Assembly: GCA_030528625.1 (NCBI GenBank) | Contig: JAUMYN010000001.1 | Coordinates: 372,001-436,000 of the forward strand | DNA: 64,000 bases | Direction of reading: 5' to 3' | From: Candidatus Saccharimonadota bacterium | GTDB taxonomy: Bacteria > Patescibacteriota > Saccharimonadia > Saccharimonadales > Saccharimonadaceae | Part shown: positions 1 through 64,000 of the stretch, one piece after another | Numbering within the stretch: the first letter of the stretch is position 1 | Layout of the letters: the number at the start of each line of letters is the position of its first letter | Notes under the pieces: generated by a model | Database searches by the model: none | Told to the model about the DNA's origin: nothing | What the model saw: only the letters and a program-made list of their open reading frames with translations | Made by a program: the position numbers and the translations under genes

Positions 1-288
1 CACCCGGCCAACATCATCAAAATACTGCGGACGACCCCGCGGCGGCAGATACATCTCGGCCTTCAGGCCCATGCGCGAAATAATCTTCTTAATATCGGCC
101 AACAGTAGCGGCGAACGCGCTTCAATATAGGCAAGGAGCTGCTTCTTCTTGGTTAATACCACCGTCGCCGTTGCCGTTCGACTGACATCAGCCCGCGACA
201 AAATAACCGTGTCAATATCGGCCGCAAAGCCGAACCGCTCCTTGAATAGCCGCTCAAGAGCTACTTCGTCGTACAGTGCTGGTTGCAT
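1..288 (-). CDS. Unknown protein, 3' end outside window
   Basis: The reading frame is open from an ATG at 288 to the window edge (96 codons, no stop). The visible protein begins MQPALYDEVALERLF and has a mixed helix/strand character, with a run rich in Val, Thr and Lys near residues 33-48 and a helix around LLLADIKKIISRMGL. I recognise no domain. A -10 like hexamer (TAAAAT on the minus strand, 295-300) lies 6 nt before the ATG, matching the leaderless arrangement of many genes here. It is probably a real gene because the frame is intact, codon use resembles its neighbours and the promoter fits. The function cannot be called. Confidence 0.6.
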   Translation of the reverse strand, partial: MQPALYDEVALERLFKERFGFAADIDTVILSRADVSRTATATVVLTKKKQLLAYIEARSPLLLADIKKIISRMGLKAEMYLPPRGRPQYFDDVGRV

Positions 289-364
289 GGTTCTATTTTA
301 CCACATTCAAGATAGGTGTTTATCGAGGTATCACGGTATAGGAATATAACTTCACTAGCGACTA

Positions 365-607
365 CTATTTTACATACTTTCCAGACGGACAGTCAAAATC
401 GTGCCGCTTGAGGCATTCTCTCTGGTTCGCTATGTCAGTTGATAGCCGACGAACATCCTCAACAGAGCCTTTATCAACTAAATTTAGCTGAAACCACATG
501 GTATACATCAGCGCGCCCATCGCTACAAACAACACCAGTGATACTACATGCATGAAAATAAAGACTTTAGTAATCCCGTCTATTTTCTTATATGTTTTGG
601 TTGCCAT
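365..607 (-). CDS. Small single-pass membrane protein
   Basis: The product is 80 residues. I chose the ATG at 607 because AAGGAGGG lies just upstream at good spacing; a further in-frame ATG nine codons earlier has no such site. After a basic N-terminus (MATKTYKKIDGITK) there is one hydrophobic helix at about residues 16-38, then a charged tail with two cysteines (RECLKRHDFDC). The likely topology is a membrane anchor with a short soluble tail. No family is recognised. It is one of few genes here with a strong ribosome binding site and a separate leader. Function unknown. Confidence 0.6.
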   Translation of the reverse strand: MATKTYKKIDGITKVFIFMHVVSLVLFVAMGALMYTMWFQLNLVDKGSVEDVRRLSTDIANQRECLKRHDFDCPSGKYVK

Positions 608-716
608 AGCCGTACCCTCCTTTTTACTATTCATTCTATTGTTATGAACTCAATAATATACCAGGGAGAATCCCGAGGCAAATAGAGTATATTCCCAAAA
701 ATGATACAATTACTTT

Positions 717-3700
717 ATGGATTTCGACACTCGCTACGCTATGCTTAACGACCGCCAACGCCAGGCGGTTGACCACATCGAGGGCCCGCTACTGGTCATC
801 GCTGGGCCGGGTACTGGCAAGACCGAGCTGCTCAGTATGCGCGCCGCCCAGATTTTGCGCCAGACCGACACTTTGCCCAGCAGTATCCTCTGTCTGACCT
901 TTACCGACTCGGGCGCGGTCAATATGCGCGAGCGCCTGCGCCAGATCATCGGCGAGGACGCCTACAAGGTCGCCATTCACACCTTTCACAGCTTTGGCAC
1001 CGACATTATTTCCCAGCACCGCGAGTACTTTTTCCGCGGCGCCGACATGACACCGGTCGACGAACTGACCCAGCACCAGATCCTGCGCGCGCTGTTTGAC
1101 AATCTCCCCAGCCGCCACCCGCTGGCCAGCAAAAACGGCGATGATTTTACCTACCTGGGCGACACCCTGCGTACCATTTCTGAGTTCAAGCAAAGCGGCC
1201 TAACCCCTGACGAACTGCACGCCATCTGTGATGACAATCAGCGCGTCATGGACGCCATCAGCCCGGCGCTGACCGCCACCTTTGCGGGCAAAATTACCAA
1301 ACATACCATCGAAACCTTCGCCAAACTCGCCCAAACGGCCGCCGCCATCCCGACGCGTCCGCTACCCGGCCACACCACCTCCTACGTCGAGGTGCTGTCG
1401 CTCAGCCTGGCGCATACCGCGCAGGCCGCACTGGCCGACAATTCCACCAAGCCCATCACCGCTTGGCGTAACGACTGGTGCAAAAAGGACGCCCATGGTG
1501 AGTTTCAGCTCAAAGACGCTTTGGCGCTGGAAAAACTCCGTGCCAGCATCGACCTCTATGAAGCGTACAGCGCGGAGCTGGCGAATCGCCGCGCCTTTGA
1601 CTATGACGATATGATCCTCACCGTACTGAGCACCCTCGAGCAACATCCTGACCTGAAGGCCAACCTGCGCGAGCAGTTCCAGTACATCATGGTGGACGAA
1701 TTTCAGGATACCAACAACGCCCAGCTGCAGCTGCTGCTTGCCATCAGCGGCGAGGGCCGCGAGCCAAATGTCATGGCGGTGGGTGACGACGACCAGGCGA
1801 TTTTCAGTTTTCAGGGCGCTGATGTCGGTAATATCCAGAAGTTTCGCCGCTTTTATGCCGATCCGCCCATCGTGGTGCTGACCGACAATTACCGATCCGC
1901 CGACGTGGTGCTGACCGCTGCCCGCGAAGTCATCACCCAGGGCAGCGACCGCCTAGAAAGTACCATCGACGGCCTGTCCAAGCAGCTCACCCCGCACGCC
2001 GATGCCACGGGCGCGAACGTCACCCTCACCGAATATGCTAGTCCCAGTGAGGAGCGGGCAGGACTGGCGCGACAGATCAAACGGCTGATCGACAGCGGCA
2101 CGCCACCCTCTGACATCGCAGTGCTGGCGCGGCGGCATTATGAACTCATCGACCTGCTGCCGTATCTGTCGGCTGAAGGTATTCAGGTCAATTACGAGCG
2201 GCGTGATAACGCCCTGGAGCAGGAGGTGGTGCGCTCGCTCCTTCTCGTGGCGCGCATCGTGCTGGCCTTGTCCCAGAACCAGCAGGATGAGGCCAATGCG
2301 CTCATCCCGGAGCTGCTCGCCCACCCAGCTTTTGGCTTTGCGCCACGCGACATTTGGCAATTGAGCCTCGGGGCGTACAAACAGCGCGCCCTGTGGCTGG
2401 AGCAGATGCTGGCCAGCACCACGTTCAGCGAACTCGCCAATTGGCTGTTGGAACGCGCCGCTGCCGCCCGCACCGAGCCGCTCGAGCAGCAACTGGATGA
2501 GCTGCTGGGGGCAGGGGAGGCGTCCCTCGCCGCCTACTACTTCAGCCCCGCCGCGCTGGCCGCCCAGCCCGACGCCTACCTCTCAGCGCTAGAAGCTCTG
2601 CGCACCCTGCGCGATCGCTTGCGTGACCATTTCACCACCGACACGCCGACGCTGGCGCAGCTGATCGAATTTGTCGATCTCACCACCTCGCTGGGCGCCC
2701 GTATCACCGTCGTCCGCCAGCGCGCTGACCACCAGGCCGGCGCCATCCACCTGATGTCCGCCCACAAGGCCAAAGGCCTGGAATTCCCGCACGTCTTCGT
2801 CATCGGTGCCACCGACGGCGCGTGGGGCGAAAAAGCCCGTGGCAAATCCCGCCTCATCCGCTACCCAGCAAACCTGCCGCTGGCACCCGCCGGCGCCAAT
2901 TACGACGAACGCCTGCGCCTCTTTTTCGTGGCCATGACCCGCGCCAAATCCACGCTCTCTATCAGCTACGCCCGCACCGACAGCACTGGCAAAGACAGTC
3001 TCATCGCCAGCTTCCTGTCGCGCCATACCCCGAGATTAGCGCCCCAGGTACCAGATATAGCGTCCGCCACTCAAACACTGGAGACTGACTGGCGCGCCCG
3101 CCTGACTGCGCCGCTGACCACCGACCTGCGCACCGTGCTGGCGCCGACCCTGGAGCGCTACAAACTCTCCGCCACCCATCTGAACAATTTTCTGGACGTC
3201 TCGCGCGGCGGCCCGCAGTATTTTCTGCTGAACAATCTCCTGCGCTTCCCGCAAGCCAAAAGCCCCGCCGCCGGCTACGGCACCGCCATGCACGCCGCCC
3301 TGCAGCACGCCCACGGCCTGGTACGCGCCGACGGTGCGCTGCCTGACCACGCCGTGCTGCTGGATTATTTCACTGGACAATTACGCCAGCAACATCTCCC
3401 CGAACGCGATTTTCAGGACCTCAATGACAAGGGCCGGGCAGCGCTGAGCGCCTTTCTGACGGCGCGCGCCGCTGATTTTACACCCACCCAGCTGGCTGAG
3501 CTGAACTTTTCTGGGCAGGGAGTGGTGGTCGGCCAGGCGCGACTGACCGGGGCGCTGGACCTGGCGGACATTGACCCTGAACAGAAAACCATCTTCGTCA
3601 CCGACTACAAAACCGGCAAACCAGCCCCGACCTGGCGCGGCCGCACTGATTACGAAAAGATCAAGCTCCACAAATACCGCCAGCAGCTGCTGTTTTATCA

Positions 3701-3965
3701 GTTGCTGGTCACCCAGTCACGGGACTACAGCAGCTACACCTTCACTGGCGGCCGCCTGCAATTCGTCGAACCCGACCCGCAGACTGGCGAGATTCTAGCG
3801 CTGGAAGAGCAGCTCTTAGGCGAGGAGCTGGCCGAGTTTACGCGGCTCATCGACATCGTCTGGCAGCGCATCATGCGTCTCGACCTACCGGACATATCAA
3901 GCTACTCAGCAGACTACAAGGGGATGGTGGCATTTGAGCGGGATTTACTGGAGGGGGCGATATAG
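717..3965 (+). CDS. UvrD/Rep superfamily helicase with C-terminal RecB-type nuclease
   Basis: The protein is 1082 residues and combines an SF1A DNA helicase with a PD-(D/E)XK nuclease domain, like AddA/RecB or PcrA-nuclease fusions that process DNA ends for repair. The helicase motifs are in order: Walker A GPGTGKT at 30-36, VDEFQDT near 327, GDDDQAIFSFQG near 356, the DNYRSA motif, SAHKAKGLEF near 680 and VAMTRAK near 738. The C-terminal 250 residues start with a RecB-like segment (KLSATHLNNFLD) and carry the nuclease signature DYKTGK near 961. The start is supported by a TACAAT hexamer ending 6 nt upstream. No partner AddB is visible, so it may act alone. The helicase assignment is firm; the nuclease role is family inference. 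Confidence 0.93.
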   Translation: MDFDTRYAMLNDRQRQAVDHIEGPLLVIAGPGTGKTELLSMRAAQILRQTDTLPSSILCLTFTDSGAVNMRERLRQIIGEDAYKVAIHTFHSFGTDIISQHREYFFRGADMTPVDELTQHQILRALFDNLPSRHPLASKNGDDFTYLGDTLRTISEFKQSGLTPDELHAICDDNQRVMDAISPALTATFAGKITKHTIETFAKLAQTAAAIPTRPLPGHTTSYVEVLSLSLAHTAQAALADNSTKPITAWRNDWCKKDAHGEFQLKDALALEKLRASIDLYEAYSAELANRRAFDYDDMILTVLSTLEQHPDLKANLREQFQYIMVDEFQDTNNAQLQLLLAISGEGREPNVMAVGDDDQAIFSFQGADVGNIQKFRRFYADPPIVVLTDNYRSADVVLTAAREVITQGSDRLESTIDGLSKQLTPHADATGANVTLTEYASPSEERAGLARQIKRLIDSGTPPSDIAVLARRHYELIDLLPYLSAEGIQVNYERRDNALEQEVVRSLLLVARIVLALSQNQQDEANALIPELLAHPAFGFAPRDIWQLSLGAYKQRALWLEQMLASTTFSELANWLLERAAAARTEPLEQQLDELLGAGEASLAAYYFSPAALAAQPDAYLSALEALRTLRDRLRDHFTTDTPTLAQLIEFVDLTTSLGARITVVRQRADHQAGAIHLMSAHKAKGLEFPHVFVIGATDGAWGEKARGKSRLIRYPANLPLAPAGANYDERLRLFFVAMTRAKSTLSISYARTDSTGKDSLIASFLSRHTPRLAPQVPDIASATQTLETDWRARLTAPLTTDLRTVLAPTLERYKLSATHLNNFLDVSRGGPQYFLLNNLLRFPQAKSPAAGYGTAMHAALQHAHGLVRADGALPDHAVLLDYFTGQLRQQHLPERDFQDLNDKGRAALSAFLTARAADFTPTQLAELNFSGQGVVVGQARLTGALDLADIDPEQKTIFVTDYKTGKPAPTWRGRTDYEKIKLHKYRQQLLFYQLLVTQSRDYSSYTFTGGRLQFVEPDPQTGEILALEEQLLGEELAEFTRLIDIVWQRIMRLDLPDISSYSADYKGMVAFERDLLEGAI

Positions 3966-3972
3966 CAGAAGG

Positions 3973-4001
3973 TTGACTTTTTTAGTCAAGTGTGCTATAA
4001 A
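3973..4001 (+). promoter_or_regulatory. Near-consensus sigma-70 promoter for the structured transcript
   Basis: TTGACT (3973-3978), a 17-nt spacer and TATAAA (3996-4001) lie 8 nt after the helicase stop codon. The predicted transcription start is about 4008, at the foot of the first hairpin of the structured leader. Confidence 0.8.
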
Positions 4002-4007
4002 TATAAG

Positions 4008-4141
4008 TGGCTCTTCGCCGAAGAGCTGTTGTAGCGAGTGCGCTCAGACGTTTGTCTCCCTGTATCAGCAGGGTGGCGTCTGGTGGAAAGCGATTTTCCG
4101 CTCGCTGCAACTCAAATCACCTCTGGGGGGTGAAGGAGGGC
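4008..4141 (+). ncRNA. Structured 5' leader with three-way junction
   Basis: Directly after the predicted start site there is a 7-bp hairpin (4010-4016 with 4020-4026). An 11-bp closing stem follows (4028-4038 with 4101-4111, one G-U pair). Inside it are two arms: 4045-4050/4077-4082 topped by 4058-4062/4069-4073, and 4085-4089/4095-4099. This is a three-way junction of the kind seen in riboswitches and cis-regulatory leaders. A last small stem (4117-4121 with 4129-4133) would cover the GGGGGTGA ribosome-binding segment of the following mini-gene, so it could control its translation. I do not recognise a known riboswitch class. The pairings are seen in the sequence; the regulatory role is inferred. 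Confidence 0.6.
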
Positions 4142-4288
4142 ATGCAGTGGGTAAATACCATGAATTGCCCCAAGTGCCACGGTAGTGGCACTTGCCAGGT
4201 GTGCCTTCCGGGGCACACCTGTCGCACCTGCAATAATACGCAGAAATGCGGCAGGTGCGGCGGCTCTGGAAAAGTTATTAAAGAATAA
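4142..4288 (+). CDS. Mini zinc-ribbon protein with four CxxC motifs
   Basis: The product is 48 residues from the ATG at 4142, or 42 from the ATG at 4160. Counting from the second ATG, cysteine pairs lie at 3/6, 12/15, 21/24 and 30/33: four CxxC motifs at an exact nine-residue period. The outer ones read CPKCHGSG and CGRCGGSG, like the CxxCxGxG zinc modules of DnaJ. Such a peptide should bind two zinc ions. GGGGGTGA lies 8 nt before 4142; a stronger AAGGAGG lies only 2 nt before it, so the start is not settled. The coding DNA also forms three perfect hairpins (4171-4194, 4196-4221, 4223-4259), which is odd for a gene. It is expressed within a larger structured transcript, and its function is unknown. 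Confidence 0.65.
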   Translation: MQWVNTMNCPKCHGSGTCQVCLPGHTCRTCNNTQKCGRCGGSGKVIKE

Positions 4289-4366
4289 CTTCCCAGCGGG
4301 GCGCTAAAGGCCCCGGGGGGTGATTACCCCGCCGAGATCCGTTAAGTCTCGGAAAATAAAATCACA

Positions 4367-4440
4367 CGGGATGTAGCTCAATGGCAGAGCGCTCGCCCAA
4401 AAGGCGAGAGACGCAGGTTCGATTCCTGTCATCCCGGCCA
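4367..4440 (+). tRNA. tRNA-like cloverleaf, anticodon loop CCAAAAG (AAA, no U33)
   Basis: A complete 74-nt cloverleaf is present: a 7-bp acceptor (4367-4373 with 4430-4436), a D arm 4376-4390, an anticodon stem 4392-4396/4404-4408, a T arm 4413-4429 with loop TTCGATT, discriminator G and an encoded CCA (4438-4440). The seven-base anticodon loop is C-C-A-A-A-A-G, so positions 34-36 read AAA and position 33 is C rather than the usual U. Loop closure by C32-G38 would leave only five unpaired bases. Formally this would read Phe UUU, but A34 with C33 is abnormal in bacteria, so it may not decode. It lies in the middle of a long structured transcript, suggesting a processing signal or tRNA mimic. 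The fold is certain; the identity is not. Confidence 0.7.
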
Positions 4441-4737
4441 GGGTACCTCGCGCAACGGCGCGCGAGGTGAGTGCTTGAGCCTTCTGCTTGTGGGAGAGCA
4501 GCGAGGTTCGCACCGGTGTTCGTACAGCGTCGTACGAGCGCCACCCGAAAACTCGTATCCGTCCCGAGGGTGAGGGCGGGACGGATACGCCAAAATTGGG
4601 CTCCAGCGATGATTTTCATCGCGTTGAGCAGGGGAAAGCGCCTGCAACGATGCAGACGTACGCTCCGCGACAGAACCACTGTCGAGCCCTTTATACCGCC
4701 CCTATCTCAACGGCGAGATAGGGGCCTTTTCCTTTTT
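4441..4737 (+). ncRNA. Structured RNA of about 300 nt, class unknown
   Basis: This stretch has no convincing reading frame and folds almost continuously. Hairpins lie at 4445-4468 (9 bp), 4471-4512 (long, with a bulge), 4514-4545, and 4554-4589 (12 bp). A closed domain follows (4598-4603 with 4684-4689) holding stems 4606-4622, 4623-4648 and 4668-4684. It ends in a 10-bp hairpin (4699-4708/4715-4724) with two T runs, a factor-independent terminator. It follows the CCA of the tRNA-like element and appears to belong to the transcript starting near 4008, making a 730-nt RNA. I compared it by eye with RNase P RNA, tmRNA, SRP RNA and 6S RNA and found no consistent match. It could be a stable RNA released by tRNA processing. 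Confidence 0.6.
4699..4737 (+). terminator. Factor-independent terminator of the structured transcript
   Basis: A perfect 10-bp stem (4699-4708 with 4715-4724) has a six-base loop and is followed by CC-TTTT-CC-TTTTT. The loop AACGGC is identical to that of the hairpin at 4445-4468. Confidence 0.85.
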
Positions 4738-4757
4738 GGCGCGCTGGCCCACTCGCA

Positions 4758-4791
4758 AAACATCATGTCATTTGACAAACATCATGATGTT
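4758..4791. promoter_or_regulatory. Inverted repeat and promoter region upstream of dus
   Basis: An 11-bp inverted repeat with arms beginning AAAACATCATG and ending CATGATGTTTT surrounds TTGACA (4772-4777). Downstream, TACAAT (4817-4822) ends 8 nt before the dus start codon. The repeat may be an operator, or chance symmetry around a -35 element. Confidence 0.35.
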
Positions 4792-4830
4792 TTGGCCTAC
4801 ACATGACGAATTATGCTACAATAAACTGAT

Positions 4831-5781
4831 ATGAACTCATTTTGGCACCAGCTCCCGCAGCCATTTTTTATCCTGGCGCCGATGGAAGCCGTCACTGACG
4901 TGGTGTTTCGCCATGTCGTGAAAAAGGCCGGCGCGCCCGATGTGTTTTTCACGGAGTTTGCCAATGCCACTGGCTGGGTGCACGCTGGGCAAAAGGCTAT
5001 CGCCGGGCGGCTGGTGAAAACCGACGATGAGTCGCCAATTGTGGCGCAAATCTGGGGCGGGGAGCCAGGCGACATGGAGCGGTTTGCAGCGCATTGTACG
5101 TCCTTAGGCTACGACGGGATTGATATCAATATGGGGTGTCCCGCCAAATCGGCCATCAAGTCGGGCGGGGCGGCGCTGATTCGCCGGCCAGAGGTGGCGG
5201 TGGCGGCCATCCGAGCAGCCAAGACCGCGGGGTTGCCGGTCAGCGTGAAAACGCGGCTGGGCTATACGTCGGTAGACGAGTGGCGCCAGTGGCTGACGAC
5301 TATCTTGCAGCAAGACATAGCCAACCTGACCATCCACCTCCGCACCAAGAAAGAAATGAGCAAAGTCCCAGCCCATTACGAACTCATCGACGACATCATC
5401 AAACTACGCGACGAAATCGCCCCACAAACGCTCTTGACCATCAACGGCGATATCCGCGACCGAGCCCACGGTGAAGAACTATTTAGAACCCACCCAGGCC
5501 TCAATGGCATCATGATCGGCCGCGGCGTGTTCCACGATCCGTTTTGTTTTAGGGCGGAGGATAGCTCAACTGCTCATGACACATCTGAACTGATCGCCTT
5601 ACTACACTACCACCTCGACCTCTTCGACCAATGGCAACCCACCCTCGGCCGACCATACGAAACCCTCAAGCGCTTCTTCAAAATCTACATCCGCGACTTC
5701 GACGGCGCCAAAGAACTGCGCGACCAACTGATGCACACCACCTCGACCGACGAAGTGCGCCAGCTACTTGATACTGTCTAG
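4831..5781 (+). CDS. dus: tRNA-dihydrouridine synthase
   Basis: The product is 316 residues, typical for the Dus family of FMN enzymes that reduce uridines in the tRNA D loop. The N-terminus carries the flavin-binding segment FILAPMEAVTD (13-23). The catalytic cysteine sits in NMGCPA (Cys103), followed by the GGAALI phosphate-binding region. Later segments VSVKTRLG and TINGDI fit the TIM-barrel core, and IGRGVFHDPF fits the C-terminal FMN phosphate site. The start lies 8 nt after a TACAAT hexamer, with no Shine-Dalgarno site. It is a single-gene unit just downstream of the structured transcript, and 14 bp separate its stop from the convergent coiled-coil gene. Which uridine it modifies cannot be read from sequence. 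Confidence 0.93.
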   Translation: MNSFWHQLPQPFFILAPMEAVTDVVFRHVVKKAGAPDVFFTEFANATGWVHAGQKAIAGRLVKTDDESPIVAQIWGGEPGDMERFAAHCTSLGYDGIDINMGCPAKSAIKSGGAALIRRPEVAVAAIRAAKTAGLPVSVKTRLGYTSVDEWRQWLTTILQQDIANLTIHLRTKKEMSKVPAHYELIDDIIKLRDEIAPQTLLTINGDIRDRAHGEELFRTHPGLNGIMIGRGVFHDPFCFRAEDSSTAHDTSELIALLHYHLDLFDQWQPTLGRPYETLKRFFKIYIRDFDGAKELRDQLMHTTSTDEVRQLLDTV

Positions 5782-5795
5782 TGCAGCGCGCCGGG

Positions 5796-6083
5796 CTACG
5801 CCGCTTGCTTCTCAAGGCGAGCAAGGCGAAGATCGTGCTTATTCAGCCGCTTTTCATGGTCAGCAAACTCGGTGCCAATGGCGTTCAGAATTTCATTTTG
5901 CGCCTCAGCATTTTCATCGAAGCGCCGGTCAATGTCTTCAAAGCGACGATCAATGTCTTCGAAGCGCTGATTCATTTCCTTGCGTAGGCCATCTATCTCC
6001 TCGTGTACCCCACTTATTTCAGCCCGAATTACCGCTGTCATCAACTGCTTAATATCCGCTAAATCGTCGCTTGTTAAACTCAT
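5796..6083 (-). CDS. Small coiled-coil protein
   Basis: The protein is 95 residues and almost wholly helical. The middle repeats RFEDIDR twice and continues RRFDEN, a heptad-like coiled coil of about residues 25-92 rich in Glu, Arg and Asp. The N-terminal part (MSLTSDDLADIKQLM) resembles the start of many short CPR coiled-coil proteins. A TATACT hexamer lies 6 nt before the ATG, so the mRNA should be leaderless. No enzymatic motif is present. It may be a structural or partner-binding protein; function unknown. Confidence 0.7.
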   Translation of the reverse strand: MSLTSDDLADIKQLMTAVIRAEISGVHEEIDGLRKEMNQRFEDIDRRFEDIDRRFDENAEAQNEILNAIGTEFADHEKRLNKHDLRLARLEKQAA

Positions 6084-6101
6084 GCTTCCAGTATAGCACA
6101 G

Positions 6102-6130
6102 AACAAAGGCTCCGCAAGGGAGCCTTTGTT
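6102..6130. terminator. Terminator hairpin at the end of the ATP synthase operon
   Basis: A 12-bp perfect stem (6102-6113 with 6119-6130) lies 17 nt after the atpC stop. Its minus-strand 3' arm ends CCTTTGTT, a weak T tract. It also sits just upstream of the coiled-coil gene promoter. Confidence 0.7.
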
Positions 6131-6146
6131 CGTCAAGTGTAGGTGC

Positions 6147-6566
6147 CTATCCGCGCCGCTTGCGCCGCTGCAAATCCGCCACTTTCAGGCGCACCATGTG
6201 CCGATCCATCAGCTGCTTGGCTTTTTCACGCTCAATCTGCGTGCCAGCCTCATCATGCGCCTGGCGGGCTCGTTCCAGCGCCGCCTGAGCTTCCGCTTCA
6301 ACAATCTCATCGCCGTGGTCGGCTTCATCCACCAAGATCCGTACGCCCGTCTGATCAATTTCCACCACGCCGCCAGAGATCATCAAGAATTCTTCATCCT
6401 TAGTGTCTTTCGTGCGGCGCACCGTGATGACGCCCGGTGCCGCCACCGTCACCAACGGCTCGTGGCTGGGAAACACCGAAATTTCGCCATCAACGGTCGG
6501 GATTGACACCGAATAGACCTCTTCGTCAAATTTTAGACCGCTGAGCGTGACTAATTTCAGCTGCAT
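6147..6566 (-). CDS. atpC: ATP synthase F1 epsilon subunit
   Basis: The 139-residue product has the epsilon layout: an N-terminal beta sandwich (about 1-88, with SIPTVDGEISVFPSHEPLV and GGVVEIDQTGVRILVDEA) and a C-terminal helical hairpin rich in Ala, Glu and Arg. The epsilon subunit is part of the rotor stalk and restrains ATP hydrolysis. It is the last gene of the leftward operon, 3 nt after atpD, and a terminator hairpin follows. The tail ends RRKRRG, more basic than usual. Confidence 0.93.
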   Translation of the reverse strand: MQLKLVTLSGLKFDEEVYSVSIPTVDGEISVFPSHEPLVTVAAPGVITVRRTKDTKDEEFLMISGGVVEIDQTGVRILVDEADHGDEIVEAEAQAALERARQAHDEAGTQIEREKAKQLMDRHMVRLKVADLQRRKRRG

Positions 6567-6569
6567 CGC

Positions 6570-8006
<1,437 letters not shown>

Positions 8007-8030
8007 TTAATCTCACTTTTCATATCGCGT

Positions 8031-8477
8031 CTACGCCTCCTGATAATCCATAATTATATCCAAAGGATAACTCTTACCCGACAGCGCTCGACGAGCTAGC
8101 TCTATCATATCATCAGGAAAGCGTAAGTTCAGTTTCTCTAAAGCCTCTAACGTCACGAAGTCAACCTGCTGAATCCCTTCTTCGTGCGCGACAGGAAAAT
8201 CATCAGCAGTATGCCCCAGGAAAAACACAACCAGCGACATGCCAGAATCAGTATTTTTCAACAGCACTGACAGAACACCGTCAATTGCAACTGTGTAGCC
8301 AGACTCTTCCTTCGCTTCGCGTACCGCCGCGTCCACCAAACTTTCGCCTGGCTCGACACGTCCCGCCGGAAAATTCCATGTATCTAGCTGCCCGTAGTTA
8401 TTCTTACCCTCCTGAACAACCAATAACTTATCGTCTTTTGCGACAACGGTACTGACGAAAAGAGTTGTGTCACTCAT
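8031..8477 (-). CDS. Nudix hydrolase
   Basis: The protein is 148 residues from the ATG at 8477, which has AAGGAGA upstream. The Nudix box is complete: GRVEPGESLVDAAVREAKEESGY fits the G-x5-E-x7-RE-x2-EE-x-G pattern, the Mg-binding catalytic site that cleaves nucleoside diphosphates linked to other groups. Flanking strands (FVSTVVAKDDKLLVVQE and NFPAG) fit an MTH1/ADP-ribose pyrophosphatase-like fold. The substrate cannot be told. Its first 8 bases overlap the end of the preceding phosphatase gene, implying translational coupling. It lies inside the ATP synthase operon between atpG and atpD. Confidence 0.9.
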   Translation of the reverse strand: MSDTTLFVSTVVAKDDKLLVVQEGKNNYGQLDTWNFPAGRVEPGESLVDAAVREAKEESGYTVAIDGVLSVLLKNTDSGMSLVVFFLGHTADDFPVAHEEGIQQVDFVTLEALEKLNLRFPDDMIELARRALSGKSYPLDIIMDYQEA

Positions 8478-9027
8478 TTGATTCTCCTTGTTTTGCGATC
8501 TCGACAATTTCACCATTACCAAGCCCTGGCATTTCAACAAACTTTTCTGGCGGGACATTATGCATGTAAGCTTGCAGAGCTCGATACACCCCGTTATGCG
8601 AGACGACCAACACATCCTCGGAAAGACCTGCCAATTTGTCGTAAGCCTCGGCTACGCGCTTACAAAAGTCCTGTCGTGTTTCGACACCCGCAACTGGATC
8701 ATCCTCGAGATGATACCACGTACCGTGCTTCATTCCAGCAGCCTTGCCAATCCCGCGCTCGCGCCAGCGCTGATCAATATCAACCGGCAAGTCACCGGGA
8801 GCCTCTTGGCTGATAATCTCTGCGGTCTGGTATGCCCGTTGCAACGGGGAACTAACAATTTTATTGATACATAACTCGCCAGCGGTAATACGCCGTGTAA
8901 CCTCTTGAGCCAACACATAAGCATCACGCAAACCCTGCTCAGTCAATGGAGAATCGTCTTCTGCACCAGCCACTGTACCATTAGCATTAGCCAAGCTCTC
9001 GCCGTGCCGTACAAAGTACACACTCAT
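8470..9027 (-). CDS. Histidine phosphatase (phosphoglycerate mutase-like)
   Basis: The 185-residue protein belongs to the histidine phosphatase superfamily. The catalytic RHGES motif is at residues 7-11, the second Arg is in SSPLQRAYQTAE, and the second catalytic His lies in VVSHNGVYRAL. This arrangement resembles cofactor-dependent phosphatases such as PhoE/GpmB rather than a glycolytic mutase, but the substrate is not evident. The gene overlaps the end of atpG by four bases (ATGA) and the start of the Nudix gene by eight, so it is co-translated within the ATP synthase operon. Together with the Nudix enzyme it may clean up nucleotides, which is inference only. Confidence 0.88.
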   Translation of the reverse strand: MSVYFVRHGESLANANGTVAGAEDDSPLTEQGLRDAYVLAQEVTRRITAGELCINKIVSSPLQRAYQTAEIISQEAPGDLPVDIDQRWRERGIGKAAGMKHGTWYHLEDDPVAGVETRQDFCKRVAEAYDKLAGLSEDVLVVSHNGVYRALQAYMHNVPPEKFVEMPGLGNGEIVEIAKQGESNE

Positions 9028-9905
9028 TGCTTCATCGCCTCCACGCCGCCGGAGATTTCCGCTAGCTCTTGGGTAATGGCGCCTTGGCGAGCTTTGTTCA
9101 TGGCCAGGGTTAAGTCGTCCACCAAGTCAGCCGCGTTGTCAGTTGCGTTCTTCATGGCCATCATGCGCATGCTGTGCTCCGACGCCCGTGCGTCCAGCAG
9201 CGCCTGAAACAGCCGCGCCCCCACCAAGCGACGCGCCACGGCGTCCAACACCTCAGGCGCACTTGGTTCAAACTTGGCATCGGCTACCGTATTCGCTACC
9301 GCGCTCGGGTCAATTGACGTCTGTGTACCAGCTGGCAACAGCCGCACCAACTCGGCCGTCTGCGTCATGCTGCTAACAAATTGCGTGTAGACCAGCGTCA
9401 CCGCGTCAACTTCGCCGCGCTCAAACATACTGATGGCAGTGCTCAAAATGGTCTGAAAGGTCAGCCCCGACGGCCGGTCAGGCAGATCGTCGTAATTACC
9501 AACCACTTCAACATCCTTGAGCCGCGACGCAAACTGCGACGCCTTACGGCCCACCGTCAGTGTTACGGTAGCAACGCCGCGCTCGTCGTCGCGCCGCAGC
9601 AGCTCGAGGTATTTTTTCAAAACATTGGTGTTATAGGCACCAGCCAGCCCCTTGTCGCTGGCCACCAGAATAATCAGCCGTTTGGTGATTTTGCGCCGCC
9701 GAAACAGCGGATGGCTATCAGTTACCCCCTGGCTCGCCAGATATGCCAACAATTCCTCGGCAGCTCGCGTGTAGGGCGCTGACGCCTTGTCAGCCTCTTG
9801 GGCGCGGCGCATTTTACTGGCCGCCACCAACTGCATCGCCTTGGTGATCTGCTTGGTGGAATTGACCGAGCGGATCCGCGTTTTCAGCGCACGAGTACTT
9901 GGCAT
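9024..9905 (-). CDS. atpG: ATP synthase F1 gamma subunit
   Basis: The 293-residue product has the hallmark N-terminal helix of gamma (RIRSVNSTKQITKAMQLVAASKMRRAQ) and the matching C-terminal helix (MRMMAMKNATDNAADLVDDLTLAMNKARQGAITQEL) that together form the central rotor shaft. The middle Rossmann-like part contains LVASDKGLAGAYN. Length is normal. The gene lies 3 nt after atpA and overlaps the phosphatase gene by ATGA. Confidence 0.96.
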   Translation of the reverse strand: MPSTRALKTRIRSVNSTKQITKAMQLVAASKMRRAQEADKASAPYTRAAEELLAYLASQGVTDSHPLFRRRKITKRLIILVASDKGLAGAYNTNVLKKYLELLRRDDERGVATVTLTVGRKASQFASRLKDVEVVGNYDDLPDRPSGLTFQTILSTAISMFERGEVDAVTLVYTQFVSSMTQTAELVRLLPAGTQTSIDPSAVANTVADAKFEPSAPEVLDAVARRLVGARLFQALLDARASEHSMRMMAMKNATDNAADLVDDLTLAMNKARQGAITQELAEISGGVEAMKQ

Positions 9906-9908
9906 GAA

Positions 9909-11435
9909 TTACTCCTCAAAGCCTTTCGCCGTGTCAGCTGTCACTTGGTCGATCAACCGCAATTGTTCATCGTTCGGCTTGTCGCCCTTGTTCAGCTCGC
10001 GCATGGCGTCCTTGTGCTTCGTCCAGAGGGTCGTCAGCACGGCACTCTGCGCTTCCTTCACCTTAGCGACCGGCACTTTGTCAAAGCCGCCGCTCGTCAC
10101 TGCGTGAATGCTGACAAATTGCTCCCAGACGCTCATCGGCTGGTACTGCGGCTGCTTGAGCAGTTCGGTCAGGCGCTGGCCGCGGTCGATTTGCGCTTTG
10201 GTGGCGTCGTCAAGGTCCGAACCAAATTGGGCAAACGAAGCCAGTTCGCGGAATTGTGAAAGACCGAGCTTCAAGTTGCCGCCGACTGATTTGACAGCCT
10301 TGGTTTGGGCAGCGCCACCGACGCGGCTCACCGACAGGCCAGCCGAAATTGCTGGGCGGATACCCTGATAGAACAAGTCAGTCTCAAGGAAAATCTGACC
10401 GTCGGTGATGGAAATCACATTGGTCGGAATGTAGGCTGAGATGTCGCCAGCCTGCGTCTCAATGATTGGCAGGGCGGTCAATGAGCCGGCACCAAGGGTG
10501 TCAGACAACTTCGCCGAGCGCTCCAGTAGGCGCGAGTGCAGGTAAAAGACATCACCCGGGTACGCCTCGCGGCCCGGTGGACGGCGCAACAAGAGCGACA
10601 TCTGGCGATAGGCCACAGCATGCTTCGTCAAATCGTCATAAATCATCAGGGCGTGTTCACCCTTGTCTCGGAAGTACTCACCCATGGCAGTACCAGCATA
10701 CGGCGCCAGATACAGCAGGGAAGCAGCGTCGGACGGGCTGGTCGCCACGATGATGGTCTGCTCCATGACGCCCTCTTCCTTCAGGCGCTCCACCAGTCGC
10801 GCAATCTTACTCAGTTTCTGACCAACCGCCACATAGACATTAATCACGCCAGTTTTTTGACGAGCCTGGTTGATCATCGTATCAATCGCGATGGCGGTTT
10901 TACCGGTCTGGCGGTCACCAATGATCAGTTCGCGCTGGCCGCGGCCAATTGGGAACATCGCGTCGATCGCCATAATACCAGTCATCAGCGGCTCATGCAC
11001 TGACTTACGGCCCATCACGCCAATAGCCGGTCGCTCCACCAACCCACGCGCCTTGGTTGTAATTTCAGGACCACCATCCAGCGGCCGACCTAGCGGGTCA
11101 ACCACGCGACCCAATAGCTCCGGCCCAACCGGCACGGTCAAAATATCACCCTTGCGGCGCACGCTGGCACCAGCCTTGACCTTTTCTTCGCCACCAAGGA
11201 TCACGGCGCCAATCTCATCTTCCATTAAGTTCAGTGCAAAGGCCTCAGCTACGCCGTCCTCGGTCTCGATCTCCAGCACCTCCGAAGCGCCAGCTTTTTC
11301 CAGACCATGCACCCACGCCACGCCATCGCCCACGCGGATGACAACGCCAGCGTCTTCCAGCCCTTCGCTGGCCTCCAGCTGCGCGATTTTATCCCGCAGG
11401 CTCTTGGCTAGTTCACTCACATCAATCTTGCTCAT
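9909..11435 (-). CDS. atpA: ATP synthase F1 alpha subunit
   Basis: The 508-residue product shows the alpha-subunit P loop GDRQTGKTA near residue 172, the segment [14 protein letters not shown] before it, and the conserved [21 protein letters not shown]-type region here read as [17 protein letters not shown]. Alpha subunits carry the non-catalytic nucleotide sites of F1. The first codon shares a base with the end of atpH, so the genes are tightly coupled. Length and motifs are ordinary. Confidence 0.97.
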
Positions 11436-11818
11436 TATTCCTCCTCGCTTTTCTTCGCCCGCAATGTGTCTAGTTTTTTGGCAATTGTCGCGTCCATCAC
11501 CTGAGTCGGCGTGGTAATCTTCACGCCGCCAATCAGCTCGGGGCGCACCACTTGGCGCAGATGAATCTGAGTAGCGTCGCCCAGCAGCTCCTCAATCGAC
11601 CGCCGCGTCGCTGCATCCAGCGCCCGCGCACTTTCAACCGTCGCCACCACCGTGCCGCGCTCGGCCATCGCGCCCTCAATATCGCGCACCAGCAGCGCCG
11701 CATCGTGCTGCCGCCCCTCGGCCACCAACAGCGCCGCCAGCTCTTCAATCACCGCCGCATCACCAGCTAGCAGACGCTCCGCCGCATACTGAGCCAGGGC
11801 TCGCCGAGAGACGCGCAT
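11435..11818 (-). CDS. atpH: ATP synthase delta subunit, shortened
   Basis: The position between atpF and atpA, and a C-terminal segment [25 protein letters not shown] that fits the end of delta/OSCP subunits, identify this gene. The protein is only 127 residues, whereas delta is usually about 175-180; the shortage is in the N-terminal helical domain that grips the alpha subunits. No frameshift or earlier start is evident, because the stop of atpF lies only 2 nt upstream. It should still form part of the stator linking F1 to the b subunits, perhaps with a reduced interface. Confidence 0.85.
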
Positions 11819-11820
11819 CG

Positions 11821-12360
11821 CTACCGAGCCTCCTTGACAGCTGCTGCAATCACCTTAGCATCAAGCTTGGCATCAACCTGCCGTCCCAACACCGTACCAG
11901 CAGCCTCAGCCACCAGCTCCAGCGTCTCATCGCGCAGCGCCTGGCGCGCGTTTGCCACTTCTTTGGCAATGTCATCTTGAGCTGCCTGAACAATCGCCTC
12001 GGCCTTAGCCTTGGCCTTATCCGCCGCCTGGCTCACTACCTGCGACGCTTCCTCGCGAGCCGCCTGGACAATCTCGCTGGCCTCAGCCCGGGCTTTGCGC
12101 ATCAGCTCATTGGTCATCTTTTCGGCCTTATCGGCATTATCCCGCGCCGACTGCGCTGCCTTCTCAGCCGTCCGCATGTCTTTTTCTCGCTTATCAAGCA
12201 TCGCCACCAGCGGCGGATACACCCACTTGCGCAAAATAGCCAACAGAATCAAAAAGGCGACGGTCTGCAAAATCAGCAGCTTCCAGTCAATACCCAGCGA
12301 GCCGAACAAATCAGCCTGTCCGCCCGGCGCAGTCGCAAATTGTGTTACTATTCTTTCCAC
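11821..12360 (-). CDS. atpF: ATP synthase Fo b subunit
   Basis: The 179-residue product has one N-terminal membrane helix (about 25-47, LLILQTVAFLILLAILRKWVYPPL) followed by a long Ala/Lys/Glu-rich helix typical of the peripheral stalk (residues 50-160). The b subunit is a stator element joining the membrane a subunit to F1. It lies between atpE (15 nt) and atpH (2 nt). Confidence 0.94.
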   Translation of the reverse strand: MERIVTQFATAPGGQADLFGSLGIDWKLLILQTVAFLILLAILRKWVYPPLVAMLDKREKDMRTAEKAAQSARDNADKAEKMTNELMRKARAEASEIVQAAREEASQVVSQAADKAKAKAEAIVQAAQDDIAKEVANARQALRDETLELVAEAAGTVLGRQVDAKLDAKVIAAAVKEAR

Positions 12361-12375
12361 AATTTACCTCTGTTA

Positions 12376-12588
12376 TTACATCACTTTGCCGACGATAGCC
12401 GCCACGAAACCAATGATAGCCAGGGCGTCGATGAACGAAATGCCGAGGATCATCATGGTGCGCAGATCATTGATCTTCTCTGGGTTGCGGCCAGCTGCGC
12501 TCATGGCTGCTGCGCCGACGATACCAGCACCAATTGCCGCGAAGGCCGCTGGGATAGCGTAGGTAAGTGCGAATGCTAATGCTTCCAT
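12376..12588 (-). CDS. atpE: ATP synthase Fo c subunit
   Basis: The product is 70 residues with two membrane helices joined by the polar loop GRNPEK. The ion-binding carboxylate in helix 2 is Asp54 (SFIDALAI). I see no helix-1 Gln/helix-2 Glu set of the sodium type, so proton translocation is the simpler reading. Helix 1 has a modified small-residue stretch (GAGIVGAAAMSAAG) in place of a clean GxGxGxG. These subunits form the rotor ring. Confidence 0.95.
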   Translation of the reverse strand: MEALAFALTYAIPAAFAAIGAGIVGAAAMSAAGRNPEKINDLRTMMILGISFIDALAIIGFVAAIVGKVM

Positions 12589-12625
12589 TTTGATAATTCT
12601 CCTTTATTATTTTATACTTTACTTT

Positions 12626-13459
12626 CTAATCATTCGCTGCCGCTCCAGATGTCGGTTCAACAGCGGAATGAGCATGGTCAATCGGCTCGTGCGTGTCATG
12701 GTGAGCCAGCCCTAGGGAAATAAACACAGTGGTAAGCATAAAGAAAATGTAGGCCTGAATGCCGCCGATAAACAGCTCAAACAGATAGAACGGCTGCAAC
12801 GCGACAGGGGAAACATACTGCGCCAGAAAGGCAATCATGATCAGCAGCACTTCACCCGCCAGCACGTTGCCAAACAGACGGAAGCTCAGCCCCAGTAGGC
12901 GCGACAGTTCCGCCACCAGCTCCAGGATGCCAACAAAGGCCATGATGGGGTCTTTGAGCGGATTGATGAAGTAACGGCCCATATTCCCCTTAAACCCAAG
13001 ATACTTGAAAGCGTACACTTGCGCCGCGATAATGGTCACAATAGCCAGGCCAAACGTCATATTCAGGTCTGCCACACCGCCGCGCAGCAATGGCGTTCCG
13101 TGATCGCCCACCGTGACTGGCCCCACCAGCGGCAACAGCCCCAGCCAATACTGAGCGATAACAAAGAAAAAGATAGTGATACTGAGCGGCGCCACCCGAC
13201 GCGCCCAGGTCTCATCAGGGATTACCTGGCGCACCGTCTCGTATAGCCCGTCAAACACCCAGTGCACCAGGCGAGTGGCGAAATTGTGCTTTTTCTTACC
13301 CAGCACGGCCGCCCGCGTCCGAAACAACAGCCATACCAATACCAACACACCACAGGCACCCAGTAGATGCGAATTAGTAACTGGTACCCCAAACACCTGG
13401 GTGATTTCATCCGCCTTGATAGAGATATGCGGCCCAGCGGCTGCCATTGTGGTAATCAT
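12626..13459 (-). CDS. atpB: ATP synthase Fo a subunit
   Basis: The start is the ATG at 13459, which overlaps the upstream stop codon (ATGA) and has AGGAG four bases before it; an upstream in-frame extension lies inside the preceding gene. The product is 277 residues with five to six membrane helices. The conserved helix with the essential arginine is visible in ELVAELSRLLGLSFRLFGN, followed by the glutamine/histidine-region helix near the end (FELFIGGIQAYIFFMLTTVFISLGLAHH). The a subunit forms the proton half-channels against the c ring. A His/Asp-rich tail follows. Confidence 0.95.
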   Translation of the reverse strand: MITTMAAAGPHISIKADEITQVFGVPVTNSHLLGACGVLVLVWLLFRTRAAVLGKKKHNFATRLVHWVFDGLYETVRQVIPDETWARRVAPLSITIFFFVIAQYWLGLLPLVGPVTVGDHGTPLLRGGVADLNMTFGLAIVTIIAAQVYAFKYLGFKGNMGRYFINPLKDPIMAFVGILELVAELSRLLGLSFRLFGNVLAGEVLLIMIAFLAQYVSPVALQPFYLFELFIGGIQAYIFFMLTTVFISLGLAHHDTHEPIDHAHSAVEPTSGAAAND

Positions 13460-13722
13460 CGCACTCCTTTCTGCTTTGTCTGTCGTATGTGGTGTAACTG
13501 TCGCCGCACCAGCAGCACGGCCGCGCCAAATCCAAGGACAATGCCAGCAAACATCAGCCATGGCTTCAGTCCAAACTGGCCGTCCAGCCACACGCCCAGC
13601 AGCGTCAGGCCCACACTGGGCACAAACATCCGCCACGTGGTATCACCAATCGTCCCGAGCATCACCCGGATGGTGTCGACCTCTGTTGTCGAGCCACTCT
13701 GAAGCGTAGGTTTTTCAGCCAT
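13456..13722 (-). CDS. AtpZ/AtpI-like membrane protein
   Basis: The 88-residue protein has two membrane helices (about 31-48 and 54-72) and heads the ATP synthase operon, the position of AtpI/AtpZ in many bacteria, where they assist c-ring assembly or cation uptake. The N-terminus is hydrophilic and the C-terminus basic. TATAGT lies 8 nt before the ATG, making it the operon's leaderless first gene. The motif content is thin, so the assignment rests on size, topology and position. Confidence 0.75.
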   Translation of the reverse strand: MAEKPTLQSGSTTEVDTIRVMLGTIGDTTWRMFVPSVGLTLLGVWLDGQFGLKPWLMFAGIVLGFGAAVLLVRRQLHHIRQTKQKGVR

Positions 13723-13730
13723 TCTGTTCT

Positions 13731-13751
13731 ACTATACCAATCTGCTATACT
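13731..13751. promoter_or_regulatory. Back-to-back promoters of the atp operon and a small zinc-knuckle gene
   Basis: The minus-strand TATAGT (13731-13736) serves the atp operon, and the plus-strand TATACT (13746-13751) serves the small gene at 13762. The two -10 hexamers are 9 bp apart, so the two polymerases should compete. Confidence 0.65.
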
Positions 13752-13761
13752 GTTTGACAAG

Positions 13762-13989
13762 ATGCCACGGCGAAATTATCCTCATCATCGCTCCGCTACC
13801 AGCCGCCGCCGGCCACTCCCCGCGGTGCCAAGTCAGATATGCCGCCAAAAACGGCGCTTTGCCACCGAGCGCATCGCTCGTCAGCACGCCGACACCCAAA
13901 ACCTACTTGCGCCGCCGTTGAGGCTTGACGTCTATCACTGCGCTGCTTGCGGCGGCTGGCATTTGACACGACGAACCCCCGCCGCCTGA
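13762..13989 (+). CDS. Small Arg-rich zinc-knuckle protein
   Basis: The 75-residue protein is rich in Arg and His and ends with YHCAACGGWHLTRR, a CxxC-GGWH motif seen in short actinobacterial and CPR proteins of unknown role. A third Cys is at residue 27. Zinc binding and perhaps nucleic-acid binding are likely from composition. It starts 10 nt after a TATACT hexamer and is divergent from the ATP synthase operon. Function unknown. Confidence 0.6.
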   Translation: MPRRNYPHHRSATSRRRPLPAVPSQICRQKRRFATERIARQHADTQNLLAPPLRLDVYHCAACGGWHLTRRTPAA

Positions 13990-14051
13990 TTTCGCTTACG
14001 CTGAGTCTCATGCTATAATGAAGGCAAATAAGCTTCACCAGAGGAGGGAAT

Positions 14052-14336
14052 ATGAGCGAAGATACAACTACTAACCACAAAGCCCAGGTCATTGTCTATA
14101 GCACGTCGTGGTGTGCGTTTTGCCACACCGAGATGGAATGGCTGCAAAAACTAGGGGTTGACTTTGTCGTCAAAGATATCGAGGCCGAGCCAGCTGCTCG
14201 CGACGAGCTGCTGAGCAAAAATGGCGGCAACTTCCAAGGCGTGCCAGTCACTGACGTCTGCGGCGAACTGGTGCTTGGTTTTGACCGGCCAAAGCTGCAA
14301 GATTTGCTGCGCAAGAATGGGTTGATTAGCGAATAG
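14052..14336 (+). CDS. Glutaredoxin-like protein
   Basis: The 94-residue protein has a thioredoxin fold in the glutaredoxin/NrdH style: beta strand VIVYSTSWCAFC with a CxxC active site (Cys24 and Cys27, CAFC), VDFVVKDIEAEP, the cis-Pro segment GVPVTDVCG, and LVLGFDRPKLQDLL. It probably reduces disulphides using thioredoxin reductase or a thiol; the partner is not visible. AGGAGG precedes the ATG at good spacing, and TATAAT lies about 35 nt upstream, so this gene has a normal leader. A strong terminator follows. Confidence 0.9.
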   Translation: MSEDTTTNHKAQVIVYSTSWCAFCHTEMEWLQKLGVDFVVKDIEAEPAARDELLSKNGGNFQGVPVTDVCGELVLGFDRPKLQDLLRKNGLISE

Positions 14337-14355
14337 GCTGGCGCGACGCATCACA

Positions 14356-14383
14356 AACCCCCGCTATAGATGCGGGGGTTTTA
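14356..14383. terminator. Bidirectional terminator
   Basis: A 9-bp perfect stem (14356-14364 with 14372-14380) is followed by TTAT on the plus strand. It separates the convergent glutaredoxin gene and the unknown gene ending at 14390. Confidence 0.8.
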
Positions 14384-14389
14384 TAAACA

Positions 14390-15130
14390 CTACTGGATTT
14401 GCTGTTGGATCCTACGCAGCACTTCAGTGACGCGAGCCATTCGTTCAGTCGTCAGTTCCGTGCCAATGTCCTTTCGAGCTTGAGCGGAAGCAGCGCTTTG
14501 TCGCTCAAACACCCTTCTGTCATCTTCACTAGCGTGAAAAACCGCAGTTTTTACACAAAGCGCACCAAGCTGCTTCTGGTCTAGTGTTAACGAGCCATCT
14601 TCATAAATTTCACCGCTAGGCGTCACTTGAAGATTTGGAATGACAACACCAGTGGAAGTATTACGGTCAAACATAAGATCGTCTAATAGCTGTTGTCGGC
14701 GCTCCTCAATCGCAGCATTGTCCTTGAACTCCATAACTTCATTCACGCCTGAGATAACCTCGCCGGTCTCAGTGTTAATAGTTAACGGCCCCCCAGAAGC
14801 ATTACTGATTGTAAATACAAAATCACTACCAATGTCTGAGCCAACGTCTCCGACCCCTCGCATTATACGGACGAATTCTCGACTCACAACGCCAGATTTC
14901 TCGTGGCGTATAAGCGTGGCAACTACATACACCTCATGGTCGCCATCGGCGACCTCAGCTCGGCACCGCACCGTAGACCAGCCGCCACTATCATTAACTG
15001 TCTCTTGAGGCAGTGAAAGTAGAAATTTGTCCAGCGTGTTATGAAATTGCTCGAGCTCCTCCGGAGAAGGGATAGTATCAGAGCGCTGCTGTATTTCGCC
15101 AAGTCCCTTTGCGTCTGCTTTTTCCATCAT
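14390..15130 (-). CDS. Unknown soluble protein
   Basis: The product is 246 residues from the ATG at 15130, chosen because AAGGCGGTG lies 6 nt upstream. A longer frame begins at a TTG at 15202, but those extra bases contain a promoter (TTGACT, 17 nt, TATTAT), so they lie ahead of the transcript. The N-terminal third is helical and acidic, the middle is strand-rich (VRCRAEVADG to FVFTISNASGGPLTINTE), and the C-terminal part is charged helix. There is no signal peptide, membrane helix or known motif. Codon use is less GC-rich than in neighbours. It resembles in style the unknown genes at 24788, 29822 and 30866. Confidence 0.65.
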   Translation of the reverse strand: MMEKADAKGLGEIQQRSDTIPSPEELEQFHNTLDKFLLSLPQETVNDSGGWSTVRCRAEVADGDHEVYVVATLIRHEKSGVVSREFVRIMRGVGDVGSDIGSDFVFTISNASGGPLTINTETGEVISGVNEVMEFKDNAAIEERRQQLLDDLMFDRNTSTGVVIPNLQVTPSGEIYEDGSLTLDQKQLGALCVKTAVFHASEDDRRVFERQSAASAQARKDIGTELTTERMARVTEVLRRIQQQIQ

Positions 15131-15206
15131 GTCTTGCACCGCCTTTCGCGTTACCTTGTATGCTAACGTGTCTATAATAGCATGATTATCCGTAAAAGTC
15201 AAACGG

Positions 15207-16856
15207 TTAATCTACTCCTCTTGGGCCGATCTGCACCACCTGGCCGCCCAGCGCCTCACGGAAATAATTATCGTGGCTGACATAGAGAATGGCACCGCTG
15301 TATTTCGCTAGAGCGATTTCCAATTCTTCGATACTCGGTAGATCCAGGTGATTCGTCGGCTCATCCAGGATGAGCAGCTGCGGGTCGTTAGCCAGCATAC
15401 TGATGATCTGGAAGCGAGCTTTCTGTCCGCCAGACAACTGGGCCAGGGGAGTGGCGCGGTCAGTGTCGGTGAAGAGGTAGTCGGCGCAGAGTTGGCGGAT
15501 TTTGGTGTCGGAAATCGACAAATCACGGTCCAAATACATTCGCTCGATGGCCTCGCCCAGCGGCAGCGCTAGATACCGCTCGCCAATCTCTTGCTCGTAC
15601 ACACCGACGCGCACTTTTGGATCGAGGAATAATTCGCCGTCGTAGATGACAGAGGTGGAAGCCCCCAACAGTGCCCGAATCAGCGTCGTCTTGCCGGCGC
15701 CGTTGCGGCCGCGCAGCTCCACCGCCTCGCCCTCACGCAGGTCGATATTCACGCCCTCAAACAACACCCGCTCACCGATACCGATGGCCAAATCGCTGGC
15801 TCGCACCAGCACATGCTTACTGCGCGACACCTCATCCCGTATCGTCAGACGGATATTCTTTGCCTTGAACTTGTCGTAGCGCTCGGCCGCCCGCCAGTCC
15901 AGCGCGCCCACCGATTCCTTATCAATCCAAAAACTCGGCCGCTCCATCGCCTCAAGTTCCGCCAGCTCCGCCCGCGATTCCATCTCCAGCCGCTTGAACT
16001 TCTGGATCGTGCCGGGATTACGCGACTTTTCCTTCAGCCGCTGATAATCCAACACCTTTTGCCGCAAATTCACTATGCGCTTTTCAACCTGTTCAAAATT
16101 ACTCATGCCGGTTGCCGTGGCCTGGGCGTTTTGCTTGAGATACGCCTCATAATTGCCCGCGTAACTCACGCTACCGCCGTCTTTCAATTCAATGATGCGG
16201 TCTACTTGCTCAAGCACATCGCGGTCGTGGGTGATGATCAACATCGCCTCGCGCGCCTGACTCATCCAGTCAATAAACTGCTGCTTGGCCACATAGTCCA
16301 TGTGGTTGGTCGGCTCGTCGATCAACGCCAGCTGCGCCTGCGAATGCATAATTTTGACAATTTCAATCAGCCGTTTCTGTCCGCCCGACAGGGAAGCCAA
16401 AGGCCGCCCCGCCACGCCCACCAGCTGAAACCCCGCCAGCTCGCGCTCAATTTTCTCCTCAACCTGATAAAACCCCTTCTGGTCAAACCGCTCCAGCGCC
16501 TCGGTGTAGGCGGCGATTTTGCGCATATTATCACCCATGGTCTCGGGGTAGGTGTCGATAATCTCTTTCAGAGCAGCGTATTCTGGCAGTCCCTGCAAAA
16601 TATACCGCATCACCGTCATATCGCCTAGGCCGTGGTGCTCCTGCGCCGTTGCCGCCACCACCAACCCCCGCCGATACACTACCTCGCCCGTAAAGTCGGT
16701 GTCCGTTCCTGCTAAAATCCCAAACAGGGTCGATTTACCGACGCCATTACGCCCCACGATGCCGATTTTCTCGCCATCATTCACGCTAAACTTCACCGCA
16801 CTCATCAGCAGCTTATCACCAAACGACTTCTCGGTGATGGAAATATCCGCGATCAT
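15207..16856 (-). CDS. ABC-F family ATPase
   Basis: The 549-residue protein has two ATP-binding cassettes in one chain and no membrane segment, as in ABC-F translation factors (EttA, Uup, antibiotic-resistance ARE proteins). The first cassette has GRNGVGKST, the signature LSGGQKRL and DEPTNHMD; the second has GRNGAGKTT, LSGGQKAR and DEPTNHLD. Between them lies a charged helical linker (about 250-310). ABC-F proteins bind the ribosomal E site and modulate peptide-bond formation or stalled ribosomes. TATAAT ends 6 nt before the ATG. The subfamily cannot be settled by eye. Confidence 0.93.
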   Translation of the reverse strand: MIADISITEKSFGDKLLMSAVKFSVNDGEKIGIVGRNGVGKSTLFGILAGTDTDFTGEVVYRRGLVVAATAQEHHGLGDMTVMRYILQGLPEYAALKEIIDTYPETMGDNMRKIAAYTEALERFDQKGFYQVEEKIERELAGFQLVGVAGRPLASLSGGQKRLIEIVKIMHSQAQLALIDEPTNHMDYVAKQQFIDWMSQAREAMLIITHDRDVLEQVDRIIELKDGGSVSYAGNYEAYLKQNAQATATGMSNFEQVEKRIVNLRQKVLDYQRLKEKSRNPGTIQKFKRLEMESRAELAELEAMERPSFWIDKESVGALDWRAAERYDKFKAKNIRLTIRDEVSRSKHVLVRASDLAIGIGERVLFEGVNIDLREGEAVELRGRNGAGKTTLIRALLGASTSVIYDGELFLDPKVRVGVYEQEIGERYLALPLGEAIERMYLDRDLSISDTKIRQLCADYLFTDTDRATPLAQLSGGQKARFQIISMLANDPQLLILDEPTNHLDLPSIEELEIALAKYSGAILYVSHDNYFREALGGQVVQIGPRGVD

Positions 16857-17014
16857 CGCTCAATTATAGCATGGGGGAGGGAGCCCCCTGTCTCAGCCGC
16901 CGCCCATAATAGTGTTGTAAAAACTACTCTACCGCTATATATGGTGTATGGTATATACTTAGCCTTACAAGCAAATAACAGCAACTATATTTAAAAACAG
17001 AGGGGGATAGTATC

Positions 17015-17218
17015 ATGACTGTTACAACAGGCGAGGTTCCGGTGATTAATGGCGCTGATAAAGAGGCAGGATGGGATGCGCTGTTTAGCGGAACGCGAAC
17101 CACTAGTTGGCGATTGGGCGAACACGCAGTTCAGGAAACCCTCCCAGGTGTTAATACTGCACTCCAGGAAGCTCTAGGCCAATCTCCACTCTTTGAAGAC
17201 GAAACAGAGCGCCCGTAA
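17015..17218 (+). CDS. Unknown 67-residue protein
   Basis: This is a short acidic protein (MTVTTGEVPVINGADKE) with no recognised motif. It is supported by a GGGGGA ribosome-binding segment before the ATG, an AT-rich promoter region with TATACT about 60 nt upstream, and a terminator 18 nt after the stop. This is a complete monocistronic unit. Function unknown. Confidence 0.5.
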   Translation: MTVTTGEVPVINGADKEAGWDALFSGTRTTSWRLGEHAVQETLPGVNTALQEALGQSPLFEDETERP

Positions 17219-17236
17219 CATCATCCTTATAATTAG

Positions 17237-17279
17237 CAGGGGTTTGAAACAAGCAACCCCTGTTGATTTTATTATTTTT
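17237..17279 (+). terminator. Factor-independent terminator
   Basis: An 8-bp stem (17237-17244 with 17255-17262) is followed by a T-rich stretch (GATTTTATTATTTTT). Confidence 0.8.
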
Positions 17280-17324
17280 GCGTATATATTGCTTTTTTAG
17301 CAAGTTTGTGCTATACTTATAGTT

Positions 17325-17624
17325 ATGAGTATGGATCCTGACACAATCAGTAGAAAAGTTACTATCCTTGAAAAAAACCGGGGGTCACTCCATGATAGCG
17401 TCGAACAGCTGCGCGCCGACTGCGCCCATGTAGACCTGAATAAAAAAGGAGACGACTCTAAACAACAGCTCATTGACATGGCTCACTTTCTGAAAGGAGT
17501 GTCAGAACAACTTGGCGCCTATGTTCTAGCTGATCGATGCGAAACATACGCAAAACGCCTACAGCAGGGCATGGAAAGCCAGGAGGATCCCACGACTCCT
17601 GTCGACAAGTCACTGGAAACCTAG
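17325..17624 (+). CDS. HPt (histidine phosphotransfer) domain protein
   Basis: The 99-residue helical protein contains AHFLKGVSEQLGAYVLADRC, which matches the HPt consensus A-H-x-L-K-G followed by a helix with LGA and C. The phosphoaccepting residue would be His54, with Lys57 and Gly58 in the expected places. HPt proteins relay phosphate between receiver domains. No receiver or kinase is adjacent; two kinase/receiver pairs lie 17-22 kb away in this window. The start is 7 nt after TATACT, with TTGCTT 17 nt further up. The call rests on one clear motif and overall helical length. Confidence 0.75.
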   Translation: MSMDPDTISRKVTILEKNRGSLHDSVEQLRADCAHVDLNKKGDDSKQQLIDMAHFLKGVSEQLGAYVLADRCETYAKRLQQGMESQEDPTTPVDKSLET

Positions 17625-17670
17625 GGGCTGCGCAAGGCGTAACTATTCCACAATCTGCTATAATACCCTC

Positions 17671-18150
17671 ATGACCCAGGATCGTTCATCCAAGCGACCG
17701 CAAGCCCCGTCCGTCGTTAATCGCCGGGCGCGGTTTGATTATGAGCTGGGCGAGGAAATCGTGGCGGGGCTGGTGCTGACCGGCCCTGAGGTGCGAGCGG
17801 CGCGCGACGGGCATGTCCAACTAAGGGGCGCGTTTGTCAGTCTGAAGCAGGGTGAACTGTGGCTGAATAATGCCAGTTTTTCGCTGCGGCTGAATGTGCG
17901 CGGCCAGGCCAATGCCCGCACCGTGGATACCGCGGCGCGCAAGTTGCTGGCCAGCCGCAAGCAGATTGACCAATTTGCGGCGGCCCGCCAGCAAGGCATG
18001 ACCATCGTGCCGACGAAACTGCTCACCAGCGGGCGATTTATCAAGCTGGTGATTGCGCTGGGCAAGGGCAAAAAATCATACGATAAGCGAGAGACCATTA
18101 AGCGCCGCGATCAAGACCGCGAGACACGGCGCTTGCTTTCTGGACGATAA
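17671..18150 (+). CDS. smpB: SsrA-binding protein SmpB
   Basis: The 159-residue protein shows the SmpB pattern: NRRARFDYELGEEIVAGLVLTGPEV at the start, a central OB-fold barrel, and the C-terminal GKKSYDKRETIKRRD tail that enters the ribosome decoding site. SmpB binds tmRNA and directs trans-translation on stalled ribosomes. TATAAT ends 6 nt before the ATG. The last 53 bp overlap the convergent glycosyltransferase gene. No tmRNA gene was recognised in the window. Confidence 0.95.
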   Translation: MTQDRSSKRPQAPSVVNRRARFDYELGEEIVAGLVLTGPEVRAARDGHVQLRGAFVSLKQGELWLNNASFSLRLNVRGQANARTVDTAARKLLASRKQIDQFAAARQQGMTIVPTKLLTSGRFIKLVIALGKGKKSYDKRETIKRRDQDRETRRLLSGR

Positions 18151-19417
18151 GCGACTGATATAATTTTTCTAATTTACGCACTTGGCGGCGCTCAGTATAG
18201 CGGGCCGCCAGTTTTTTACTCTCGGTACCGAATTTGGCGCGGCGAGCGGGTGATTTGAGCAGGGAAATAACGGCGTCGGCCATACTTTTGGGCCGATTTT
18301 TGACAAATATGCCGTTCACGCCATCCTGCACCACTTCTGAGACTTGAGTATCAATCATGACAATCGGCAGCCGCGCATGCGCCGCTTCATGCAGCACCCA
18401 GCCCTGGGTGTCCTTTAGCGACGGGAAGCAGAATATGTCCAGCGCGGCATAGACCACACCCAGGCTTTCACGCGGCAGGGCACCAGTAAAAATGATGCGC
18501 TCGGCGTACTTGCTCTGAGCAGCCATCTCTTCCAGCGTCTGGCGGTACTCAAAATCACCGACAAACAGCAACTTCGACTTTGGGCGAGCCTTAGCGACAT
18601 GCTTATCAAAGGCCTGGATGAGAATGGGCAGATTTTTTTCTTCACCCAGCCGCCCCACAAAACCGAACACCTCGTCCGATTTCTTCAGGCCCCACTGATC
18701 ACGAAAGGTCTTTAGCTGAGCAGCGGTGGCACGCGGCAGGGCATTCACGCCGTTGGGCAGTAAGGTCAGATCATACAGATAATCGTCATCCTGCCACGAG
18801 CTCAGCTGAGCCACGCTTTTACGACTCAGGGCGATGACCGCGTCAGCCTTGCTATACAGCATAGTGATCACTCGCTCAATAATCGCCCGATTCCATTTGG
18901 TGACACCAGCGCGAGGGCGATATAATTTAACAATTTCCCATAGGTCGCGCCCCTTTAGCTTGACCGACAGCGGCAGGACCACGCCAGCCAGCGCCAGCGC
19001 CCCAGGCAGCACCGCTGGATAATGCTCGACAAATTCGTACATGTCAGTGCAATGCTGAATCACCAACGGAATCTGATTTTTGTGAGCGGCGCGCACTCCC
19101 ACCAGACCGATTTGCGAAGGCGTGAAAATATGCACCACGTCCAGCCGCAGCTCAGCAATCTGGCGCTGAACAGCCGGCGGGAAAAATACCGAGGTGTCAT
19201 AATCGTCAAAAAAGGCGCCTTTCACCGAGGGAAAACGGATGATACGCTCATCGTCTTGCAGCAGCTCGGCCTGGCGCGCCGGATGCAGCGACTTGGCCGG
19301 GCAAAAAATATAGACTTCGTGCCCCAATGCCTCCAGTTCGCGCTTCAGCGACTCAACAACAAACACAATGCCGTTAATCGACGGGCGGTAGGTGTCGGTG
19401 AATAGTCCTATGCGCAT
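18098..19417 (-). CDS. GT4 family glycosyltransferase
   Basis: The 439-residue protein has the GT-B fold layout: an N-terminal nucleotide-like domain beginning RIGLFTDTYRPSINGIVFVVESL with the glycine-bearing loop, and a C-terminal donor-binding domain with FGFVGRLGEEKNLPILI and the LHEAAHARLPIVM segment bearing the conserved glutamate. Such enzymes add sugars to lipids or envelope polymers, often mannosyl or glucosyl from nucleotide sugars; the substrate is unknown. It is divergent from a second GT4 gene at 19459, sharing a promoter region, and its 3' end overlaps smpB. Confidence 0.88.
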   Translation of the reverse strand: MRIGLFTDTYRPSINGIVFVVESLKRELEALGHEVYIFCPAKSLHPARQAELLQDDERIIRFPSVKGAFFDDYDTSVFFPPAVQRQIAELRLDVVHIFTPSQIGLVGVRAAHKNQIPLVIQHCTDMYEFVEHYPAVLPGALALAGVVLPLSVKLKGRDLWEIVKLYRPRAGVTKWNRAIIERVITMLYSKADAVIALSRKSVAQLSSWQDDDYLYDLTLLPNGVNALPRATAAQLKTFRDQWGLKKSDEVFGFVGRLGEEKNLPILIQAFDKHVAKARPKSKLLFVGDFEYRQTLEEMAAQSKYAERIIFTGALPRESLGVVYAALDIFCFPSLKDTQGWVLHEAAHARLPIVMIDTQVSEVVQDGVNGIFVKNRPKSMADAVISLLKSPARRAKFGTESKKLAARYTERRQVRKLEKLYQSLIVQKASAVSRGLDRGA

Positions 19418-19428
19418 AAACTACTCCG

Positions 19429-19451
19429 AGTATAGCATAAGATGATATACT
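19429..19451. promoter_or_regulatory. Divergent promoters between two glycosyltransferase genes
   Basis: The minus-strand TATACT (19429-19434) lies 11 nt before the leftward start. The plus-strand TATACT (19446-19451) lies 7 nt before the rightward start. The hexamers are 11 bp apart. Confidence 0.65.
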
Positions 19452-19458
19452 ATGAGTT

Positions 19459-20703
19459 ATGCCTAAGACGAAGCAGCTGCGTATCGCCCTGTTCATTGAT
19501 GATTTTTATCCAGCGTCGGGCGGCATCGCCAGATCAGTACAAACGCAAATTATCGAGTTGACGCGGATGGGCCATACAGTCACCCTGTTTGTGCCGAAAC
19601 ATTTTTTGGAACGTCCAGCTGAATGCCAGACGGTCGTGGTGCCGTCACTATATCTACCAGGCACACCGTCATACATGTGTATCCTGCGTCATAATCAACG
19701 CCTAGCGCGACGCATTACCAAACAGCATCGTTTCGATATTGTCCACAGTCAAACCGAACGGGGCGGGCTAGTGCTGGCGGCGCGAATAGCAAGGCTACTA
19801 CAGGTGCCGCACATTCATACTTTTCATGCCAATCTGGCGGGCACTCATGCTTCGCAGCCTTTTGTCGCCTTCTGGGGGTCTATGGCATATCTGGTACTTA
19901 TCAATCCAGCAGTCGCGCTAGCCTCACGCAAGCGGCGTGCCGTGCCGGTTCGTTTTGCACCATCCAGCGCTGACGGACCGAGCTTTTTTGCCCGCTTTGA
20001 CTGGCATTCCTTGGCAACCATCGCCTCGCGCGTTGACGCCTACACGACACCAGCTCAATTTATGATACAGCGTATCGGCGAGTGTGGCGAGGGCCTGGCA
20101 GAACAGGGACATGTTATACCGACAGGCATTAACCCAGCCCTACAAACAGCCCTAGCAAACACACCCCGCCAACGGCACGATACCACGCTGCGATTCCTGA
20201 GTGTTTGTCGACTAGCGCCAGAAAAGCGAGTCGATGCTATCATCCAGGCCTTCCTGTTGGCAAAAATTCCCAATGCGCGGCTTGACATCGTCGGACCAGG
20301 CGACCAGCGGCCGCTTCGCAAGTTAGCCCATGGCCGCGAGAACATCGTGTTTCACGGCGGCGTCAGCGCACCAGAGGAGCTGGCCGCTCATTACCGCAAT
20401 ACTGACGTCTTCGTACTCGCCTCCGACGGCTTTGATACGCAGGCCATGACCATCACTGAAGCGGTAGCAGCTGGACTGCCAGTGATATACTGCGATCAGC
20501 GTCTAACGGTCGGTGTTTCAGAGTACAATAGCCTGCTGGCCGCCAGCGGCGCACCAGAAGATTTAGCCAACTGCATGCGCCGCATAGCTGATGCGAAGCT
20601 ACGGCGGCAACTGGCTTCGGCATCACGACGGGCGGCGCCCGATCTGGCACCAAGTCATATGGCCAAACACTATTTGGCACTGTATCATTCCCTGCAAAAA
20701 TAG
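19459..20703 (+). CDS. GT4 family glycosyltransferase
   Basis: The 414-residue protein is a GT-B glycosyltransferase like its divergent neighbour. The N-terminal segment LFIDDFYPASGGIARSVQTQ, the HSQTERGG and HIHTFHAN motifs, LSVCRLAPEKRVD in the donor domain and ITEAVAAGLPVIYCD with the conserved glutamate support this. The pair probably builds an envelope glycolipid or polysaccharide (inference). It starts 7 nt after TATACT without a ribosome binding site. Confidence 0.88.
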   Translation: MPKTKQLRIALFIDDFYPASGGIARSVQTQIIELTRMGHTVTLFVPKHFLERPAECQTVVVPSLYLPGTPSYMCILRHNQRLARRITKQHRFDIVHSQTERGGLVLAARIARLLQVPHIHTFHANLAGTHASQPFVAFWGSMAYLVLINPAVALASRKRRAVPVRFAPSSADGPSFFARFDWHSLATIASRVDAYTTPAQFMIQRIGECGEGLAEQGHVIPTGINPALQTALANTPRQRHDTTLRFLSVCRLAPEKRVDAIIQAFLLAKIPNARLDIVGPGDQRPLRKLAHGRENIVFHGGVSAPEELAAHYRNTDVFVLASDGFDTQAMTITEAVAAGLPVIYCDQRLTVGVSEYNSLLAASGAPEDLANCMRRIADAKLRRQLASASRRAAPDLAPSHMAKHYLALYHSLQK

Positions 20704-20718
20704 CGTATACTGATGAAG

Positions 20719-21537
20719 ATGAAGCTATTTTCCTGGAATGTGAATGGGATTCGGGCGGTGATGAACAAGGGCGAATTCGCCAGATTTATCGATACCCATG
20801 ACCCCGATATTATCTGCCTCCAGGAAACAAAGGCGCAGCGCGGGCAGGTGGAGCTGGATTTGCCGCAGTATCACGAGCATTTTTATTCTGCCGCCAAAAA
20901 GGGCTATTCTGGCACAGCGATTTTTTCCCGCACGCCAGCGCTTCAGTACCGCGATGGCTTTCCAGAGGATATTGTTGCCGAATATGGGCTGACGGGCGAT
21001 CAGTATGGCGATCCAAATGACGAAGGGCGCATTATCGCGGCGGAGTTTGATGCATTTTGGCTGGTAACGTGTTATACGCCCAATGCCAAAGGTGATTTGA
21101 GCCGGCTGTCGCTGCGCCACCGGCAGTGGGATCCAGCGTGTCTGGCGTATCTGAAAGGGCTAGAGGCGGGCACGTACGGCGCCGCCAAACCGGTGCTGTA
21201 CTGCGGCGATATGAATGTGGCGCATCAGGAGATTGATTTGGCGCGGCCGAAAGATAATGTTGGCAAGCACGGCTTTACGGATGAGGAGCGAGCGGGGTTT
21301 CAGGCCTATCTGGACGCGGGGTTTGTAGATGTTTTCCGCGCGGCCCATCCTGAGGCCGCCGACGCCTACACCTGGTGGACGCATTGGGGGAATGCTCGGG
21401 CGCGCAATGTCGGGTGGCGGATTGATTATTGGCTGGCTAGTCGGGCAATCGCCCAGCAAATAAGCAATCCCCAAATCCATCCCGAACAAATGGGCTCTGA
21501 TCATTGTCCAGTGAGTATTATTTATAGGGAGGGGTAA
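20719..21537 (+). CDS. xth: Exodeoxyribonuclease III / AP endonuclease
   Basis: The 272-residue protein starts MKLFSWNVNGIRAVM, the classic ExoIII beginning. It contains LQETKAQ (metal-binding Glu), YCGDMNVAH (catalytic Asp/Asn) and the terminal GSDHCPVSI (catalytic His). The enzyme cuts DNA at abasic sites and has 3'-5' exonuclease activity in base excision repair. An earlier ATG at 20713 is only 1 nt from the TATACT hexamer, whereas 20719 is 7 nt away and gives the family-typical N-terminus. VanY follows after one base. Confidence 0.95.
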   Translation: MKLFSWNVNGIRAVMNKGEFARFIDTHDPDIICLQETKAQRGQVELDLPQYHEHFYSAAKKGYSGTAIFSRTPALQYRDGFPEDIVAEYGLTGDQYGDPNDEGRIIAAEFDAFWLVTCYTPNAKGDLSRLSLRHRQWDPACLAYLKGLEAGTYGAAKPVLYCGDMNVAHQEIDLARPKDNVGKHGFTDEERAGFQAYLDAGFVDVFRAAHPEAADAYTWWTHWGNARARNVGWRIDYWLASRAIAQQISNPQIHPEQMGSDHCPVSIIYREG

Positions 21538-21538
21538 T

Positions 21539-22435
21539 ATGAAAATTAGCAAAAAACGATCACTTGGCTACATTCTCATGAGCTTATGCACCGCAGCGCT
21601 TACTGCTGGCGGCCTGTGGCTATATTTTACACAGCAAACGAAGCGGTCAGAGGGGCCCGCGATCCAAACAAGTCAGCAGCCAAACGATAAGAAGCCTGAC
21701 GAAAAGCACTCCATAGAAAAACAGCCTGACCCAGCCAAACCGGCGCCAAAGCCGAAGCCCGAAGTCGTGACTATTACACTACCCGGCGCGGCGCCATTCG
21801 CAGCACGCATTGAGAATTACCACGCTGACGACAGTATCTGGAAGATTGTCAATAAGCAAGGTGGTTTTCAGCATCCGCAGTACCGCCCGCGCGACTTGCA
21901 AGTCGTCTCTGTACCCACTAAGGCTGGCCGCGGTCAGGACGAGCGTTCGGTACGCGGTGTGGTGATGGCTGATCTACGGCGGCTGTCCGCAGCAGCCCAA
22001 GCCGCTGGTGTTGATGTCAGGGTGGGGTCGGGCTATCGTAGTTATGCCACGCAGTCGGTGCTGTATAACAGCTATGTTCGCCAGCACGGCAAAGCTGCTG
22101 CCGATCGGTTCAGTGCTCGGCCCGGCACTAGCGAGCACCAATCGGGCCTGGTGATTGACTTTGACAGCGAGGGCGGACGCTGCTGGGTGGACACTTGTTT
22201 TGAGAGCCTGGCCGCAGGACGCTGGCTGGCGGCGCATGCTCACGAATACGGATTTCATTTGCGCTACCAAAAGGATAAGGAAGCGGTGACGGGCTTTATG
22301 TATGAACCGTGGCATTTTCGCTATGTCGGCGTTGAGTTGGCGCGAGCACTCCATCAGTCAGGACTCGCCCTTGAAGAGGCCAAGCCGTATCTTGATACCG
22401 CCCTTGCCACGCTGCGCCAACAAGGCAAGGTATAG
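21539..22435 (+). CDS. D-alanyl-D-alanine carboxypeptidase (VanY family), membrane-anchored
   Basis: The 298-residue protein has an N-terminal membrane helix (about 9-29), a Pro/Lys-rich linker and a VanY zinc peptidase domain. Visible active-site parts are GSGYRSYATQ, FSARPGTSEHQSGLVIDF (zinc His and Asp) and EPWHFRYVG (catalytic Glu/His). It should trim D-Ala from peptidoglycan stem peptides outside the cell. It begins 1 nt after the nuclease gene and is followed 2 nt later by a paralogue. Confidence 0.93.
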   Translation: MKISKKRSLGYILMSLCTAALTAGGLWLYFTQQTKRSEGPAIQTSQQPNDKKPDEKHSIEKQPDPAKPAPKPKPEVVTITLPGAAPFAARIENYHADDSIWKIVNKQGGFQHPQYRPRDLQVVSVPTKAGRGQDERSVRGVVMADLRRLSAAAQAAGVDVRVGSGYRSYATQSVLYNSYVRQHGKAAADRFSARPGTSEHQSGLVIDFDSEGGRCWVDTCFESLAAGRWLAAHAHEYGFHLRYQKDKEAVTGFMYEPWHFRYVGVELARALHQSGLALEEAKPYLDTALATLRQQGKV

Positions 22436-22437
22436 CC

Positions 22438-23232
22438 GTGGCTTGGGTGGTACGCCTCGCGCTCGCGATCGTCCTGCTCGGCTATGCGGCGTTTTGCGCG
22501 GTCTTTGTGGCGGCGCTGGAACAGGCTGGCGCACGTATCGAGGCAGCACAGGCCGAATTGGCGGTACCGCCGCCCGGGCCAGCAGCCCGGTTGCGCGTTG
22601 AGGGGCGCATGCTCGTCGTGCCGTCATGGCGGCGATTGGAGCCGGGGCAGCTCTGGGCTTATGCCGGGCCAAAACAGAGTATCAGCGAGGAGTTCATACC
22701 GTCCCTGACTGAGATTGCGCTCCCCAAACCCGCCTGGCTGGCAGATCATCGGCTACAGCCGCAAGCCGCCACGGCGCTACAGCACTGGGCGGCGACGGCG
22801 CAGCAGGCCGGTCGGCCCTTCATCGTTACCAGCGCCTATCGCTCCGCTCTCAGCCAGCGTCAACTAGAGCAAGCGCTGATTGCCGCACACGGCCCGCAGT
22901 ACGCCCAGCGCTTCGCTGCCCGACCGGGGCATAGCGAACATCAGCTGGGGCTGGCAGTGGATCTGTCGCGTTTCACGCCAGCCTGTCAAAAAGCCTTCGC
23001 TCACTGCTGGCTTGATGAAGCAACGGCCGCCTGGCTAGCTGTCACCGCGCCCGATCATGGCTTTATTTTGCGCTATCCGCCCGGCAAGCAGCACATCACT
23101 GGCGTCGCACCGGAATCCTGGCATTTTCGCTATGTCGGCCGCGAGATGGCGCACTTTATCCGCGACAGCGGCCTGACGTTTGATGAAGTTATCTGGCACC
23201 TCCAGGCAGAGCGGCAGCGATTGGCTCAGTAA
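22438..23232 (+). CDS. D-alanyl-D-alanine carboxypeptidase (VanY family), second copy
   Basis: The 264-residue protein starts at a GTG and has one N-terminal membrane helix (about 3-22) and a VanY domain: TSAYRSALSQ, FAARPGHSEHQLGLAVDLS and ESWHFRYVG contain the zinc ligands and catalytic residues. It is a tandem paralogue of the preceding gene but with a different membrane anchor and no long Lys-rich linker. Two active copies suggest different substrates or locations. Confidence 0.92.
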   Translation: MAWVVRLALAIVLLGYAAFCAVFVAALEQAGARIEAAQAELAVPPPGPAARLRVEGRMLVVPSWRRLEPGQLWAYAGPKQSISEEFIPSLTEIALPKPAWLADHRLQPQAATALQHWAATAQQAGRPFIVTSAYRSALSQRQLEQALIAAHGPQYAQRFAARPGHSEHQLGLAVDLSRFTPACQKAFAHCWLDEATAAWLAVTAPDHGFILRYPPGKQHITGVAPESWHFRYVGREMAHFIRDSGLTFDEVIWHLQAERQRLAQ

Positions 23233-23271
23233 TAGTTGCCAATTTGAACGCTCTGTGACATACTACAACTC

Positions 23272-24009
23272 ATGATGGCCGGGAAGCGTCGTTTTGCCGC
23301 ATTTGATATTGATGGAACGCTGTTTCGCGACGGCCTGTACCGCGCCATGGCCTGGGAACTCATTGAGCGCGGCGTGGTGCCTGACGTATGGGTGACGCGT
23401 ATCACACAAGCGTACCAGAACTGGCAGTGGCGCGCTCATCCGACAGCGTATGATGATTATGAAGCGGCGCTGATTGCTATGTTTCGGGACATCCTGCCGA
23501 ACATCCCTACTGTAGCGTTTGATACTGCTGCTATGAAAATTGCCGCCGAGCAGCTGGAGCATGTCTATACCTACACCCGCAGCGAACTACAGCGCCTCAA
23601 ACAAGCTGGCTACTTCTTGATCGCTATTTCTGGTTCGCATCAGGAAGTGGTGCAGCCGTTTGCTGAGAAATACCAGTTTGATGCCTGGTTAGGGCAGACG
23701 TATGTGCGCGAGGGCGACCGCTTTACTGGTGAGATTATTGCCACTTATACCGCTAAAGACGTACTGCTACAACAGCTGATCGACCAGCATCAACTGACGC
23801 TGGCGGATAGCTATGCCTCTGGCGACAGCTACGGCGACCGCGGCCTACTGGAAACGGTAGAGCATCCAGTGGCCTTCAACCCAACGACCGAACTGCTGGA
23901 ACTGGCCATGGAGCGCGGCTGGAAAGTGGTGGTTGAGCGCAAAAGTATTGTCTATGAACTAGAAAAGGGCGGCGATGCATACCTATTGGCGCGTGCAGGA
24001 AAAGTCTAG
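23272..24009 (+). CDS. HAD-superfamily phosphatase (SerB-like subclass IB)
   Basis: The 245-residue protein has HAD motif I FDIDGTLF (nucleophile Asp), motif II ISGSHQEVV and motif III/IV in SGDSYGDRGLLE with VAFNPT after it, typical of the SerB/PSP-like IB group. The cap domain is helical. The substrate is unknown. TTGCCA and CATACT at 17-nt spacing lie 7 nt before the first ATG. The last 35 bp overlap the next gene. Confidence 0.88.
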   Translation: MMAGKRRFAAFDIDGTLFRDGLYRAMAWELIERGVVPDVWVTRITQAYQNWQWRAHPTAYDDYEAALIAMFRDILPNIPTVAFDTAAMKIAAEQLEHVYTYTRSELQRLKQAGYFLIAISGSHQEVVQPFAEKYQFDAWLGQTYVREGDRFTGEIIATYTAKDVLLQQLIDQHQLTLADSYASGDSYGDRGLLETVEHPVAFNPTTELLELAMERGWKVVVERKSIVYELEKGGDAYLLARAGKV

Positions 24010-24763
24010 CCCGCTGTTTCCTGATGTTGAGTGGAATCGGCCTCAGCGGCGCGACCTGGCGGGGCGCTTAGGAATTATCGGCGGTAACAAACTAGGCTTT
24101 GCGGCCGCGGCAGCGGCCTACCAGACGGCCACCACAGCTGGGGCAGGCCAGGTGCGTGTCCTGCTGCCCGATGCCCTGAAAAAAAGCGTGCCGCCACAGA
24201 TGAGCGATGTCTTGTTTGCGCCAACCAATCTGTCCGGCGGACTAGCGAGCGAGGCGGCCAGTGAACTGGCGGCGCTTGGCCAGTGGGCCGACGTGCTGCT
24301 GCTGGTGGGCGACGCTGGCAAAAACAGCCAAACCGCTATGCTGTACGAGCAGCTGCTCGCCGACGCCGCCCAGCCGGTAGTGCTGACGCGCGACGCCATT
24401 GATCTAGTGCAGCACAGCGCCCAGCGCCTACTGGACAATCCGCACTTGCTGTTCGTGGCGTCGTTTGCTCAGGTGCAGCGGCTGTTTCGCGCGGTGTATT
24501 ATCCAAAAATGCTGACCTTTCGTATGCAGCTAGCGCAGCTGGTGGAGGCGCTGCATAAATTTACCATCACCTATCCCGTAACTATAGCGACCTTTCACGC
24601 CGAGCAGCTGGTGTTGGCGCGGGGTGGGGAAGTAATCACTCAGCAGTGGCCTGAGCCGATGCGCATCTGGCGCGGCGAAACTGCCGCCCGCATGGCCGCC
24701 TATCTGCTATGGTCGCCAGAAGCGCCGCTGGCGGCGGCCAGTGCTAGTATTGCCATAAAGTAA
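23975..24763 (+). CDS. NAD(P)HX dehydratase-like (YjeF C-terminal/ribokinase-like) protein, degenerate
   Basis: The 262-residue protein resembles the ADP-dependent NAD(P)H-hydrate dehydratase family: GIIGGNKLGFAAAAAAYQTATTAGAGQVRVLLP mirrors the start of that fold (two halves seen near 30-65). The usual Asp-Ala-Asp region is altered to TRDAIDL, and the family's C-terminal Gly/Thr-Gly-Asp phosphate loop is not found; the end instead reads RGETAARMAAYLL. It may be a paralogue with lost or changed activity. AAGGGCGG precedes the ATG, which lies inside the HAD gene. Confidence 0.6.
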   Translation: MHTYWRVQEKSSPLFPDVEWNRPQRRDLAGRLGIIGGNKLGFAAAAAAYQTATTAGAGQVRVLLPDALKKSVPPQMSDVLFAPTNLSGGLASEAASELAALGQWADVLLLVGDAGKNSQTAMLYEQLLADAAQPVVLTRDAIDLVQHSAQRLLDNPHLLFVASFAQVQRLFRAVYYPKMLTFRMQLAQLVEALHKFTITYPVTIATFHAEQLVLARGGEVITQQWPEPMRIWRGETAARMAAYLLWSPEAPLAAASASIAIK

Positions 24764-24787
24764 ATTTTATTATATAATTGAATCTAT

Positions 24788-25576
24788 ATGAGACAGTCCT
24801 ATGGCCTGCCGCCAAACCTCGTTGATCAATTGCGATACATAGATAACGACCTTGCCAAACTACACGGCGATCCGCCGCACCGAGGAACAGTCAGCGAGGT
24901 TATGGAGGAATGTTTTGAGGCTAGCTTTCCACCCGAAAGAGTTGCTCTCGCTGGGATGCTTGCGATTATCCAGGCACGTGGCTATTTTTACAAAACTAAC
25001 CCGAACATTACACAAAACGATTTGCAGAGTCCATTCGCCAAGAAGATCCTAGAAATCACCCTCACCTCCCCGACAATGCCCGTCGATCGCAGCCAAAGCA
25101 CTGTTCATACCTGCGAGGAGGCAGAGCCGAGATTCATCAGGGCCATAACTGATGCTCTCAGCTATCCCGCTCATACACCCGCAGTCATAACAGCCGTCAC
25201 CAATACAGCCGGGAGAGTCGTTGCGGTGCAAAAATTAACTCATGAATCATCCATTCTGCCATTACGAACTATTCCCGAGCATAATATATTTAGCGGGGTC
25301 TTGTCGACAACCACCCGGTTCATTAGGCCTTCGGAGTTCTCACCCTCCCCAGGACAATACCCCGGCATTGCCCGCATAACGCTTGAGGAGCTACTGCATA
25401 GAGGCGAGCGTATCATCCCCCTGAGACCATCGACAGCACTGCTTGAACAGGGTATGCGAAGCGCCTTGTCGGAGATCATCCGACCGTACAGACCCCACAT
25501 TAGTCAAGCGCTCACCACTCTAGACCAGGAATGGCTTGAAGCCCAGGCAGAACGACTAACGACAGCCATCAAATAG
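24788..25576 (+). CDS. Unknown 262-residue protein
   Basis: The protein has a helical N-terminal third (LVDQLRYIDNDLAKL to YFYKTNPNITQNDLQ), a central strand-rich part (HTPAVITAVTNTAGRVVAVQKLT) and a C-terminal helix. There is no signal, membrane helix or known motif. TATAAT ends 9 nt before the ATG. Codon use is less GC-rich than in neighbours. The stop is 16 nt before tRNA-Leu on the opposite strand. Function unknown. Confidence 0.6.
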   Translation: MRQSYGLPPNLVDQLRYIDNDLAKLHGDPPHRGTVSEVMEECFEASFPPERVALAGMLAIIQARGYFYKTNPNITQNDLQSPFAKKILEITLTSPTMPVDRSQSTVHTCEEAEPRFIRAITDALSYPAHTPAVITAVTNTAGRVVAVQKLTHESSILPLRTIPEHNIFSGVLSTTTRFIRPSEFSPSPGQYPGIARITLEELLHRGERIIPLRPSTALLEQGMRSALSEIIRPYRPHISQALTTLDQEWLEAQAERLTTAIK

Positions 25577-25592
25577 CTCCTGGAGCGACCTC

Positions 25593-25679
25593 TGGTACCG
25601 CGGGCCGGACTTGAACCGGCACGAGCGATTGCTCACCAGATTTTGAGTCTAGCGCGTCTACCGATTCCGCCACCGCGGC
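25593..25679 (-). tRNA. tRNA-Leu (CAA)
   Basis: An 87-nt tRNA has a long class II variable arm (GAGCAATCGCTC), a G1-U72 wobble-closed acceptor, anticodon stem CTAGA/TCTGG and loop CTCAAAA, giving anticodon CAA (reads UUG). CCA is encoded. TATAAT on the minus strand at 25707-25712 is the likely promoter. Confidence 0.95.
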
Positions 25680-25786
25680 ACGAGAGAACGCTCCAGTATC
25701 TCTCGCATTATACCACGCTCACCCTTCGATCTGCAAGGGAGCCTGGCTTTTCATTTGAGGCGATTTGCCGTACAATAAGCATAGAC

Positions 25787-27115
25787 ATGAAGCCGACCGA
25801 CACTCCCTCGGATAATCGCCTCGTCACCCCTCCGCAACAGGGGCGTCCTTTTGCTGTACCAGCACGCGACTCGAGCGCCTCGCAACAGGCGGCGGCCGAG
25901 GTGATTCGAGGGCAAATCAACGCTATTTACAGTGGCGGATCGACCGAGGCTACCCCGCACACCACGCCGCAACCAGAACCGGTACCGACCGTCCAGCCCG
26001 AAGCAGCCGCGCACCACACCGCCAACCGCCAACCAGCAGCCGCCTCAGCCGCTCAAACGCCAGCGCCTCACGCCATGCGCACTGCGCCGCCAGCCGCCCA
26101 AGCCGCCTCGCCGCAACCAGCCGCTTCATCCTCTGCCGTATCGCCGACACCGGCGCGCCGACCGCAGGCTACTCCCGAGGAATGGCAGCAATACCACAGC
26201 GCCTGGCAGTCGTATTATCAGCAATATTACGAACGCTACTATATTCACCATCTCAACGCCAAGCGCCAGGAATTATCGCAGTTCTTAGAGCATCAGCCCG
26301 CACCCGCTCCCGCCGCCGACAGCAGTTTGTCCGAGCAGCAAGCGATAAACGAGATGCGCGCCAAAATTCGCCAAACCGTTCGCCAGTCCACCCAAAAACT
26401 CAAACGCTCGCGCCACTTCGTCCCGGTCGTGGCTGGCCTGGTGGTGATGGCGCTGTTTTTGGTTATCCAATTTAACCGCCAGATCATCGGCAGTATTCAC
26501 GCCTATGCCAGCCCGGGCAATATCGATCCGCAGTCCATCATCACCGACCCGACCGTCAACATCGATGTCGGCCCCGAACCGCGCATCCTGATTCCAAAAA
26601 TCAACGTCGATGCGCCAGTGATCTATGGTGTCGGGCCTGACGAGGCCTCTCAGGATAAGGCCATGGAAAAGGGCGTGGCGCATTTTTCTATCCCTGGCGC
26701 CAACGCCGTCCCAGGGCAAGTCGGCAACACGGTACTCGCCGGCCACTCTTCCAACGACGCTTTTGTTGCTGGCGCCTATAAATTTATCTTTGCCCGCAAT
26801 GAAAAGCTCGTCAAGGACGATATTATCTACCTTAATTATCAAAGCAAGCGCTACGTCTATAAAATCACTGCCATGGAGGTAGTGCTGCCTCATGAAGTCG
26901 GTAAGGTACAGCTCTCAACCACCAAGCCGATGCTTACTCTGGTCAGCTGCGTGCCACTGGGCCGTTCCGACAAGCGCCTTCTGGTCTTTGCCGAGCAAAT
27001 CAGTCCTGATCCGCAGACTGCCAGCAATGCAACCGCTGATACCGGCGCACCGTCCAGCAGTCATATCCCGGGCAACCCTGCGCCATCACTCATTGAACGG
27101 CTATTCGGCGCTTAG
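25787..27115 (+). CDS. Sortase with long Pro/Ala-rich N-terminal region
   Basis: The product is 442 residues from the ATG at 25787, 10 nt after TACAAT. The first 125 residues are Pro/Ala/Gln-rich, followed by a Tyr/Gln-rich helix (EEWQQYHSAWQSYYQQYYERYY), a basic stretch, a membrane helix (about residues 210-228) and the catalytic domain. The sortase signatures are TVLAGHSS (His), LTLVSC (Cys) and KRLLVFAEQ (Arg). Sortases join proteins to the cell wall or to pilins. The cytoplasmic low-complexity region is unusual. It leads a group of envelope genes. Confidence 0.92.
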   Translation: MKPTDTPSDNRLVTPPQQGRPFAVPARDSSASQQAAAEVIRGQINAIYSGGSTEATPHTTPQPEPVPTVQPEAAAHHTANRQPAAASAAQTPAPHAMRTAPPAAQAASPQPAASSSAVSPTPARRPQATPEEWQQYHSAWQSYYQQYYERYYIHHLNAKRQELSQFLEHQPAPAPAADSSLSEQQAINEMRAKIRQTVRQSTQKLKRSRHFVPVVAGLVVMALFLVIQFNRQIIGSIHAYASPGNIDPQSIITDPTVNIDVGPEPRILIPKINVDAPVIYGVGPDEASQDKAMEKGVAHFSIPGANAVPGQVGNTVLAGHSSNDAFVAGAYKFIFARNEKLVKDDIIYLNYQSKRYVYKITAMEVVLPHEVGKVQLSTTKPMLTLVSCVPLGRSDKRLLVFAEQISPDPQTASNATADTGAPSSSHIPGNPAPSLIERLFGA

Positions 27116-27118
27116 GTC

Positions 27119-28594
27119 TTAGGGCAGGGTCATCGCCAAGCGGCGCAGTACCACCGAACCATCAGCGCGCCGCTGCCAGCCATACAGCCATTTACCATCA
27201 GCCGACAGCGCCGCAGTAAACTCCGGGCTGGCCTCTAGCAGCGGCTGTTCATTCATGCCGTCAAATTCCTGCATCACCATCATGCCAGCGGCATCAATAT
27301 GCCACACATGAAACCCGTCCAGCCACGCCAGCGGCCGGCCGGCCGTCACCTTGACCTCGCGCGACACCGTCTGGCGCTCCAGATCATAACTGACAAACCC
27401 CGCCGCCTGGCGCGCCACCACAAACCGGCCGTTGCTACTAAATGACAGGTCGCTGACCGGTCGATTGATAGCTAGCTTTTTGGCTGAGGCTAGCAATGTC
27501 GAGAACGCTGTATCATCATCGTTCAACGCACCGTAATAGACCGTCACCATATCGCCCGCCGCCACTGCCACTGCGTCGCGATTGAAGTAGCGCGACACCC
27601 GAGCCTGCACGGGAATAGTCAACTGCTCAGCCCGCAGGCGCTGCACCATGCGTCCATTTGACCAACCCTTTTTCCACACGCCAACTACCCGCGACTGTTC
27701 GGTGCGCGCCACATAGACCAAGAGATCGTTATCGTGGAGCGCAAAAGACTCGACGTGCCGCACGATCGGACCGGAAATCGCCACACTACCAAGGTCGATA
27801 TGGCGCAGCGAGCCATCAACCTGCAACCCGTACAGCTCTCGGCCGCTCGTCCCCACCAAGCGAACATCCTGGAGTCGCAGTCCGGTCAGCTTGGAGATAT
27901 CAACCATCTCATCGGGCTTGTCCCGATCGAGCAGCAACCACTGCTGCGCCGCTGCGCCAGCCTGGGTATACTGATGCCGCAGCACCACATAGCGGCTGCC
28001 GCTATCCCACTGATGCAGCTGCCAGCGATGCGCCTGCGTCTCGCCATACGTATCCGCCACTGCCGTCTCCAACGGCTGCTGCCATACCTTGAACTCGGTC
28101 GTATCGCGCAGATCGCCCCATATCACCACCGGCTTGTCCTGTTGTATGCGTAGACCCACCACGCTGCGCCCATCTGGCGCAAACAGCGTCGCCGCCAGTC
28201 CGGTCGTCGTCCAGACATCAGTCACTCGACGTTCCGACGGCACCAGCCGCGCATAGTCCAAAAATGTCACCGTACCGCTCCGAATATCCAGCGTCTTTTG
28301 CCACGGCTCATAGCCCTTGAGCTTCATGCTGAACTGGCGCTGTCCAGGCGACGCCGTGGTCTTGGCATAGGTCGTCCCAATATCCTCGCCATCAACCGCC
28401 ACGCGAGCGCCCTTTGGGAAAGAATCAAATTGCACTAGTCCGGTCTGTTCTACGGTACGCGTCGTCAAATCAAGCCGGTAGCCCATCACATTAAACATCA
28501 CGGTTATTACCAAACCTATCATACTGAGCGTCATCACGGCATAGACCAGCGTCCGTCGCGCCAGCTCTTTTTTGCGATCTCGTTTTCGGTACAT
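27119..28594 (-). CDS. PEGA-domain membrane protein with beta-propeller-like ectodomain
   Basis: The product is 491 residues from the ATG at 28594 (10 nt after TATAAT), with a basic start (MYRKRDRKKELARR), a membrane helix (about 18-38), then a PEGA domain (VQFDSFPKGARVAVDGEDIGTT to KLKGYEPWQKTL, about 52-105). The remaining 380 residues are repeated strand units with Asp-Gly and Trp turns, such as LFAPDGRSVVGL and LSADGKWLYGW, resembling a WD40/TolB-type propeller. It probably faces the outside and binds wall components or partner proteins. It converges on the sortase gene. Confidence 0.8.
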   Translation of the reverse strand: MYRKRDRKKELARRTLVYAVMTLSMIGLVITVMFNVMGYRLDLTTRTVEQTGLVQFDSFPKGARVAVDGEDIGTTYAKTTASPGQRQFSMKLKGYEPWQKTLDIRSGTVTFLDYARLVPSERRVTDVWTTTGLAATLFAPDGRSVVGLRIQQDKPVVIWGDLRDTTEFKVWQQPLETAVADTYGETQAHRWQLHQWDSGSRYVVLRHQYTQAGAAAQQWLLLDRDKPDEMVDISKLTGLRLQDVRLVGTSGRELYGLQVDGSLRHIDLGSVAISGPIVRHVESFALHDNDLLVYVARTEQSRVVGVWKKGWSNGRMVQRLRAEQLTIPVQARVSRYFNRDAVAVAAGDMVTVYYGALNDDDTAFSTLLASAKKLAINRPVSDLSFSSNGRFVVARQAAGFVSYDLERQTVSREVKVTAGRPLAWLDGFHVWHIDAAGMMVMQEFDGMNEQPLLEASPEFTAALSADGKWLYGWQRRADGSVVLRRLAMTLP

Positions 28595-28684
28595 CGTGGG
28601 GCAAATTATACCACAAAAAGGCCCTTGCCAAAACCATAGCCGGTTTAGTATCATAGGGGGAGAATATGAGGGTAAGGGGATAGT

Positions 28685-29740
28685 GTGAAACAGAACTCTA
28701 TTATGATCAATGGGCGAGCCTATAGCGCCGTGACTGGGTTGCCGCTGAAAGTAAGCGAGGCGAGCCCCGCTGCACTATCATCATCGGCCGCCGACGCCGC
28801 CGCACCGCGCCCATCACGCGGCGTACCAATCACGCAGCTACACGCACCAAGCACCCAGGCCTCAGCCATCCTAAAACGCCGCTATGTCTCTCAGCCAGCC
28901 AAGGCGCCGCTGGCCAGCCGCGCCAAACGCGTCAAGGTCGCCGTAGCCCGCACCGATGCCATCAGCAAATTCAACCCTGTTGCCGCACCCGCACCGACGC
29001 CGCGCCCGACCACTCCCGACCGACCAGCCGAGCCGCATCCTATGGTCGTCCGAGCTACCCGCCGCCAGCCGTTGGCCGATAAGCGGCCGTCTCGTCCGTC
29101 GCTGGCCACCCAGCCGAAACCGTCCCGTTCAGCGCCAAACGCCGCACTGGAAGTATCGCGTTCGCCGCACGCGCCGCGTTCTGCCGCACCCAAACCAGCC
29201 GCCGTACTCAAGCAAGAGGCTATCACTGAGGCGCTCAGCCGTACCATTGACACCCCGAAGCATCCGCATCGCGCCAAGCGCCAGCCAAAACGCCGCAGCT
29301 GGCTCAGTCTGGCTCCAGCCGGCCTGGCGGTTATGTTGCTAGGCGGTTATTTTACCTATCTGAGCATGCCAAACATCTCGGTGCGCGTCGCCGCCATCCA
29401 GTCTGGTATTGATGCCAGTTATCCCGGCTATCGACCAAGCGGCTACAGCCTGCGCGGGCCAATTCGCGTCCACACCGGCGAGGTCAGTATGCGCTTTGCC
29501 TATGCTGGCGGCGATCAGCATTTCACCATCACGCAGCAAAAAACCGACTGGGATACGGCCGCTGTCAAACAGTTTGTTGATCAAAAAACCAGCCACGCCG
29601 GCGTCTCGCTGGTCAATGGCTTGACAATTTACACCTATGATGGCAACGCTGCCTGGACGGATGGCGGCATCCTCTACCAAATCACCGGTAACGCGCCGCT
29701 TTCCAGCGACCAGCTGCAGCGCATCGCTACCAGCTTGTAG
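28685..29740 (+). CDS. Membrane-anchored protein with DUF4367-like C-terminal domain
   Basis: The 351-residue protein starts at a GTG preceded by AAGGGG. The first 200 residues are a basic Pro/Ala/Ser-rich cytoplasmic region. One membrane helix (about 208-225) follows, then a 120-residue extracellular domain with YPGYRPSGYSLRGPIRVHTGEVSMRFAYAGGDQHFTITQQKTDWD, which looks like DUF4367/anti-sigma-associated lipoprotein sensors. It may sense the envelope (inference). It lies downstream of the divergent PEGA gene. Confidence 0.65.
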   Translation: MKQNSIMINGRAYSAVTGLPLKVSEASPAALSSSAADAAAPRPSRGVPITQLHAPSTQASAILKRRYVSQPAKAPLASRAKRVKVAVARTDAISKFNPVAAPAPTPRPTTPDRPAEPHPMVVRATRRQPLADKRPSRPSLATQPKPSRSAPNAALEVSRSPHAPRSAAPKPAAVLKQEAITEALSRTIDTPKHPHRAKRQPKRRSWLSLAPAGLAVMLLGGYFTYLSMPNISVRVAAIQSGIDASYPGYRPSGYSLRGPIRVHTGEVSMRFAYAGGDQHFTITQQKTDWDTAAVKQFVDQKTSHAGVSLVNGLTIYTYDGNAAWTDGGILYQITGNAPLSSDQLQRIATSL

Positions 29741-29821
29741 TCCTTGAATTTTCGTGCTATACTCACGGCCATAGTAACAAATGGCTCGGCGAGTGGGCGG
29801 ATGGAGCAGAAGGGACAGGAT

Positions 29822-30796
29822 ATGACACTCAGGAATATATGGCGGGCAAGTGAGGCGCACTCAGGACGTCGGTACCCTGAGGGGGGCGATGCGAATAAAC
29901 AGGAAGCCGACACACCAGAGGGAGAAACACCGGTAACGTTATCTGTGCTACAGCAGGGGATAAATCAGGTTCGTGCGGTTCAACGAAACGCCAACACTCT
30001 CGTCGAACAGGCAAGACAGGAACACCTTGGGCCATTCATAGAAGCCATAAAGGGCGTGTTAGAGAAACTCCCGAGCGACGAAGACATCGGGCGATGCTAC
30101 TGGGGGGCTCGCGAGCGACTCGAAAGACTCCTTCGTGAGAAAGAGCTCAGCGGGAAAGCGCTTCGGGCATATAGAGAGTCTGAATACTGTACAGATGCTC
30201 TCGAGGACACCCCTATTACCGATGGACTCAACGCAAATGAACGCAAAGAATGCCAGCAAGCTATCGTAGCCGCCACTATAGACAACGCTATCCGTGATCA
30301 GCTGCTTTCCATCTTAGGAGTCTTAACGTCCAGCCCTCCAACCATAAGTTACGATCGTAAGTCAACCCCCGATGGAAAGCGCGTCAAGGAAATAAAGCGA
30401 CCTGTCGCTTATGTTTATAGCAACACAACACCCGAGCACGTACACGGCCCTCTTATGGTGGAATTCAACCCCCAGCAGCCAGATTCTCATATTAAGGTAG
30501 ACATGCTGGACCCAGCCACACGTCATGACAGCAAACAGACCGCTCAAGATCAGGACGGCATCGAACTGTCGCCCCTCGCAGTCGCACTGTGCGATAGAAT
30601 ACGCGAGCGGCTGAAGGAGCTTGGTGTTAATGGCTTGGTCAAAGTAAAGCTCGTGTCATATTACAAGGGCCCCAGTAGGGGCACTACGGATATCCTGCTA
30701 TCAACTGAGCTGCCGACCGCTAATTCCGAGCAAGCTCCTAGCGGGCAACCCAGCCAGCTAGGGCAGGCGGCGCTGCGCGGCAGCGTGCATCCCTAG
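29822..30796 (+). CDS. Unknown 324-residue protein
   Basis: The start is set at 29822 because the promoter (TTGTAG, 17 nt, TATACT near 29756-29761) and an AAGGGA site lie upstream, while a longer in-frame start is ahead of the transcript. The N-terminal half is helical and charged; the C-terminal half has strands such as VAYVYSNTTPEHVHGPLMVEF and LVKVKLVSYYKG. No known motif, signal or membrane helix is seen. It may form an operon-like pair with the next unknown gene, although that gene has its own TATACT. Function unknown. Confidence 0.6.
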   Translation: MTLRNIWRASEAHSGRRYPEGGDANKQEADTPEGETPVTLSVLQQGINQVRAVQRNANTLVEQARQEHLGPFIEAIKGVLEKLPSDEDIGRCYWGARERLERLLREKELSGKALRAYRESEYCTDALEDTPITDGLNANERKECQQAIVAATIDNAIRDQLLSILGVLTSSPPTISYDRKSTPDGKRVKEIKRPVAYVYSNTTPEHVHGPLMVEFNPQQPDSHIKVDMLDPATRHDSKQTAQDQDGIELSPLAVALCDRIRERLKELGVNGLVKVKLVSYYKGPSRGTTDILLSTELPTANSEQAPSGQPSQLGQAALRGSVHP

Positions 30797-30865
30797 TCTG
30801 ACACGGTAGAATGCGCTATACTAAACATAGCAATTAGCGGGTGGGGAAGAGGAGTATAAGGAGTT

Positions 30866-31654
30866 ATGGCGAAGCAGAATCATGAAAAACATAGCGCCCA
30901 TATGTATACTGAGGTCACTCAGCAAGAACAGGGAGAGCGTCCGGCGGACGAGAAAGCCATTAGGCAGAGACTGGGAGCGCTGGCTGCGAAAATTGCTTTA
31001 CTAGAGGGCAATATAGCAGAAGTTAGGGAGGAGCAAGCACGGCTAGCGCAGCTCCAGCAAAACCGCGAGGAGAGTGGAGCGTCCGCTGGAGAGCTGCCAA
31101 ATAAATACAAAAACAGGCTAGAGGAGCTAATGGAGATCGCACAAAAACCGCCAACTCCCGCCAGTAGAAATTTCCAGATTGATTGTGAGCTTGACCCATC
31201 GAAAGTGAAGGGTAAGACTGATCAAGAGTGGGCGAAGCTGAGGGAGGAAGGGGACCTTATTTTTGATACCCAGGTGATAGGGGGTATCGTGCCTACCCTC
31301 ACTGTATTCCTTACAGGACTTGCCTCGCGCGACTCGAGCCCATCTGCGCATACATCATCTGGCTCAGTCAATTCAAAGGAGCAACCACTGTACCTAACAC
31401 GCACCCTTGTACTAAGCAGCGACTGCCCTCGCAGCGGGGAGCAACTACCCAAATATCCGCACTTCTTCCCGAAAGAGGAGCTCAATCACCCTGAATTTGT
31501 CCTTGCAACTTTACGAGAAATCGTCAAAGAAACCTACCATCCTGAAGTCGTTAGACACCTATCCTTTGAGTCAATACAGCGCGGCGATAACCCTGTTTGT
31601 TACTTTATGCGCATACATGCCGAACCGGCCCCGGCGCCCGATGAAGTACGGTAA
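30866..31654 (+). CDS. Unknown protein with N-terminal coiled coil
   Basis: The 262-residue product starts at an ATG 2 nt after AAGGAG. Residues 25-70 form a predicted coiled coil (IRQRLGALAAKIALLEGNIAEVREEQARLAQLQ). The rest mixes strands and helices, with FQIDCELDPSKVKG and LTRTLVLSSDCP. No family is recognised. TATACT lies about 45 nt upstream. Like the gene before it, codon use is less GC-rich than in housekeeping genes. Confidence 0.6.
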   Translation: MAKQNHEKHSAHMYTEVTQQEQGERPADEKAIRQRLGALAAKIALLEGNIAEVREEQARLAQLQQNREESGASAGELPNKYKNRLEELMEIAQKPPTPASRNFQIDCELDPSKVKGKTDQEWAKLREEGDLIFDTQVIGGIVPTLTVFLTGLASRDSSPSAHTSSGSVNSKEQPLYLTRTLVLSSDCPRSGEQLPKYPHFFPKEELNHPEFVLATLREIVKETYHPEVVRHLSFESIQRGDNPVCYFMRIHAEPAPAPDEVR

Positions 31655-31686
31655 GGTTTCGCTCGCCGCTGTGCTATAATCACCTC

Positions 31687-33120
31687 ATGACTATTCGCAC
31701 TCGTTTCGCACCATCACCAACTGGCTATATTCACGTCGGCAATGTTCGGGCGGCGCTGTTTCCGTGGCTGCTGACGCGCCAGCAGGGCGGAACGTTCATC
31801 TTGCGTATTGAAGATACCGACCGAGCACGCTTTGTGCCAGGAGCCGAGGATCTCATCCTCGACACGCTGGAGTGGCTGGGTTTGGACTGGGACGAAGGGC
31901 CGCGCCGCGGTGGCGAGCATGGGCCGTATCATCAGTCGGAACGCCTGGCTATCTATCACCGCTGGGCCCAAAAACTCATCGACAAGGGCCTGGCCTACGC
32001 CGATCCGTACACGCCGGAGGAAGTGCAGGGTTTTCGCGAGGAGGCGCGCGCCGCCAAAAAGGCCTTTTTGTACCGTGATTATCGTCCTGCTAATCCGCCA
32101 GAATGGGATGGCACCCAGCCGCTGCGCTTTCGGGTGGCGGAACCAAAGCGCTATACCTGGCACGACCCAGTGATGGGTGAGCTATCGGCTGGGCCAGAGG
32201 CGCTGGACGATTTCATCCTTATCAAGGCCGACGGGTATCCGACGTATAATTTTGCCCATATCGTCGACGACGCCGAGATGGGCGTGACGCATGTCATCCG
32301 GGGCCTGGAGTATATTTCCAGCATCCCGCGCTACCTTAGTTTGTACGAGGCGCTGGAATTGACGCCGCCAGTGCTGGCGTGTCTGCCGCATATTATGGCG
32401 CCCGATGGCAAGAAAAAACTCGGTAAGCGCGACGGCGCCAAAAGCGTGACTGATTACCGGACCGACGGCATTTTGCCTGAAGCGATGCTGAATTTTTTGG
32501 CCTCCATGGGCTGGAATGACGGCACTGAGCAGGAGCTATTTAGCCGCCAGGAGTTGATTGAAAAGTTCAGTCTGGAGCGGGTGCAGCGTTCGGGCGCGCG
32601 TTTTGACGAAAAGCGCCTCTTGTGGATGAATGGGCAGTGGATTCGACGCCTAGAGCTTGATGATCTATTGCAGCGCGTAGCACAGTACTGGCCGGCGGCC
32701 GCCAGCGCTTATGATGAAGCCTATCGCCGCCAGGTGCTCGGCCTGGTGCAAGACCGCTTGAAAACCCTGGCCGAGCTGCCGATGATGAGCCGCTATTTCT
32801 TTGAGGAGCCCCAGACTCATCCAGCGCTGATCAGTGATAACAAGCAGCTGGCCAAGTTGACCGAAGAAGAACGGCGGCAGCTGCTGCGAACGACCCGCGA
32901 GGCGCTAGCGACCTTGGATAATTGGACACCCGAAACCATTCAGGATACGCTGAACCAACTACTTGAGACAACTGGTCAAAAACCAGGTATTCTGTTCAGC
33001 CTGATTCGCATCGTTACCACTTGGGCGCCGTTTAGTCCGCAACTGAATGACACGCTGGCGCTGCTTGGCCGCGAGCGTAGCCTGGCACGACTAGCGGCCG
33101 TTACCGACCCGAAAGCATAG
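31687..33120 (+). CDS. gltX: Glutamyl-tRNA synthetase
   Basis: The 477-residue class I synthetase has the HIGH-type motif HVGN at 16-19 in FAPSPTGYIHVGNVRAALF and the KMSKS-type motif KKLGKRDGA. The C-terminal helical anticodon-binding domain has the usual length. It charges tRNA-Glu (and perhaps tRNA-Gln for later amidation). TATAAT ends 6 nt before the ATG. Confidence 0.97.
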   Translation: MTIRTRFAPSPTGYIHVGNVRAALFPWLLTRQQGGTFILRIEDTDRARFVPGAEDLILDTLEWLGLDWDEGPRRGGEHGPYHQSERLAIYHRWAQKLIDKGLAYADPYTPEEVQGFREEARAAKKAFLYRDYRPANPPEWDGTQPLRFRVAEPKRYTWHDPVMGELSAGPEALDDFILIKADGYPTYNFAHIVDDAEMGVTHVIRGLEYISSIPRYLSLYEALELTPPVLACLPHIMAPDGKKKLGKRDGAKSVTDYRTDGILPEAMLNFLASMGWNDGTEQELFSRQELIEKFSLERVQRSGARFDEKRLLWMNGQWIRRLELDDLLQRVAQYWPAAASAYDEAYRRQVLGLVQDRLKTLAELPMMSRYFFEEPQTHPALISDNKQLAKLTEEERRQLLRTTREALATLDNWTPETIQDTLNQLLETTGQKPGILFSLIRIVTTWAPFSPQLNDTLALLGRERSLARLAAVTDPKA

Positions 33121-33153
33121 CTCCAAAGATGGCGCTTATGGTATACTAACCTC

Positions 33154-34242
33154 ATGAACACGCCAAAACCCTCGCTCACACCGCCTCTGTCAACCAAACC
33201 GCGCCGCCGCTTCTGGGCTTGGCTCCAGCGGCATCATGTGGCGCTGACGCTGGTGTGCGCCAGTGCGGTCATTGCTGGCATTTTCATCGTGGCGGTGACG
33301 TCGCTGCGTTTTAGCGATACACCGCTGACATTCCTACCCAAGAAAAAGCCAGCGGAGAAGTTTTATTCGCAGCTCACTGGTCTGGAGGTGGCTGATGCCG
33401 CTGCTCTCAAGCAGCCAGTCACCGCAGTGATGATCGAAAACAGCCCTGACGCGCGTCCGCAGTCTGGCCTGAAAGCGGCCGGCGTGGTTTACGAAGCAGT
33501 GGCCGAGGGCGGGATTACCCGCTTTATGGCGCTGTATCAAGGAGATAAGCCGCAGCTTATCGGGCCGGTGCGCAGCCTGCGTCTGTACTATCTGCAATGG
33601 GCGACGCCATATCAAGCGTCCATCGCCCACGTTGGCGGCAGCGGCAATGCCCTCAGCGAAGTCCGCAGCGGCCGCTACCGCGATATCGATCAGTTCTTCA
33701 ATGCTGGCAGCTACTGGCGAGCGCGCGATCGCTATGCGCCGCACAATATGTATACATCAGGGGCCAAGCTTGACGAACTCAACCGCGCCAAAGGCTATAC
33801 CGAATCCGTTTTCGCTGGCCCGCCGCGCACTGATGGCAAACCCGCCGAAACTCCAAACGCTACCAACATCACCGTCTCGTTTAGCAGCCCGCTGTACAGC
33901 ACAGCGTATACGTACGACAAAGCATCAAACAGCTATCTGCGATCGCTGGCCGGCGCCGCGCATGCCGACCGCGAGGCTGGACGGCTGGCGCCAAACGTCG
34001 TCGCCGTCATTGAAGTCAGCGCTCATGGCCGCGGCGATGGCTACGAAGATCTCCGAACCACCGGCAGCGGCAAGGCGCACCTGTTCCAGAACGGCACCGT
34101 CATCGCTGCCACCTGGAAGAAAGCCTCGCCAACCAGCGCCCTTGAGTTTGTTGATAGCGACCAAAAGCCGATTCAGCTTCAGCGCGGACAGCTATGGGTC
34201 GCCGCCATCACTCCAGGGCGGGGGAGCGTGTCGTGGCAGTAG
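33154..34242 (+). CDS. DUF3048 (YerB-like) membrane-anchored protein
   Basis: The 362-residue protein has one N-terminal membrane helix (about 25-48) and two DUF3048 parts. The first holds TAVMIENSPDARPQSGL, VYEAVAEGGITRFMALYQ and IGPVRSLRLYYL; the second holds a C-terminal segment ending GQLWVAAITPGRGSVSW. YerB-type proteins are extracellular and of unknown function. TATACT ends 6 nt before the ATG. The last 10 bases overlap the following kinase gene. Confidence 0.9.
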   Translation: MNTPKPSLTPPLSTKPRRRFWAWLQRHHVALTLVCASAVIAGIFIVAVTSLRFSDTPLTFLPKKKPAEKFYSQLTGLEVADAAALKQPVTAVMIENSPDARPQSGLKAAGVVYEAVAEGGITRFMALYQGDKPQLIGPVRSLRLYYLQWATPYQASIAHVGGSGNALSEVRSGRYRDIDQFFNAGSYWRARDRYAPHNMYTSGAKLDELNRAKGYTESVFAGPPRTDGKPAETPNATNITVSFSSPLYSTAYTYDKASNSYLRSLAGAAHADREAGRLAPNVVAVIEVSAHGRGDGYEDLRTTGSGKAHLFQNGTVIAATWKKASPTSALEFVDSDQKPIQLQRGQLWVAAITPGRGSVSWQ

Positions 34243-35747
34243 CCCACGGCAAGCAATTGCGTGATTTTCGCCGCTCCTATCGCCGAACGGCTGTGGCTGT
34301 CATTGTCGTCAGTCAACTGGCAGTCAGCTTGGGGCTGGGCGGCCTGTTACTATTGTTCCAGTTCAGCCATTGGCACGACCCGAGCTTTTGGCTGCTCACT
34401 ATCGGGTTATGGGCGGGCGGCAGCGGACTGCTCCTGGCGCTGCTGCCACTGATTACCGAGCCAATGCTGGGCGTCCTGGCGGCCCTGGCACACAAAACCG
34501 GCGAGCCAACCACCCTAACACCGCCCAATCCCAATGCCAAGCGGCACGAAGCGACTGGCTACAAAACCGTCTTGCAAGCTATTTACGCCACCGAGCCAAC
34601 CACCGCACCAACCGCTGAATCCAGCACCTTGCTGTCGCGGGCACTGAACCATACCAGCTGCGGTATCGTGGTTCTCAACCCCAAAAAGCAAATTATCTCG
34701 GCCAATACAGCAGCGCCCATTGCTAAACGCCCCGACGGCACGCTCTACCTGGCGCTGGATTTTCTGGACGACGTATCACTTGATGACTGGCTGGCGGAGA
34801 TGGAAGCCAAAGCTATTAGCGGCGAGCGGCAGTGGCGACGCGTCAGTACCAGCCCGCACGCACCTCTAGAGCAAAAGCTGTACGACATCACCGCGTCGTA
34901 TCAACGCGGCCAACCTGGCGAGACGGTTATCGTATTGTTTGATCGCTCGGCGCAGTATCTTCCCGAAGAAGAAGATCTCAATTTCATCGCTTTTGCAGCC
35001 CATGAACTGCGCGGCCCGATTACCGTGATTCGCGGCTATCTCGATGTATTGGAGCAAGAGCTGGCCGACCGCCTGCACGGTGATGAACATGAACTGATGG
35101 AACGGCTGACTGTTTCGGCCAATCGCTTGTCGAGCTATATCAACAATATTCTCAACGTCGCTCGCTTTGATCGGCATCATCTAAAGGTGCATCTAGTGGA
35201 GGATACGGTGGCGCATATTTATGCCTCAATTGCCGACGACATGCAGCTGCGCGCCCAGACTCAGCACCGCCTGCTTAGTGTGACCATTCCCGACAACTTG
35301 CCGACCGTGGCTGCCGATCGCGGTAGCATCGGCGAAGTTATCGCTAATCTGATTGACAATGCCATCAAATACAGCTTTGAAGGCGGCGTCATCACCGTCA
35401 CCGCCGAGCAAAAAGGCGACTTCGTGGAAGTGGCCGTCAGCGACAACGGCGTCGGCATGCCAGCCAATGTGGTAGAAAATCTGTTTCGCAAATTTTACCG
35501 CTCGCATCGCAGCCGCGAAACCGTCGCCGGCACCGGCATCGGCCTCTATATCTGCAAAGCCTTTGTCGAAAGCCACGGCGGTAATATCACGGCGCGCAGC
35601 CGCGAACACGAGGGGTCAACCTTTTCGTTCACTCTTCCGATTTACGACACCGTCAAAGACAAGCTACTTGAGGACGGCCAGCTCAATCAGCGACTCATCC
35701 GCCACGGCGGCGGTTGGATTAAAAATCACGCAATGTATCGGGAATAG
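34233..35747 (+). CDS. Sensor histidine kinase
   Basis: The product is 504 residues from a GTG at 34233, chosen because it overlaps the upstream stop by 10 bp and has GGGGGAG upstream. Two membrane helices (about 18-42 and 50-75) with almost no external loop are followed by a PAS-like segment, a HisKA domain with the phosphorylated His257 in FAAHELRGPI, and HATPase_c with NLIDNAIKY, DNGVGMP and GTGIGLYI. It therefore senses inside the membrane or cytoplasm. It forms an operon with the receiver protein that follows after 9 nt. Confidence 0.93.
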   Translation: MAVAHGKQLRDFRRSYRRTAVAVIVVSQLAVSLGLGGLLLLFQFSHWHDPSFWLLTIGLWAGGSGLLLALLPLITEPMLGVLAALAHKTGEPTTLTPPNPNAKRHEATGYKTVLQAIYATEPTTAPTAESSTLLSRALNHTSCGIVVLNPKKQIISANTAAPIAKRPDGTLYLALDFLDDVSLDDWLAEMEAKAISGERQWRRVSTSPHAPLEQKLYDITASYQRGQPGETVIVLFDRSAQYLPEEEDLNFIAFAAHELRGPITVIRGYLDVLEQELADRLHGDEHELMERLTVSANRLSSYINNILNVARFDRHHLKVHLVEDTVAHIYASIADDMQLRAQTQHRLLSVTIPDNLPTVAADRGSIGEVIANLIDNAIKYSFEGGVITVTAEQKGDFVEVAVSDNGVGMPANVVENLFRKFYRSHRSRETVAGTGIGLYICKAFVESHGGNITARSREHEGSTFSFTLPIYDTVKDKLLEDGQLNQRLIRHGGGWIKNHAMYRE

Positions 35748-35756
35748 GAGGGGACG

Positions 35757-36167
35757 ATGGCGATCAAGACGATTTTATGTGTTGAGGACGACCGATTTAT
35801 CGGCGAAATGTATGTGCGCAGTCTGCAAAAGGCTGGCTATGATGTCACGTGGGTGGTGGACGGCAACGACGGGTTGGTGGCGGCGCGCAACCGGCAGTTC
35901 GACCTGATCATTCTTGACCTGATGCTTCCTGAGCAGCGCGGCGACCAGATTCTGGATGCACTGCGCAGCGCCGATACCGATCTGGTACCCAACAGTAAAA
36001 TCCTCATCATGACGAATTTCGAGCAGGACGACGCAGCCAAATCGCTGATATTGCGGCGGGTTGACGGCTATCTCATTAAGGCCGACGTGACGCCGCGCAA
36101 ACTCCTTGAGGTCATCCGTGCCATGGACGATGAAGCACTGGACAACGGCGAGAGTGCCGTGGTATAA
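35757..36167 (+). CDS. Single-domain response regulator
   Basis: The 136-residue protein is a receiver domain with acidic pocket VEDD, phosphoacceptor Asp54 (LIILDLMLP), and the conserved Lys in GYLIKAD. There is no DNA-binding output domain, so it acts by protein contact or as a phosphate relay. AGGAGGGG precedes the ATG and the gene is coupled to the kinase upstream. The promoter of the next tRNA overlaps its end. Confidence 0.93.
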   Translation: MAIKTILCVEDDRFIGEMYVRSLQKAGYDVTWVVDGNDGLVAARNRQFDLIILDLMLPEQRGDQILDALRSADTDLVPNSKILIMTNFEQDDAAKSLILRRVDGYLIKADVTPRKLLEVIRAMDDEALDNGESAVV

Positions 36168-36178
36168 TAAGATCCGCT

Positions 36179-36253
36179 GGCCTCATCGTCTAGCGGTTAG
36201 GACACTGGGTTCTCATCCCAGCAACCGGGGTTCGATTCCCCGTGAGGTCACCA
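36179..36253 (+). tRNA. tRNA-Glu (CTC)
   Basis: A 75-nt cloverleaf has anticodon stem CTGGG/CCCAG and loop TTCTCAT, giving anticodon CTC (reads GAG). The T loop is TTCGATT and CCA is encoded. TATAAT at 36162-36167 overlaps the stop codon of the response regulator gene. Confidence 0.95.
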
Positions 36254-36307
36254 TTTCATGTAAGTATAAAACCGCGCGGCATTAGTTTGGGGCAGCTAGG
36301 GGGAATG

Positions 36308-36748
36308 ATGAAAGTATACGTGTTAGGCAGTACGGCATTTATGCATTCCATGGTTAAAGCAAGAGACCTCCTCAGGGATATTGGACTCGACGGCTGGATA
36401 CACCGAGATTATGATCTGCTCGTCCAGGGCAAACTCCCCTCGCAACTTGTTCAATGTACCGCCGGGGAACGAGCCGCGGTCAAAAAGCAACATGATTATC
36501 TGCGATCTCATTATAAACACATCCTGGAGAGCGACGCGGTACTAATAGTGAACGAGACCAGGCATGGTATTGACAACTATATCGGCGGCAATGTTCTCAT
36601 TGAAATGGGGCAGGCCTACGTGAATGATAAAAAGATTTTCTTTTTATACGGCATGCCAACCGACGTGCCATACCTTGACGAGATACTCGCCATTGAACCC
36701 ATCTGCCTCCATGGCGACATTGCAGCAATCAAGGCATACACATCATAA
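36308..36748 (+). CDS. Nucleoside 2-deoxyribosyltransferase-like protein
   Basis: The product is 146 residues from the second of two adjacent ATGs, which has better spacing from GGGGGA. The start KVYVLGSTAF, the middle ESDAVLIVNETRHGIDNYIGGNVLIEMGQAY and the end PYLDEILAIEPI match a widespread family in CPR and archaea with the NDT/TIR-like Rossmann fold; the EMG motif resembles the catalytic Glu region of NDT enzymes. The actual substrate is unknown. It follows tRNA-Glu by 54 nt. Confidence 0.7.
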   Translation: MKVYVLGSTAFMHSMVKARDLLRDIGLDGWIHRDYDLLVQGKLPSQLVQCTAGERAAVKKQHDYLRSHYKHILESDAVLIVNETRHGIDNYIGGNVLIEMGQAYVNDKKIFFLYGMPTDVPYLDEILAIEPICLHGDIAAIKAYTS

Positions 36749-36813
36749 TCTCCTCCCTTGCATTTCGCCTGCCATTTCGGCATAATAGCAGTATATGAAA
36801 GGGGAGGCATAAG

Positions 36814-38697
36814 ATGCTCGGGCGGACAATTTCCCGCTTTTGGCTGCGGCGGCTGTGCGAGGGGGCGCTGTTTGCCAGCGGCTCGGTTTTGGTGCTGTAT
36901 GCCTGGGCCCGGTTCATTCCCACCGGCTACCGCTTGCCGGTCGGCGAGGCAGTCAGCGACCTCGCTGCCGCGGGGGCCGCTCTCACCAGCCTGATCACCT
37001 TTATCCTCTGCCTCTGGCTACCGCGTTGGCGGCCAACCCTCATCGCACTAGGCGTCTATCTCCTTCTCAGTCTCACCATCGGCATCTTGATTACCACCTC
37101 TGGCGGCCTCGCCTCGCCATTCGTCAGCGTCTGGATGCTACTGGCGGTCTTTGCTGGTCTGTTCGGCTGGCAGATTGTGCTGCTATTGACGATGGGCGTC
37201 GTGCTGGCCGTGATACTGGCCAATCCCGACGGTTTTAGTGTGCAGCGCACACTGTCCTGGCTGCTCTTCGGGGTGATGCCGCTGGTGCTGGGCCTGATTT
37301 TATGGCATCGCCAACCAAAGACTAACACTTCCTATTCCGACTTGGCGAACAAGCTGACGACTGTCGAGGGTAAGTCCGACGTGGTGATCAACACCATCGA
37401 TGACGGCGTACTGGCTATTTCTCGCAGCGGTATTATCGAGCTGATCAATCCATCGGCCCAGACACTCATCGGTTGGCAGTCAGGCGACGCTCTGGGGTTG
37501 AGTTGGCAGAGCGTGCTCAAACTAGTTGACGGCGAGGGCAGGGAAGTGCCTGAGGCCGATCATCCAGTAGCTCAGGCGCTCAGCAGCAATCGGCCGACCC
37601 ACAGCGACCAGTTCGCTATTTTGACTAGCTCAGAAAAGCGCCGCTTAGTATCCATCGTGTCATCACCGGTTGGGCAGCCAGCCGACGGTGTTATCGTGGT
37701 ATTTCGCGACATTACCAAAGAAAAAGCCGAGGAGCGCGAACAAGCCGAATTTATCTCCACCGCCAGCCACGAAATGCGCACCCCGGTAGCCTCAATTGAG
37801 GGGTATCTGGGCCTGGCGCTCAATCCCGCCACTGCTCAGATTGACGAAAAAGCGCGAGATTTTATCACTAAAGCGCATGAGTCAGCGCAACATTTGGGCC
37901 GCCTGTTTCAGGACCTGCTGGACATCAGTAAAGCCGAAGACGGCCGGCTGAAAAGTAATCCGTCGGTGATCAATGTGACGGAGTTCGTCGGCACCATCTT
38001 TGATAGCCTAGCGCCAGCTGCCGCCGAAAAACAGCTGCTCTACGTGTTCCGGCCGCGAGGCGAGGAAGGCGACAGTAGCCCCAAAACCGTCCAGCCGATT
38101 TTTTACACCTTTGCCGACGCCGACCATTTCCGAGAAATTATCACTAATCTTATCGAGAACGCTATCAAATACACCGCCAGCGGCCAAGTGGTGGTCGATG
38201 TAGTCGGCGATGCCAAGCTAGTTACCATCAGCGTCAAGGACAGCGGCATCGGCATTCCCGCCGAGGACGTGCCGCACCTTTTCCAAAAGTTCTACCGCGT
38301 CGATAATTCCGATACGCGCGAAATTGGCGGTACTGGCCTCGGGCTGTATCTGTCGCGACGACTGGCTGAAAGCATGTCAGGCGTGCTGCGCGTTAGTAGC
38401 GAGTACAAAAAGGGCAGCACTTTTTTCCTCGACATGCCGCGGCTAGAGAGTGAAGAGGCGAGGCGTCGTCTTGAGCAAAATAGCGAACCGCCGGCCGCAC
38501 CAGTCAGCGAACCGCCGGCCGCACCGGCCGCTGAGCAGCCAATTCCTGTTGCCGCCGTGGACATTGGCCCTCAGCCCGAGCCTGAACCGCCAACTCCCGC
38601 CGCTGTTGCTCCAACCGCACCAACCATCGCGCAACTGGAGCAGCAGCTAGGAGCGGATCAGCGACGAATCACCATCACCGTTCCTGACCGAAAATAA
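36814..38697 (+). CDS. Sensor histidine kinase with six-helix membrane domain and Pro/Ala tail
   Basis: The 627-residue protein has five to six N-terminal membrane helices (residues 15-175), a PAS domain (about 185-300), HisKA with His319 in STASHEMRTPV, HATPase_c with NLIENAIKY, DSGIGIP and GTGLGLYL, then an 80-residue Pro/Ala/Glu-rich tail. The tail repeats SEPPAAP and ends with a short helix and QRRITITVP. GGGAGG precedes the ATG. It should phosphorylate the response regulator 50 nt downstream, which has a similar low-complexity tail. Confidence 0.92.
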   Translation: MLGRTISRFWLRRLCEGALFASGSVLVLYAWARFIPTGYRLPVGEAVSDLAAAGAALTSLITFILCLWLPRWRPTLIALGVYLLLSLTIGILITTSGGLASPFVSVWMLLAVFAGLFGWQIVLLLTMGVVLAVILANPDGFSVQRTLSWLLFGVMPLVLGLILWHRQPKTNTSYSDLANKLTTVEGKSDVVINTIDDGVLAISRSGIIELINPSAQTLIGWQSGDALGLSWQSVLKLVDGEGREVPEADHPVAQALSSNRPTHSDQFAILTSSEKRRLVSIVSSPVGQPADGVIVVFRDITKEKAEEREQAEFISTASHEMRTPVASIEGYLGLALNPATAQIDEKARDFITKAHESAQHLGRLFQDLLDISKAEDGRLKSNPSVINVTEFVGTIFDSLAPAAAEKQLLYVFRPRGEEGDSSPKTVQPIFYTFADADHFREIITNLIENAIKYTASGQVVVDVVGDAKLVTISVKDSGIGIPAEDVPHLFQKFYRVDNSDTREIGGTGLGLYLSRRLAESMSGVLRVSSEYKKGSTFFLDMPRLESEEARRRLEQNSEPPAAPVSEPPAAPAAEQPIPVAAVDIGPQPEPEPPTPAAVAPTAPTIAQLEQQLGADQRRITITVPDRK

Positions 38698-38747
38698 CAT
38701 AAGAAGTATGGTATTTTTTGCTAAGCTCGGGTATAGTAGAGGTAGGT

Positions 38748-39857
38748 ATGGCAAAGATTTTACTTGTCGAGGATGATAAAAATCTCCGTGAAATTTACGG
38801 CGTGCGCCTGCTGGCCGAAGGTTATGATATTGTGTCGGCTGGCGACGGCGAAGAGGCGCTGGCCATGGCTATCAAGGAACGTCCAGCCCTCATTCTCAGC
38901 GATGTGATGATGCCGAAGATTTCTGGCTTTGACATGCTGGATATTCTGCGCTCGACTACCGAAACAAAAGATATCAAAGTGATTATGATGACGGCGTTGT
39001 CCTCGGAAGATCAGCGGCAACGAGGCGAGCAATTGGGCGCTGATCGCTATCTCGTCAAGTCGCAAGTCGGCATTGAGGATGTGGTGCGCACCGTGCATGA
39101 AGTGCTTGCTGACGTGCCAGGCATGGAGCATCTGACACGGGCGCAAGCAATGGAGGCCAGTGCGCCGCACCTACCGCCAACCGCTGGCACCTCCGGGCAA
39201 GCAGTTGCACGACCGAGTGTTGATCAATTATCGCCGCAACCGCAAGCACCGACGGTACCTACACCGCACGCTGCTGCCACGCCGCAGGCAACCCCAACCG
39301 CTCAACCGCAGCCAGTCCCGGCTGCACCGCCAACACCAGTCGCTCCGCCAGCCGCTGCACCGAGTGCACCAGCGGCCAATCCGATGCTTGGTCCGCAACT
39401 GCCGACTCCATCTAGTGGTCTACCGCAGCCAACGGCACCGTTTTCATCGAGTGCGCCGCGCCCTTCCAATTTGGGCGGCCGTGTTATTCAGCCGCTCAGT
39501 TCACCAGACGATGCGTCAAGTATTGACATGGCAGCCCAGATGGCACAGGCGCTGAGCGATACCTCTCAACCAGCAGCTCTATCTCAACCAGCCGTACAGC
39601 ATATCCCAGTGCAGGCACAAGCACCAGCTGCACAACCAGCCGCCAGTACGCCGCAGCAGCCAACGCCAGCCGCACAACCAGCACCAACCGCCGCGCCGCA
39701 TGCAGCGCCAGGCCAACCAACCGCTGCTCCGATACCAGCTAGCTCCAGCGCTATACCAATCCCTCAGCCTGCGCCTACTGCGCCAAGCATTGTAGTCGCT
39801 CCGCCAGCCGCACCTTCAACCCCGCCAACCCAACCTCCAGTGACGCCCACCGCCTAA
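38748..39857 (+). CDS. Response regulator with 240-residue Pro/Ala/Gln-rich tail
   Basis: The product is 369 residues from the ATG at 38748, 10 nt after TATAGT. Residues 1-122 are a receiver domain: LVEDDKN, phosphoacceptor Asp52 (LILSDVMMP), the Thr/Ala in MMTALSS and the Lys in YLVKSQ. The rest is low-complexity Pro, Ala, Gln, Thr and Ser, broken only by a short segment near SSIDMAAQMAQALSDTS. There is no DNA-binding or enzymatic output. It pairs with the kinase upstream. The output is unknown; it may act as a scaffold or tether. Confidence 0.9.
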   Translation: MAKILLVEDDKNLREIYGVRLLAEGYDIVSAGDGEEALAMAIKERPALILSDVMMPKISGFDMLDILRSTTETKDIKVIMMTALSSEDQRQRGEQLGADRYLVKSQVGIEDVVRTVHEVLADVPGMEHLTRAQAMEASAPHLPPTAGTSGQAVARPSVDQLSPQPQAPTVPTPHAAATPQATPTAQPQPVPAAPPTPVAPPAAAPSAPAANPMLGPQLPTPSSGLPQPTAPFSSSAPRPSNLGGRVIQPLSSPDDASSIDMAAQMAQALSDTSQPAALSQPAVQHIPVQAQAPAAQPAASTPQQPTPAAQPAPTAAPHAAPGQPTAAPIPASSSAIPIPQPAPTAPSIVVAPPAAPSTPPTQPPVTPTA

Positions 39858-39860
39858 CAC

Positions 39861-40559
39861 ATGTCAGCCTCTATGCCATCATCTTCGCAGCGCCTCAATA
39901 AATTTATTGCTCAAGCGCTTGGCGTGTCGCGCCGAGCCGCCGACGAGCTGATTGCCCAAGGCGAGATAATGGTCAATGAGCAACCAGCACAACTGGGCCA
40001 GCACCTGAGCCCAGACGATGTGGTACGTCACCGAGGCCGCGTTTTGTCGCTGCGCCAGCGTCAGCTCATTATGCTACACAAGCCGACCGGCTACCTCTGT
40101 TCGCGCGCCTCGCAGGGCGGGGTACCGACTATTTACGCGCTCTTGCCGCCCGAGCTGCACCACCTGAAGCCTGTCGGGCGTCTGGACAGGGATAGCTCTG
40201 GGCTCATTTTGCTGACCAATGACGGCGATTTTGCCCACCAGATGACCCACCCGTCATTTACCAAGACCAAGCGCTACCTGGTGACGCTGGATACTAACCT
40301 ACAGCCGCTGCACCGCCAGATGATCAGCGATTTTGGCATCAATCTCCCTGACGGGCGCAGCCAGCTTGGCCTTGAGCGGCAGCATGACGGCGACGAGCGG
40401 CGCTGGATCGTCCAGATGAGCGAAGGCCGCAACCGTCAAATCCGCCGTACCTTCGCAGCGCTCGGCTACACCGTGAAAAAGCTCCACCGCACCGATTTTG
40501 GAGTCTACACCTTAGGAAAACTACGACGCGGAGCGTGGCAGGTAGTTGATGTATCATAG
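39861..40559 (+). CDS. rRNA pseudouridine synthase, RsuA/RluB family
   Basis: The 232-residue protein has an N-terminal S4 RNA-binding domain (RLNKFIAQALGVSRRAADELIAQGEIMVN) and a catalytic domain with GRLDRDSSGLILLTNDG containing the nucleophile Asp. The segment MSEGRNRQIRRTFAALG is also family typical. It isomerises a uridine in rRNA. The gene starts 3 nt after the response regulator stop. Confidence 0.94.
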   Translation: MSASMPSSSQRLNKFIAQALGVSRRAADELIAQGEIMVNEQPAQLGQHLSPDDVVRHRGRVLSLRQRQLIMLHKPTGYLCSRASQGGVPTIYALLPPELHHLKPVGRLDRDSSGLILLTNDGDFAHQMTHPSFTKTKRYLVTLDTNLQPLHRQMISDFGINLPDGRSQLGLERQHDGDERRWIVQMSEGRNRQIRRTFAALGYTVKKLHRTDFGVYTLGKLRRGAWQVVDVS

Positions 40560-40604
40560 TCTTAGCGCTTGCTTTATGATCAATTTGCGTGCTACACTGC
40601 AGCC

Positions 40605-41036
40605 ATGTGTATGCCCGAAGTCTTTGCTGACGCGCCCGGTGTGCCGCACCATTGGCATGACCACTACCATGACGGGCAGCGGCCATTCCATCATCCGAGC
40701 GATTTTTTGGCCTACGTGGCAACTCCTGTGCGCACGCGTGTGTATTGCCTCTTTGATGAGCCAGCAACGTATATCGCTGAGCCGCACGTGATCCCCATCG
40801 GCCATCAGCCAAAATTCGGCATCAACCTTTACGCCCTTGGCCTCGAGCTACTTATCCTCGGTCTATTTATCGCGCCAATTGTTATCGGCCAACGCCGTAT
40901 CAAAAAGAGCGACCAGCCACGCACCAAGCGCCTCTGGCGTACTGGGCAGATCATCGCCCTGATGCTGATGATCAGCTTTATAACGTTTATTATCTGGGTC
41001 ACCTTGCGACGCCTTGGCGTATTCGGGACTGTTTAG
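40605..41036 (+). CDS. His-rich membrane protein of unknown function
   Basis: The product is 143 residues from the ATG at 40605, 6 nt after TACACT. Residues 14-30 read HHWHDHYHDGQRPFHH, a dense histidine cluster able to bind zinc, nickel or copper. Two membrane helices follow (about 72-92 and 112-135) separated by a basic loop. No family is recognised. It lies between the pseudouridine synthase and der. Confidence 0.65.
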   Translation: MCMPEVFADAPGVPHHWHDHYHDGQRPFHHPSDFLAYVATPVRTRVYCLFDEPATYIAEPHVIPIGHQPKFGINLYALGLELLILGLFIAPIVIGQRRIKKSDQPRTKRLWRTGQIIALMLMISFITFIIWVTLRRLGVFGTV

Positions 41037-41086
41037 AACCAGCTTACGCTCGCCGAACCGCCCGATTTTTGGTATAATTACCCCAT

Positions 41087-42508
41087 ATGTCTAAGAAATT
41101 ACCCACCGTCGCCATCATCGGCCAGGCCAACGTCGGCAAGAGTTCGCTGTTCAACCGCCTGATGCGCTCGCGCACCGCCATCGTCGCACGCGAGGCCGGC
41201 ACCACCCGCGACAGCGTGATGGGGAAGGTGAGCTACCGCCGTGACGGCGACGAGGCACATTTTTGGCTAATCGACACCGCCGGCCTCAAAACCGCCGAAG
41301 ACAACTTCGAAGCCACCATTCAGGAGCAAATCGACGACGCCGTCCTGAGCGCCGACGTCATTCTTGTCATGGTCGACAGCACCCTGCATCCCACCGACTC
41401 CGACCGCCTGATCGCCAAAAAAGCCCTCAAAAGCCAGAAACCAGTTATCCTCATTACCAACAAAGTTGATCTCAAGGGCGCGCTGCCACTCGATGAGTTC
41501 AAGCGCCTGGGTATCAAGACCATTATCCGCACCTCAGCCGAACACAACAGCGGCATTTCCGAGCTACTAGACGCCCTGGCCGAACTCTTGCCGCCAGCCA
41601 CTGAAACGCCAGACGACGACATCGTGCGCGTGGCACTGATCGGCCGGCCAAATGTCGGCAAAAGCCACCTATTTAACACCTTGGCGGGTAAGCAACAGGC
41701 CATCGTGGCCAACATCGCTGGTACCACTCGCGATGTGAACCGCGTGCAAATCCGCTACAAACAGCGCACCGTTGAACTCCTCGACACCGCCGGTATTCGC
41801 CGCCAGGGAAGGCAAGAAACTGGTATCGAAAAATTTTCCGTCATGCGCACCATGCAGGCCATCAACGAGGCTGATGTCTGCCTGCTACTGATGGATGTTA
41901 ATGAGCTGAATGTCGGGCTGGACCAGCGACTGGCTGGTATTATCGACGAAGCAGGCAAGGGCTTGGTGTTAGTGGTCAGCAAATGGGATGCGGTAGAAGG
42001 CAAAGACGCCTTTACGCGCGACGCACTGGCGCCGCAAATTAGCTATCATTTCAAATTTACGCCGTATGCACCGCTGATTTTCACCAGTTCTGTTACTGGC
42101 CAGAATGTCACTAAGCTGTTTGATTTAGCACTCGATATTCACCAGCGCCGCCGCCAAGAAATCAAAACTCGGCAACTGAACGACCTCTTGCAGCGCGCCG
42201 TCACCGCCCATCCGCCAGCTGGCCTCAAAAACTCTCATCCAAAACTGCGCTACATGGTGCAAACTGATGTGGCACCGCCATGGTTCGTCATTTATGGCTC
42301 AAACCTAAAGTTCATTCACTGGAGCTATAAACGCTACCTGGAACGCACCCTGCGCGAAGCTTTCGACTTTGCTGGCACGCCGATTAAACTTTCTTTCCGC
42401 GACGAAAAGCAGCTGAAGAAAAACCGCGAACGCGCGGCGGCAGGGAAGGCGCCCGTCACCAAGGCGTATAAGCAGGCCAAAGAAGCAGAGAAGCGCGCCG
42501 CCCGCTAA
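41087..42508 (+). CDS. der: Ribosome assembly GTPase Der (EngA)
   Basis: The 473-residue protein has two tandem GTPase domains, with P loops GQANVGKSS and GRPNVGKSH, switch motifs DTAG, and the NKVD/SKWD guanine-binding motifs, followed by a KH-like C-terminal domain. Der is needed for 50S subunit assembly. The C-terminus is basic. TATAAT ends 8 nt before the ATG. Confidence 0.97.
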   Translation: MSKKLPTVAIIGQANVGKSSLFNRLMRSRTAIVAREAGTTRDSVMGKVSYRRDGDEAHFWLIDTAGLKTAEDNFEATIQEQIDDAVLSADVILVMVDSTLHPTDSDRLIAKKALKSQKPVILITNKVDLKGALPLDEFKRLGIKTIIRTSAEHNSGISELLDALAELLPPATETPDDDIVRVALIGRPNVGKSHLFNTLAGKQQAIVANIAGTTRDVNRVQIRYKQRTVELLDTAGIRRQGRQETGIEKFSVMRTMQAINEADVCLLLMDVNELNVGLDQRLAGIIDEAGKGLVLVVSKWDAVEGKDAFTRDALAPQISYHFKFTPYAPLIFTSSVTGQNVTKLFDLALDIHQRRRQEIKTRQLNDLLQRAVTAHPPAGLKNSHPKLRYMVQTDVAPPWFVIYGSNLKFIHWSYKRYLERTLREAFDFAGTPIKLSFRDEKQLKKNRERAAAGKAPVTKAYKQAKEAEKRAAR

Positions 42509-42514
42509 ATCACA

Positions 42515-43483
42515 CTAGCCGAACATCGCCAGCATCGCCGCCAGCGTATCGTAATGAATCGCCTCAGCGCGTTCGCCGATCAGCACCAACTTCACGGCCT
42601 CATCCGACCGCCCGGCCGTAATGTCAAGCTGCGTCGGCGTTGCCTCCAAATGCCGCCGCGCGCCCGTCTCATCCACAAAACAACCCTTCATCCGCCTGAG
42701 GCCATATGACGCAAACAACTCCGGCCACAGCGCTTGATAGGCGGCCTCGCTGTTCCTCAGGCCCGACACGTCCACCACACTATACGACGGATTGTCCGGC
42801 ACTGCCAGCTCGCCATCATACTCATCAAAAAACCGCAGCAGCCCCGACGGCGGTGTCATCAGACCAAGGTCAAACCGCCCGTACGGCGCACTCACAATCC
42901 GCCCGTAGGGCAGGGCAGCCCGCCGCGCCTCATACGCAGCGCGTTCATCATCCCGCAGCAAATCCTCTTTCGTCACCAGCACCATATCCGCCGCCTGTAG
43001 CTCCACTTCGTGCGCTGGCTCCACGCCGTGTAAAATCTCATGTGCATCAATCACATACCAACTTTGCATCAACTCATAGCGCTCAAACATCTTGGCGCTA
43101 ATTAGCCGCTCCACCAAATTCATCGTCCGCGCCACGCCCGTCGCCTCGATGAACACCGGTGCCGCCGAATAACGACTAAAATCCATCAGCATTTTCGTCA
43201 GCGCGTCCTCCGACCCGCAGCACACACAGTCGCCGCTCAAAGTTGTCACCAAATCCGCCAGTCCCTCCAGTCGATAGCCGTCAACATTTTCATTGGCAAA
43301 CTCATTTTCAATGACGCGCGCGCCCTGAAACGCTGGGCAGCGCAGCAAGTATTCCAAGACACTGGTTTTACCAGCCCCCAGCGACCCATTGAGCAAATAC
43401 AGCGGCACTTTATCAACGATCGCTCGAGAATCATCGAACGCCGCATTCATGCTAAATTCCAGATCATCATCGCGCTTCGCCAT
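42515..43483 (-). CDS. COG0523 (CobW/ZigA-like) GTPase, first copy
   Basis: The 322-residue G3E GTPase has Walker A GSLGAGKT at 33-40, the ENEFANENVD segment, and the family's metal-binding CVCC motif at 86-89, with VTKEDLL near 157 resembling the guanine motif. COG0523 proteins deliver zinc or cobalt to client enzymes. Residues 1-22 form a leader-like acidic extension. TATACT ends 6 nt before the ATG, shared back-to-back with pth. A second copy lies at 46463. Confidence 0.88.
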   Translation of the reverse strand: MAKRDDDLEFSMNAAFDDSRAIVDKVPLYLLNGSLGAGKTSVLEYLLRCPAFQGARVIENEFANENVDGYRLEGLADLVTTLSGDCVCCGSEDALTKMLMDFSRYSAAPVFIEATGVARTMNLVERLISAKMFERYELMQSWYVIDAHEILHGVEPAHEVELQAADMVLVTKEDLLRDDERAAYEARRAALPYGRIVSAPYGRFDLGLMTPPSGLLRFFDEYDGELAVPDNPSYSVVDVSGLRNSEAAYQALWPELFASYGLRRMKGCFVDETGARRHLEATPTQLDITAGRSDEAVKLVLIGERAEAIHYDTLAAMLAMFG

Positions 43484-43489
43484 GCATCT

Positions 43490-43512
43490 AGTATAGCAAT
43501 TGATGCTATACT
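43490..43512. promoter_or_regulatory. Divergent promoters of COG0523 gene and pth
   Basis: Two -10 hexamers (AGTATA on the plus strand for the leftward gene, TATACT for the rightward gene) form 9-bp inverted arms TAGTATAGC/GCTATACTA around seven bases. Each is 6 nt from its start codon. Whether the symmetry is also an operator is unclear. Confidence 0.6.
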
Positions 43513-43518
43513 AAGGCT

Positions 43519-44082
43519 ATGAAAATTATTTTTGCCTTTGGCAATCCTGGCGTAAATTATTCCAACACTCGGCACAATGTCGGGTTCATGGCGGTTGATC
43601 TGACGGCTCGCCGACACAACGCGCGCTTCGCCATTAAACACAAGTTCTTTTCTGAAATTGCCGAGCTTTCAGTTGATAACGAAAAGGTGCTACTCGTCAA
43701 ACCAACTACCTACTACAACGAGGTTGGCAGGCCAGCCCGAGTATTGATGGACTTTTACAACGTGGCTCCGGATAATTTCTTGATCATTCATGATGATCTC
43801 GCGCTGCCGTTTGGCACGTTGCGCATTCGCCAAGGTGGACAACATGGCGGCAATAATGGCCTGAAGTCGCTCTCGGCGCATCTGCCGGCGGCGTTTTGGC
43901 GGCTACGCATCGGTATCTTGAGCGCCCAGCGCAACCAAATGCCAGACGCTGATTTCGTACTCGGCCGTTTTACACCCGACGAACAAACCACCCTGCAAAC
44001 CTGTATCATGCCAGCGGCGCGTGACTACATTGATCATTTCATCAAGGGAACGATCCATGCCGACACCACCACAACCTGCTAA
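43519..44082 (+). CDS. pth: Peptidyl-tRNA hydrolase
   Basis: The 187-residue protein has the Pth signatures FGNPGVNYSNTRHNVGFMAVD (catalytic His), KPTTYYNEVG and HDDLALPFGTLRIRQGGQHGGNNGLKS. It hydrolyses peptidyl-tRNA released from ribosomes. TATACT ends 6 nt before the ATG. Its last 26 bases overlap the next gene. Confidence 0.96.
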   Translation: MKIIFAFGNPGVNYSNTRHNVGFMAVDLTARRHNARFAIKHKFFSEIAELSVDNEKVLLVKPTTYYNEVGRPARVLMDFYNVAPDNFLIIHDDLALPFGTLRIRQGGQHGGNNGLKSLSAHLPAAFWRLRIGILSAQRNQMPDADFVLGRFTPDEQTTLQTCIMPAARDYIDHFIKGTIHADTTTTC

Positions 44083-45130
44083 CCCCACCGCACGCCGCCG
44101 ACAACGCCGCGCATCCTTTCTTGGTCGACTGGGCCACCTCCGCCAGTTCGCCTGGCTACTCCCCATCGCACTGCCTCTTATCCTCGTCCTATTGTTTCAG
44201 CGCCCCCTGCAATTCTGGCTCTACGCTCATCCGCCGCACACCTGGGGGGCTTTTCTGGCAGCCACTGCACAAGATTTTCTCACCCTGACACTGAGCGTGA
44301 TTGTTGAGGCCACGCCGTTTCTCATTCTCGGCATCGGCCTATCAGCACTCATCCGCCGCTTTGTGCCGCTACACCGCGTGTTGCCGCGCCTGCCAAAAAA
44401 TGCTGTACTGCGCCGCCTTATTTTGTCCAGCCTGGGCTTAGCACTGCCAGTTTGCGAATGCGGTAATGTACCAGTAGCCCGCAGCCTGCTGCGCCACGGT
44501 CTCAGCCCAGCCGACACCATCAGCTTTTTGTTCGCGGCGCCCATTCTCAATCCCATCACCATCATCGCCACGGCCGCTGCGTTTAGCGGCACGCCGCACA
44601 TAGTATGGTGGCGCGTGATCTTTGCGCTCGTCATCGTCCAAGTAGTGGCATTGATTGTCAGCCGGTTACGCTCCGAGCATATCCTACAGCCCGACTTTGC
44701 CGCTCACTGCCACGGGCCAGAAGACCGTTCGCTGGATGCTCTATTTAACTTTAGCCGCCAAGAGTTTTGGCAACTGTTTCGGATGCTAACCTTTGGCGCC
44801 ATGCTGGCCGCCGCCACCCAAGTCTTCATCCCGCGCGACATTATCACCGCGGTGGGCGGCGATCTTATGCTCTCGGTTGTTGCCATGATTCTGCTGGGCT
44901 TTGTGGTATCAATTTGCTCCAGTGTCGACGCCTTTTTTGCGCTAGCCTACACCACAACCTTCCGCCAGGGCGCCCTCCTAGCGTTCTTACTGGCCGGGCC
45001 GATGATTGATATCAAGATGATCGCACTACTCAAAAGCACCTTTACTATGCGCTTTACGGCTATCGTTACGGCGCTGGTGTTTGGTCTTAGTTTACTGATT
45101 GGCGTGGGGGTAAACCTCTATGTGGGCTAA
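44057..45130 (+). CDS. DUF318 (YraQ/ArsP-like) permease
   Basis: The product is 357 residues from an ATG at 44057 preceded by AAGGGA inside the pth gene. There are eight or so membrane helices. The family motif is LALPVCECGNVPVARSLLRHGLSPADTISFLFAAPILNPI, with the Cys-Glu-Cys-Gly sequence seen in this permease group. Related proteins export organoarsenicals or have metal-related roles. It is followed by, and overlaps by 11 bp, a DUF1980 protein, its usual partner. Confidence 0.88.
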   Translation: MPTPPQPANPTARRRQRRASFLGRLGHLRQFAWLLPIALPLILVLLFQRPLQFWLYAHPPHTWGAFLAATAQDFLTLTLSVIVEATPFLILGIGLSALIRRFVPLHRVLPRLPKNAVLRRLILSSLGLALPVCECGNVPVARSLLRHGLSPADTISFLFAAPILNPITIIATAAAFSGTPHIVWWRVIFALVIVQVVALIVSRLRSEHILQPDFAAHCHGPEDRSLDALFNFSRQEFWQLFRMLTFGAMLAAATQVFIPRDIITAVGGDLMLSVVAMILLGFVVSICSSVDAFFALAYTTTFRQGALLAFLLAGPMIDIKMIALLKSTFTMRFTAIVTALVFGLSLLIGVGVNLYVG

Positions 45131-45854
45131 TCTTGCCAAGACCAGCGCCATCGGCCTCATCAGCGGCTATCTCATCTGGCTCTCCGTCAGCGGCGGCCTC
45201 AACATCTACATCCATCCGCGCTACCATTCGTTCACGCTGATCATGGCCGTTCTGGCCGCTGGATTCACGCTCAGCGACTTGTGCTGGCAACTCTGGCGGC
45301 GCTATCGCAAGCGTAGCAGCCTTGCCTGGAGCCGTTCATTAGGCCGCCCCCAACTGCTCAGCCTGATTACTGTCGCTATTGTTTTATTGGGTATCAGCCT
45401 GCCGCCACGACCGCTGTCACTGCACGCCGTGAATCAGCGTGCGCCGGAGCAGCAAAGCTTTATCGCCGAGAGTAACTGCCATCCGCCCGAAACCAACGCG
45501 GCAGGACAAACCCTGCTGTATCGATGGCTTTCGGCCGTGCAAGCCTGCGAACAGCCCGCCGAACTGACTGGCCATAACCTGACGCTGATCGGTTTTATTA
45601 CCGAACGACCGGACAAGCCGGACAGCTTCTGGCTGACCCGTTTTGTCGTCAGTTGCTGCGCGGTCGATTCGACACCTCTCCGTGTAGAAATTATCGCCCC
45701 GCAGTGGCGAGCACGCTATGCGCCAGGGCAATGGCTGCGCGTTAGCGGCACGACCGTCCGCCAGTCCGACGGCAGTATGGTCATCACTAGCGCCACCCTC
45801 ACCCCCATCACCGAACCCGACACGCCATACGAATTTCTGGGCTCGCTTGAATAA
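45120..45854 (+). CDS. DUF1980 / TIGR03943 family membrane protein
   Basis: The 244-residue protein has N-terminal membrane helices (about 8-28, 36-55 and 78-93) and a C-terminal domain with FWLTRFVVSCCAVDSTPLRVEI, GQWLRVSG and the closing DTPYEF, which fits the DUF1980/YcgQ family found with DUF318 permeases. The pair is thought to handle metal ions or act as an exporter; direct function is not known to me. Both genes sit inside the metal-linked stretch. Confidence 0.85.
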   Translation: MWANLAKTSAIGLISGYLIWLSVSGGLNIYIHPRYHSFTLIMAVLAAGFTLSDLCWQLWRRYRKRSSLAWSRSLGRPQLLSLITVAIVLLGISLPPRPLSLHAVNQRAPEQQSFIAESNCHPPETNAAGQTLLYRWLSAVQACEQPAELTGHNLTLIGFITERPDKPDSFWLTRFVVSCCAVDSTPLRVEIIAPQWRARYAPGQWLRVSGTTVRQSDGSMVITSATLTPITEPDTPYEFLGSLE

Positions 45855-45932
45855 TATTGTCAGACACCAGGCGCGATATAGACATAGCTTCCTACGCCGC
45901 CATCCGCGCTAGGTCGCAAGCTTATTCATAGC

Positions 45933-46466
45933 TTATTCATCATCAGCATTCTGCCACTTTTTCACCGCGCCATTCTCCTGATAGTACTCGTGTCGACGCC
46001 ACTCCTCCATCAAGGACGCGTCCTGCTCCAGCACCGCTAACTCGGCATACAGCTCCTCCAGCCTCATCTCATCAGGATACGCCCCGGTGTCAGAGAAGGG
46101 CGTGCGGCCGCGCCGTTGGCACCACTGATTGAGAAAGTGCAGCCGCTTGGTGCAAATATAGCCCGGCTTGGCACAGTGCAAGCGAAAATCATGCAGCGTC
46201 GCAATCGGCTGCGCTTCGTCGCGATAGGCCTCGCACTTGTACATCACCCAGATCAGCGGCGTAGCAAAGGTCATAGCGTCGCTAATCGTCTGTTGTTGAG
46301 TGCGCAGCGCGTCCAGCGTCGCTCGCGCCGTTGTCGTGTCGCTGCCAGCCAGCTTGGCGCGCATCAACGCACGCTCCGCCTGTGCCAGCTGTTCGCCAAG
46401 GCGCCGATACTCGCCATACATCCGAAGCAGGCGATCAACTGCCATCCGTGTCGACTCGCCGCTCAT
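45933..46466 (-). CDS. Unknown helical protein in the nicotianamine synthase operon
   Basis: The 177-residue protein overlaps the end of the COG0523 gene by four bases (ATGA), so it is co-translated with it. It is mostly helix, with two coiled-coil-like parts (residues 5-65 and 130-165) and a central region holding YKCEAYRDEAQ, HCAKPGYICTKRLHFLNQWC. Four cysteines and several histidines there could bind a metal. No family is recognised. Its place in the operon suggests a role with the metal proteins. Confidence 0.65.
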   Translation of the reverse strand: MSGESTRMAVDRLLRMYGEYRRLGEQLAQAERALMRAKLAGSDTTTARATLDALRTQQQTISDAMTFATPLIWVMYKCEAYRDEAQPIATLHDFRLHCAKPGYICTKRLHFLNQWCQRRGRTPFSDTGAYPDEMRLEELYAELAVLEQDASLMEEWRRHEYYQENGAVKKWQNADDE

Positions 46467-47353
46467 ACTAATATCTCCTCAAGGGTTGCACGGTGTATCA
46501 TATGCGCCGCCGTGCCGATGCAAACGAGTTGACACGGCTCATCGTCACTCGGCGTCACCATGCACTGCCGCGGCGTCGCCTCGACATGATACCGCTGCGT
46601 ACCGTCCGTAAAGCCGCCCTTCAGCCGCCGTAGTCCGTGAGATACCTGCAACACCCGCCAAGCCTCCCGCACTTGCTGTGGACTGAGCGCCATATCCGCC
46701 ACCTGTAGCACCGTATAATTCATATCCGTCTCAGCAAGCGGTGCCGCATCGATCATCAACACCGCCGCCAGCACCTGAGAAGGGCGATAGAGCGCGTTCA
46801 CTCCGAACATCCCATGATCAGCCCACACCACGCTATCAACGCCGCTCGCCGCCAGCATGGCCGTCACCGCCCGACGCTGCTCAGTCGTGATGGCATCGCC
46901 CTTACTGACGATCACTAAGTCGGCTACCTGTAGTTCAGTGCGCATAGGAGGCGACACCAGCGCTGGCTCCGTCTCTAGTGCGTCCAGTACATACAACGAT
47001 TGCGCTAACTCGTAACGCTCCAGAACATCACTCGCCGCCAATTTTTCGATCAGACGCACCGTATTAGCCACGCCGGTCGACTCGATAATCACCGGTCGAT
47101 CGCTCTGCTGAGCAAACTCCTCCAGGAGCCGCACCAGTTCGTCGCCATCATGACAGCAAATACACGCCCCAGCGATGGTCGCCACCTCCTTAGCGCGAGC
47201 CGCCAAGGTCTGCGTATCAACGCTGACTGAGGCAAATTCATTCTCGATCACTCGCGCCTTCCGAAGAAACGGCTGCCGTAGCAAAAAGTCAACCACTGTC
47301 GTCTTGCCAGCCCCCAATGCACCATTTACTAGATAAAGCGACGGTTTTGCCAT
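46463..47353 (-). CDS. COG0523 GTPase, second copy
   Basis: The 296-residue G3E GTPase has Walker A GALGAGKT at 11-18, ENEFASVSVD near 37, the metal motif CICC at 64-67, and VSKGDAIT as guanine-binding segment. It is parallel to the copy at 42515 but lacks that protein's N-terminal extension. It shares one base with the end of the nicotianamine synthase gene, so it belongs to that operon. A zinc chaperone role is inferred from family and context. Confidence 0.88.
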   Translation of the reverse strand: MAKPSLYLVNGALGAGKTTVVDFLLRQPFLRKARVIENEFASVSVDTQTLAARAKEVATIAGACICCHDGDELVRLLEEFAQQSDRPVIIESTGVANTVRLIEKLAASDVLERYELAQSLYVLDALETEPALVSPPMRTELQVADLVIVSKGDAITTEQRRAVTAMLAASGVDSVVWADHGMFGVNALYRPSQVLAAVLMIDAAPLAETDMNYTVLQVADMALSPQQVREAWRVLQVSHGLRRLKGGFTDGTQRYHVEATPRQCMVTPSDDEPCQLVCIGTAAHMIHRATLEEILV

Positions 47354-48135
47354 TAGGACTCCTCCTTGGCATATACGTATACCGAATTTATGATTTCATC
47401 GTGCGGATGATAGGCAACAAGCGGCCTAACCTGCCGCAAGTCGTCCACTGCTAGCGCCGGATAAAGGAGCGATTTGGCGCCAGTTGCCGCCCGTACCACC
47501 AGCCGCCCATCGGACTTCAGAGCCGGCAAGACGTTATCGATAATCCGCTGCTTGACGGCCCGATCACCGCCCGCCAGGCCTGCCACGTAGATCACATCAT
47601 AAGCTTCAAGCGGCAGGGCGATAGTAGCGCCATCATCGGTCAGATTGGCGACTGTCCAGTCCAGTGCTTGAGCCAACGCCGCAGCCAAGTCGGTCGCCTC
47701 AGGATTGCTGTCAATCAGCGTCAATTGCGCTGCCGTCTGCTGCCACAAATACCAACCAGTGAGCGGCAGGGGACCGCTGCCAATCATAGCGACACGCGTC
47801 TCGGTCGTCAACTGTTTACCCGAACCGGCCAGCAGACCGACCTCGCGACGCACTAATTCCTGATAATGAGCGCCGTACCAAAATCGTGCCAGCTCTTTGC
47901 GAGGCTGCTTGGCGCTGATGATACGTCGCGCCCAATAGACCTCCATGGCCGCCTCGGAAGCGGCACAGCGGCACTGTACGTCGCGGCACAGCGACGCGTC
48001 ACACCATGCCGGCAAATTTTGACATCGCACCACCGAGGCTACCAAAGCGGAAAATGCGGCATTCACTGCTGGCGAGGGCGCCACGTCAGGCAATGCCATT
48101 ACCTTCATAATTGCTTGTTCCATGACGACCATCAT
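47353..48135 (-). CDS. Nicotianamine synthase family protein
   Basis: The 260-residue protein matches nicotianamine synthases along its length: FWYGAHYQELVRREVGLL (plant FPYY-NY-L-x3-E), the SAM-binding IGSGPLPLTG at 118-127, AYDVIYVAGLAGGDR, LVVRAATGAKSLLYPAL and the closing YHPHDEIINSV. These enzymes condense aminobutyrate units from SAM into nicotianamine or, in bacteria, opine metallophore precursors that bind Zn, Ni, Co or Fe. An N-terminal cluster of five cysteines (38-57) is unusual. The start could also be an internal ATG. No opine dehydrogenase or exporter is adjacent. It leads an operon with COG0523 and an unknown gene, divergent from a Fur-family regulator. Confidence 0.9.
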   Translation of the reverse strand: MMVVMEQAIMKVMALPDVAPSPAVNAAFSALVASVVRCQNLPAWCDASLCRDVQCRCAASEAAMEVYWARRIISAKQPRKELARFWYGAHYQELVRREVGLLAGSGKQLTTETRVAMIGSGPLPLTGWYLWQQTAAQLTLIDSNPEATDLAAALAQALDWTVANLTDDGATIALPLEAYDVIYVAGLAGGDRAVKQRIIDNVLPALKSDGRLVVRAATGAKSLLYPALAVDDLRQVRPLVAYHPHDEIINSVYVYAKEES

Positions 48136-48152
48136 GACAGACTGCCGTGCCT

Positions 48153-48171
48153 ATTGCAAATTTGTTGCAAT
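48153..48171. promoter_or_regulatory. Perfect 7-5-7 palindrome between metallophore operon and Fur-family gene
   Basis: ATTGCAA (48153-48159), five bases, TTGCAAT (48165-48171) is a perfect inverted repeat of the size of a Fur/Zur box. It overlaps the -35 region (TTGCAA) of the regulator promoter, whose TATACT is at 48178-48183, and lies 18 nt before the operon start on the other strand. The regulator is the obvious candidate to bind it. Confidence 0.65.
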
Positions 48172-48189
48172 AATTGCTATACTTGCAGC

Positions 48190-48603
48190 ATGCATCTGTC
48201 CGCTATTCTATCGGCGCACCACCTTCGCAACACCAAGCCGCGCCAAGCAGTGTTCGCTGCGCTACAGCGCGCCGCCGCGCCGCTCACCATCAGTCACCTT
48301 ATCGCCCAATGTTCCACCATCGATCGCACCAGCATTTATCGCACCTTGCAGCTTTTCACTCGGCACGGCATCGTCTCGGTAGTACCTATCGGCTGGAAGC
48401 GCGCCTATGAGCTAGCCGAACCGTTCATGCCGCATCATCACCATCTACAGTGCACTCGCTGCCGCCGTCTCATCGATATTCAGACACCAGAACTTGAGCA
48501 GCTCATCGCTGCCATTAGCCAGCGGCATCATTTTCAGCCGACCGATCATCATTTCGAAATCAATGGCTTCTGCCGCTCGTGCCAGCACTCAACCACCAAC
48601 TAA
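48190..48603 (+). CDS. Fur-family metal regulator (Zur-like)
   Basis: The 137-residue protein has a winged helix (LRNTKPRQAVFAALQ, then ISHLIAQCSTIDRTSIYRTLQLFTRHGIV) and a dimerisation domain with PHHHHLQCTRC. Structural zinc ligands are Cys88/Cys91 and Cys128/Cys131, as in Fur-family members. TATACT ends 6 nt before the ATG. Divergence from the nicotianamine synthase operon and a palindrome between them suggest it represses that operon when metal is plentiful. Whether it senses zinc or another metal is not decidable here. Confidence 0.88.
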   Translation: MHLSAILSAHHLRNTKPRQAVFAALQRAAAPLTISHLIAQCSTIDRTSIYRTLQLFTRHGIVSVVPIGWKRAYELAEPFMPHHHHLQCTRCRRLIDIQTPELEQLIAAISQRHHFQPTDHHFEINGFCRSCQHSTTN

Positions 48604-48605
48604 AA

Positions 48606-48640
48606 AAGCGCCAGGTAAGGGTGGGCATCACCTGGCGCTT
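48606..48640. terminator. Strong terminator, best on the minus strand
   Basis: An 11-bp perfect stem (48606-48616 with 48630-48640) has TTTTTT following on the minus strand, ending the leftward transcript from 48922. On the plus strand it follows the Fur-family gene with ATTT. Confidence 0.85.
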
Positions 48641-48922
48641 ATTTACCCTTCAACCCACCCGAGCTCACATTTCGCTAGTTGAAGCGTCTGCGGTCAAAAA
48701 CTCCAAAAGACCGGCGCCTGACCAATGGTCAATACCCCTGAGGGTACTCCCGCGAAAAATGGTTCGCCTTTGAAAAAGGGCAGTTAAAGGGGTTAGTATG
48801 CGCGTAACGTTGAACTGCAGAAAGTGGAGGGTAAGAATACTTGCTGCCATTGCGCGCAACCTAACATATAGTTAGAATAGGGGGTATAAGGTGCGTTGGA
48901 TTGAGCCTCAGCTCAACCAATC
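48606..48922 (-). ncRNA. Leftward transcript of about 320 nt, possible ncRNA
   Basis: A perfect consensus promoter and a strong terminator delimit this minus-strand unit. Near its 5' end is the hairpin TTGAGC-tgag-GCTCAA. Further short stems include CTAAC/GTTAG, GCGAA/TTCGC, TACCC/GGGTA and TGACC/GGTCA. A 61-codon frame (48665-48850) from an ATG reads MAASILTLHFLQ and could be translated, but it has no clear ribosome site and resembles nothing I know. I found no match by eye to tmRNA, RNase P, SRP or 6S RNA. Stable RNA is my preferred reading. Confidence 0.5.
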
Positions 48923-48928
48923 AGTGCC

Positions 48929-48957
48929 ATTATAGCAAACATTTGACAAAGTGTCAA
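48929..48957 (-). promoter_or_regulatory. Consensus promoter of the leftward transcript
   Basis: On the minus strand TTGACA (48952-48957), a 17-nt spacer and TATAAT (48929-48934) match consensus at all twelve positions. It is one of the two strongest promoters in the window. Confidence 0.85.
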
Positions 48958-48970
48958 CACTTTTTGCAAT
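48943..48970 (+). promoter_or_regulatory. dprA promoter
   Basis: TTGACA (48943-48948), a 16-nt spacer and TGCAAT (48965-48970) end 7 nt before the dprA ATG. The -35 overlaps that of the leftward promoter in a palindrome. Confidence 0.6.
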
Positions 48971-48977
48971 AAAAGTC

Positions 48978-49844
48978 ATGGAAATCAATAGAATTTATCC
49001 AGATGAGCATCCTTTCACCCAGATATTGGCGACTATTGCTAAACCGCCAAAAAGCTTGTGCTTTATAGGAAACCTCCCAACAGAGCGGCCGCCTGTTGTC
49101 GCCATCGTTGGTTCGCGCAAGCCGACCAGCTACGGCCGCGAGGTTACCGAGCGCCTCAGTTACGACCTGGCGCAGGCCGGCTGTCTCATCGTCAGCGGGC
49201 TGGCGCTCGGTGTGGACGGTATCGCTCACCGAGCAGCGCTAGAAGCGGGCGGTCAAACCATTGGCATCGTCACCAATCAGCTACCGGATATTTCGCCGCG
49301 CTCGCATCGCCGGCTGGCTGAGGACATTATCAAGCAGGGCGGGGCCATTTTCAGCGAATGGGGCCCGGGCGACACGGCGGTGGTCAGCCGCTGGAGTTTT
49401 TTAGAGCGCAATCGGCTAGTGTCCGGCCTGGCTGATGCGGTGATTATTACCGAGGCAGCGGCCCGCAGCGGCACGTTAAATACCGCGGCCCACGCGCTGA
49501 CTCAGGGACGCGACGTCTTTGTGGTGCCGGGCAATATCACTAGCCCGCTGTCGGCCGGCTGCAATGCGTTGTTGCATCAAGGCGCCAATCCGGTGTTAGC
49601 AGCAGCTGATGTACTGGCCGTAGTGGCGCCAGAGCAGCGTGCCCAACACGATACGCCGCTGCCGCTGGGCGCCTCGCCAGCCGAGGATAACATTATCAGG
49701 CTGCTCCAACAGGGCCTGCGCGACGGTGATCAGTTACAGCAGCAGTCCGGCCTGAGCCCGGCTGATTTTGCAACGGCGCTGACCATGCTGGAAATCAACG
49801 GCGTCGTCAAACCGCTGGGCGCCAACACTTGGAAATTATCGTAA
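48978..49844 (+). CDS. dprA: DNA processing protein DprA
   Basis: The 288-residue protein has the DprA Rossmann core: VAIVGSRKPTSYG, GCLIVSGLALGVDGIAH, FLERNRLVSGLADAVIITEAAARSGTLNTA, and PGNITSPLSAGCN. DprA loads RecA on incoming single-stranded DNA during transformation. A C-terminal winged-helix-like region (about 215-285) follows. The start at 48978 is 7 nt after TGCAAT. Natural uptake of DNA is common in Saccharibacteria, so a role in competence is plausible. Confidence 0.94.
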   Translation: MEINRIYPDEHPFTQILATIAKPPKSLCFIGNLPTERPPVVAIVGSRKPTSYGREVTERLSYDLAQAGCLIVSGLALGVDGIAHRAALEAGGQTIGIVTNQLPDISPRSHRRLAEDIIKQGGAIFSEWGPGDTAVVSRWSFLERNRLVSGLADAVIITEAAARSGTLNTAAHALTQGRDVFVVPGNITSPLSAGCNALLHQGANPVLAAADVLAVVAPEQRAQHDTPLPLGASPAEDNIIRLLQQGLRDGDQLQQQSGLSPADFATALTMLEINGVVKPLGANTWKLS

Positions 49845-49863
49845 TATATGGTATAGTGGAGAA

Positions 49864-50496
49864 ATGGAATTACCGGCTACACCCCGGCGCACCAGAGGCA
49901 GCCTCATTCGAGATGTATTCACCTGGCCGAATGTCATCAGCGCGATCGGCTATCGATTGGTGCACCGCGGCAGCCAACAACTCACAACACCCCGTGGTGT
50001 CGCCGAGGTGGCAGTCGGACGGGCACTAGATCTGGCAGATGGCGCCGTGGCGCGTGCCACTGGACAAGAAACCGACCTTGGTGCCGCAGTAGACGCCAGC
50101 CTAGACAAGCTCGGCATGGGCAAGATCCTCCTAGAAGCCTGGCGCACCAAGGCAGCGCCACGCCCATTATTGGCGGCAATCGCATTGTTTAATGTTACCA
50201 ACGGTGTCGCCTCGCTGATTGCCTCGACACGCCACCCCGAGGAGTCATATCGCCCGCCGCGCTCCGGCAAACTCGCCATGGCTTTGAGTAATGCAGCGCT
50301 CCTGTCGCACTGTATCGGCACAGCCAGTGAGCACATTAGCGGTCGCGAAGCATCTCGCCGCAGCGAGCGGTGGCGACAACTCGGCACAGCCGCCTTCGCT
50401 GCTTATTTGCCGCTAGCCGTTCATGCCGCTGGGCACTACATACGACGAGCTGCCATGCCGCGGCGAGCGGATGACGCGCCATCAGCACACCGCTAA
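49864..50496 (+). CDS. CDP-alcohol phosphatidyltransferase family protein
   Basis: The 210-residue membrane protein carries the full family motif D-x2-DG-x2-AR-x8-G-x3-D-x3-D at residues 56-82 (DLADGAVAR, then DLGAAVDASLDK). Such enzymes swap CMP from a CDP-alcohol for another alcohol in phospholipid synthesis. The hydrophobic segments are weaker than usual. TATAGT ends 6 nt before the ATG. The headgroup cannot be told. Confidence 0.88.
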   Translation: MELPATPRRTRGSLIRDVFTWPNVISAIGYRLVHRGSQQLTTPRGVAEVAVGRALDLADGAVARATGQETDLGAAVDASLDKLGMGKILLEAWRTKAAPRPLLAAIALFNVTNGVASLIASTRHPEESYRPPRSGKLAMALSNAALLSHCIGTASEHISGREASRRSERWRQLGTAAFAAYLPLAVHAAGHYIRRAAMPRRADDAPSAHR

Positions 50497-50533
50497 TTTG
50501 GCATTTTTGGCGCAAGCGTTTATTATAAAAGAG

Positions 50534-52885
50534 ATGAAGCACCTGGTTATTGTTGAGTCCCCAGCCAAGGCCAAGACGATTGAAAAGTACTTAGGTCGTG
50601 ATTTTCATGTTCTGTCAAGCGTGGGGCACATTCGCTCAATTGTCAAAAAAACCAAAGACGGCACGCCGCCGATTGATGTGGCGAATGATTTTTATGCCCA
50701 GTACGAAGTTGATCCTGAAAAGAAAAAAGTCATCAGCGAGCTAAAAAAGGCCGTTAAAGCGGTCGGCAAAGACAATGTCTGGCTGGCAACCGATGAAGAC
50801 CGCGAAGGAGAGGCGATTGCCTGGCACCTCTGTAAAGTGCTGGATTTGCCGATCGAAACTACCAAACGCATCGTCTTTCATGAGATTACCAAAGACGCCA
50901 TCACTGCGGCCATTAAGCAGCCACGCACGGTGGATATGAATCTAGTGCAGGCGCAGCAGGCGCGACAGATCCTCGACCGACTGGTTGGGTTTGAGCTCAG
51001 TCCAGTGGTGTGGCAAAAAGTTCCCGGCGGCAAATCAGCCGGCCGCGTACAGAGTCCAGCGGTGCGGCTGATCGTTGAGCGCGAACGCGAAATTATGGCC
51101 TTTGAAGGAGCGGCGCAGTTTAAGGTAACGGCCGTATTCTTTGCTGACGGCCAAGAATTTAAGGCCGAACTGAACCAAAAGTTTGATACGGAGGATGACG
51201 CCCGCGCCTTCTTGGAAAGCCTGCGGGGCGCCCGCTTTACTGTCGGCGACATCACCAAAGCACCCGGCACGCGCAATTCATCGGCGCCATTCACCACCTC
51301 GACCTTACAACAGGAAGCCAACGCCCGCCTTGGCATGGGCTCTAAAGCTACTATGGCCGCCGCCCAAAAGCTATATCAAGCGGGTAAAATCACCTATATG
51401 CGAACCGACTCAGTCAACCTGAGCGGACAGGCCATCGCCAGCGCCACTGACTTTATCAAACGACTGTACGGGCCGGAATATTCCACGGTACGCAAATTCA
51501 AAACCAAGTCAGCCAGCGCCCAGGAAGCCCACGAGGCGATTCGTCCGACCGATATAACACTAGAGACCGCTTCATCTGACGACCGTGATCAGCGACTATA
51601 CGACCTGATTCGCCGCCGCACGCTGGCATCACAGATGGCGCCGGCAAAACTGGAAAAAACTACCGTGACGGTTTGCATCGAAGGGGCGAGTGCGCCCGCG
51701 GAGCTTCTATTCGAAGCCAAAGGTGAAGTCATCACCTTTGACGGCTTTTTGCGCGTCTACGGCGGCGGCAAAGAGGCCTTCCTGCCGCAGCTCGCCAGCG
51801 GCGATGCCCTCAGTACCCACGATATTACCGCTCGCCAAACCTTCGCCCGGCCACCAGCCCGCTACACCGAAGGCTCACTGGTCAAAAAACTGGAAGACCT
51901 CGGCATTGGCCGACCAAGCACCTACGCCACCATCATCGACACCGTTCAGACCCGCGGTTATGTTGAAAAGGGCGACGGCGAAGGCCAACCGCGCGATGTT
52001 ATTACGCTAACCTACAACGGCGAAACCGTGGAGCGCGATATTGTGCAGGAAAAAACTGGCTCTACCAAAGGGAAGTTGTTGCCAACACCAAGCGGGGAAC
52101 TGATCGCTGACTTTTTGACCGATCACTTCACACAAATCGTTGACTATGATTTCACGGCCAATGTTGAGACTGAATTTGACCATATCGCCAGCGCTGAGCT
52201 CGCCAAAAGCGACATGCTGCACGGTTTTTACACACCGTTTCACAAGTTGATTGAACAATCAGGCGGCATCGACCGCAGCAAAGTCGGCGCCAGTCGCGAA
52301 GTCGGCACAGACCCAAAGACTGGCCAGCCGATCATCGCGCGCTTTGGCCGGTTTGGCCCAATGTTACAACTCGGCAGTACCGAAGGCGACACCAAGCCGC
52401 AGTTCGCGCCGCTACCAAAGGGCGCCAAAATCGAAACCGTCACCCTAAAAGAGGCTCTCAAGGCCTTTGAATTGCCACGCTTAGTGGGACAGACCGCAGA
52501 CGGCCAAGACATCAAAGCCAATATCGGGCGTTTCGGCCCATACATTCAGATTGGTAAATTATTTGTTTCCATCAAGGACGATGATCCGCGCGAGATCACC
52601 GAAGCCCGCGCCCGCGAACTGTACGCCGCCAAGCTCAAAGCCGAGGCAGAAAAAAATATCGCCGATTTTGGCGACGGCATCAAAGTCCTGAACGGCCGCT
52701 TTGGCCCCTACATCACTGACGGCACAAAGAACATCAAAATCCCCAAAGACACGGACCCGAAATCAATTACCCATGAGCAGGCGCTTGAGCTCCTAAAAAC
52801 CGCGCCTACCAAGGGCAGGGTACGACGCGCTCGCACCAAGACAATAGTAGAAAAGTCAGCCGTTCGTCGCAGCTCGAAGCCATAG
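50534..52885 (+). CDS. topA: DNA topoisomerase I
   Basis: The product is 783 residues from the ATG at 50534 (KHLVIVESPAKAKTIEKYLG), 7 nt after TATTAT. TDEDREGEAIAWH gives the Toprim acidic residues and YMRTDSVNLS the active-site Tyr. The C-terminus has three to four repeats of the type IGRFGPYIQIG and NGRFGPYITDG in place of the Cys zinc fingers of E. coli TopA. The enzyme relaxes negative supercoils. Confidence 0.96.
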   Translation: MKHLVIVESPAKAKTIEKYLGRDFHVLSSVGHIRSIVKKTKDGTPPIDVANDFYAQYEVDPEKKKVISELKKAVKAVGKDNVWLATDEDREGEAIAWHLCKVLDLPIETTKRIVFHEITKDAITAAIKQPRTVDMNLVQAQQARQILDRLVGFELSPVVWQKVPGGKSAGRVQSPAVRLIVEREREIMAFEGAAQFKVTAVFFADGQEFKAELNQKFDTEDDARAFLESLRGARFTVGDITKAPGTRNSSAPFTTSTLQQEANARLGMGSKATMAAAQKLYQAGKITYMRTDSVNLSGQAIASATDFIKRLYGPEYSTVRKFKTKSASAQEAHEAIRPTDITLETASSDDRDQRLYDLIRRRTLASQMAPAKLEKTTVTVCIEGASAPAELLFEAKGEVITFDGFLRVYGGGKEAFLPQLASGDALSTHDITARQTFARPPARYTEGSLVKKLEDLGIGRPSTYATIIDTVQTRGYVEKGDGEGQPRDVITLTYNGETVERDIVQEKTGSTKGKLLPTPSGELIADFLTDHFTQIVDYDFTANVETEFDHIASAELAKSDMLHGFYTPFHKLIEQSGGIDRSKVGASREVGTDPKTGQPIIARFGRFGPMLQLGSTEGDTKPQFAPLPKGAKIETVTLKEALKAFELPRLVGQTADGQDIKANIGRFGPYIQIGKLFVSIKDDDPREITEARARELYAAKLKAEAEKNIADFGDGIKVLNGRFGPYITDGTKNIKIPKDTDPKSITHEQALELLKTAPTKGRVRRARTKTIVEKSAVRRSSKP

Positions 52886-52943
52886 GGCCGCCGCTTCTCA
52901 AAAGCTATAGCGTTTTACAGCACTTTATGATATAATAATATTC

Positions 52944-53708
52944 ATGGATCGACGCCAGCGGACAGCTAGGGTAGTCCACGAAGTGACCAACTCCGCCTTT
53001 TGGCTTGGCAATGAAACCTTTATGCCAGATTATCCGCCCATGCGGCTGGCGCGCTTCGCCATGAAAGCCGCCGGCATCAACCCCTATGCGATCCTGCGCA
53101 ACCTATTCTTCGACAAGAAAGTCATCGCCATCAACGGCGAATCAGTCGTCGTTACTGGCGAAGTCCCCAATACAATCGACAAGCACATGTTTCGCCGTCC
53201 GCACCATATGTCGCTCGAGCAGTTCCGCGGTAGCGTCGAACGCGAAATTAAGCTCTTGCAGCATTATTTGAGCGGCATTGCACTTGCCACCACCGTCGCC
53301 ATCAAACCAGCGCACTGCTTTCGACCGCGCCGCCTTAATGGAATGCCAGCTGTTACGCAAACGCAGCCAAAACTCAACCTTGAACACCACGTAGCACTGA
53401 ACTTGATGGACCTTGCCATTCCGCAATCGGGCAAACCTCGCCTCAGTGACGCTCTCGTGCGCAATCTCGAAGCCCTCCTGGTCGGCAGCGAGCTCCTTAT
53501 GGAGGAGCAGGGGATGCTACCTGATATTTCAGGGCATTCGGGTAATCTTCGCATTGCCCCAGACGGGACGCTGACGCTCATCGATGTCATGCCACTCTAC
53601 ACGGGCGGCGGACGCCTGGTTGGCGACACTGTTTCCGACCCACTGCCTCATACCAAACGAAAGCTCGCTCACATCGAGACGCTCATCGGTCGCTACGGCG
53701 CTGATTAA
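52944..53708 (+). CDS. Protein-kinase-like fold protein, unknown substrate
   Basis: The 254-residue protein ends with a HSGNLRIAPDGTLTLIDVMPL segment that matches the catalytic-loop and DFG-like region of kinase-like (YrbL/APH-type) folds: His, then Asn, then Ile-Asp. The N-terminal part is helical with no clear glycine loop, though FFDKKVIAINGESVVVTG may be the small lobe. TATAAT ends 7 nt before the ATG. The assignment is by motif only. Confidence 0.55.
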   Translation: MDRRQRTARVVHEVTNSAFWLGNETFMPDYPPMRLARFAMKAAGINPYAILRNLFFDKKVIAINGESVVVTGEVPNTIDKHMFRRPHHMSLEQFRGSVEREIKLLQHYLSGIALATTVAIKPAHCFRPRRLNGMPAVTQTQPKLNLEHHVALNLMDLAIPQSGKPRLSDALVRNLEALLVGSELLMEEQGMLPDISGHSGNLRIAPDGTLTLIDVMPLYTGGGRLVGDTVSDPLPHTKRKLAHIETLIGRYGAD

Positions 53709-53841
53709 CTGTCATCATGCACCGCATCAACCTTCCTCTGTCCAGCGCTCATCCCACATTCTGCCGTATAAAAAAGTCTCATACCATTTCATTGCAAAAA
53801 TTGTTAAATCCATGCTATAATTAAAGTGTCATACGACTTGC

Positions 53842-53870
53842 TTGACACTAAAATTTAATTGTTATATAAT
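53842..53870 (+). promoter_or_regulatory. Consensus promoter upstream of sigma-region-4 gene
   Basis: TTGACA (53842-53847), a 17-nt spacer and TATAAT (53865-53870) match consensus fully. A second promoter (TTGCAA, 18 nt, TATAAT ending near 53819) precedes it. The leader is about 55 nt. The rest of the 220-nt gap holds no gene. Confidence 0.85.
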
Positions 53871-53929
53871 AGGCATAGTCATTATAGAAATAATAATTCC
53901 GCGGTGAGGCAGAGAGGATATACTACATC

Positions 53930-54988
53930 ATGAGCGAGACGAAAGATAACGCACAGACACAGCTTGTAGAAGCGGTGAAGGCGGCTCTGTCTCACGTATC
54001 ACAAGAACGCGAAAAAGAAATTATCAGCCGGCGCTTCGGCCTCTATGACCGTAAGGAAACGCTGGAGCAAATTGGCGACATGCTGGGCATCACTCGCGAA
54101 CGGGTGCGCCAGCTGGAAAAGGCTATTCTGGTGCGTCTGCGGCTGTTGGCAGCCGACGGCCAGATGCCGCTGGTGGCTGCGGCCGAAAAAATGATTATCA
54201 CCCACCTGTCGGAAATGGGCCGAGCCGCTCGAATGCAAGACCTGGCTGATCACCTCATCGGCCGTCTGGCTTCGGCTACTGAAAAATCGCATGTCGCTTT
54301 TCTCGCTGAATTGACACCAACGATTACCATCATCAATGAAAACGACGATTTCTATCAAGCGGCGGCTATTGACACGGTCGGTGATGAAAAATCAGTAAAA
54401 AAGCAGATCACCGACATCGCCAAAGCCATCAAAGCACACGGCGAGCCAATTACCGCCGAGCAATTGCATGCCAAGCTAAGCTACGAACACCCATCGCACA
54501 TCGCGGCACTAGCCTCAATGAGCAAGAAGTTGGCCGAACTGAAAGGGAACTGGGGGCTGGTCAGCTGGCCGACCGTCAACCCCAAGACGATTCGCGACAA
54601 GATTTTCGTTATCCTGGACGACCGCGGCAAGCCGATGCACTTTTCCGACATCGCCAAAGCCATCAAGGACAGCGATTTCAAGCGCAAGAACGTCACTACC
54701 CAGGCAATTCATAATGAGCTGATCAAAGACAAGCGCTTCGTGCTGATTGGCCGAGGTATTTACGCCCTAAACACCTGGGGCTACAGCAGCGGCACGGTCG
54801 CTGAGACTATCGCCGAAGTGCTGAAAAAGGCCGGTCAACCGCTGCATCGCGATGAAATCGTTAAGCAGGTCATGAGCAGCCGCCAAGTCAAAGAGACCAC
54901 GGTACTGCTCAATCTCCAGTCCAAACCGCAATTCCAGCGCGTCGCTAAGGCCACCTATATTTTCGCCGATCCGTCGCAGCCGCAATAA
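53930..54988 (+). CDS. Sigma-70 region 4 plus HARE-HTH (RpoE/delta-like) protein
   Basis: The 352-residue protein begins with a sigma region 4 helix-turn-helix: EREKEIISRRFGLYDRKETLEQIGDMLGITRERVRQLEKAIL (25-66). It lacks regions 2 and 3. The second half carries two HARE-HTH modules (about 150-215 and 220-345), as in the RNA polymerase delta subunit, with GKPMHFSDIAKAI and GQPLHRDEIVKQVM. It may bind promoter -35 regions or polymerase as an accessory factor. Two strong promoters precede it, so expression is probably high. Confidence 0.8.
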   Translation: MSETKDNAQTQLVEAVKAALSHVSQEREKEIISRRFGLYDRKETLEQIGDMLGITRERVRQLEKAILVRLRLLAADGQMPLVAAAEKMIITHLSEMGRAARMQDLADHLIGRLASATEKSHVAFLAELTPTITIINENDDFYQAAAIDTVGDEKSVKKQITDIAKAIKAHGEPITAEQLHAKLSYEHPSHIAALASMSKKLAELKGNWGLVSWPTVNPKTIRDKIFVILDDRGKPMHFSDIAKAIKDSDFKRKNVTTQAIHNELIKDKRFVLIGRGIYALNTWGYSSGTVAETIAEVLKKAGQPLHRDEIVKQVMSSRQVKETTVLLNLQSKPQFQRVAKATYIFADPSQPQ

Positions 54989-55041
54989 GACGCTTCTGCT
55001 TGCCAAATTAACAGAGGTATGGTACAATCAAGACAGATTGT

Positions 55042-57699
55042 ATGGAAATTGTCGTGTCGTTGTTCAATTTTATTCTCCAGTGGTACGTCTGGATGCCTTT
55101 GGTGGCGATACTGTCATACCTGACCTGGCGTAATTACCAGCGGCTCGACGATGCACCATCGATCGAAAGCACGCTGATGATACTTGAAATACCGCGCGCT
55201 AATGACAAGAAGGAACTCGCCGCCGAGCAACTCTTTGCCAGCCTGCACGGTATTTTGCGCGACAAGAAGGAACTGAAACTTTCAGGCGGACGGCAAGAAC
55301 ACTTGAGCTTTGAGATCGCTTCTGTCAATGGCCAGATTCGGTTTTATGTCTGGGTACCAAAATCCCTCCAGCGATTCGTGGAGGGGCAAATCTATGCGCA
55401 GTATCCAACAGTGCAGATACACACTGCTGACGAAGATTACACCGAACATCAACGAGAGCACTCCGTCGTGTATACTTCAGAACTGACGGTAACGGCGCCA
55501 GAGTTCCTGCCGATTCGCACCTTTCAGACTTTCGAGGTCGATCCGCTCGCCGGCATCACAGGAACACTCGCGAAACTTGAGGCAACGGGAGAAGAGTTGT
55601 GGATTCAGGTCTTAGTGCGGCCGATTGCCGACGATTGGCATCAAGCAGCCGATCGCTGGATTGCCGGCCTCAAGCGAGGAAGGGCATCGTTGCTGCCGGG
55701 TCTTGGCGGTAGCCTGCAATGGCTCAGCGGCATTCTTGAGGCGCTATGGCGGCCGCCCGAGCAGGGGAGCAGCGGGGATCGCATTGAACTATCGGAGCGC
55801 GACAAAACTCGCATCGCCGAAGCTGAGAAGAAAACCACTAAACTGGGCTACGATGTCAAAATCCGCTTAGCTTATCTTGGCGACAGCCAAACCAATGCCA
55901 AGCTGCACATGCAAGCGCTGGTTGGCGCTTTCAAACAATTCAACTCGACCAATCTCAACGGTTTCAAGGCGACTAAGGCGGTGTTTGGCAGAGAATCGCT
56001 TGAGAAATATCGCCGACGCCTCTTTTACGGCGAGGGCTTTATTCTCAATATAGAAGAACTAGCCTCAGTATTCCATCTGCCGCATACGAATGTCGAGACA
56101 CCAAACATCGTCTGGGCCAGCGCCAAAACCGCCGAACCGCCGGCCAAGCTGCCGGTTATTACTGGAAACGATACGACCGACGATCATATCTCGGCTTTTG
56201 GCGTTACCAATTTTCGCGGCATCAACCATCAGTTCGGCATGTTGCGCTATGACCGCTCGCGCCACGTCTATATCATCGGCCAAACCGGGGCAGGCAAGTC
56301 AGGGTTGCTCGAGCTGTTCGCGCTGTCGGATATTTTCCACAATCAAGGCTATGCCATCATCGACCCCCACGGCGATTTCGCCATCAACAACATGAAATTT
56401 ATCCCCGGCTCTCGGCTGCAAGATGTCGTGTATTTTAATCCAGCCGACACCGCCTATCCACTCGGCTTTAACCCGCTAGAAGTGACCAACCCGAACCAAA
56501 AAACCAATATCTCCTCCGAGGTGATCGGCGTACTCAAACGCATGTTCGGCGACTCCTGGGGGCCGCGCCTGGAGTATATTTTGCGCTATACTATCCTGGC
56601 GCTACTAGATCGGCCAGAAACCACCATGCTCGATATTACTCGCATGCTCACCGATAAGTCTTTCCGCCAAGAAACGCTCGGCTACTGTAAGGATACGGTA
56701 GTTTTGCAATTTTGGAACGTTGAATTCGCCAGCTGGAATGATAAGTTCGTCGCCGAAGCCGTTGCGCCAGTGCTAAACAAGGTTGGCGCCTTTACTGCCA
56801 ATCCGATCATCCGCAATATCGTCGGCCAGCCAAAATCAACCTTTAACATTCGACAGATCATGGACGAGGGCAAGATTCTGATCGTTAATCTATCCAAGGG
56901 CCTCATCGGCGAAGACAATGCCGCCATCCTTGGCTCGTTCCTAGTCACCAAAATCCAGCTGGCCGCCATGAGTCGGTCCGACATCCCGGATATTCGCGAC
57001 CGCCGACCATTTTACCTCTACGTCGACGAATTTCAAAATTTCGCCACCGATTCCTTTGCCACCATTCTATCCGAAGCGAGGAAATACGGTCTTAATCTGA
57101 CGGTCGCCAACCAATATATTTCACAAATGACCGAAACAGTGCGCGACGCGGTGTTCGGCAATGTCGGCACCATGATTTCCTTCCGCGTCTCGGCCGACGA
57201 CGCGCCGATCTTGGCTAAACAGTTCGAGCCGAGCTTTGAGGCCATGGACTTGCTGCAGATGCACAATCGCAATTTCGTCATCAACATGGTAATTGGCGGT
57301 GAAAAAGCCCAGGCCTTCTCTGGACGCACCCTGGAACTGCCGCCGATTCAGGCTGATAACACCTTGCGCATCATTGAACAATCTCGCCGCTACTACGCGC
57401 GCGACCGCAGCGATATTGAGCAGGCGATCGCCCGCATTATCCAGCCACCAGCACCCGCCAAGCCAGCACTGCCAGCAGCCACTAAGCCAACAGCGGTGAC
57501 GCAGCGACCAGCCGCAGCGCAGCCATCACACACCGATGCAGCCACGCCAACAACTGCGCTGCCGCCAGTTGTTCCCGACAGCGAAATCGTCCTGCGTATC
57601 GACCACCCAACGACCGACGACGGCTCTCAGCAAACCGCAGCCGATACCGACGCGGCCCCAGCCAAAAAACGACGCCGACGCCGACGCGCGGCTCGCTAG
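55042..57699 (+). CDS. TraG/HerA-type coupling ATPase (type IV secretion-like)
   Basis: The 885-residue protein has one N-terminal membrane helix (about 8-27), a long region of about 380 residues without known fold, then a HerA/VirD4-type ATPase with Walker A GQTGAGKSG near 417, DPHGDF after it, and Walker B YLYVDEFQNF near 657. A Pro/Ala-rich tail ends in KKRRRRRRAAR. Such ATPases move DNA or proteins through type IV secretion or conjugation systems. No other secretion genes are next to it. TTGCCA, 17 nt and TACAAT lie upstream. Confidence 0.85.
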   Translation: MEIVVSLFNFILQWYVWMPLVAILSYLTWRNYQRLDDAPSIESTLMILEIPRANDKKELAAEQLFASLHGILRDKKELKLSGGRQEHLSFEIASVNGQIRFYVWVPKSLQRFVEGQIYAQYPTVQIHTADEDYTEHQREHSVVYTSELTVTAPEFLPIRTFQTFEVDPLAGITGTLAKLEATGEELWIQVLVRPIADDWHQAADRWIAGLKRGRASLLPGLGGSLQWLSGILEALWRPPEQGSSGDRIELSERDKTRIAEAEKKTTKLGYDVKIRLAYLGDSQTNAKLHMQALVGAFKQFNSTNLNGFKATKAVFGRESLEKYRRRLFYGEGFILNIEELASVFHLPHTNVETPNIVWASAKTAEPPAKLPVITGNDTTDDHISAFGVTNFRGINHQFGMLRYDRSRHVYIIGQTGAGKSGLLELFALSDIFHNQGYAIIDPHGDFAINNMKFIPGSRLQDVVYFNPADTAYPLGFNPLEVTNPNQKTNISSEVIGVLKRMFGDSWGPRLEYILRYTILALLDRPETTMLDITRMLTDKSFRQETLGYCKDTVVLQFWNVEFASWNDKFVAEAVAPVLNKVGAFTANPIIRNIVGQPKSTFNIRQIMDEGKILIVNLSKGLIGEDNAAILGSFLVTKIQLAAMSRSDIPDIRDRRPFYLYVDEFQNFATDSFATILSEARKYGLNLTVANQYISQMTETVRDAVFGNVGTMISFRVSADDAPILAKQFEPSFEAMDLLQMHNRNFVINMVIGGEKAQAFSGRTLELPPIQADNTLRIIEQSRRYYARDRSDIEQAIARIIQPPAPAKPALPAATKPTAVTQRPAAAQPSHTDAATPTTALPPVVPDSEIVLRIDHPTTDDGSQQTAADTDAAPAKKRRRRRRAAR

Positions 57700-57706
57700 A
57701 TCGGGC

Positions 57707-59242
57707 TTAGTAATAACGCCACTGGCGCATATCAGCCGTATAGACCTCGATGATGCGCGGATGCAGCAGGGAAGAGGTCGGGAGTCGCTCTAGCTGGTGC
57801 GACTCGGTGAGCACTGCATACTCCAACATCGACTTGCGGTAGTGGCGCAGGCCAGGCGGCAGCGGCTGCGCTAGCACTGCCTGGCGGCTGGGCGCCGACA
57901 GCACAAAGCCCCACTCGCCAAACGACGGCACATTGACACTAAACGGTATGACGTGGCGGCCGGGCTGAGCTGCCGCAACCGTACTAGCCACCGTCTGAAA
58001 AGCCCGCGGCGAAAAGTATGACGACGTCGCCTGGGTGAGCATCACCCCCTGCGGCCGTAATAGATGGGTAACCTGACGATATAACTGCTCGGAGTACAGT
58101 TTGGCCAGCCGCTCGTTGGATGGATCTACCAAATCGATCAGCACCGCGTCATAGCGCGCAGCGGTTTCAAAAGCATAGAGAAATGCGTCCTGATTGATAA
58201 TGGACACCTTGGGACTGCGTAGCGCATCGCTATTAACCTCGCGCAACAAATGATGCTCCCGGCCCAGCGTCGTTACCTCGGCATCAATATCCACCAGGTC
58301 GATCCGCTCAACGCTATCATATTTCAACACCTCGCGCGCCAGCAGCCCATCGCCGCCGCCCATGATGAGCACCGTCTTGGGCGCCGCTACCGAGCTCAGC
58401 GCTACATGCGCCAGCGCCTCGTGATAGCGTGCTTCATCGAGGCTAGAAAATTGCAGATGATGGTTCAAAAACAGCCGTCGATCTTGACCATACTGCGTCA
58501 TGACAATTTTTTGATAGGGCGATTGCCGATACAGCACCACTGGATCGCGGTAGGAGCGCGCGTCAATCGTCCGCTCTAGCCAGCTGGCAGCAAAAAACAG
58601 CCCTATGAGCAGCACCGCCGCCACACCGCCCGCTGCCAACACGCGCCGCGAGGCCTTCAGTTGCAACAAAATCATCACCGCCACCACAATATTAAGCGTG
58701 GCGATCAGATAGGCGCTGCGCATCAAACCCAAGTGGGGCAGGAGCAGCAGCGGAAATACCAGCGATGCCACCAACGCCCCAAAATAATCAATCGCCAGGA
58801 TTTTACTCAATAGTTCAACCGACGATTTGCGGCCCAAAGCAGTAAACATCTTCACTAGCAGGGGAATTTCTAGCCCGATCAGCACCCCAATCAGCAGACT
58901 TATTAGCGAGAAAATCAGCCAGTGGAGCTTAGTGAAGCTAAAGCCCGCATACAGCAACAGTACCGAATTGCCGCCGATCAGGCCCAATAAAATTTCATTG
59001 ACCGCAAAGCTAGTCGCCGGCCGCCAGCGAATAGCTCGCACCAAAAGCGACCCCACACCCATACCGAACAACGTAATGCCAGTCGCCAGACTAAAGCTCA
59101 GAATAGAATCGCCAATCAGATACGACGCAGCAGTGCCAAGAATCAACTCATAGACCAGACCACCAATGGCCACCAATAGCGCCGCTGCAAACAGCGCGGT
59201 ATTCTCTCGAGACTGTGCCGTACGACTGCGTGCCACTAGCAC
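57707..59242 (-). CDS. speE: Membrane-type spermidine synthase
   Basis: The 511-residue protein has about seven N-terminal membrane helices (18-215) followed by a spermidine synthase domain with VLIMGGGDGLLAREVLKY, IDLVDIDAEV and VLIDLVDPSNERLAKLY. It transfers an aminopropyl group from decarboxylated SAM to a diamine. The start is a GTG 5 nt after the DUF350 stop. It ends 7 nt from the convergent ATPase gene. Confidence 0.88.
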   Translation of the reverse strand: MLVARSRTAQSRENTALFAAALLVAIGGLVYELILGTAASYLIGDSILSFSLATGITLFGMGVGSLLVRAIRWRPATSFAVNEILLGLIGGNSVLLLYAGFSFTKLHWLIFSLISLLIGVLIGLEIPLLVKMFTALGRKSSVELLSKILAIDYFGALVASLVFPLLLLPHLGLMRSAYLIATLNIVVAVMILLQLKASRRVLAAGGVAAVLLIGLFFAASWLERTIDARSYRDPVVLYRQSPYQKIVMTQYGQDRRLFLNHHLQFSSLDEARYHEALAHVALSSVAAPKTVLIMGGGDGLLAREVLKYDSVERIDLVDIDAEVTTLGREHHLLREVNSDALRSPKVSIINQDAFLYAFETAARYDAVLIDLVDPSNERLAKLYSEQLYRQVTHLLRPQGVMLTQATSSYFSPRAFQTVASTVAAAQPGRHVIPFSVNVPSFGEWGFVLSAPSRQAVLAQPLPPGLRHYRKSMLEYAVLTESHQLERLPTSSLLHPRIIEVYTADMRQWRYY

Positions 59243-59247
59243 CGCCG

Positions 59248-59502
59248 CTAACTCAGAATTGTCCCGGCGATAATGATAGCTATCGCAATAGCCACGCCGC
59301 CAACCGCCGCACCGAGACCAACATTATTGTCCTCCACCAGCTCTTTTCTAAGATCAAGCCGGAACAGCCGATTGATGACAGCCGCAAAAAGCATCAGCAG
59401 CACCATACCCAAGAAGGCATAGGCCACCGTCGCCAGGAACACCTCCAGCGACAAACCACTGGTCTCGCTTTTTTGTATCATAATGGTTGCTATTGTGTTC
59501 AT
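59248..59502 (-). CDS. DUF350 membrane protein
   Basis: The product is 84 residues from an ATG with AAAGGAGGAAG upstream. Two membrane helices (about 22-42 and 58-82) and the DNNVGLGAAVGGVAIAIAIIIAG segment fit DUF350. It lies between speE and the DUF4178 gene, a linkage common in polyamine clusters. Function not known; a small membrane partner of speE is likely. Confidence 0.85.
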   Translation of the reverse strand: MNTIATIMIQKSETSGLSLEVFLATVAYAFLGMVLLMLFAAVINRLFRLDLRKELVEDNNVGLGAAVGGVAIAIAIIIAGTILS

Positions 59503-59518
59503 ACTTCCTCCTTTATCA

Positions 59519-60202
59519 TTATTTTCCAACCCCGCTACTACCACCGCCATATATGCTGCGGCTCCCCGTGTTGTCCGAGGTATCGCTATCAAATATCGCT
59601 ATCAGCAGCGCGATCACAAAGACAATAACATACAACCACCACGAGTCCTCCCAATTACGCTGTATCGGAACGATGCGTTTGCCGAACAGCGCCTTTTGCC
59701 GAGGGACCGACAGTCGTGTTTTTTGGTATACGTCGTATTCGCGATTATTGTATTTTTCAAGCGTTAAAAGGGTTTGTTTGCCATTGGCGCTGCTCGACAG
59801 CGTCGCATAGATCATCTCTTCGCCCTCGAATACCTGATAGGCATTTTTACCCTGTATTTTAACGATCGTTCCCCGACCGGCCTCATTAACCGTGACCTGC
59901 CGCGCCCGACCTGCTTCATCAGTCAACGTCATCGTCATGCCGACCCGCAGTTTCTCAGGATCAATTTTTTCAACAAAGTGCACTGGCTCATACAGCGCCG
60001 CCTTCTGAGTATCGTGATCGTATTCCACCCAACAGTCGTAATCATCAAAACCCGTTAGTTCCCATTCCTCCCAGTAATACCAGCGTGATTCTTTGGCGTC
60101 CCATTCCTTGAACAACAGACAGCCGACCACCCGTAAATTGGTCTTGTTGCCCCGCAACTGTTCGTTAATCTTCAATCGCGCCTTGGTTCTGGCTCGTATC
60201 AT
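59519..60202 (-). CDS. DUF4178 membrane-anchored protein
   Basis: The 227-residue protein has a basic N-terminus, a strand-rich body with RWYYWEEWELTGFDDYDCWVEYD (the DUF4178 aromatic motif), and a single C-terminal membrane helix (about 188-205) ending in a Gly/Ser tail. It overlaps the end of speD by four bases. Members of this family travel with speE and DUF350; the activity is unknown. Confidence 0.85.
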   Translation of the reverse strand: MIRARTKARLKINEQLRGNKTNLRVVGCLLFKEWDAKESRWYYWEEWELTGFDDYDCWVEYDHDTQKAALYEPVHFVEKIDPEKLRVGMTMTLTDEAGRARQVTVNEAGRGTIVKIQGKNAYQVFEGEEMIYATLSSSANGKQTLLTLEKYNNREYDVYQKTRLSVPRQKALFGKRIVPIQRNWEDSWWLYVIVFVIALLIAIFDSDTSDNTGSRSIYGGGSSGVGK

Positions 60203-60549
60203 AGCAGCACCTCCTCAGTCACTGCTTGCTCGGCCAAAAACAGCTCTTGCGCTGCCATCGTCAAGTGCTGCCGCTGCGTCGAGGGCAGGGGACGGCAGGT
60301 GCTAAGCGTGAGATAGGCCACTCCTTGCTCTGGCCACGTATGAATGGCGATATGGGACTCCTCGAGGAGAAGGGCAGTACTTATCCCCTGTGGCATAAAG
60401 CGATGCGACACTGCTTCCAGGGGATGCAGCCCAGCAGCACGCACCAGCGCGGCGAGGCCAGCCTCTATGTGCGACTCATCGTCAAGCAGCTGCGACGAAC
60501 CACCAGACAGCTTAATAGTGAGAGATTGGACACTGACCGCCTCAGACAT
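60199..60549 (-). CDS. speD: S-adenosylmethionine decarboxylase proenzyme
   Basis: The product is 116 residues from the ATG at 60549, 9 nt after TATAAT. Its LLEESHIAIHTWPEQG segment gives the self-cleaving Glu-Ser bond (Ser65 becomes pyruvoyl), His70 and the later Cys85 in TLSTC. It supplies decarboxylated SAM to SpeE. The operon order speD-DUF4178-DUF350-speE is compact. Confidence 0.93.
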   Translation of the reverse strand: MSEAVSVQSLTIKLSGGSSQLLDDESHIEAGLAALVRAAGLHPLEAVSHRFMPQGISTALLLEESHIAIHTWPEQGVAYLTLSTCRPLPSTQRQHLTMAAQELFLAEQAVTEEVLL

Positions 60550-60611
60550 ACTGATCGTATTATAGCACAGAACTGCCCGCCGGGCCACACAACAACGCAC
60601 CGGTATAAGAC

Positions 60612-60631
60612 GAACAAAAAGCGAACTAAAG
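60612..60631. repeat. 20-bp direct repeat, left copy
   Basis: GAACAAAAAGCGAACTAAAG, identical to the copy at 61267-61286. The two lie 655 bp apart and bound the gene-poor stretch. Confidence 0.7.
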
Positions 60632-61266
60632 CTACGTCGTCACATCTTCGGGAGCATCATCCAATATATTCCGCGCATACCTAGCAACTGAAGCCGCGGC
60701 ATGCCGCATTCGGGACGACGCCCAGGAGGGAAACGAGCGCGGAACCTAAAGCAGAGCGGCAACATAAAACGTACCGATAGACCTCAAACAAACCGCTCCA
60801 TATGATAAAAGGGGTGTCCGTCCGGTTGATCCATCTTGTGTCGCACAATGTTTCTTTTACGTAATATAAAAAGCCGGCCCGGAAGGTATCAGCCAATCGT
60901 CCATACAGAGTGCTGACGGGTATACTTTCAACTATTAGCGGGGGAGTTTTGCCCTGATGCTAATCATCCCATAGGAGCTGCGCGCACTTTAACAACAAAC
61001 CTAGTATCTCCTCATTAAGATCCCAGCACACCAGAGTCAGTCAAAATCCGCAGCTCTGCGACCGTCCAACGTCTGAGCTTCGTCATTTTTTACAACAACT
61101 AGCCGAAAAGCTTCTTAATTATCCACAAGCAACCCAGCTTGTTATGGCGACGATTATTTGACTTTTTCTCACTTTGTTTCCCTGCTCCCCTATTCTGCTA
61201 TCACCCATTATTTGCTTTTTTGGTATTTTTATGAAATAAATATGTTTTTACCACTTACCAGAAATA

Positions 61267-61286
61267 GAACAAAAAGCGAACTAAAG
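61267..61286. repeat. 20-bp direct repeat, right copy
   Basis: Exact second copy of the element at 60612-60631. It lies 31 bp beyond the ftsQ stop codon. Confidence 0.7.
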
Positions 61287-61316
61287 GAGCAGAGTACTCC
61301 CCTCCTCGACTCCCTG

Positions 61317-62228
61317 CTAGCGGTAAAAGACCCGCTGATCAACCCTTACATCAATCGAGCGCGGCTGCTGACCAGCCTGCCTCATCCAAGCGAACGCCCG
61401 CACCGCCTGCTCCACCTGAGCTCGAGCTTCCCTGTCCTGGGTCATGATGATCACTGTTGGACTGTCTTTGATGCGAAATTGAATCTGACGAATCGCGCCC
61501 TGAGGCAATACGGCCTCCTGAACGGGCAGTCCCTGTTTGGCGAGTAGCGCCACGCTTTGGCCCAGAAAACTGAGAAAGCGGCGATTTACCACCTCTTGGC
61601 CGCCAGTTGTCGGCACCCCGCTTTCGTCTCGCACCACCACCGATGGAGCAGCAAAATAATTCTTTTCAAAAGTCACGCCATCTTCATCGACAAAATAGGT
61701 TTTCTGCGCCGACCACTGAGCGACTGGCTGACGAAATGTCAGCTTGAGTCGAGCCGACGCCAGACCGCCAGCCTCCAGGCGCACCGTCTTGACCTCAGGT
61801 GCTTGCTCCAGAAAATAAGCTGTTAGGGCAGTATGATCCAACAAGAAGCGCAGGCGCTCCGCTGGCCGTTGCTGAAAATACGCCCCCAAAACCACCCGAT
61901 ATGACTGGGCGGCACGACCACTGGCTGCATCGGGCGTCAACACCTCAGCTGTCACCGCCAGCTGCCATAACAGACTCAATATCGCCGCGACGCCCGCCAA
62001 ACTCATCGCTAACCAACGCCCTAGTTGCTGCCGCCGCTGCACCAGCTGATGTGTCGCTAGGCGCTCGGAAGCCTCAGCTGGCGTTGCCGCTTGACGAGTG
62101 TTCAACGGCCGGTGGCGACGATAGGCCGCGGAAACACTGGCCGCTGGAGCTTGTTCTGCGACAGCCTGCTGTCGCCGCCGGGCAGCCTCTGCCCGACGAG
62201 TCGGTGGTGTATGGCGAAACAATTTCAT
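61317..62228 (-). CDS. ftsQ: FtsQ/DivIB-like cell division protein
   Basis: The 303-residue protein has a basic cytoplasmic N-terminus (about 1-70), one membrane helix (about 71-92), a POTRA-like region (HTALTAYFLEQAPEVKTVRLEA) and a terminal RSIDVRVDQRVFYR that matches the end of FtsQ/DivIB. These link early and late divisome proteins. It overlaps murG by four bases. Confidence 0.85.
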   Translation of the reverse strand: MKLFRHTPPTRRAEAARRRQQAVAEQAPAASVSAAYRRHRPLNTRQAATPAEASERLATHQLVQRRQQLGRWLAMSLAGVAAILSLLWQLAVTAEVLTPDAASGRAAQSYRVVLGAYFQQRPAERLRFLLDHTALTAYFLEQAPEVKTVRLEAGGLASARLKLTFRQPVAQWSAQKTYFVDEDGVTFEKNYFAAPSVVVRDESGVPTTGGQEVVNRRFLSFLGQSVALLAKQGLPVQEAVLPQGAIRQIQFRIKDSPTVIIMTQDREARAQVEQAVRAFAWMRQAGQQPRSIDVRVDQRVFYR

Positions 62229-63388
62229 CGACGCCTCCTCGAACGACGAGCTTCGGTCAAGATAATCTGCGCCATGTCCTGAGCTGCTTGCGGTTTGGCG
62301 TAGGCGGCAAACCGCCTGCTTAGATCACGACGGATGCGCGGTGCCTTGAGCAAATGATCAATTGTCTGCACGAGTAACTCAGGTCGTTCCAGTAGCGCTT
62401 CCTCTTCCAGTACGATCGCCGCTAGGGAATCCTGATACACCTTAGCATTTTTCAGCTGATGCCCAGCGGTCAGGCGGCCATTAGGTATAATAATTGTCGG
62501 CTTAGCCAGGGCCGCTAGCTCCAAAAGCGTCGTCGCTCCGGCTCGTGCTACCACGATATCGGCGGCGGCCAATACCATTGCCATATCCTTGTGAATAAAG
62601 GCCGCCAAACGCCACCCTTCCCTATCGTCCAGGCGCGATCGCAGCTCATCATACTGATGCGTGCCAGAAATGAGGAATACCGAGCCTCGCTCCAGTAGCT
62701 GATCACGGGTAGTGGCCACTGCCTCATTGATACGCATAGCGCCCAACCCTCCTCCGGTCACTACTACGAGCGGCCTGTTCTCGGGAAACTTTAATCGCTG
62801 TTTTAGGGCGCGACGCTCAGCCTCGCTATAAGGGCGAAACTCTGGCGCCACCGGGATGCCGACATACCGTGCTTTATCCTGAGGGTAGCGATAATACTCT
62901 AGCGGTGCGCCCGTGGCGATGCGCCGCGCGAACGGTGCCAGCAAGCGATTGGTCAAACCAGGATGCGCATCGGAATCATGCAACACCAGCGGAATATTGA
63001 GCAATCGAGCCGCATAGCCCACCGGTAAGCACACATAGCCGCCCTTGATAAAAATTACGTCTGGCCGCCAGCGTAGTAACTTGACGAAGCTCTGCACAAA
63101 GCCGAGCAGTACCTTTAAAAAATCGCGCAGGTTGGGCAGCAGAATGCTCGGCCTTAGTTGTTGCCAGGCCGACTGGCCATGATACCGGCGCAGCTTTCCC
63201 GCCACGATATACTCTACCGGTATCGAAGCGTCAAAGTGATGCACAATGCCTTTGGCTTTCGGCCCGAAACTGCGATCACACCAGAAGCGCAGCTCGTGCG
63301 CGCCGCTGGCCCGAATTTCCCTAAATACCGCCACGACTGGTGTGACGTGTCCGCCGGAGCCGCCGCCGACCGCCAAGATCTTTGCCAT
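62225..63388 (-). CDS. murG: UDP-GlcNAc transferase MurG
   Basis: The product is 387 residues from the ATG at 63388, which has AGGAGG 5 nt upstream. GGGSGGHVTPVVAV is the N-terminal glycine loop; VVTGGGLGAMRINEAV and ARAGATTLLELAALAKPTIIIPN form the donor-binding domain. It makes lipid II at the membrane. It overlaps ftsW by 68 bp, a larger overlap than usual. Confidence 0.95.
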   Translation of the reverse strand: MAKILAVGGGSGGHVTPVVAVFREIRASGAHELRFWCDRSFGPKAKGIVHHFDASIPVEYIVAGKLRRYHGQSAWQQLRPSILLPNLRDFLKVLLGFVQSFVKLLRWRPDVIFIKGGYVCLPVGYAARLLNIPLVLHDSDAHPGLTNRLLAPFARRIATGAPLEYYRYPQDKARYVGIPVAPEFRPYSEAERRALKQRLKFPENRPLVVVTGGGLGAMRINEAVATTRDQLLERGSVFLISGTHQYDELRSRLDDREGWRLAAFIHKDMAMVLAAADIVVARAGATTLLELAALAKPTIIIPNGRLTAGHQLKNAKVYQDSLAAIVLEEEALLERPELLVQTIDHLLKAPRIRRDLSRRFAAYAKPQAAQDMAQIILTEARRSRRRR

Positions 63389-64000
63389 CACCCCCTCCTT
63401 CTCTTAGTGGTTTATGTGCTGTATAGGCCGACAGCTGAAACGCTAGGCCCAACGCCGCTGCAATAAACAACATGCTCGTGCCGCCATAGCTTAACAACGG
63501 CAGCGGGATACCAGTCAACGGCGCTAGGCCTGTCATAGCCGCCACATTCAGTACCACATGAGCTGCTACCCAGCCGAATACTCCTGCCACTACCAACCGT
63601 AATCGCATATCCTGCAATCGCGACGCGATATGTAGTAGCGTCAGTAGCAACCCGCTAAATAGCGCCAGAATGACTAATAGCCCAAAGAAGCCAAAAGTTT
63701 CGCCCATGATGGCAAAAATCGAGTCATTGATCGCTTCTGGAAGATAACCGGTCGCCTGAACGCTTTTGCCGATCCCGAGGCCAAACAGGCCGCCAGAACC
63801 GATGGCGATACGTGCTTGCGTGATGTGATATGTGTTGTCACTCTGTGTTGTTGCTGTATCGCCCTGAAGAAAGGTCTTGACTCGCTCAATCCGATGCGGC
63901 GACGACACCGTAAGCACGAGCGCTGCCACCACCAGGCCAACCGCAATCGCGCCTAGCCACTGCCACTTCATGCCGCTCACCACCAGCATAGCCGCCGCGA
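63321..64000 (-). CDS. ftsW: SEDS family glycosyltransferase FtsW, partial
   Basis: The reading frame enters from the right edge. The visible 226 residues contain the last six or so membrane helices, the large loop with ERVKTFLQGD and ITQARIAIGSGGLFGLGIGKSVQATGYLPEAINDSIFAIMGE, and LPLLSYGGTSML, all of the FtsW/RodA family. The loop and the gene order with murG and ftsQ favour FtsW. It polymerises lipid II at the septum. A basic tail overlaps murG. Confidence 0.92.
   Translation of the reverse strand, partial: AAAMLVVSGMKWQWLGAIAVGLVVAALVLTVSSPHRIERVKTFLQGDTATTQSDNTYHITQARIAIGSGGLFGLGIGKSVQATGYLPEAINDSIFAIMGETFGFFGLLVILALFSGLLLTLLHIASRLQDMRLRLVVAGVFGWVAAHVVLNVAAMTGLAPLTGIPLPLLSYGGTSMLFIAAALGLAFQLSAYTAHKPLREGGGDGKDLGGRRRLRRTRHTSRGGI

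Follow-up and report, generated by a model that had tools for sequence, protein, structure and literature searches.

Within the window, by which we mean the whole 64,000-nucleotide stretch of Saccharibacteria DNA analysed here, the element lies on the plus strand between a UvrD helicase/PD-(D/E)XK nuclease gene (717-3965) and dus, which encodes tRNA-dihydrouridine synthase (4831-5781); both neighbours are also on the plus strand and served as synteny anchors. The initial annotation had proposed a transcript of about 730 nt framed by a promoter and a strong terminator, and both are present. The promoter (TTGACT-17 nt-TATAAA, 3973-4001) has its two boxes at 3973-3978 and 3996-4001, and was missed by a stricter consensus scan because that scan requires T at the last -10 position. 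The promoter end of the locus (query positions 1-153) is 90% identical in a sister species represented by a Candidatus Saccharibacteria MAG (G005), and other small genes of the genus are preceded by the same promoter type. The intrinsic terminator (4698-4737), a stem at 4698-4725 followed by CTTTTCCTTTTT, is conserved in the sister species as well.

Several structured parts follow one another between these ends. The first leader hairpin (GCTCTTC-GCC-GAAGAGC, 4010-4026) carries a C-to-T change in the sister species, where a G-U wobble maintains the pair, and the three-way-junction leader described in the initial annotation is found at 4028-4111, about 90% identical in the sister species, with unrelated sequence downstream of it. 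A hairpin and Shine-Dalgarno region (GGGGGGTGAAGGAGG, 4117-4139) mark the ribosome-binding site, and reading the sequences directly showed that a hairpin recurs at this site in G005, G003, G004 and G008. The zinc-type mini-gene corresponds to an open reading frame (ORF) at 4142-4288 with a CxxC motif, 48 codons long or 42 if counted from the ATG at 4160, and it harbors two perfect 10-bp hairpins (4171-4194 and 4197-4220) and a branched hairpin with an 11-bp outer stem (4221-4261). Next come a pseudoknot-like domain (4317-4365), composed of a GGGG/CCCC hairpin (4317-4330) and a second stem (4332-4337/4347-4352), in which the loop TGATT (4321-4325) faces AATCA (4360-4364) as a putative contact; a cloverleaf (4367-4440); and a 3' tail (4441-4692) that includes the hairpin CGACAG-AACCA-CTGTCG (4668-4684).

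The folding of this region is exceptionally strong. The predicted energy of 4004-4733 was -377 kcal/mol, compared with -277 ± 7 kcal/mol for 20 dinucleotide shuffles (z -14.4), and each part taken separately exceeded its shuffles: the leader (z -3.9), the ORF (-5.2), the part preceding the cloverleaf (-3.2) and the two halves of the tail (-5.1 and -6.6). Heavy folding that includes the coding part, and a structured tail, thus hold as originally described. Across the 64 kb, on both strands, the top folding windows were those of this locus on the plus strand (dE -42; window mean -1.5, s.d. 6.4).

To recover the corresponding loci of relatives, we searched for the upstream helicase in 101 relatives and read the sequence before dus. 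In most family-level relatives, the region separating this helicase from dus was similarly folded, with z values, rough because they derive from 8 shuffles each, between -4 and -17 in 25 of 30 loci; two loci had essentially no gap. In most gap loci, a small ORF is preceded by a strong Shine-Dalgarno sequence. In the sister species, the leader, cloverleaf and terminator are about 90% identical to those of the window, whereas the ORF region and tail are unrelated, and the locus carries another ORF and two further tRNA-like pieces. A whole-locus MAFFT alignment was useless because the cores are unrelated. That relatives have a different version at the same place marks the element, on sequence comparison, as a real and fast-changing RNA gene. 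The third tRNA-like piece of the sister species (L020, 1577-1669, minus strand) scored 43 bits as tRNA-Sec, for which the gathering score is 47.

The ORFs of these gaps form two new protein families: the helical, basic family A (alignments A3 and A6) and the Cys-rich family B (alignment A4), in which four cysteines are invariant among the nine sequences used. Profile searches returned one match per genome, at the helicase-dus site, the exceptions being G013 and, if its weak match is counted, G039; the family B profile matched at that site only. No clear assignment for either family was obtained from Pfam or PHROG. Family A is under purifying selection at the protein level, as judged from the four pairs with unsaturated dS, three of which gave dN/dS values of 0.23-0.32 and the fourth 0.76. 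Its AlphaFold model has three helices (pLDDT 86), for which a fold search gave no PDB match below E 0.001. The window ORF belongs to family B and has no close homologue; its structure model (pLDDT 60) was too poor to use, and its match to the DnaJ zinc-finger (PF00684) was rejected at 16.1 bits, below the curated cut-off of 32.7. In G013, the helicase-dus gap is only 50 nt, and a family A ORF is found off the site (L118, 1489-1665, minus strand; G013:C23), adjoining a gene with sigma-factor-like sequence.

These ORFs are also shaped at the RNA level. Under a test that permutes synonymous codons, 25 element ORFs were more stable than their permutations (mean z -2.0), whereas 19 control segments taken from uvrD, dus and atpD were not (mean z -0.24; p 0.0006), and the minimum free energy of the window ORF beat 300 of 300 synonymous shuffles. 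The coding part thus also experiences selection for RNA structure. Among the members seen, L128 (G075) is the most strongly folded, at -0.60 kcal/mol per nt over 515 nt, and its ORF beats every synonymous shuffle (z -6.2).

The cloverleaf of the window scored 64 bits with the Rfam tRNA model (RF00005) and was called tRNA-Phe(AAA) by ARAGORN. It has a CCA-ending acceptor (CGGGATG/CATCCCG, 7 bp) with D and T arms, as a decoding tRNA does, but lacks the 7-nt anticodon loop with U33: its loop, CCAAAAG, carries C33, compared with U33 in 43 of the 43 other tRNAs of the genome, all of which end in CCA. A Phe-GAA tRNA is present elsewhere in the same genome. The five differences from the counterpart in the sister species each fall at an unpaired position. 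Of the original description as a tRNA with CCA, the cloverleaf and the encoded CCA stand, but not the decoding tRNA: the cloverleaf is a tRNA mimic that cannot decode normally. A recent copy of one of the genome's own tRNAs was ruled out, since the best identity (0.76) is no better than that between unrelated tRNAs. The tRNA score and a similarity of about 80% to phage tRNA-Trp genes would suit a simpler explanation, namely ordinary neighbours, in which a small mRNA precedes an extra or decaying tRNA gene and the hairpins merely stabilise the mRNA.

This explanation can be weighed against the mimics of other loci. A cloverleaf scan of 37 loci detected 17 mimics, distributed over 15 of them, with no match in 740 shuffled sequences, and further mimics were found by ARAGORN, Rfam and direct reading; about half of the relatives' loci have one to three mimics, and more than half of the loci are without a recognisable one. 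Four mimics keep a possible normal 7-nt anticodon loop with U33 (L098, the second copy in L127, L129 and L153), as ordinary tRNA genes would. The many kinds of non-decoding arm speak against ordinary neighbours: a tetraloop of the GNRA type (L088), an anticodon arm enlarged by tens of inserted nucleotides (L126), C33 or G33 loops, and D-loop insertions (L126, L127). Several mimics have no D arm, and an encoded CCA is absent from many. The 3-70 pair varies among 21 mimics (GC 12, CG 3, AU 2, GU 2 and UA 2; G-C in the window), making a single aminoacylation identity unlikely.

The initial annotation had made its reading depend on covariation in related genomes, and comparative alignment detected it in the acceptor and T arms of 21 trimmed mimics (98.4% of cells pair; 72 double-sided changes versus 20.5 in shuffles), in both hairpin stems of the pseudoknot-like domain (G000, G001/G006, G002, G004 and G005; double changes in 7 of 12 pairs) and in a helix that closes units in sister genera (24 double changes versus 6.4). 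Alignments A7, A9 and A10 were hand-trimmed to paired positions, so that the counts lean toward the structures. The mimics may have different tRNAs as ancestors, and this by itself would give such variation; the arms thus testify to kept structure rather than to one origin. The TGATT/AATCA pair is invariant in nearly all genus members, that is, conserved and not covarying, and would, being complementary, form a pseudoknot. A simple per-sequence pseudoknot search was not significant relative to shuffles in most loci, so the pseudoknot reading derives from comparison. The motif CAGAACC, part of the 3' hairpin, occurs near the 3' end in seven of eight genus members, and the eighth ends early at its contig end.

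In other genera, units of 270-950 nt, which usually hold one small ORF, are closed by a helix of 12-17 bp (of the type GACAGGAATAGTGC/GCACTATTCCTGTC); L094 comprises two such units in tandem, each with a different ORF. The window's own genus lacks the closing helix GACAGG..CCTGTC. Searching the 3' part of the helix in 295 genomes of the family gave mostly single matches, many of which are chance at three mismatches, and several good matches again lay between helicase and dus, or just before dus. Overall, we consider ordinary neighbours improbable, given that mimic stems are retained while loops vary, that covariation extends before and around the mimic, that ORF folding exceeds codon constraint, and that each genome has one syntenic locus.

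We next asked how the element compares with known systems. In the window, Rfam models, including those for GOLLD, ROOL, RNase P, tmRNA and riboswitches, matched only the tRNA. Across the loci, at gathering and relaxed thresholds, they returned only tRNA, tRNA-Sec-like and tmRNA-like pieces plus chance matches (flg-Rhizobiales, 21 bits versus 55; RsmW, 36 versus 52). The proposal of a new large RNA or composite transcript is supported by the relatives and the covariation, and we consider it very probable that the element represents a new RNA class. Its parts are of known kinds; neither their combination nor the family turned up in Rfam or in the open-access literature that was searched. SgrS and RNAIII are dual-function regulatory RNAs that are structured and encode a small protein; unlike these, the element has tRNA mimics, folding throughout its coding part and very rapid interior turnover. 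In the rtT RNA of E. coli tyrT, one transcript joins a tRNA to the protamine-like tpr mini-gene, which encodes a small basic protein. The element may parallel this pairing, but the tRNA of rtT decodes.

On balance, we favour reading the locus as a member of an undescribed, single-copy, fast-evolving gene of a Saccharibacteria family that is both mRNA and folded RNA, often with mimics. One promoter-to-terminator transcript would serve as the mRNA for a protein of about 50 residues and as a large folded RNA. RNase P and tRNA-binding factors recognise parts that the window mimic retains. The mimic is probably recognised by RNase P and by the enzymes that process tRNA 3' ends, which would thereby cut or stabilise the RNA, and we regard it as an even question whether the transcript undergoes tRNA processing. 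The small basic or zinc-binding protein may bind the RNA to form an RNP. Because the mimic keeps its acceptor, D and T arms without a working anticodon, the most likely target would be the translation machinery; the mimic would be made for recognition by tRNA-binding factors or the ribosome, not for decoding. An RNP acting on translation is a tentative suggestion. Equally speculative is the full model, in which a hybrid mRNA/tRNA-mimic RNA and its own small protein form an RNP that acts on tRNA-binding factors or ribosomes, while the core is swapped cassette-like between species at one fixed site on the chromosome.

We read the element as working somewhat like tmRNA or GOLLD and belonging to neither. 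Like tmRNA (SsrA, RF00023), it would be a single RNA in which an ORF and pseudoknot-like parts are combined with a tRNA-like part that has no working anticodon, and a second tmRNA-like rescue system, in which these act jointly in trans-translation, has the same ingredients in its favour. Several mimics without a D arm, and a G006 mimic scoring 21 bits as a tmRNA tRNA-like domain, below the gathering score, also fit. We nevertheless judge such a system unlikely: the same genome contains a true tmRNA (82 bits), the window locus does not match RF00023, the ORF has its own Shine-Dalgarno sequence and start, and the tRNA-like domain is not built from paired 5' and 3' ends around a tag ORF but is a closed, self-contained module 3' of the ORF. 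In addition, the G3-U70 alanine identity is missing from the window and from most mimics, and the many relatives without CCA or a constant identity pair argue against a charged, tmRNA-like role.

GOLLD and ROOL resemble the element in being 600-1000 nt long, in their many stems and in having tRNAs within or close to them. A multimeric RNA cage of this type, with a linker bearing the ORF and tRNA mimics, would agree with the similar size and folding and with the tRNAs that GOLLD linkers at times contain (PMC12286853). It too seems doubtful, as the GOLLD and ROOL covariance models gave no match even at relaxed thresholds, no phage genes were found around the locus and the mimic pattern had no match among viral contigs. 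Plasmid matches covered the tRNA part only. The element is instead a chromosomal gene at a conserved site with a selected small ORF.

A core replaced outright from one sister species to the other between conserved ends, the tandem units of L094 with their different ORFs and the fast divergence could be expected of a conflict element, whether a decoy for nucleases that target tRNAs or a unit of toxin-antitoxin type, diversifying in an arms race. We find this improbable for an element that is single copy, vertically kept at a fixed chromosomal site and, in family A, under purifying selection and without a PHROG or Pfam family. Finally, cis-regulation of dus via a tRNA-like operator is highly improbable: in its favour, the element stays beside dus despite a changed upstream neighbour (L150), and Dus acts on tRNA D loops, but a strong terminator and a dus-proximal promoter-like sequence lie between them, a different gene follows in G002, and the family A ORF is elsewhere in G013.

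If real, the gene reading that we favour would add a class of large RNAs from bacteria that are ultra-small and mostly dependent on a host. In it, three features that as a rule occur separately would come together: a small gene that is translated, a coding sequence folded along its whole length, and tRNA mimics whose anticodon does not work. Such a class would offer a natural case of one sequence meeting protein and RNA-structure demands together and, after tmRNA, a second natural experiment on the uses of a non-decoding tRNA body.

Several minor observations concern the surroundings of the element. A near-perfect inverted repeat (AAACATCATGTCATTTGACAAACATCATGATGTTT, window 4753-4794), possibly an operator, lies between the terminator and dus. 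In G002 (L013), a comparable sequence occurs after the terminator, and the next gene there is a different one. Most other leader matches in the genus reflect the shared promoter only, the exceptions being the syntenic loci of G005 and, by promoter, G002. A long form of this promoter (TTGACTTTTTTA.TCAAGTRTG.TATA) is shared by the window (3973-4001), L004, L014 (G000:C3:354299), L018 and L019, and stands in front of several orphan small genes in the genus, of which several have structured leaders. Downstream of the shared promoter, a leader of about 170 nt (AGCTTTTGTTGACAAGTTGAG...CTTTGACAGGCAATCGAACACAAGATGAG...) is nearly identical before different small ORFs (L008, L010 and L015), with two copies in G006 and one in G001, possibly representing a mobile or shared regulatory leader.

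Follow-up and report, generated by a model that had tools for sequence, protein, structure and literature searches.

A nicotianamine synthase family protein with plant-type active-site residues in a putative metal-responsive operon of a Saccharibacteria genome

The stretch of DNA analysed here, referred to as the window (64,000 nucleotides, G000:C3:372001-436000), belongs to the 788-kb genome (G000; 6 contigs, 99.99% complete) of a tiny and probably host-dependent bacterium. On a 541-kb contig, amid der, pth, dprA and topA, it carries genes for a nicotianamine synthase (NAS) family protein, a COG0523-type GTPase and an orphan protein, P3, facing a Fur-family gene (Table 1). The NAS stop and the COG0523 start overlap as TAATG, and a 4-bp overlap joins COG0523 to P3; the three genes constitute one translationally coupled operon with NAS first, opposite the Fur-family gene. 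The NAS reading frame is open to 48135 with an alternative start, ATG, at 48123, which is the likelier of the two because the resulting N-terminus (MEQAI..) aligns with the starts of related proteins. The original prediction of a NAS, COG0523 and Cys/His-protein operon divergent from a Fur-family gene agrees with these overlaps and with the profile scores of the cobW and FUR genes; its range, 47353-48603, takes in NAS and fur, but the operon extends down to 45933.

Table 1. Positions of the genes and predicted control elements within the window
Feature	Position	Strand	Description
Second COG0523 GTPase	42515..43483	-	42% identical to the operon's COG0523
ArsP_1-type permease, convergent neighbour	44021..45130	+	Pfam ArsP_1 181 bits
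TIGR03943/DUF1980 putative permease subunit, neighbour	45120..45854	+	NCBIfam TIGR03943 112 bits, above cut-off
P3, orphan protein	45933..46466	-	177 aa; long helical hairpin and conserved HC-x6-C segment
COG0523/CobW-type GTPase	46463..47353	-	296 aa; Pfam cobW 100.3 bits (cut-off 20.7); CxCC metal-binding motif present as CICC
NAS family protein	47353..48123	-	256 aa from ATG 48123; PF03059
Predicted operator TATTGCAAATTTGTTGCAATA	48152..48172		21-bp palindrome between NAS and fur, common to both
Likely fur promoter	48154..48183	+	TTGCAA (48154-48159), 18-bp spacer, TATACT (48178-48183); inferred from sequence
Fur-family repressor	48190..48603	+	137 aa; Pfam FUR 65.2 bits (cut-off 23.1); diverges from NAS

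Two further elements flank these genes. In the interval between pth and the second COG0523 gene, and immediately upstream of the latter, lies a perfect palindrome, TAGTATAGCA-ATTGA-TGCTATACTA (43489-43513), with TATACT on either strand; the G165 counterpart of this second COG0523 (L010 7042-8022) is located directly downstream of P3. On the minus strand between fur and dprA, positions 48602-48940 hold an unannotated candidate for a conserved non-coding RNA, with a perfect TTGACA-17-TATAAT promoter (48952-48957, 48929-48934), a terminator-like hairpin with T-run (48638-48602), 86% DNA identity with G038 over 389 nt and conserved blocks in G165, G026 and G014; a search of Rfam returned no match at E up to 1.

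The protein encoded at 47353-48123 is a member of the NAS family, as originally predicted. It scores 138.3 bits with Pfam PF03059 (cut-off 27.1), covering profile positions 18-272 of 276, and phmmer against PDB sequences places Methanothermobacter thermonicotianamine synthase (MtNAS) at 9e-14 and CntL at 0.011. The AlphaFold2 model (pLDDT 91.5) presents the predicted NAS fold, a helical N-terminal part followed by a Rossmann SAM domain; its top Foldseek match is MtNAS 3fpe (E 4.5e-15, TM about 0.8, 20% identity), and the best 12 PDB matches are MtNAS and CntL throughout. A barley NAS sequence, which we presume to be correct and treat as a lead only, scores 411 bits with the Pfam NAS model, and the window protein is about 30% identical to this presumed sequence in a full-length alignment. 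In a NAS tree the branches are long, and plant and archaeal affinity are not separated.

The two catalytic residues are in place. The GSGPLPL motif is kept, and E61 and Y87 (numbered from ATG 48123), invariant in all five Saccharibacteria NAS sequences, align gap-free with positions 81 and 107 of 3fpe; the title of PDB entry 3FPG describes an E81Q mutant of MtNAS. In AtNAS1, the exchanges E77Q and Y106F, at the equivalents of MtNAS E81 and Y107, yield inactive enzyme, and activity also needs E73 and the loop 206-VGMD-209, which are conserved in plants and not in microbial NAS-like proteins (PMC10248798). All five Saccharibacteria sequences have a Glu four residues ahead of the catalytic Glu (E57 in the window protein), the spacing of AtNAS1 E73/E77, and all five keep the loop, as LAGGD, LAGRD, LAGSA, LAGQS and LAGED; the window's AGGD is not identical to VGMD, and it is without the four-residue gap of MtNAS. 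In printed alignments MtNAS has Gly at the plant-type Glu position as well as this loop gap, and CntL has Val at the Glu position. By alignment, then, the window NAS carries plant-type residues (E57 and the LAGGD loop) that archaeal MtNAS lacks.

These residues bear on what the enzyme makes. It may be an aminobutyryl transferase with a different product, in which an amine such as glutamate or histidine receives one or two aminobutyrate units, in the manner of MtNAS or CntL. Enzymes that form nicotianamine (NA) have been described in plants, mosses and fungi, and every characterised prokaryotic NAS-like enzyme uses other starters and gives other products (PMC10248798). The identity of only about 30% to the presumed barley sequence points the same way, but E57 and the LAGGD loop match the very features that separate the plant NA-forming enzymes from MtNAS and CntL, and we hold the formation of another product to be a real possibility that falls short of probable.

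The five N-terminal Cys residues of the window NAS had been singled out in the original prediction as unlike the family. Only the last of them, C53, also occurs in G038, G133 and G165, and the G026 protein has no Cys among the five positions; since a single Cys is conserved, the cluster does not characterise the family, and its interpretation as a distinctive metal site was rejected. C53, four residues before E57, aligns with AtNAS1 C69, and a Cys stands there in four of the five Saccharibacteria sequences. In AtNAS1 the C69A exchange is harmless (PMC10248798).

NAS genes are rare in the lineage. They were found in 5 of 295 sampled genomes of the family, and in a phylum-wide sample (n=380), besides G000 and G038, one distant NAS-like protein scored above the cut-off and one below it. 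P3 was found in 6 of the 295 family genomes, one of the six being a weak match; once G000 and G038 are set aside, the remaining 378 genomes of the phylum sample gave no P3 match. In a search of named genomes, the single NAS protein as query returned no match, and an alignment as query returned four, among them two full-length Saccharibacteria records. The distant proteins (L006, L007), from other Patescibacteria families, have low scores and are without the loop; in L006 (1312-3148) a gene for an ATP-grasp ligase resembling D-Ala-D-Ala ligase starts 4 bases after the NAS-like stop. A record of Candidatus Izimaplasma (L038 5926-6444) encodes, immediately behind a FeoB-like gene, a short NAS-like protein of 172 aa that is confined to the SAM domain.

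The search of other Saccharibacteria for the same operon, suggested with the original prediction, recovered NAS, COG0523 and P3 together in G038 and G133, both of the same genus as G000, and in G165. The G026 locus (L005 1501-2841) has NAS and fur but neither COG0523 nor P3; its NAS is divergent, 27% identical to the window's, and occupies the corresponding slot, where the neighbouring Fur gene carries the same operator. In G014 (67% complete) fur diverges from a fused COG0523-P3 gene, and no NAS lies at the locus. The locus is near pth/der and dprA/topA in G000, G038, G165 and G026, and near pth/der in G014; the short contig of G133 has other neighbours. The 541-kb contig, the known gene neighbours and the matching region in other genomes argue that the rare carriage of NAS is no artefact, and the shared chromosomal slot argues for an old residence; we read the distribution as old residence with repeated loss. 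Horizontal transfer by a virus or plasmid was considered and rejected: no relative was found on a viral contig, and plasmid relatives occur only on Halocatena plasmids.

The predicted operator, a palindrome of the form TATTGCAA-N5-TTGCAATA, overlaps the likely fur promoter. G000, G133 and G014 have it in perfect form; the copies in G038, in G026 and ahead of NAS in G165 carry 1-2 mismatches. In G165 fur is unlinked to NAS and is itself preceded by a perfect half-site pair (L024). The element is found ahead of NAS and/or fur in six genomes. A scan of the whole G000 genome gave this as its sole site at up to 2 mismatches. Sites with 3 mismatches occur in G000 at about the level of a reversed-pattern control and were discarded as background; a second site in G038, with 2 mismatches, sits within a gene resembling murD. 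Because G000 has no second site below 3 mismatches, the predicted regulon in this genome would be this locus alone.

To our knowledge the operator resembles a Nur box more than any Zur box. Nicotianamine binds nickel tightly, and the module might be one for nickel, with a Nur-like nickel sensor and a chelator and GTPase that handle this metal. The operator core, TTGCAA-N5-TTGCAA, equals the consensus proposed for the Nur box of Streptomyces, tTGCaa-N5-ttGCAA (PMC3919588), so that zinc cannot be taken for granted as the metal. A box sequence does not by itself tell which metal is sensed, however, and the similarity of the regulator is unspecific: it matches Campylobacter Fur and actinobacterial Zur and Nur alike, it scores 19.9 bits with the NCBIfam Zur model PRK11639 (cut-off 167) and the remaining Fur-family equivalogs are likewise under their cut-offs, so that assignment of a metal from the regulator sequence was rejected as ambiguous. 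The Fur-family motifs HHHHxxC and CxxC...CxxC, together with E74, E103 and H120, are invariant in five relatives; the residue at what we take to be the position of E. coli Fur His33 is not His in the window regulator, a further point against nickel. COG0523 relatives, too, are mostly linked to zinc (PMC2770081, PMC6103462), and on this evidence we judge a nickel module somewhat unlikely.

For P3, profile searches of Pfam and NCBIfam gave no family over the cut-off. The predicted structure (pLDDT 82.6) is helical, and the protein has, besides its HC-x6-C segment, a conserved C-terminal W-R-x-x-E-Y region. No PDB entry matched in a fold search at an E-value of 0.001 or lower; a function drawn from the seryl-tRNA synthetase and TasH entries in that search was rejected, since what is shared is a helical hairpin only (residues 1-66). 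P3 is a neighbour in the operon in four genomes, and its fusion to COG0523 in G014, the best functional clue, suggests that P3 works with the GTPase.

The supply of SAM was assessed by profile searches in the six genomes. The C-terminal and middle domains of SAM synthetase were found in neither G000 nor G038 (10 of 14 control genomes positive) and are present in G133, G165 and G026. MTA/SAH nucleosidase-type PF01048 was found in none of the six (13 controls positive). Because no SAM synthetase was detected in G000, this bacterium would have to import SAM, barring an unrecognised enzyme, and by analogy with the lifestyle of cultured Saccharibacteria (PMC10633639) the source would be a bacterial host. 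Undetected SAM synthetase and MTA nucleosidase in G000, together with the lack of the gene in most genomes of the family, might also indicate that the NAS enzyme is inactive or a decaying relic, but the catalytic residues, the operon overlaps and the operator are intact across relatives that are only 40-47% identical, and we regard decay as very improbable.

Nicotianamine acts inside cells in plants. On balance we lean toward a self-regulated module that, under metal starvation, would turn imported SAM into an NA-type metal ligand for use inside the cell. When metal is plentiful, the metal-bound Fur-family protein on the operator would repress the operon and its own gene; when metal is scarce, the operon would be switched on. 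NAS, by its residues more plant-like than MtNAS or CntL, would then condense aminobutyrate units from SAM, imported presumably from the host or surroundings, to nicotianamine or a close analogue. With less certainty, the chelator may act mainly inside the cell and hold Zn, Ni or a similar metal in exchangeable form when that metal is scarce, so that COG0523 with P3 could load it into a client protein. We favour this intracellular role because the operon includes neither an exporter nor an importer. A more specific version, with plant-type NA from imported SAM as metal donor to COG0523-P3, P3 as the metal-receiving or client-adapter part and the whole forming a one-operon Nur-like regulon, seems to us clearly unlikely to hold in all its parts.

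NAS-like enzymes contribute to the metallophores that S. aureus and P. aeruginosa secrete, and the product of the window operon might likewise be exported, compete for metal with neighbours or, as the original prediction had it, with the host, and be re-imported through an unrecognised transporter. Searches for ZnuA found it in G026 only, leaving five of the six genomes without it, and ZIP was detected in none of the six; another uptake route must therefore exist in G000. The ArsP_1 and TIGR03943 genes, which adjoin the operon in G000 and G038, could encode chelate transporters and thereby offer such a secreted route. They lie outside the control of the operator, however, and are not beside the G165 operon. 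As had been noted originally, no opine dehydrogenase or exporter is in view; the operon holds no exporter, ABC importer or CntM-type dehydrogenase, and the CntM family PF10100 was matched in none of the six genomes, nor in any control genome. Secretion of the product is thus rather unlikely in our estimate.

The operator, the plant-like active-site features, the COG0523-P3 fusion and the missing SAM synthetase go beyond the original prediction. If NA-forming, a plant-like NAS in a Saccharibacteria genome of less than one megabase would widen the range of organisms in which nicotianamine is made; a SAM-consuming chelator together with an undetected SAM synthetase would allow a metabolic reliance on host or neighbour to be tested; and the COG0523-P3 fusion offers a concrete partner for a GTPase family with mostly unknown clients. 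We recognised no report of a NAS gene in Saccharibacteria in the open-licence literature searched, judged by title and abstract. The combination of a NAS-like metallophore with COG0523 is not new in principle, because the two are known to be co-regulated under zinc limitation elsewhere; the novelty appears to lie in the lineage, in a bacterial enzyme with a plant-like active site, in P3 and in the predicted Nur-like control of a single operon.

Compared with known systems, the window NAS shares with the plant and fungal enzymes (class I-III, e.g., AtNAS1) a nearly full-length Pfam NAS match, the catalytic Glu and Tyr, counterparts of C69, E73 and the VGMD loop, and the GSGPLP and C-terminal HP.D..INSV motifs; it differs from them in its low identity (about 30% to the presumed barley sequence) and in its setting in a bacterial operon with COG0523, P3 and Fur. 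MtNAS (3FPE) is the best structural match and has the counterparts E81 and Y107, but has Gly for the plant-type Glu and no four-residue loop. The staphylopine-type cnt operons resemble the window operon in the NAS-like fold of CntL, the predicted SAM aminobutyrate chemistry and the context of metal starvation, whereas the window operon is without their CntM-type dehydrogenase, exporter and ABC importer, and its NAS scores only 15.6 bits with the NCBIfam CntL model (cut-off 350). Zur-regulated COG0523 metallochaperone loci likewise combine a COG0523 protein bearing CxCC with a Fur-family regulator and an overlapping operator; the window locus adds NAS, P3 and a Nur-like box, in a genome without detected ZnuA or ZIP. 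With the Streptomyces Nur regulon, finally, the locus shares the identical operator core, but the predicted targets are NAS, COG0523 and P3 rather than sodF and nik, and the regulator is not specifically closest to Nur.
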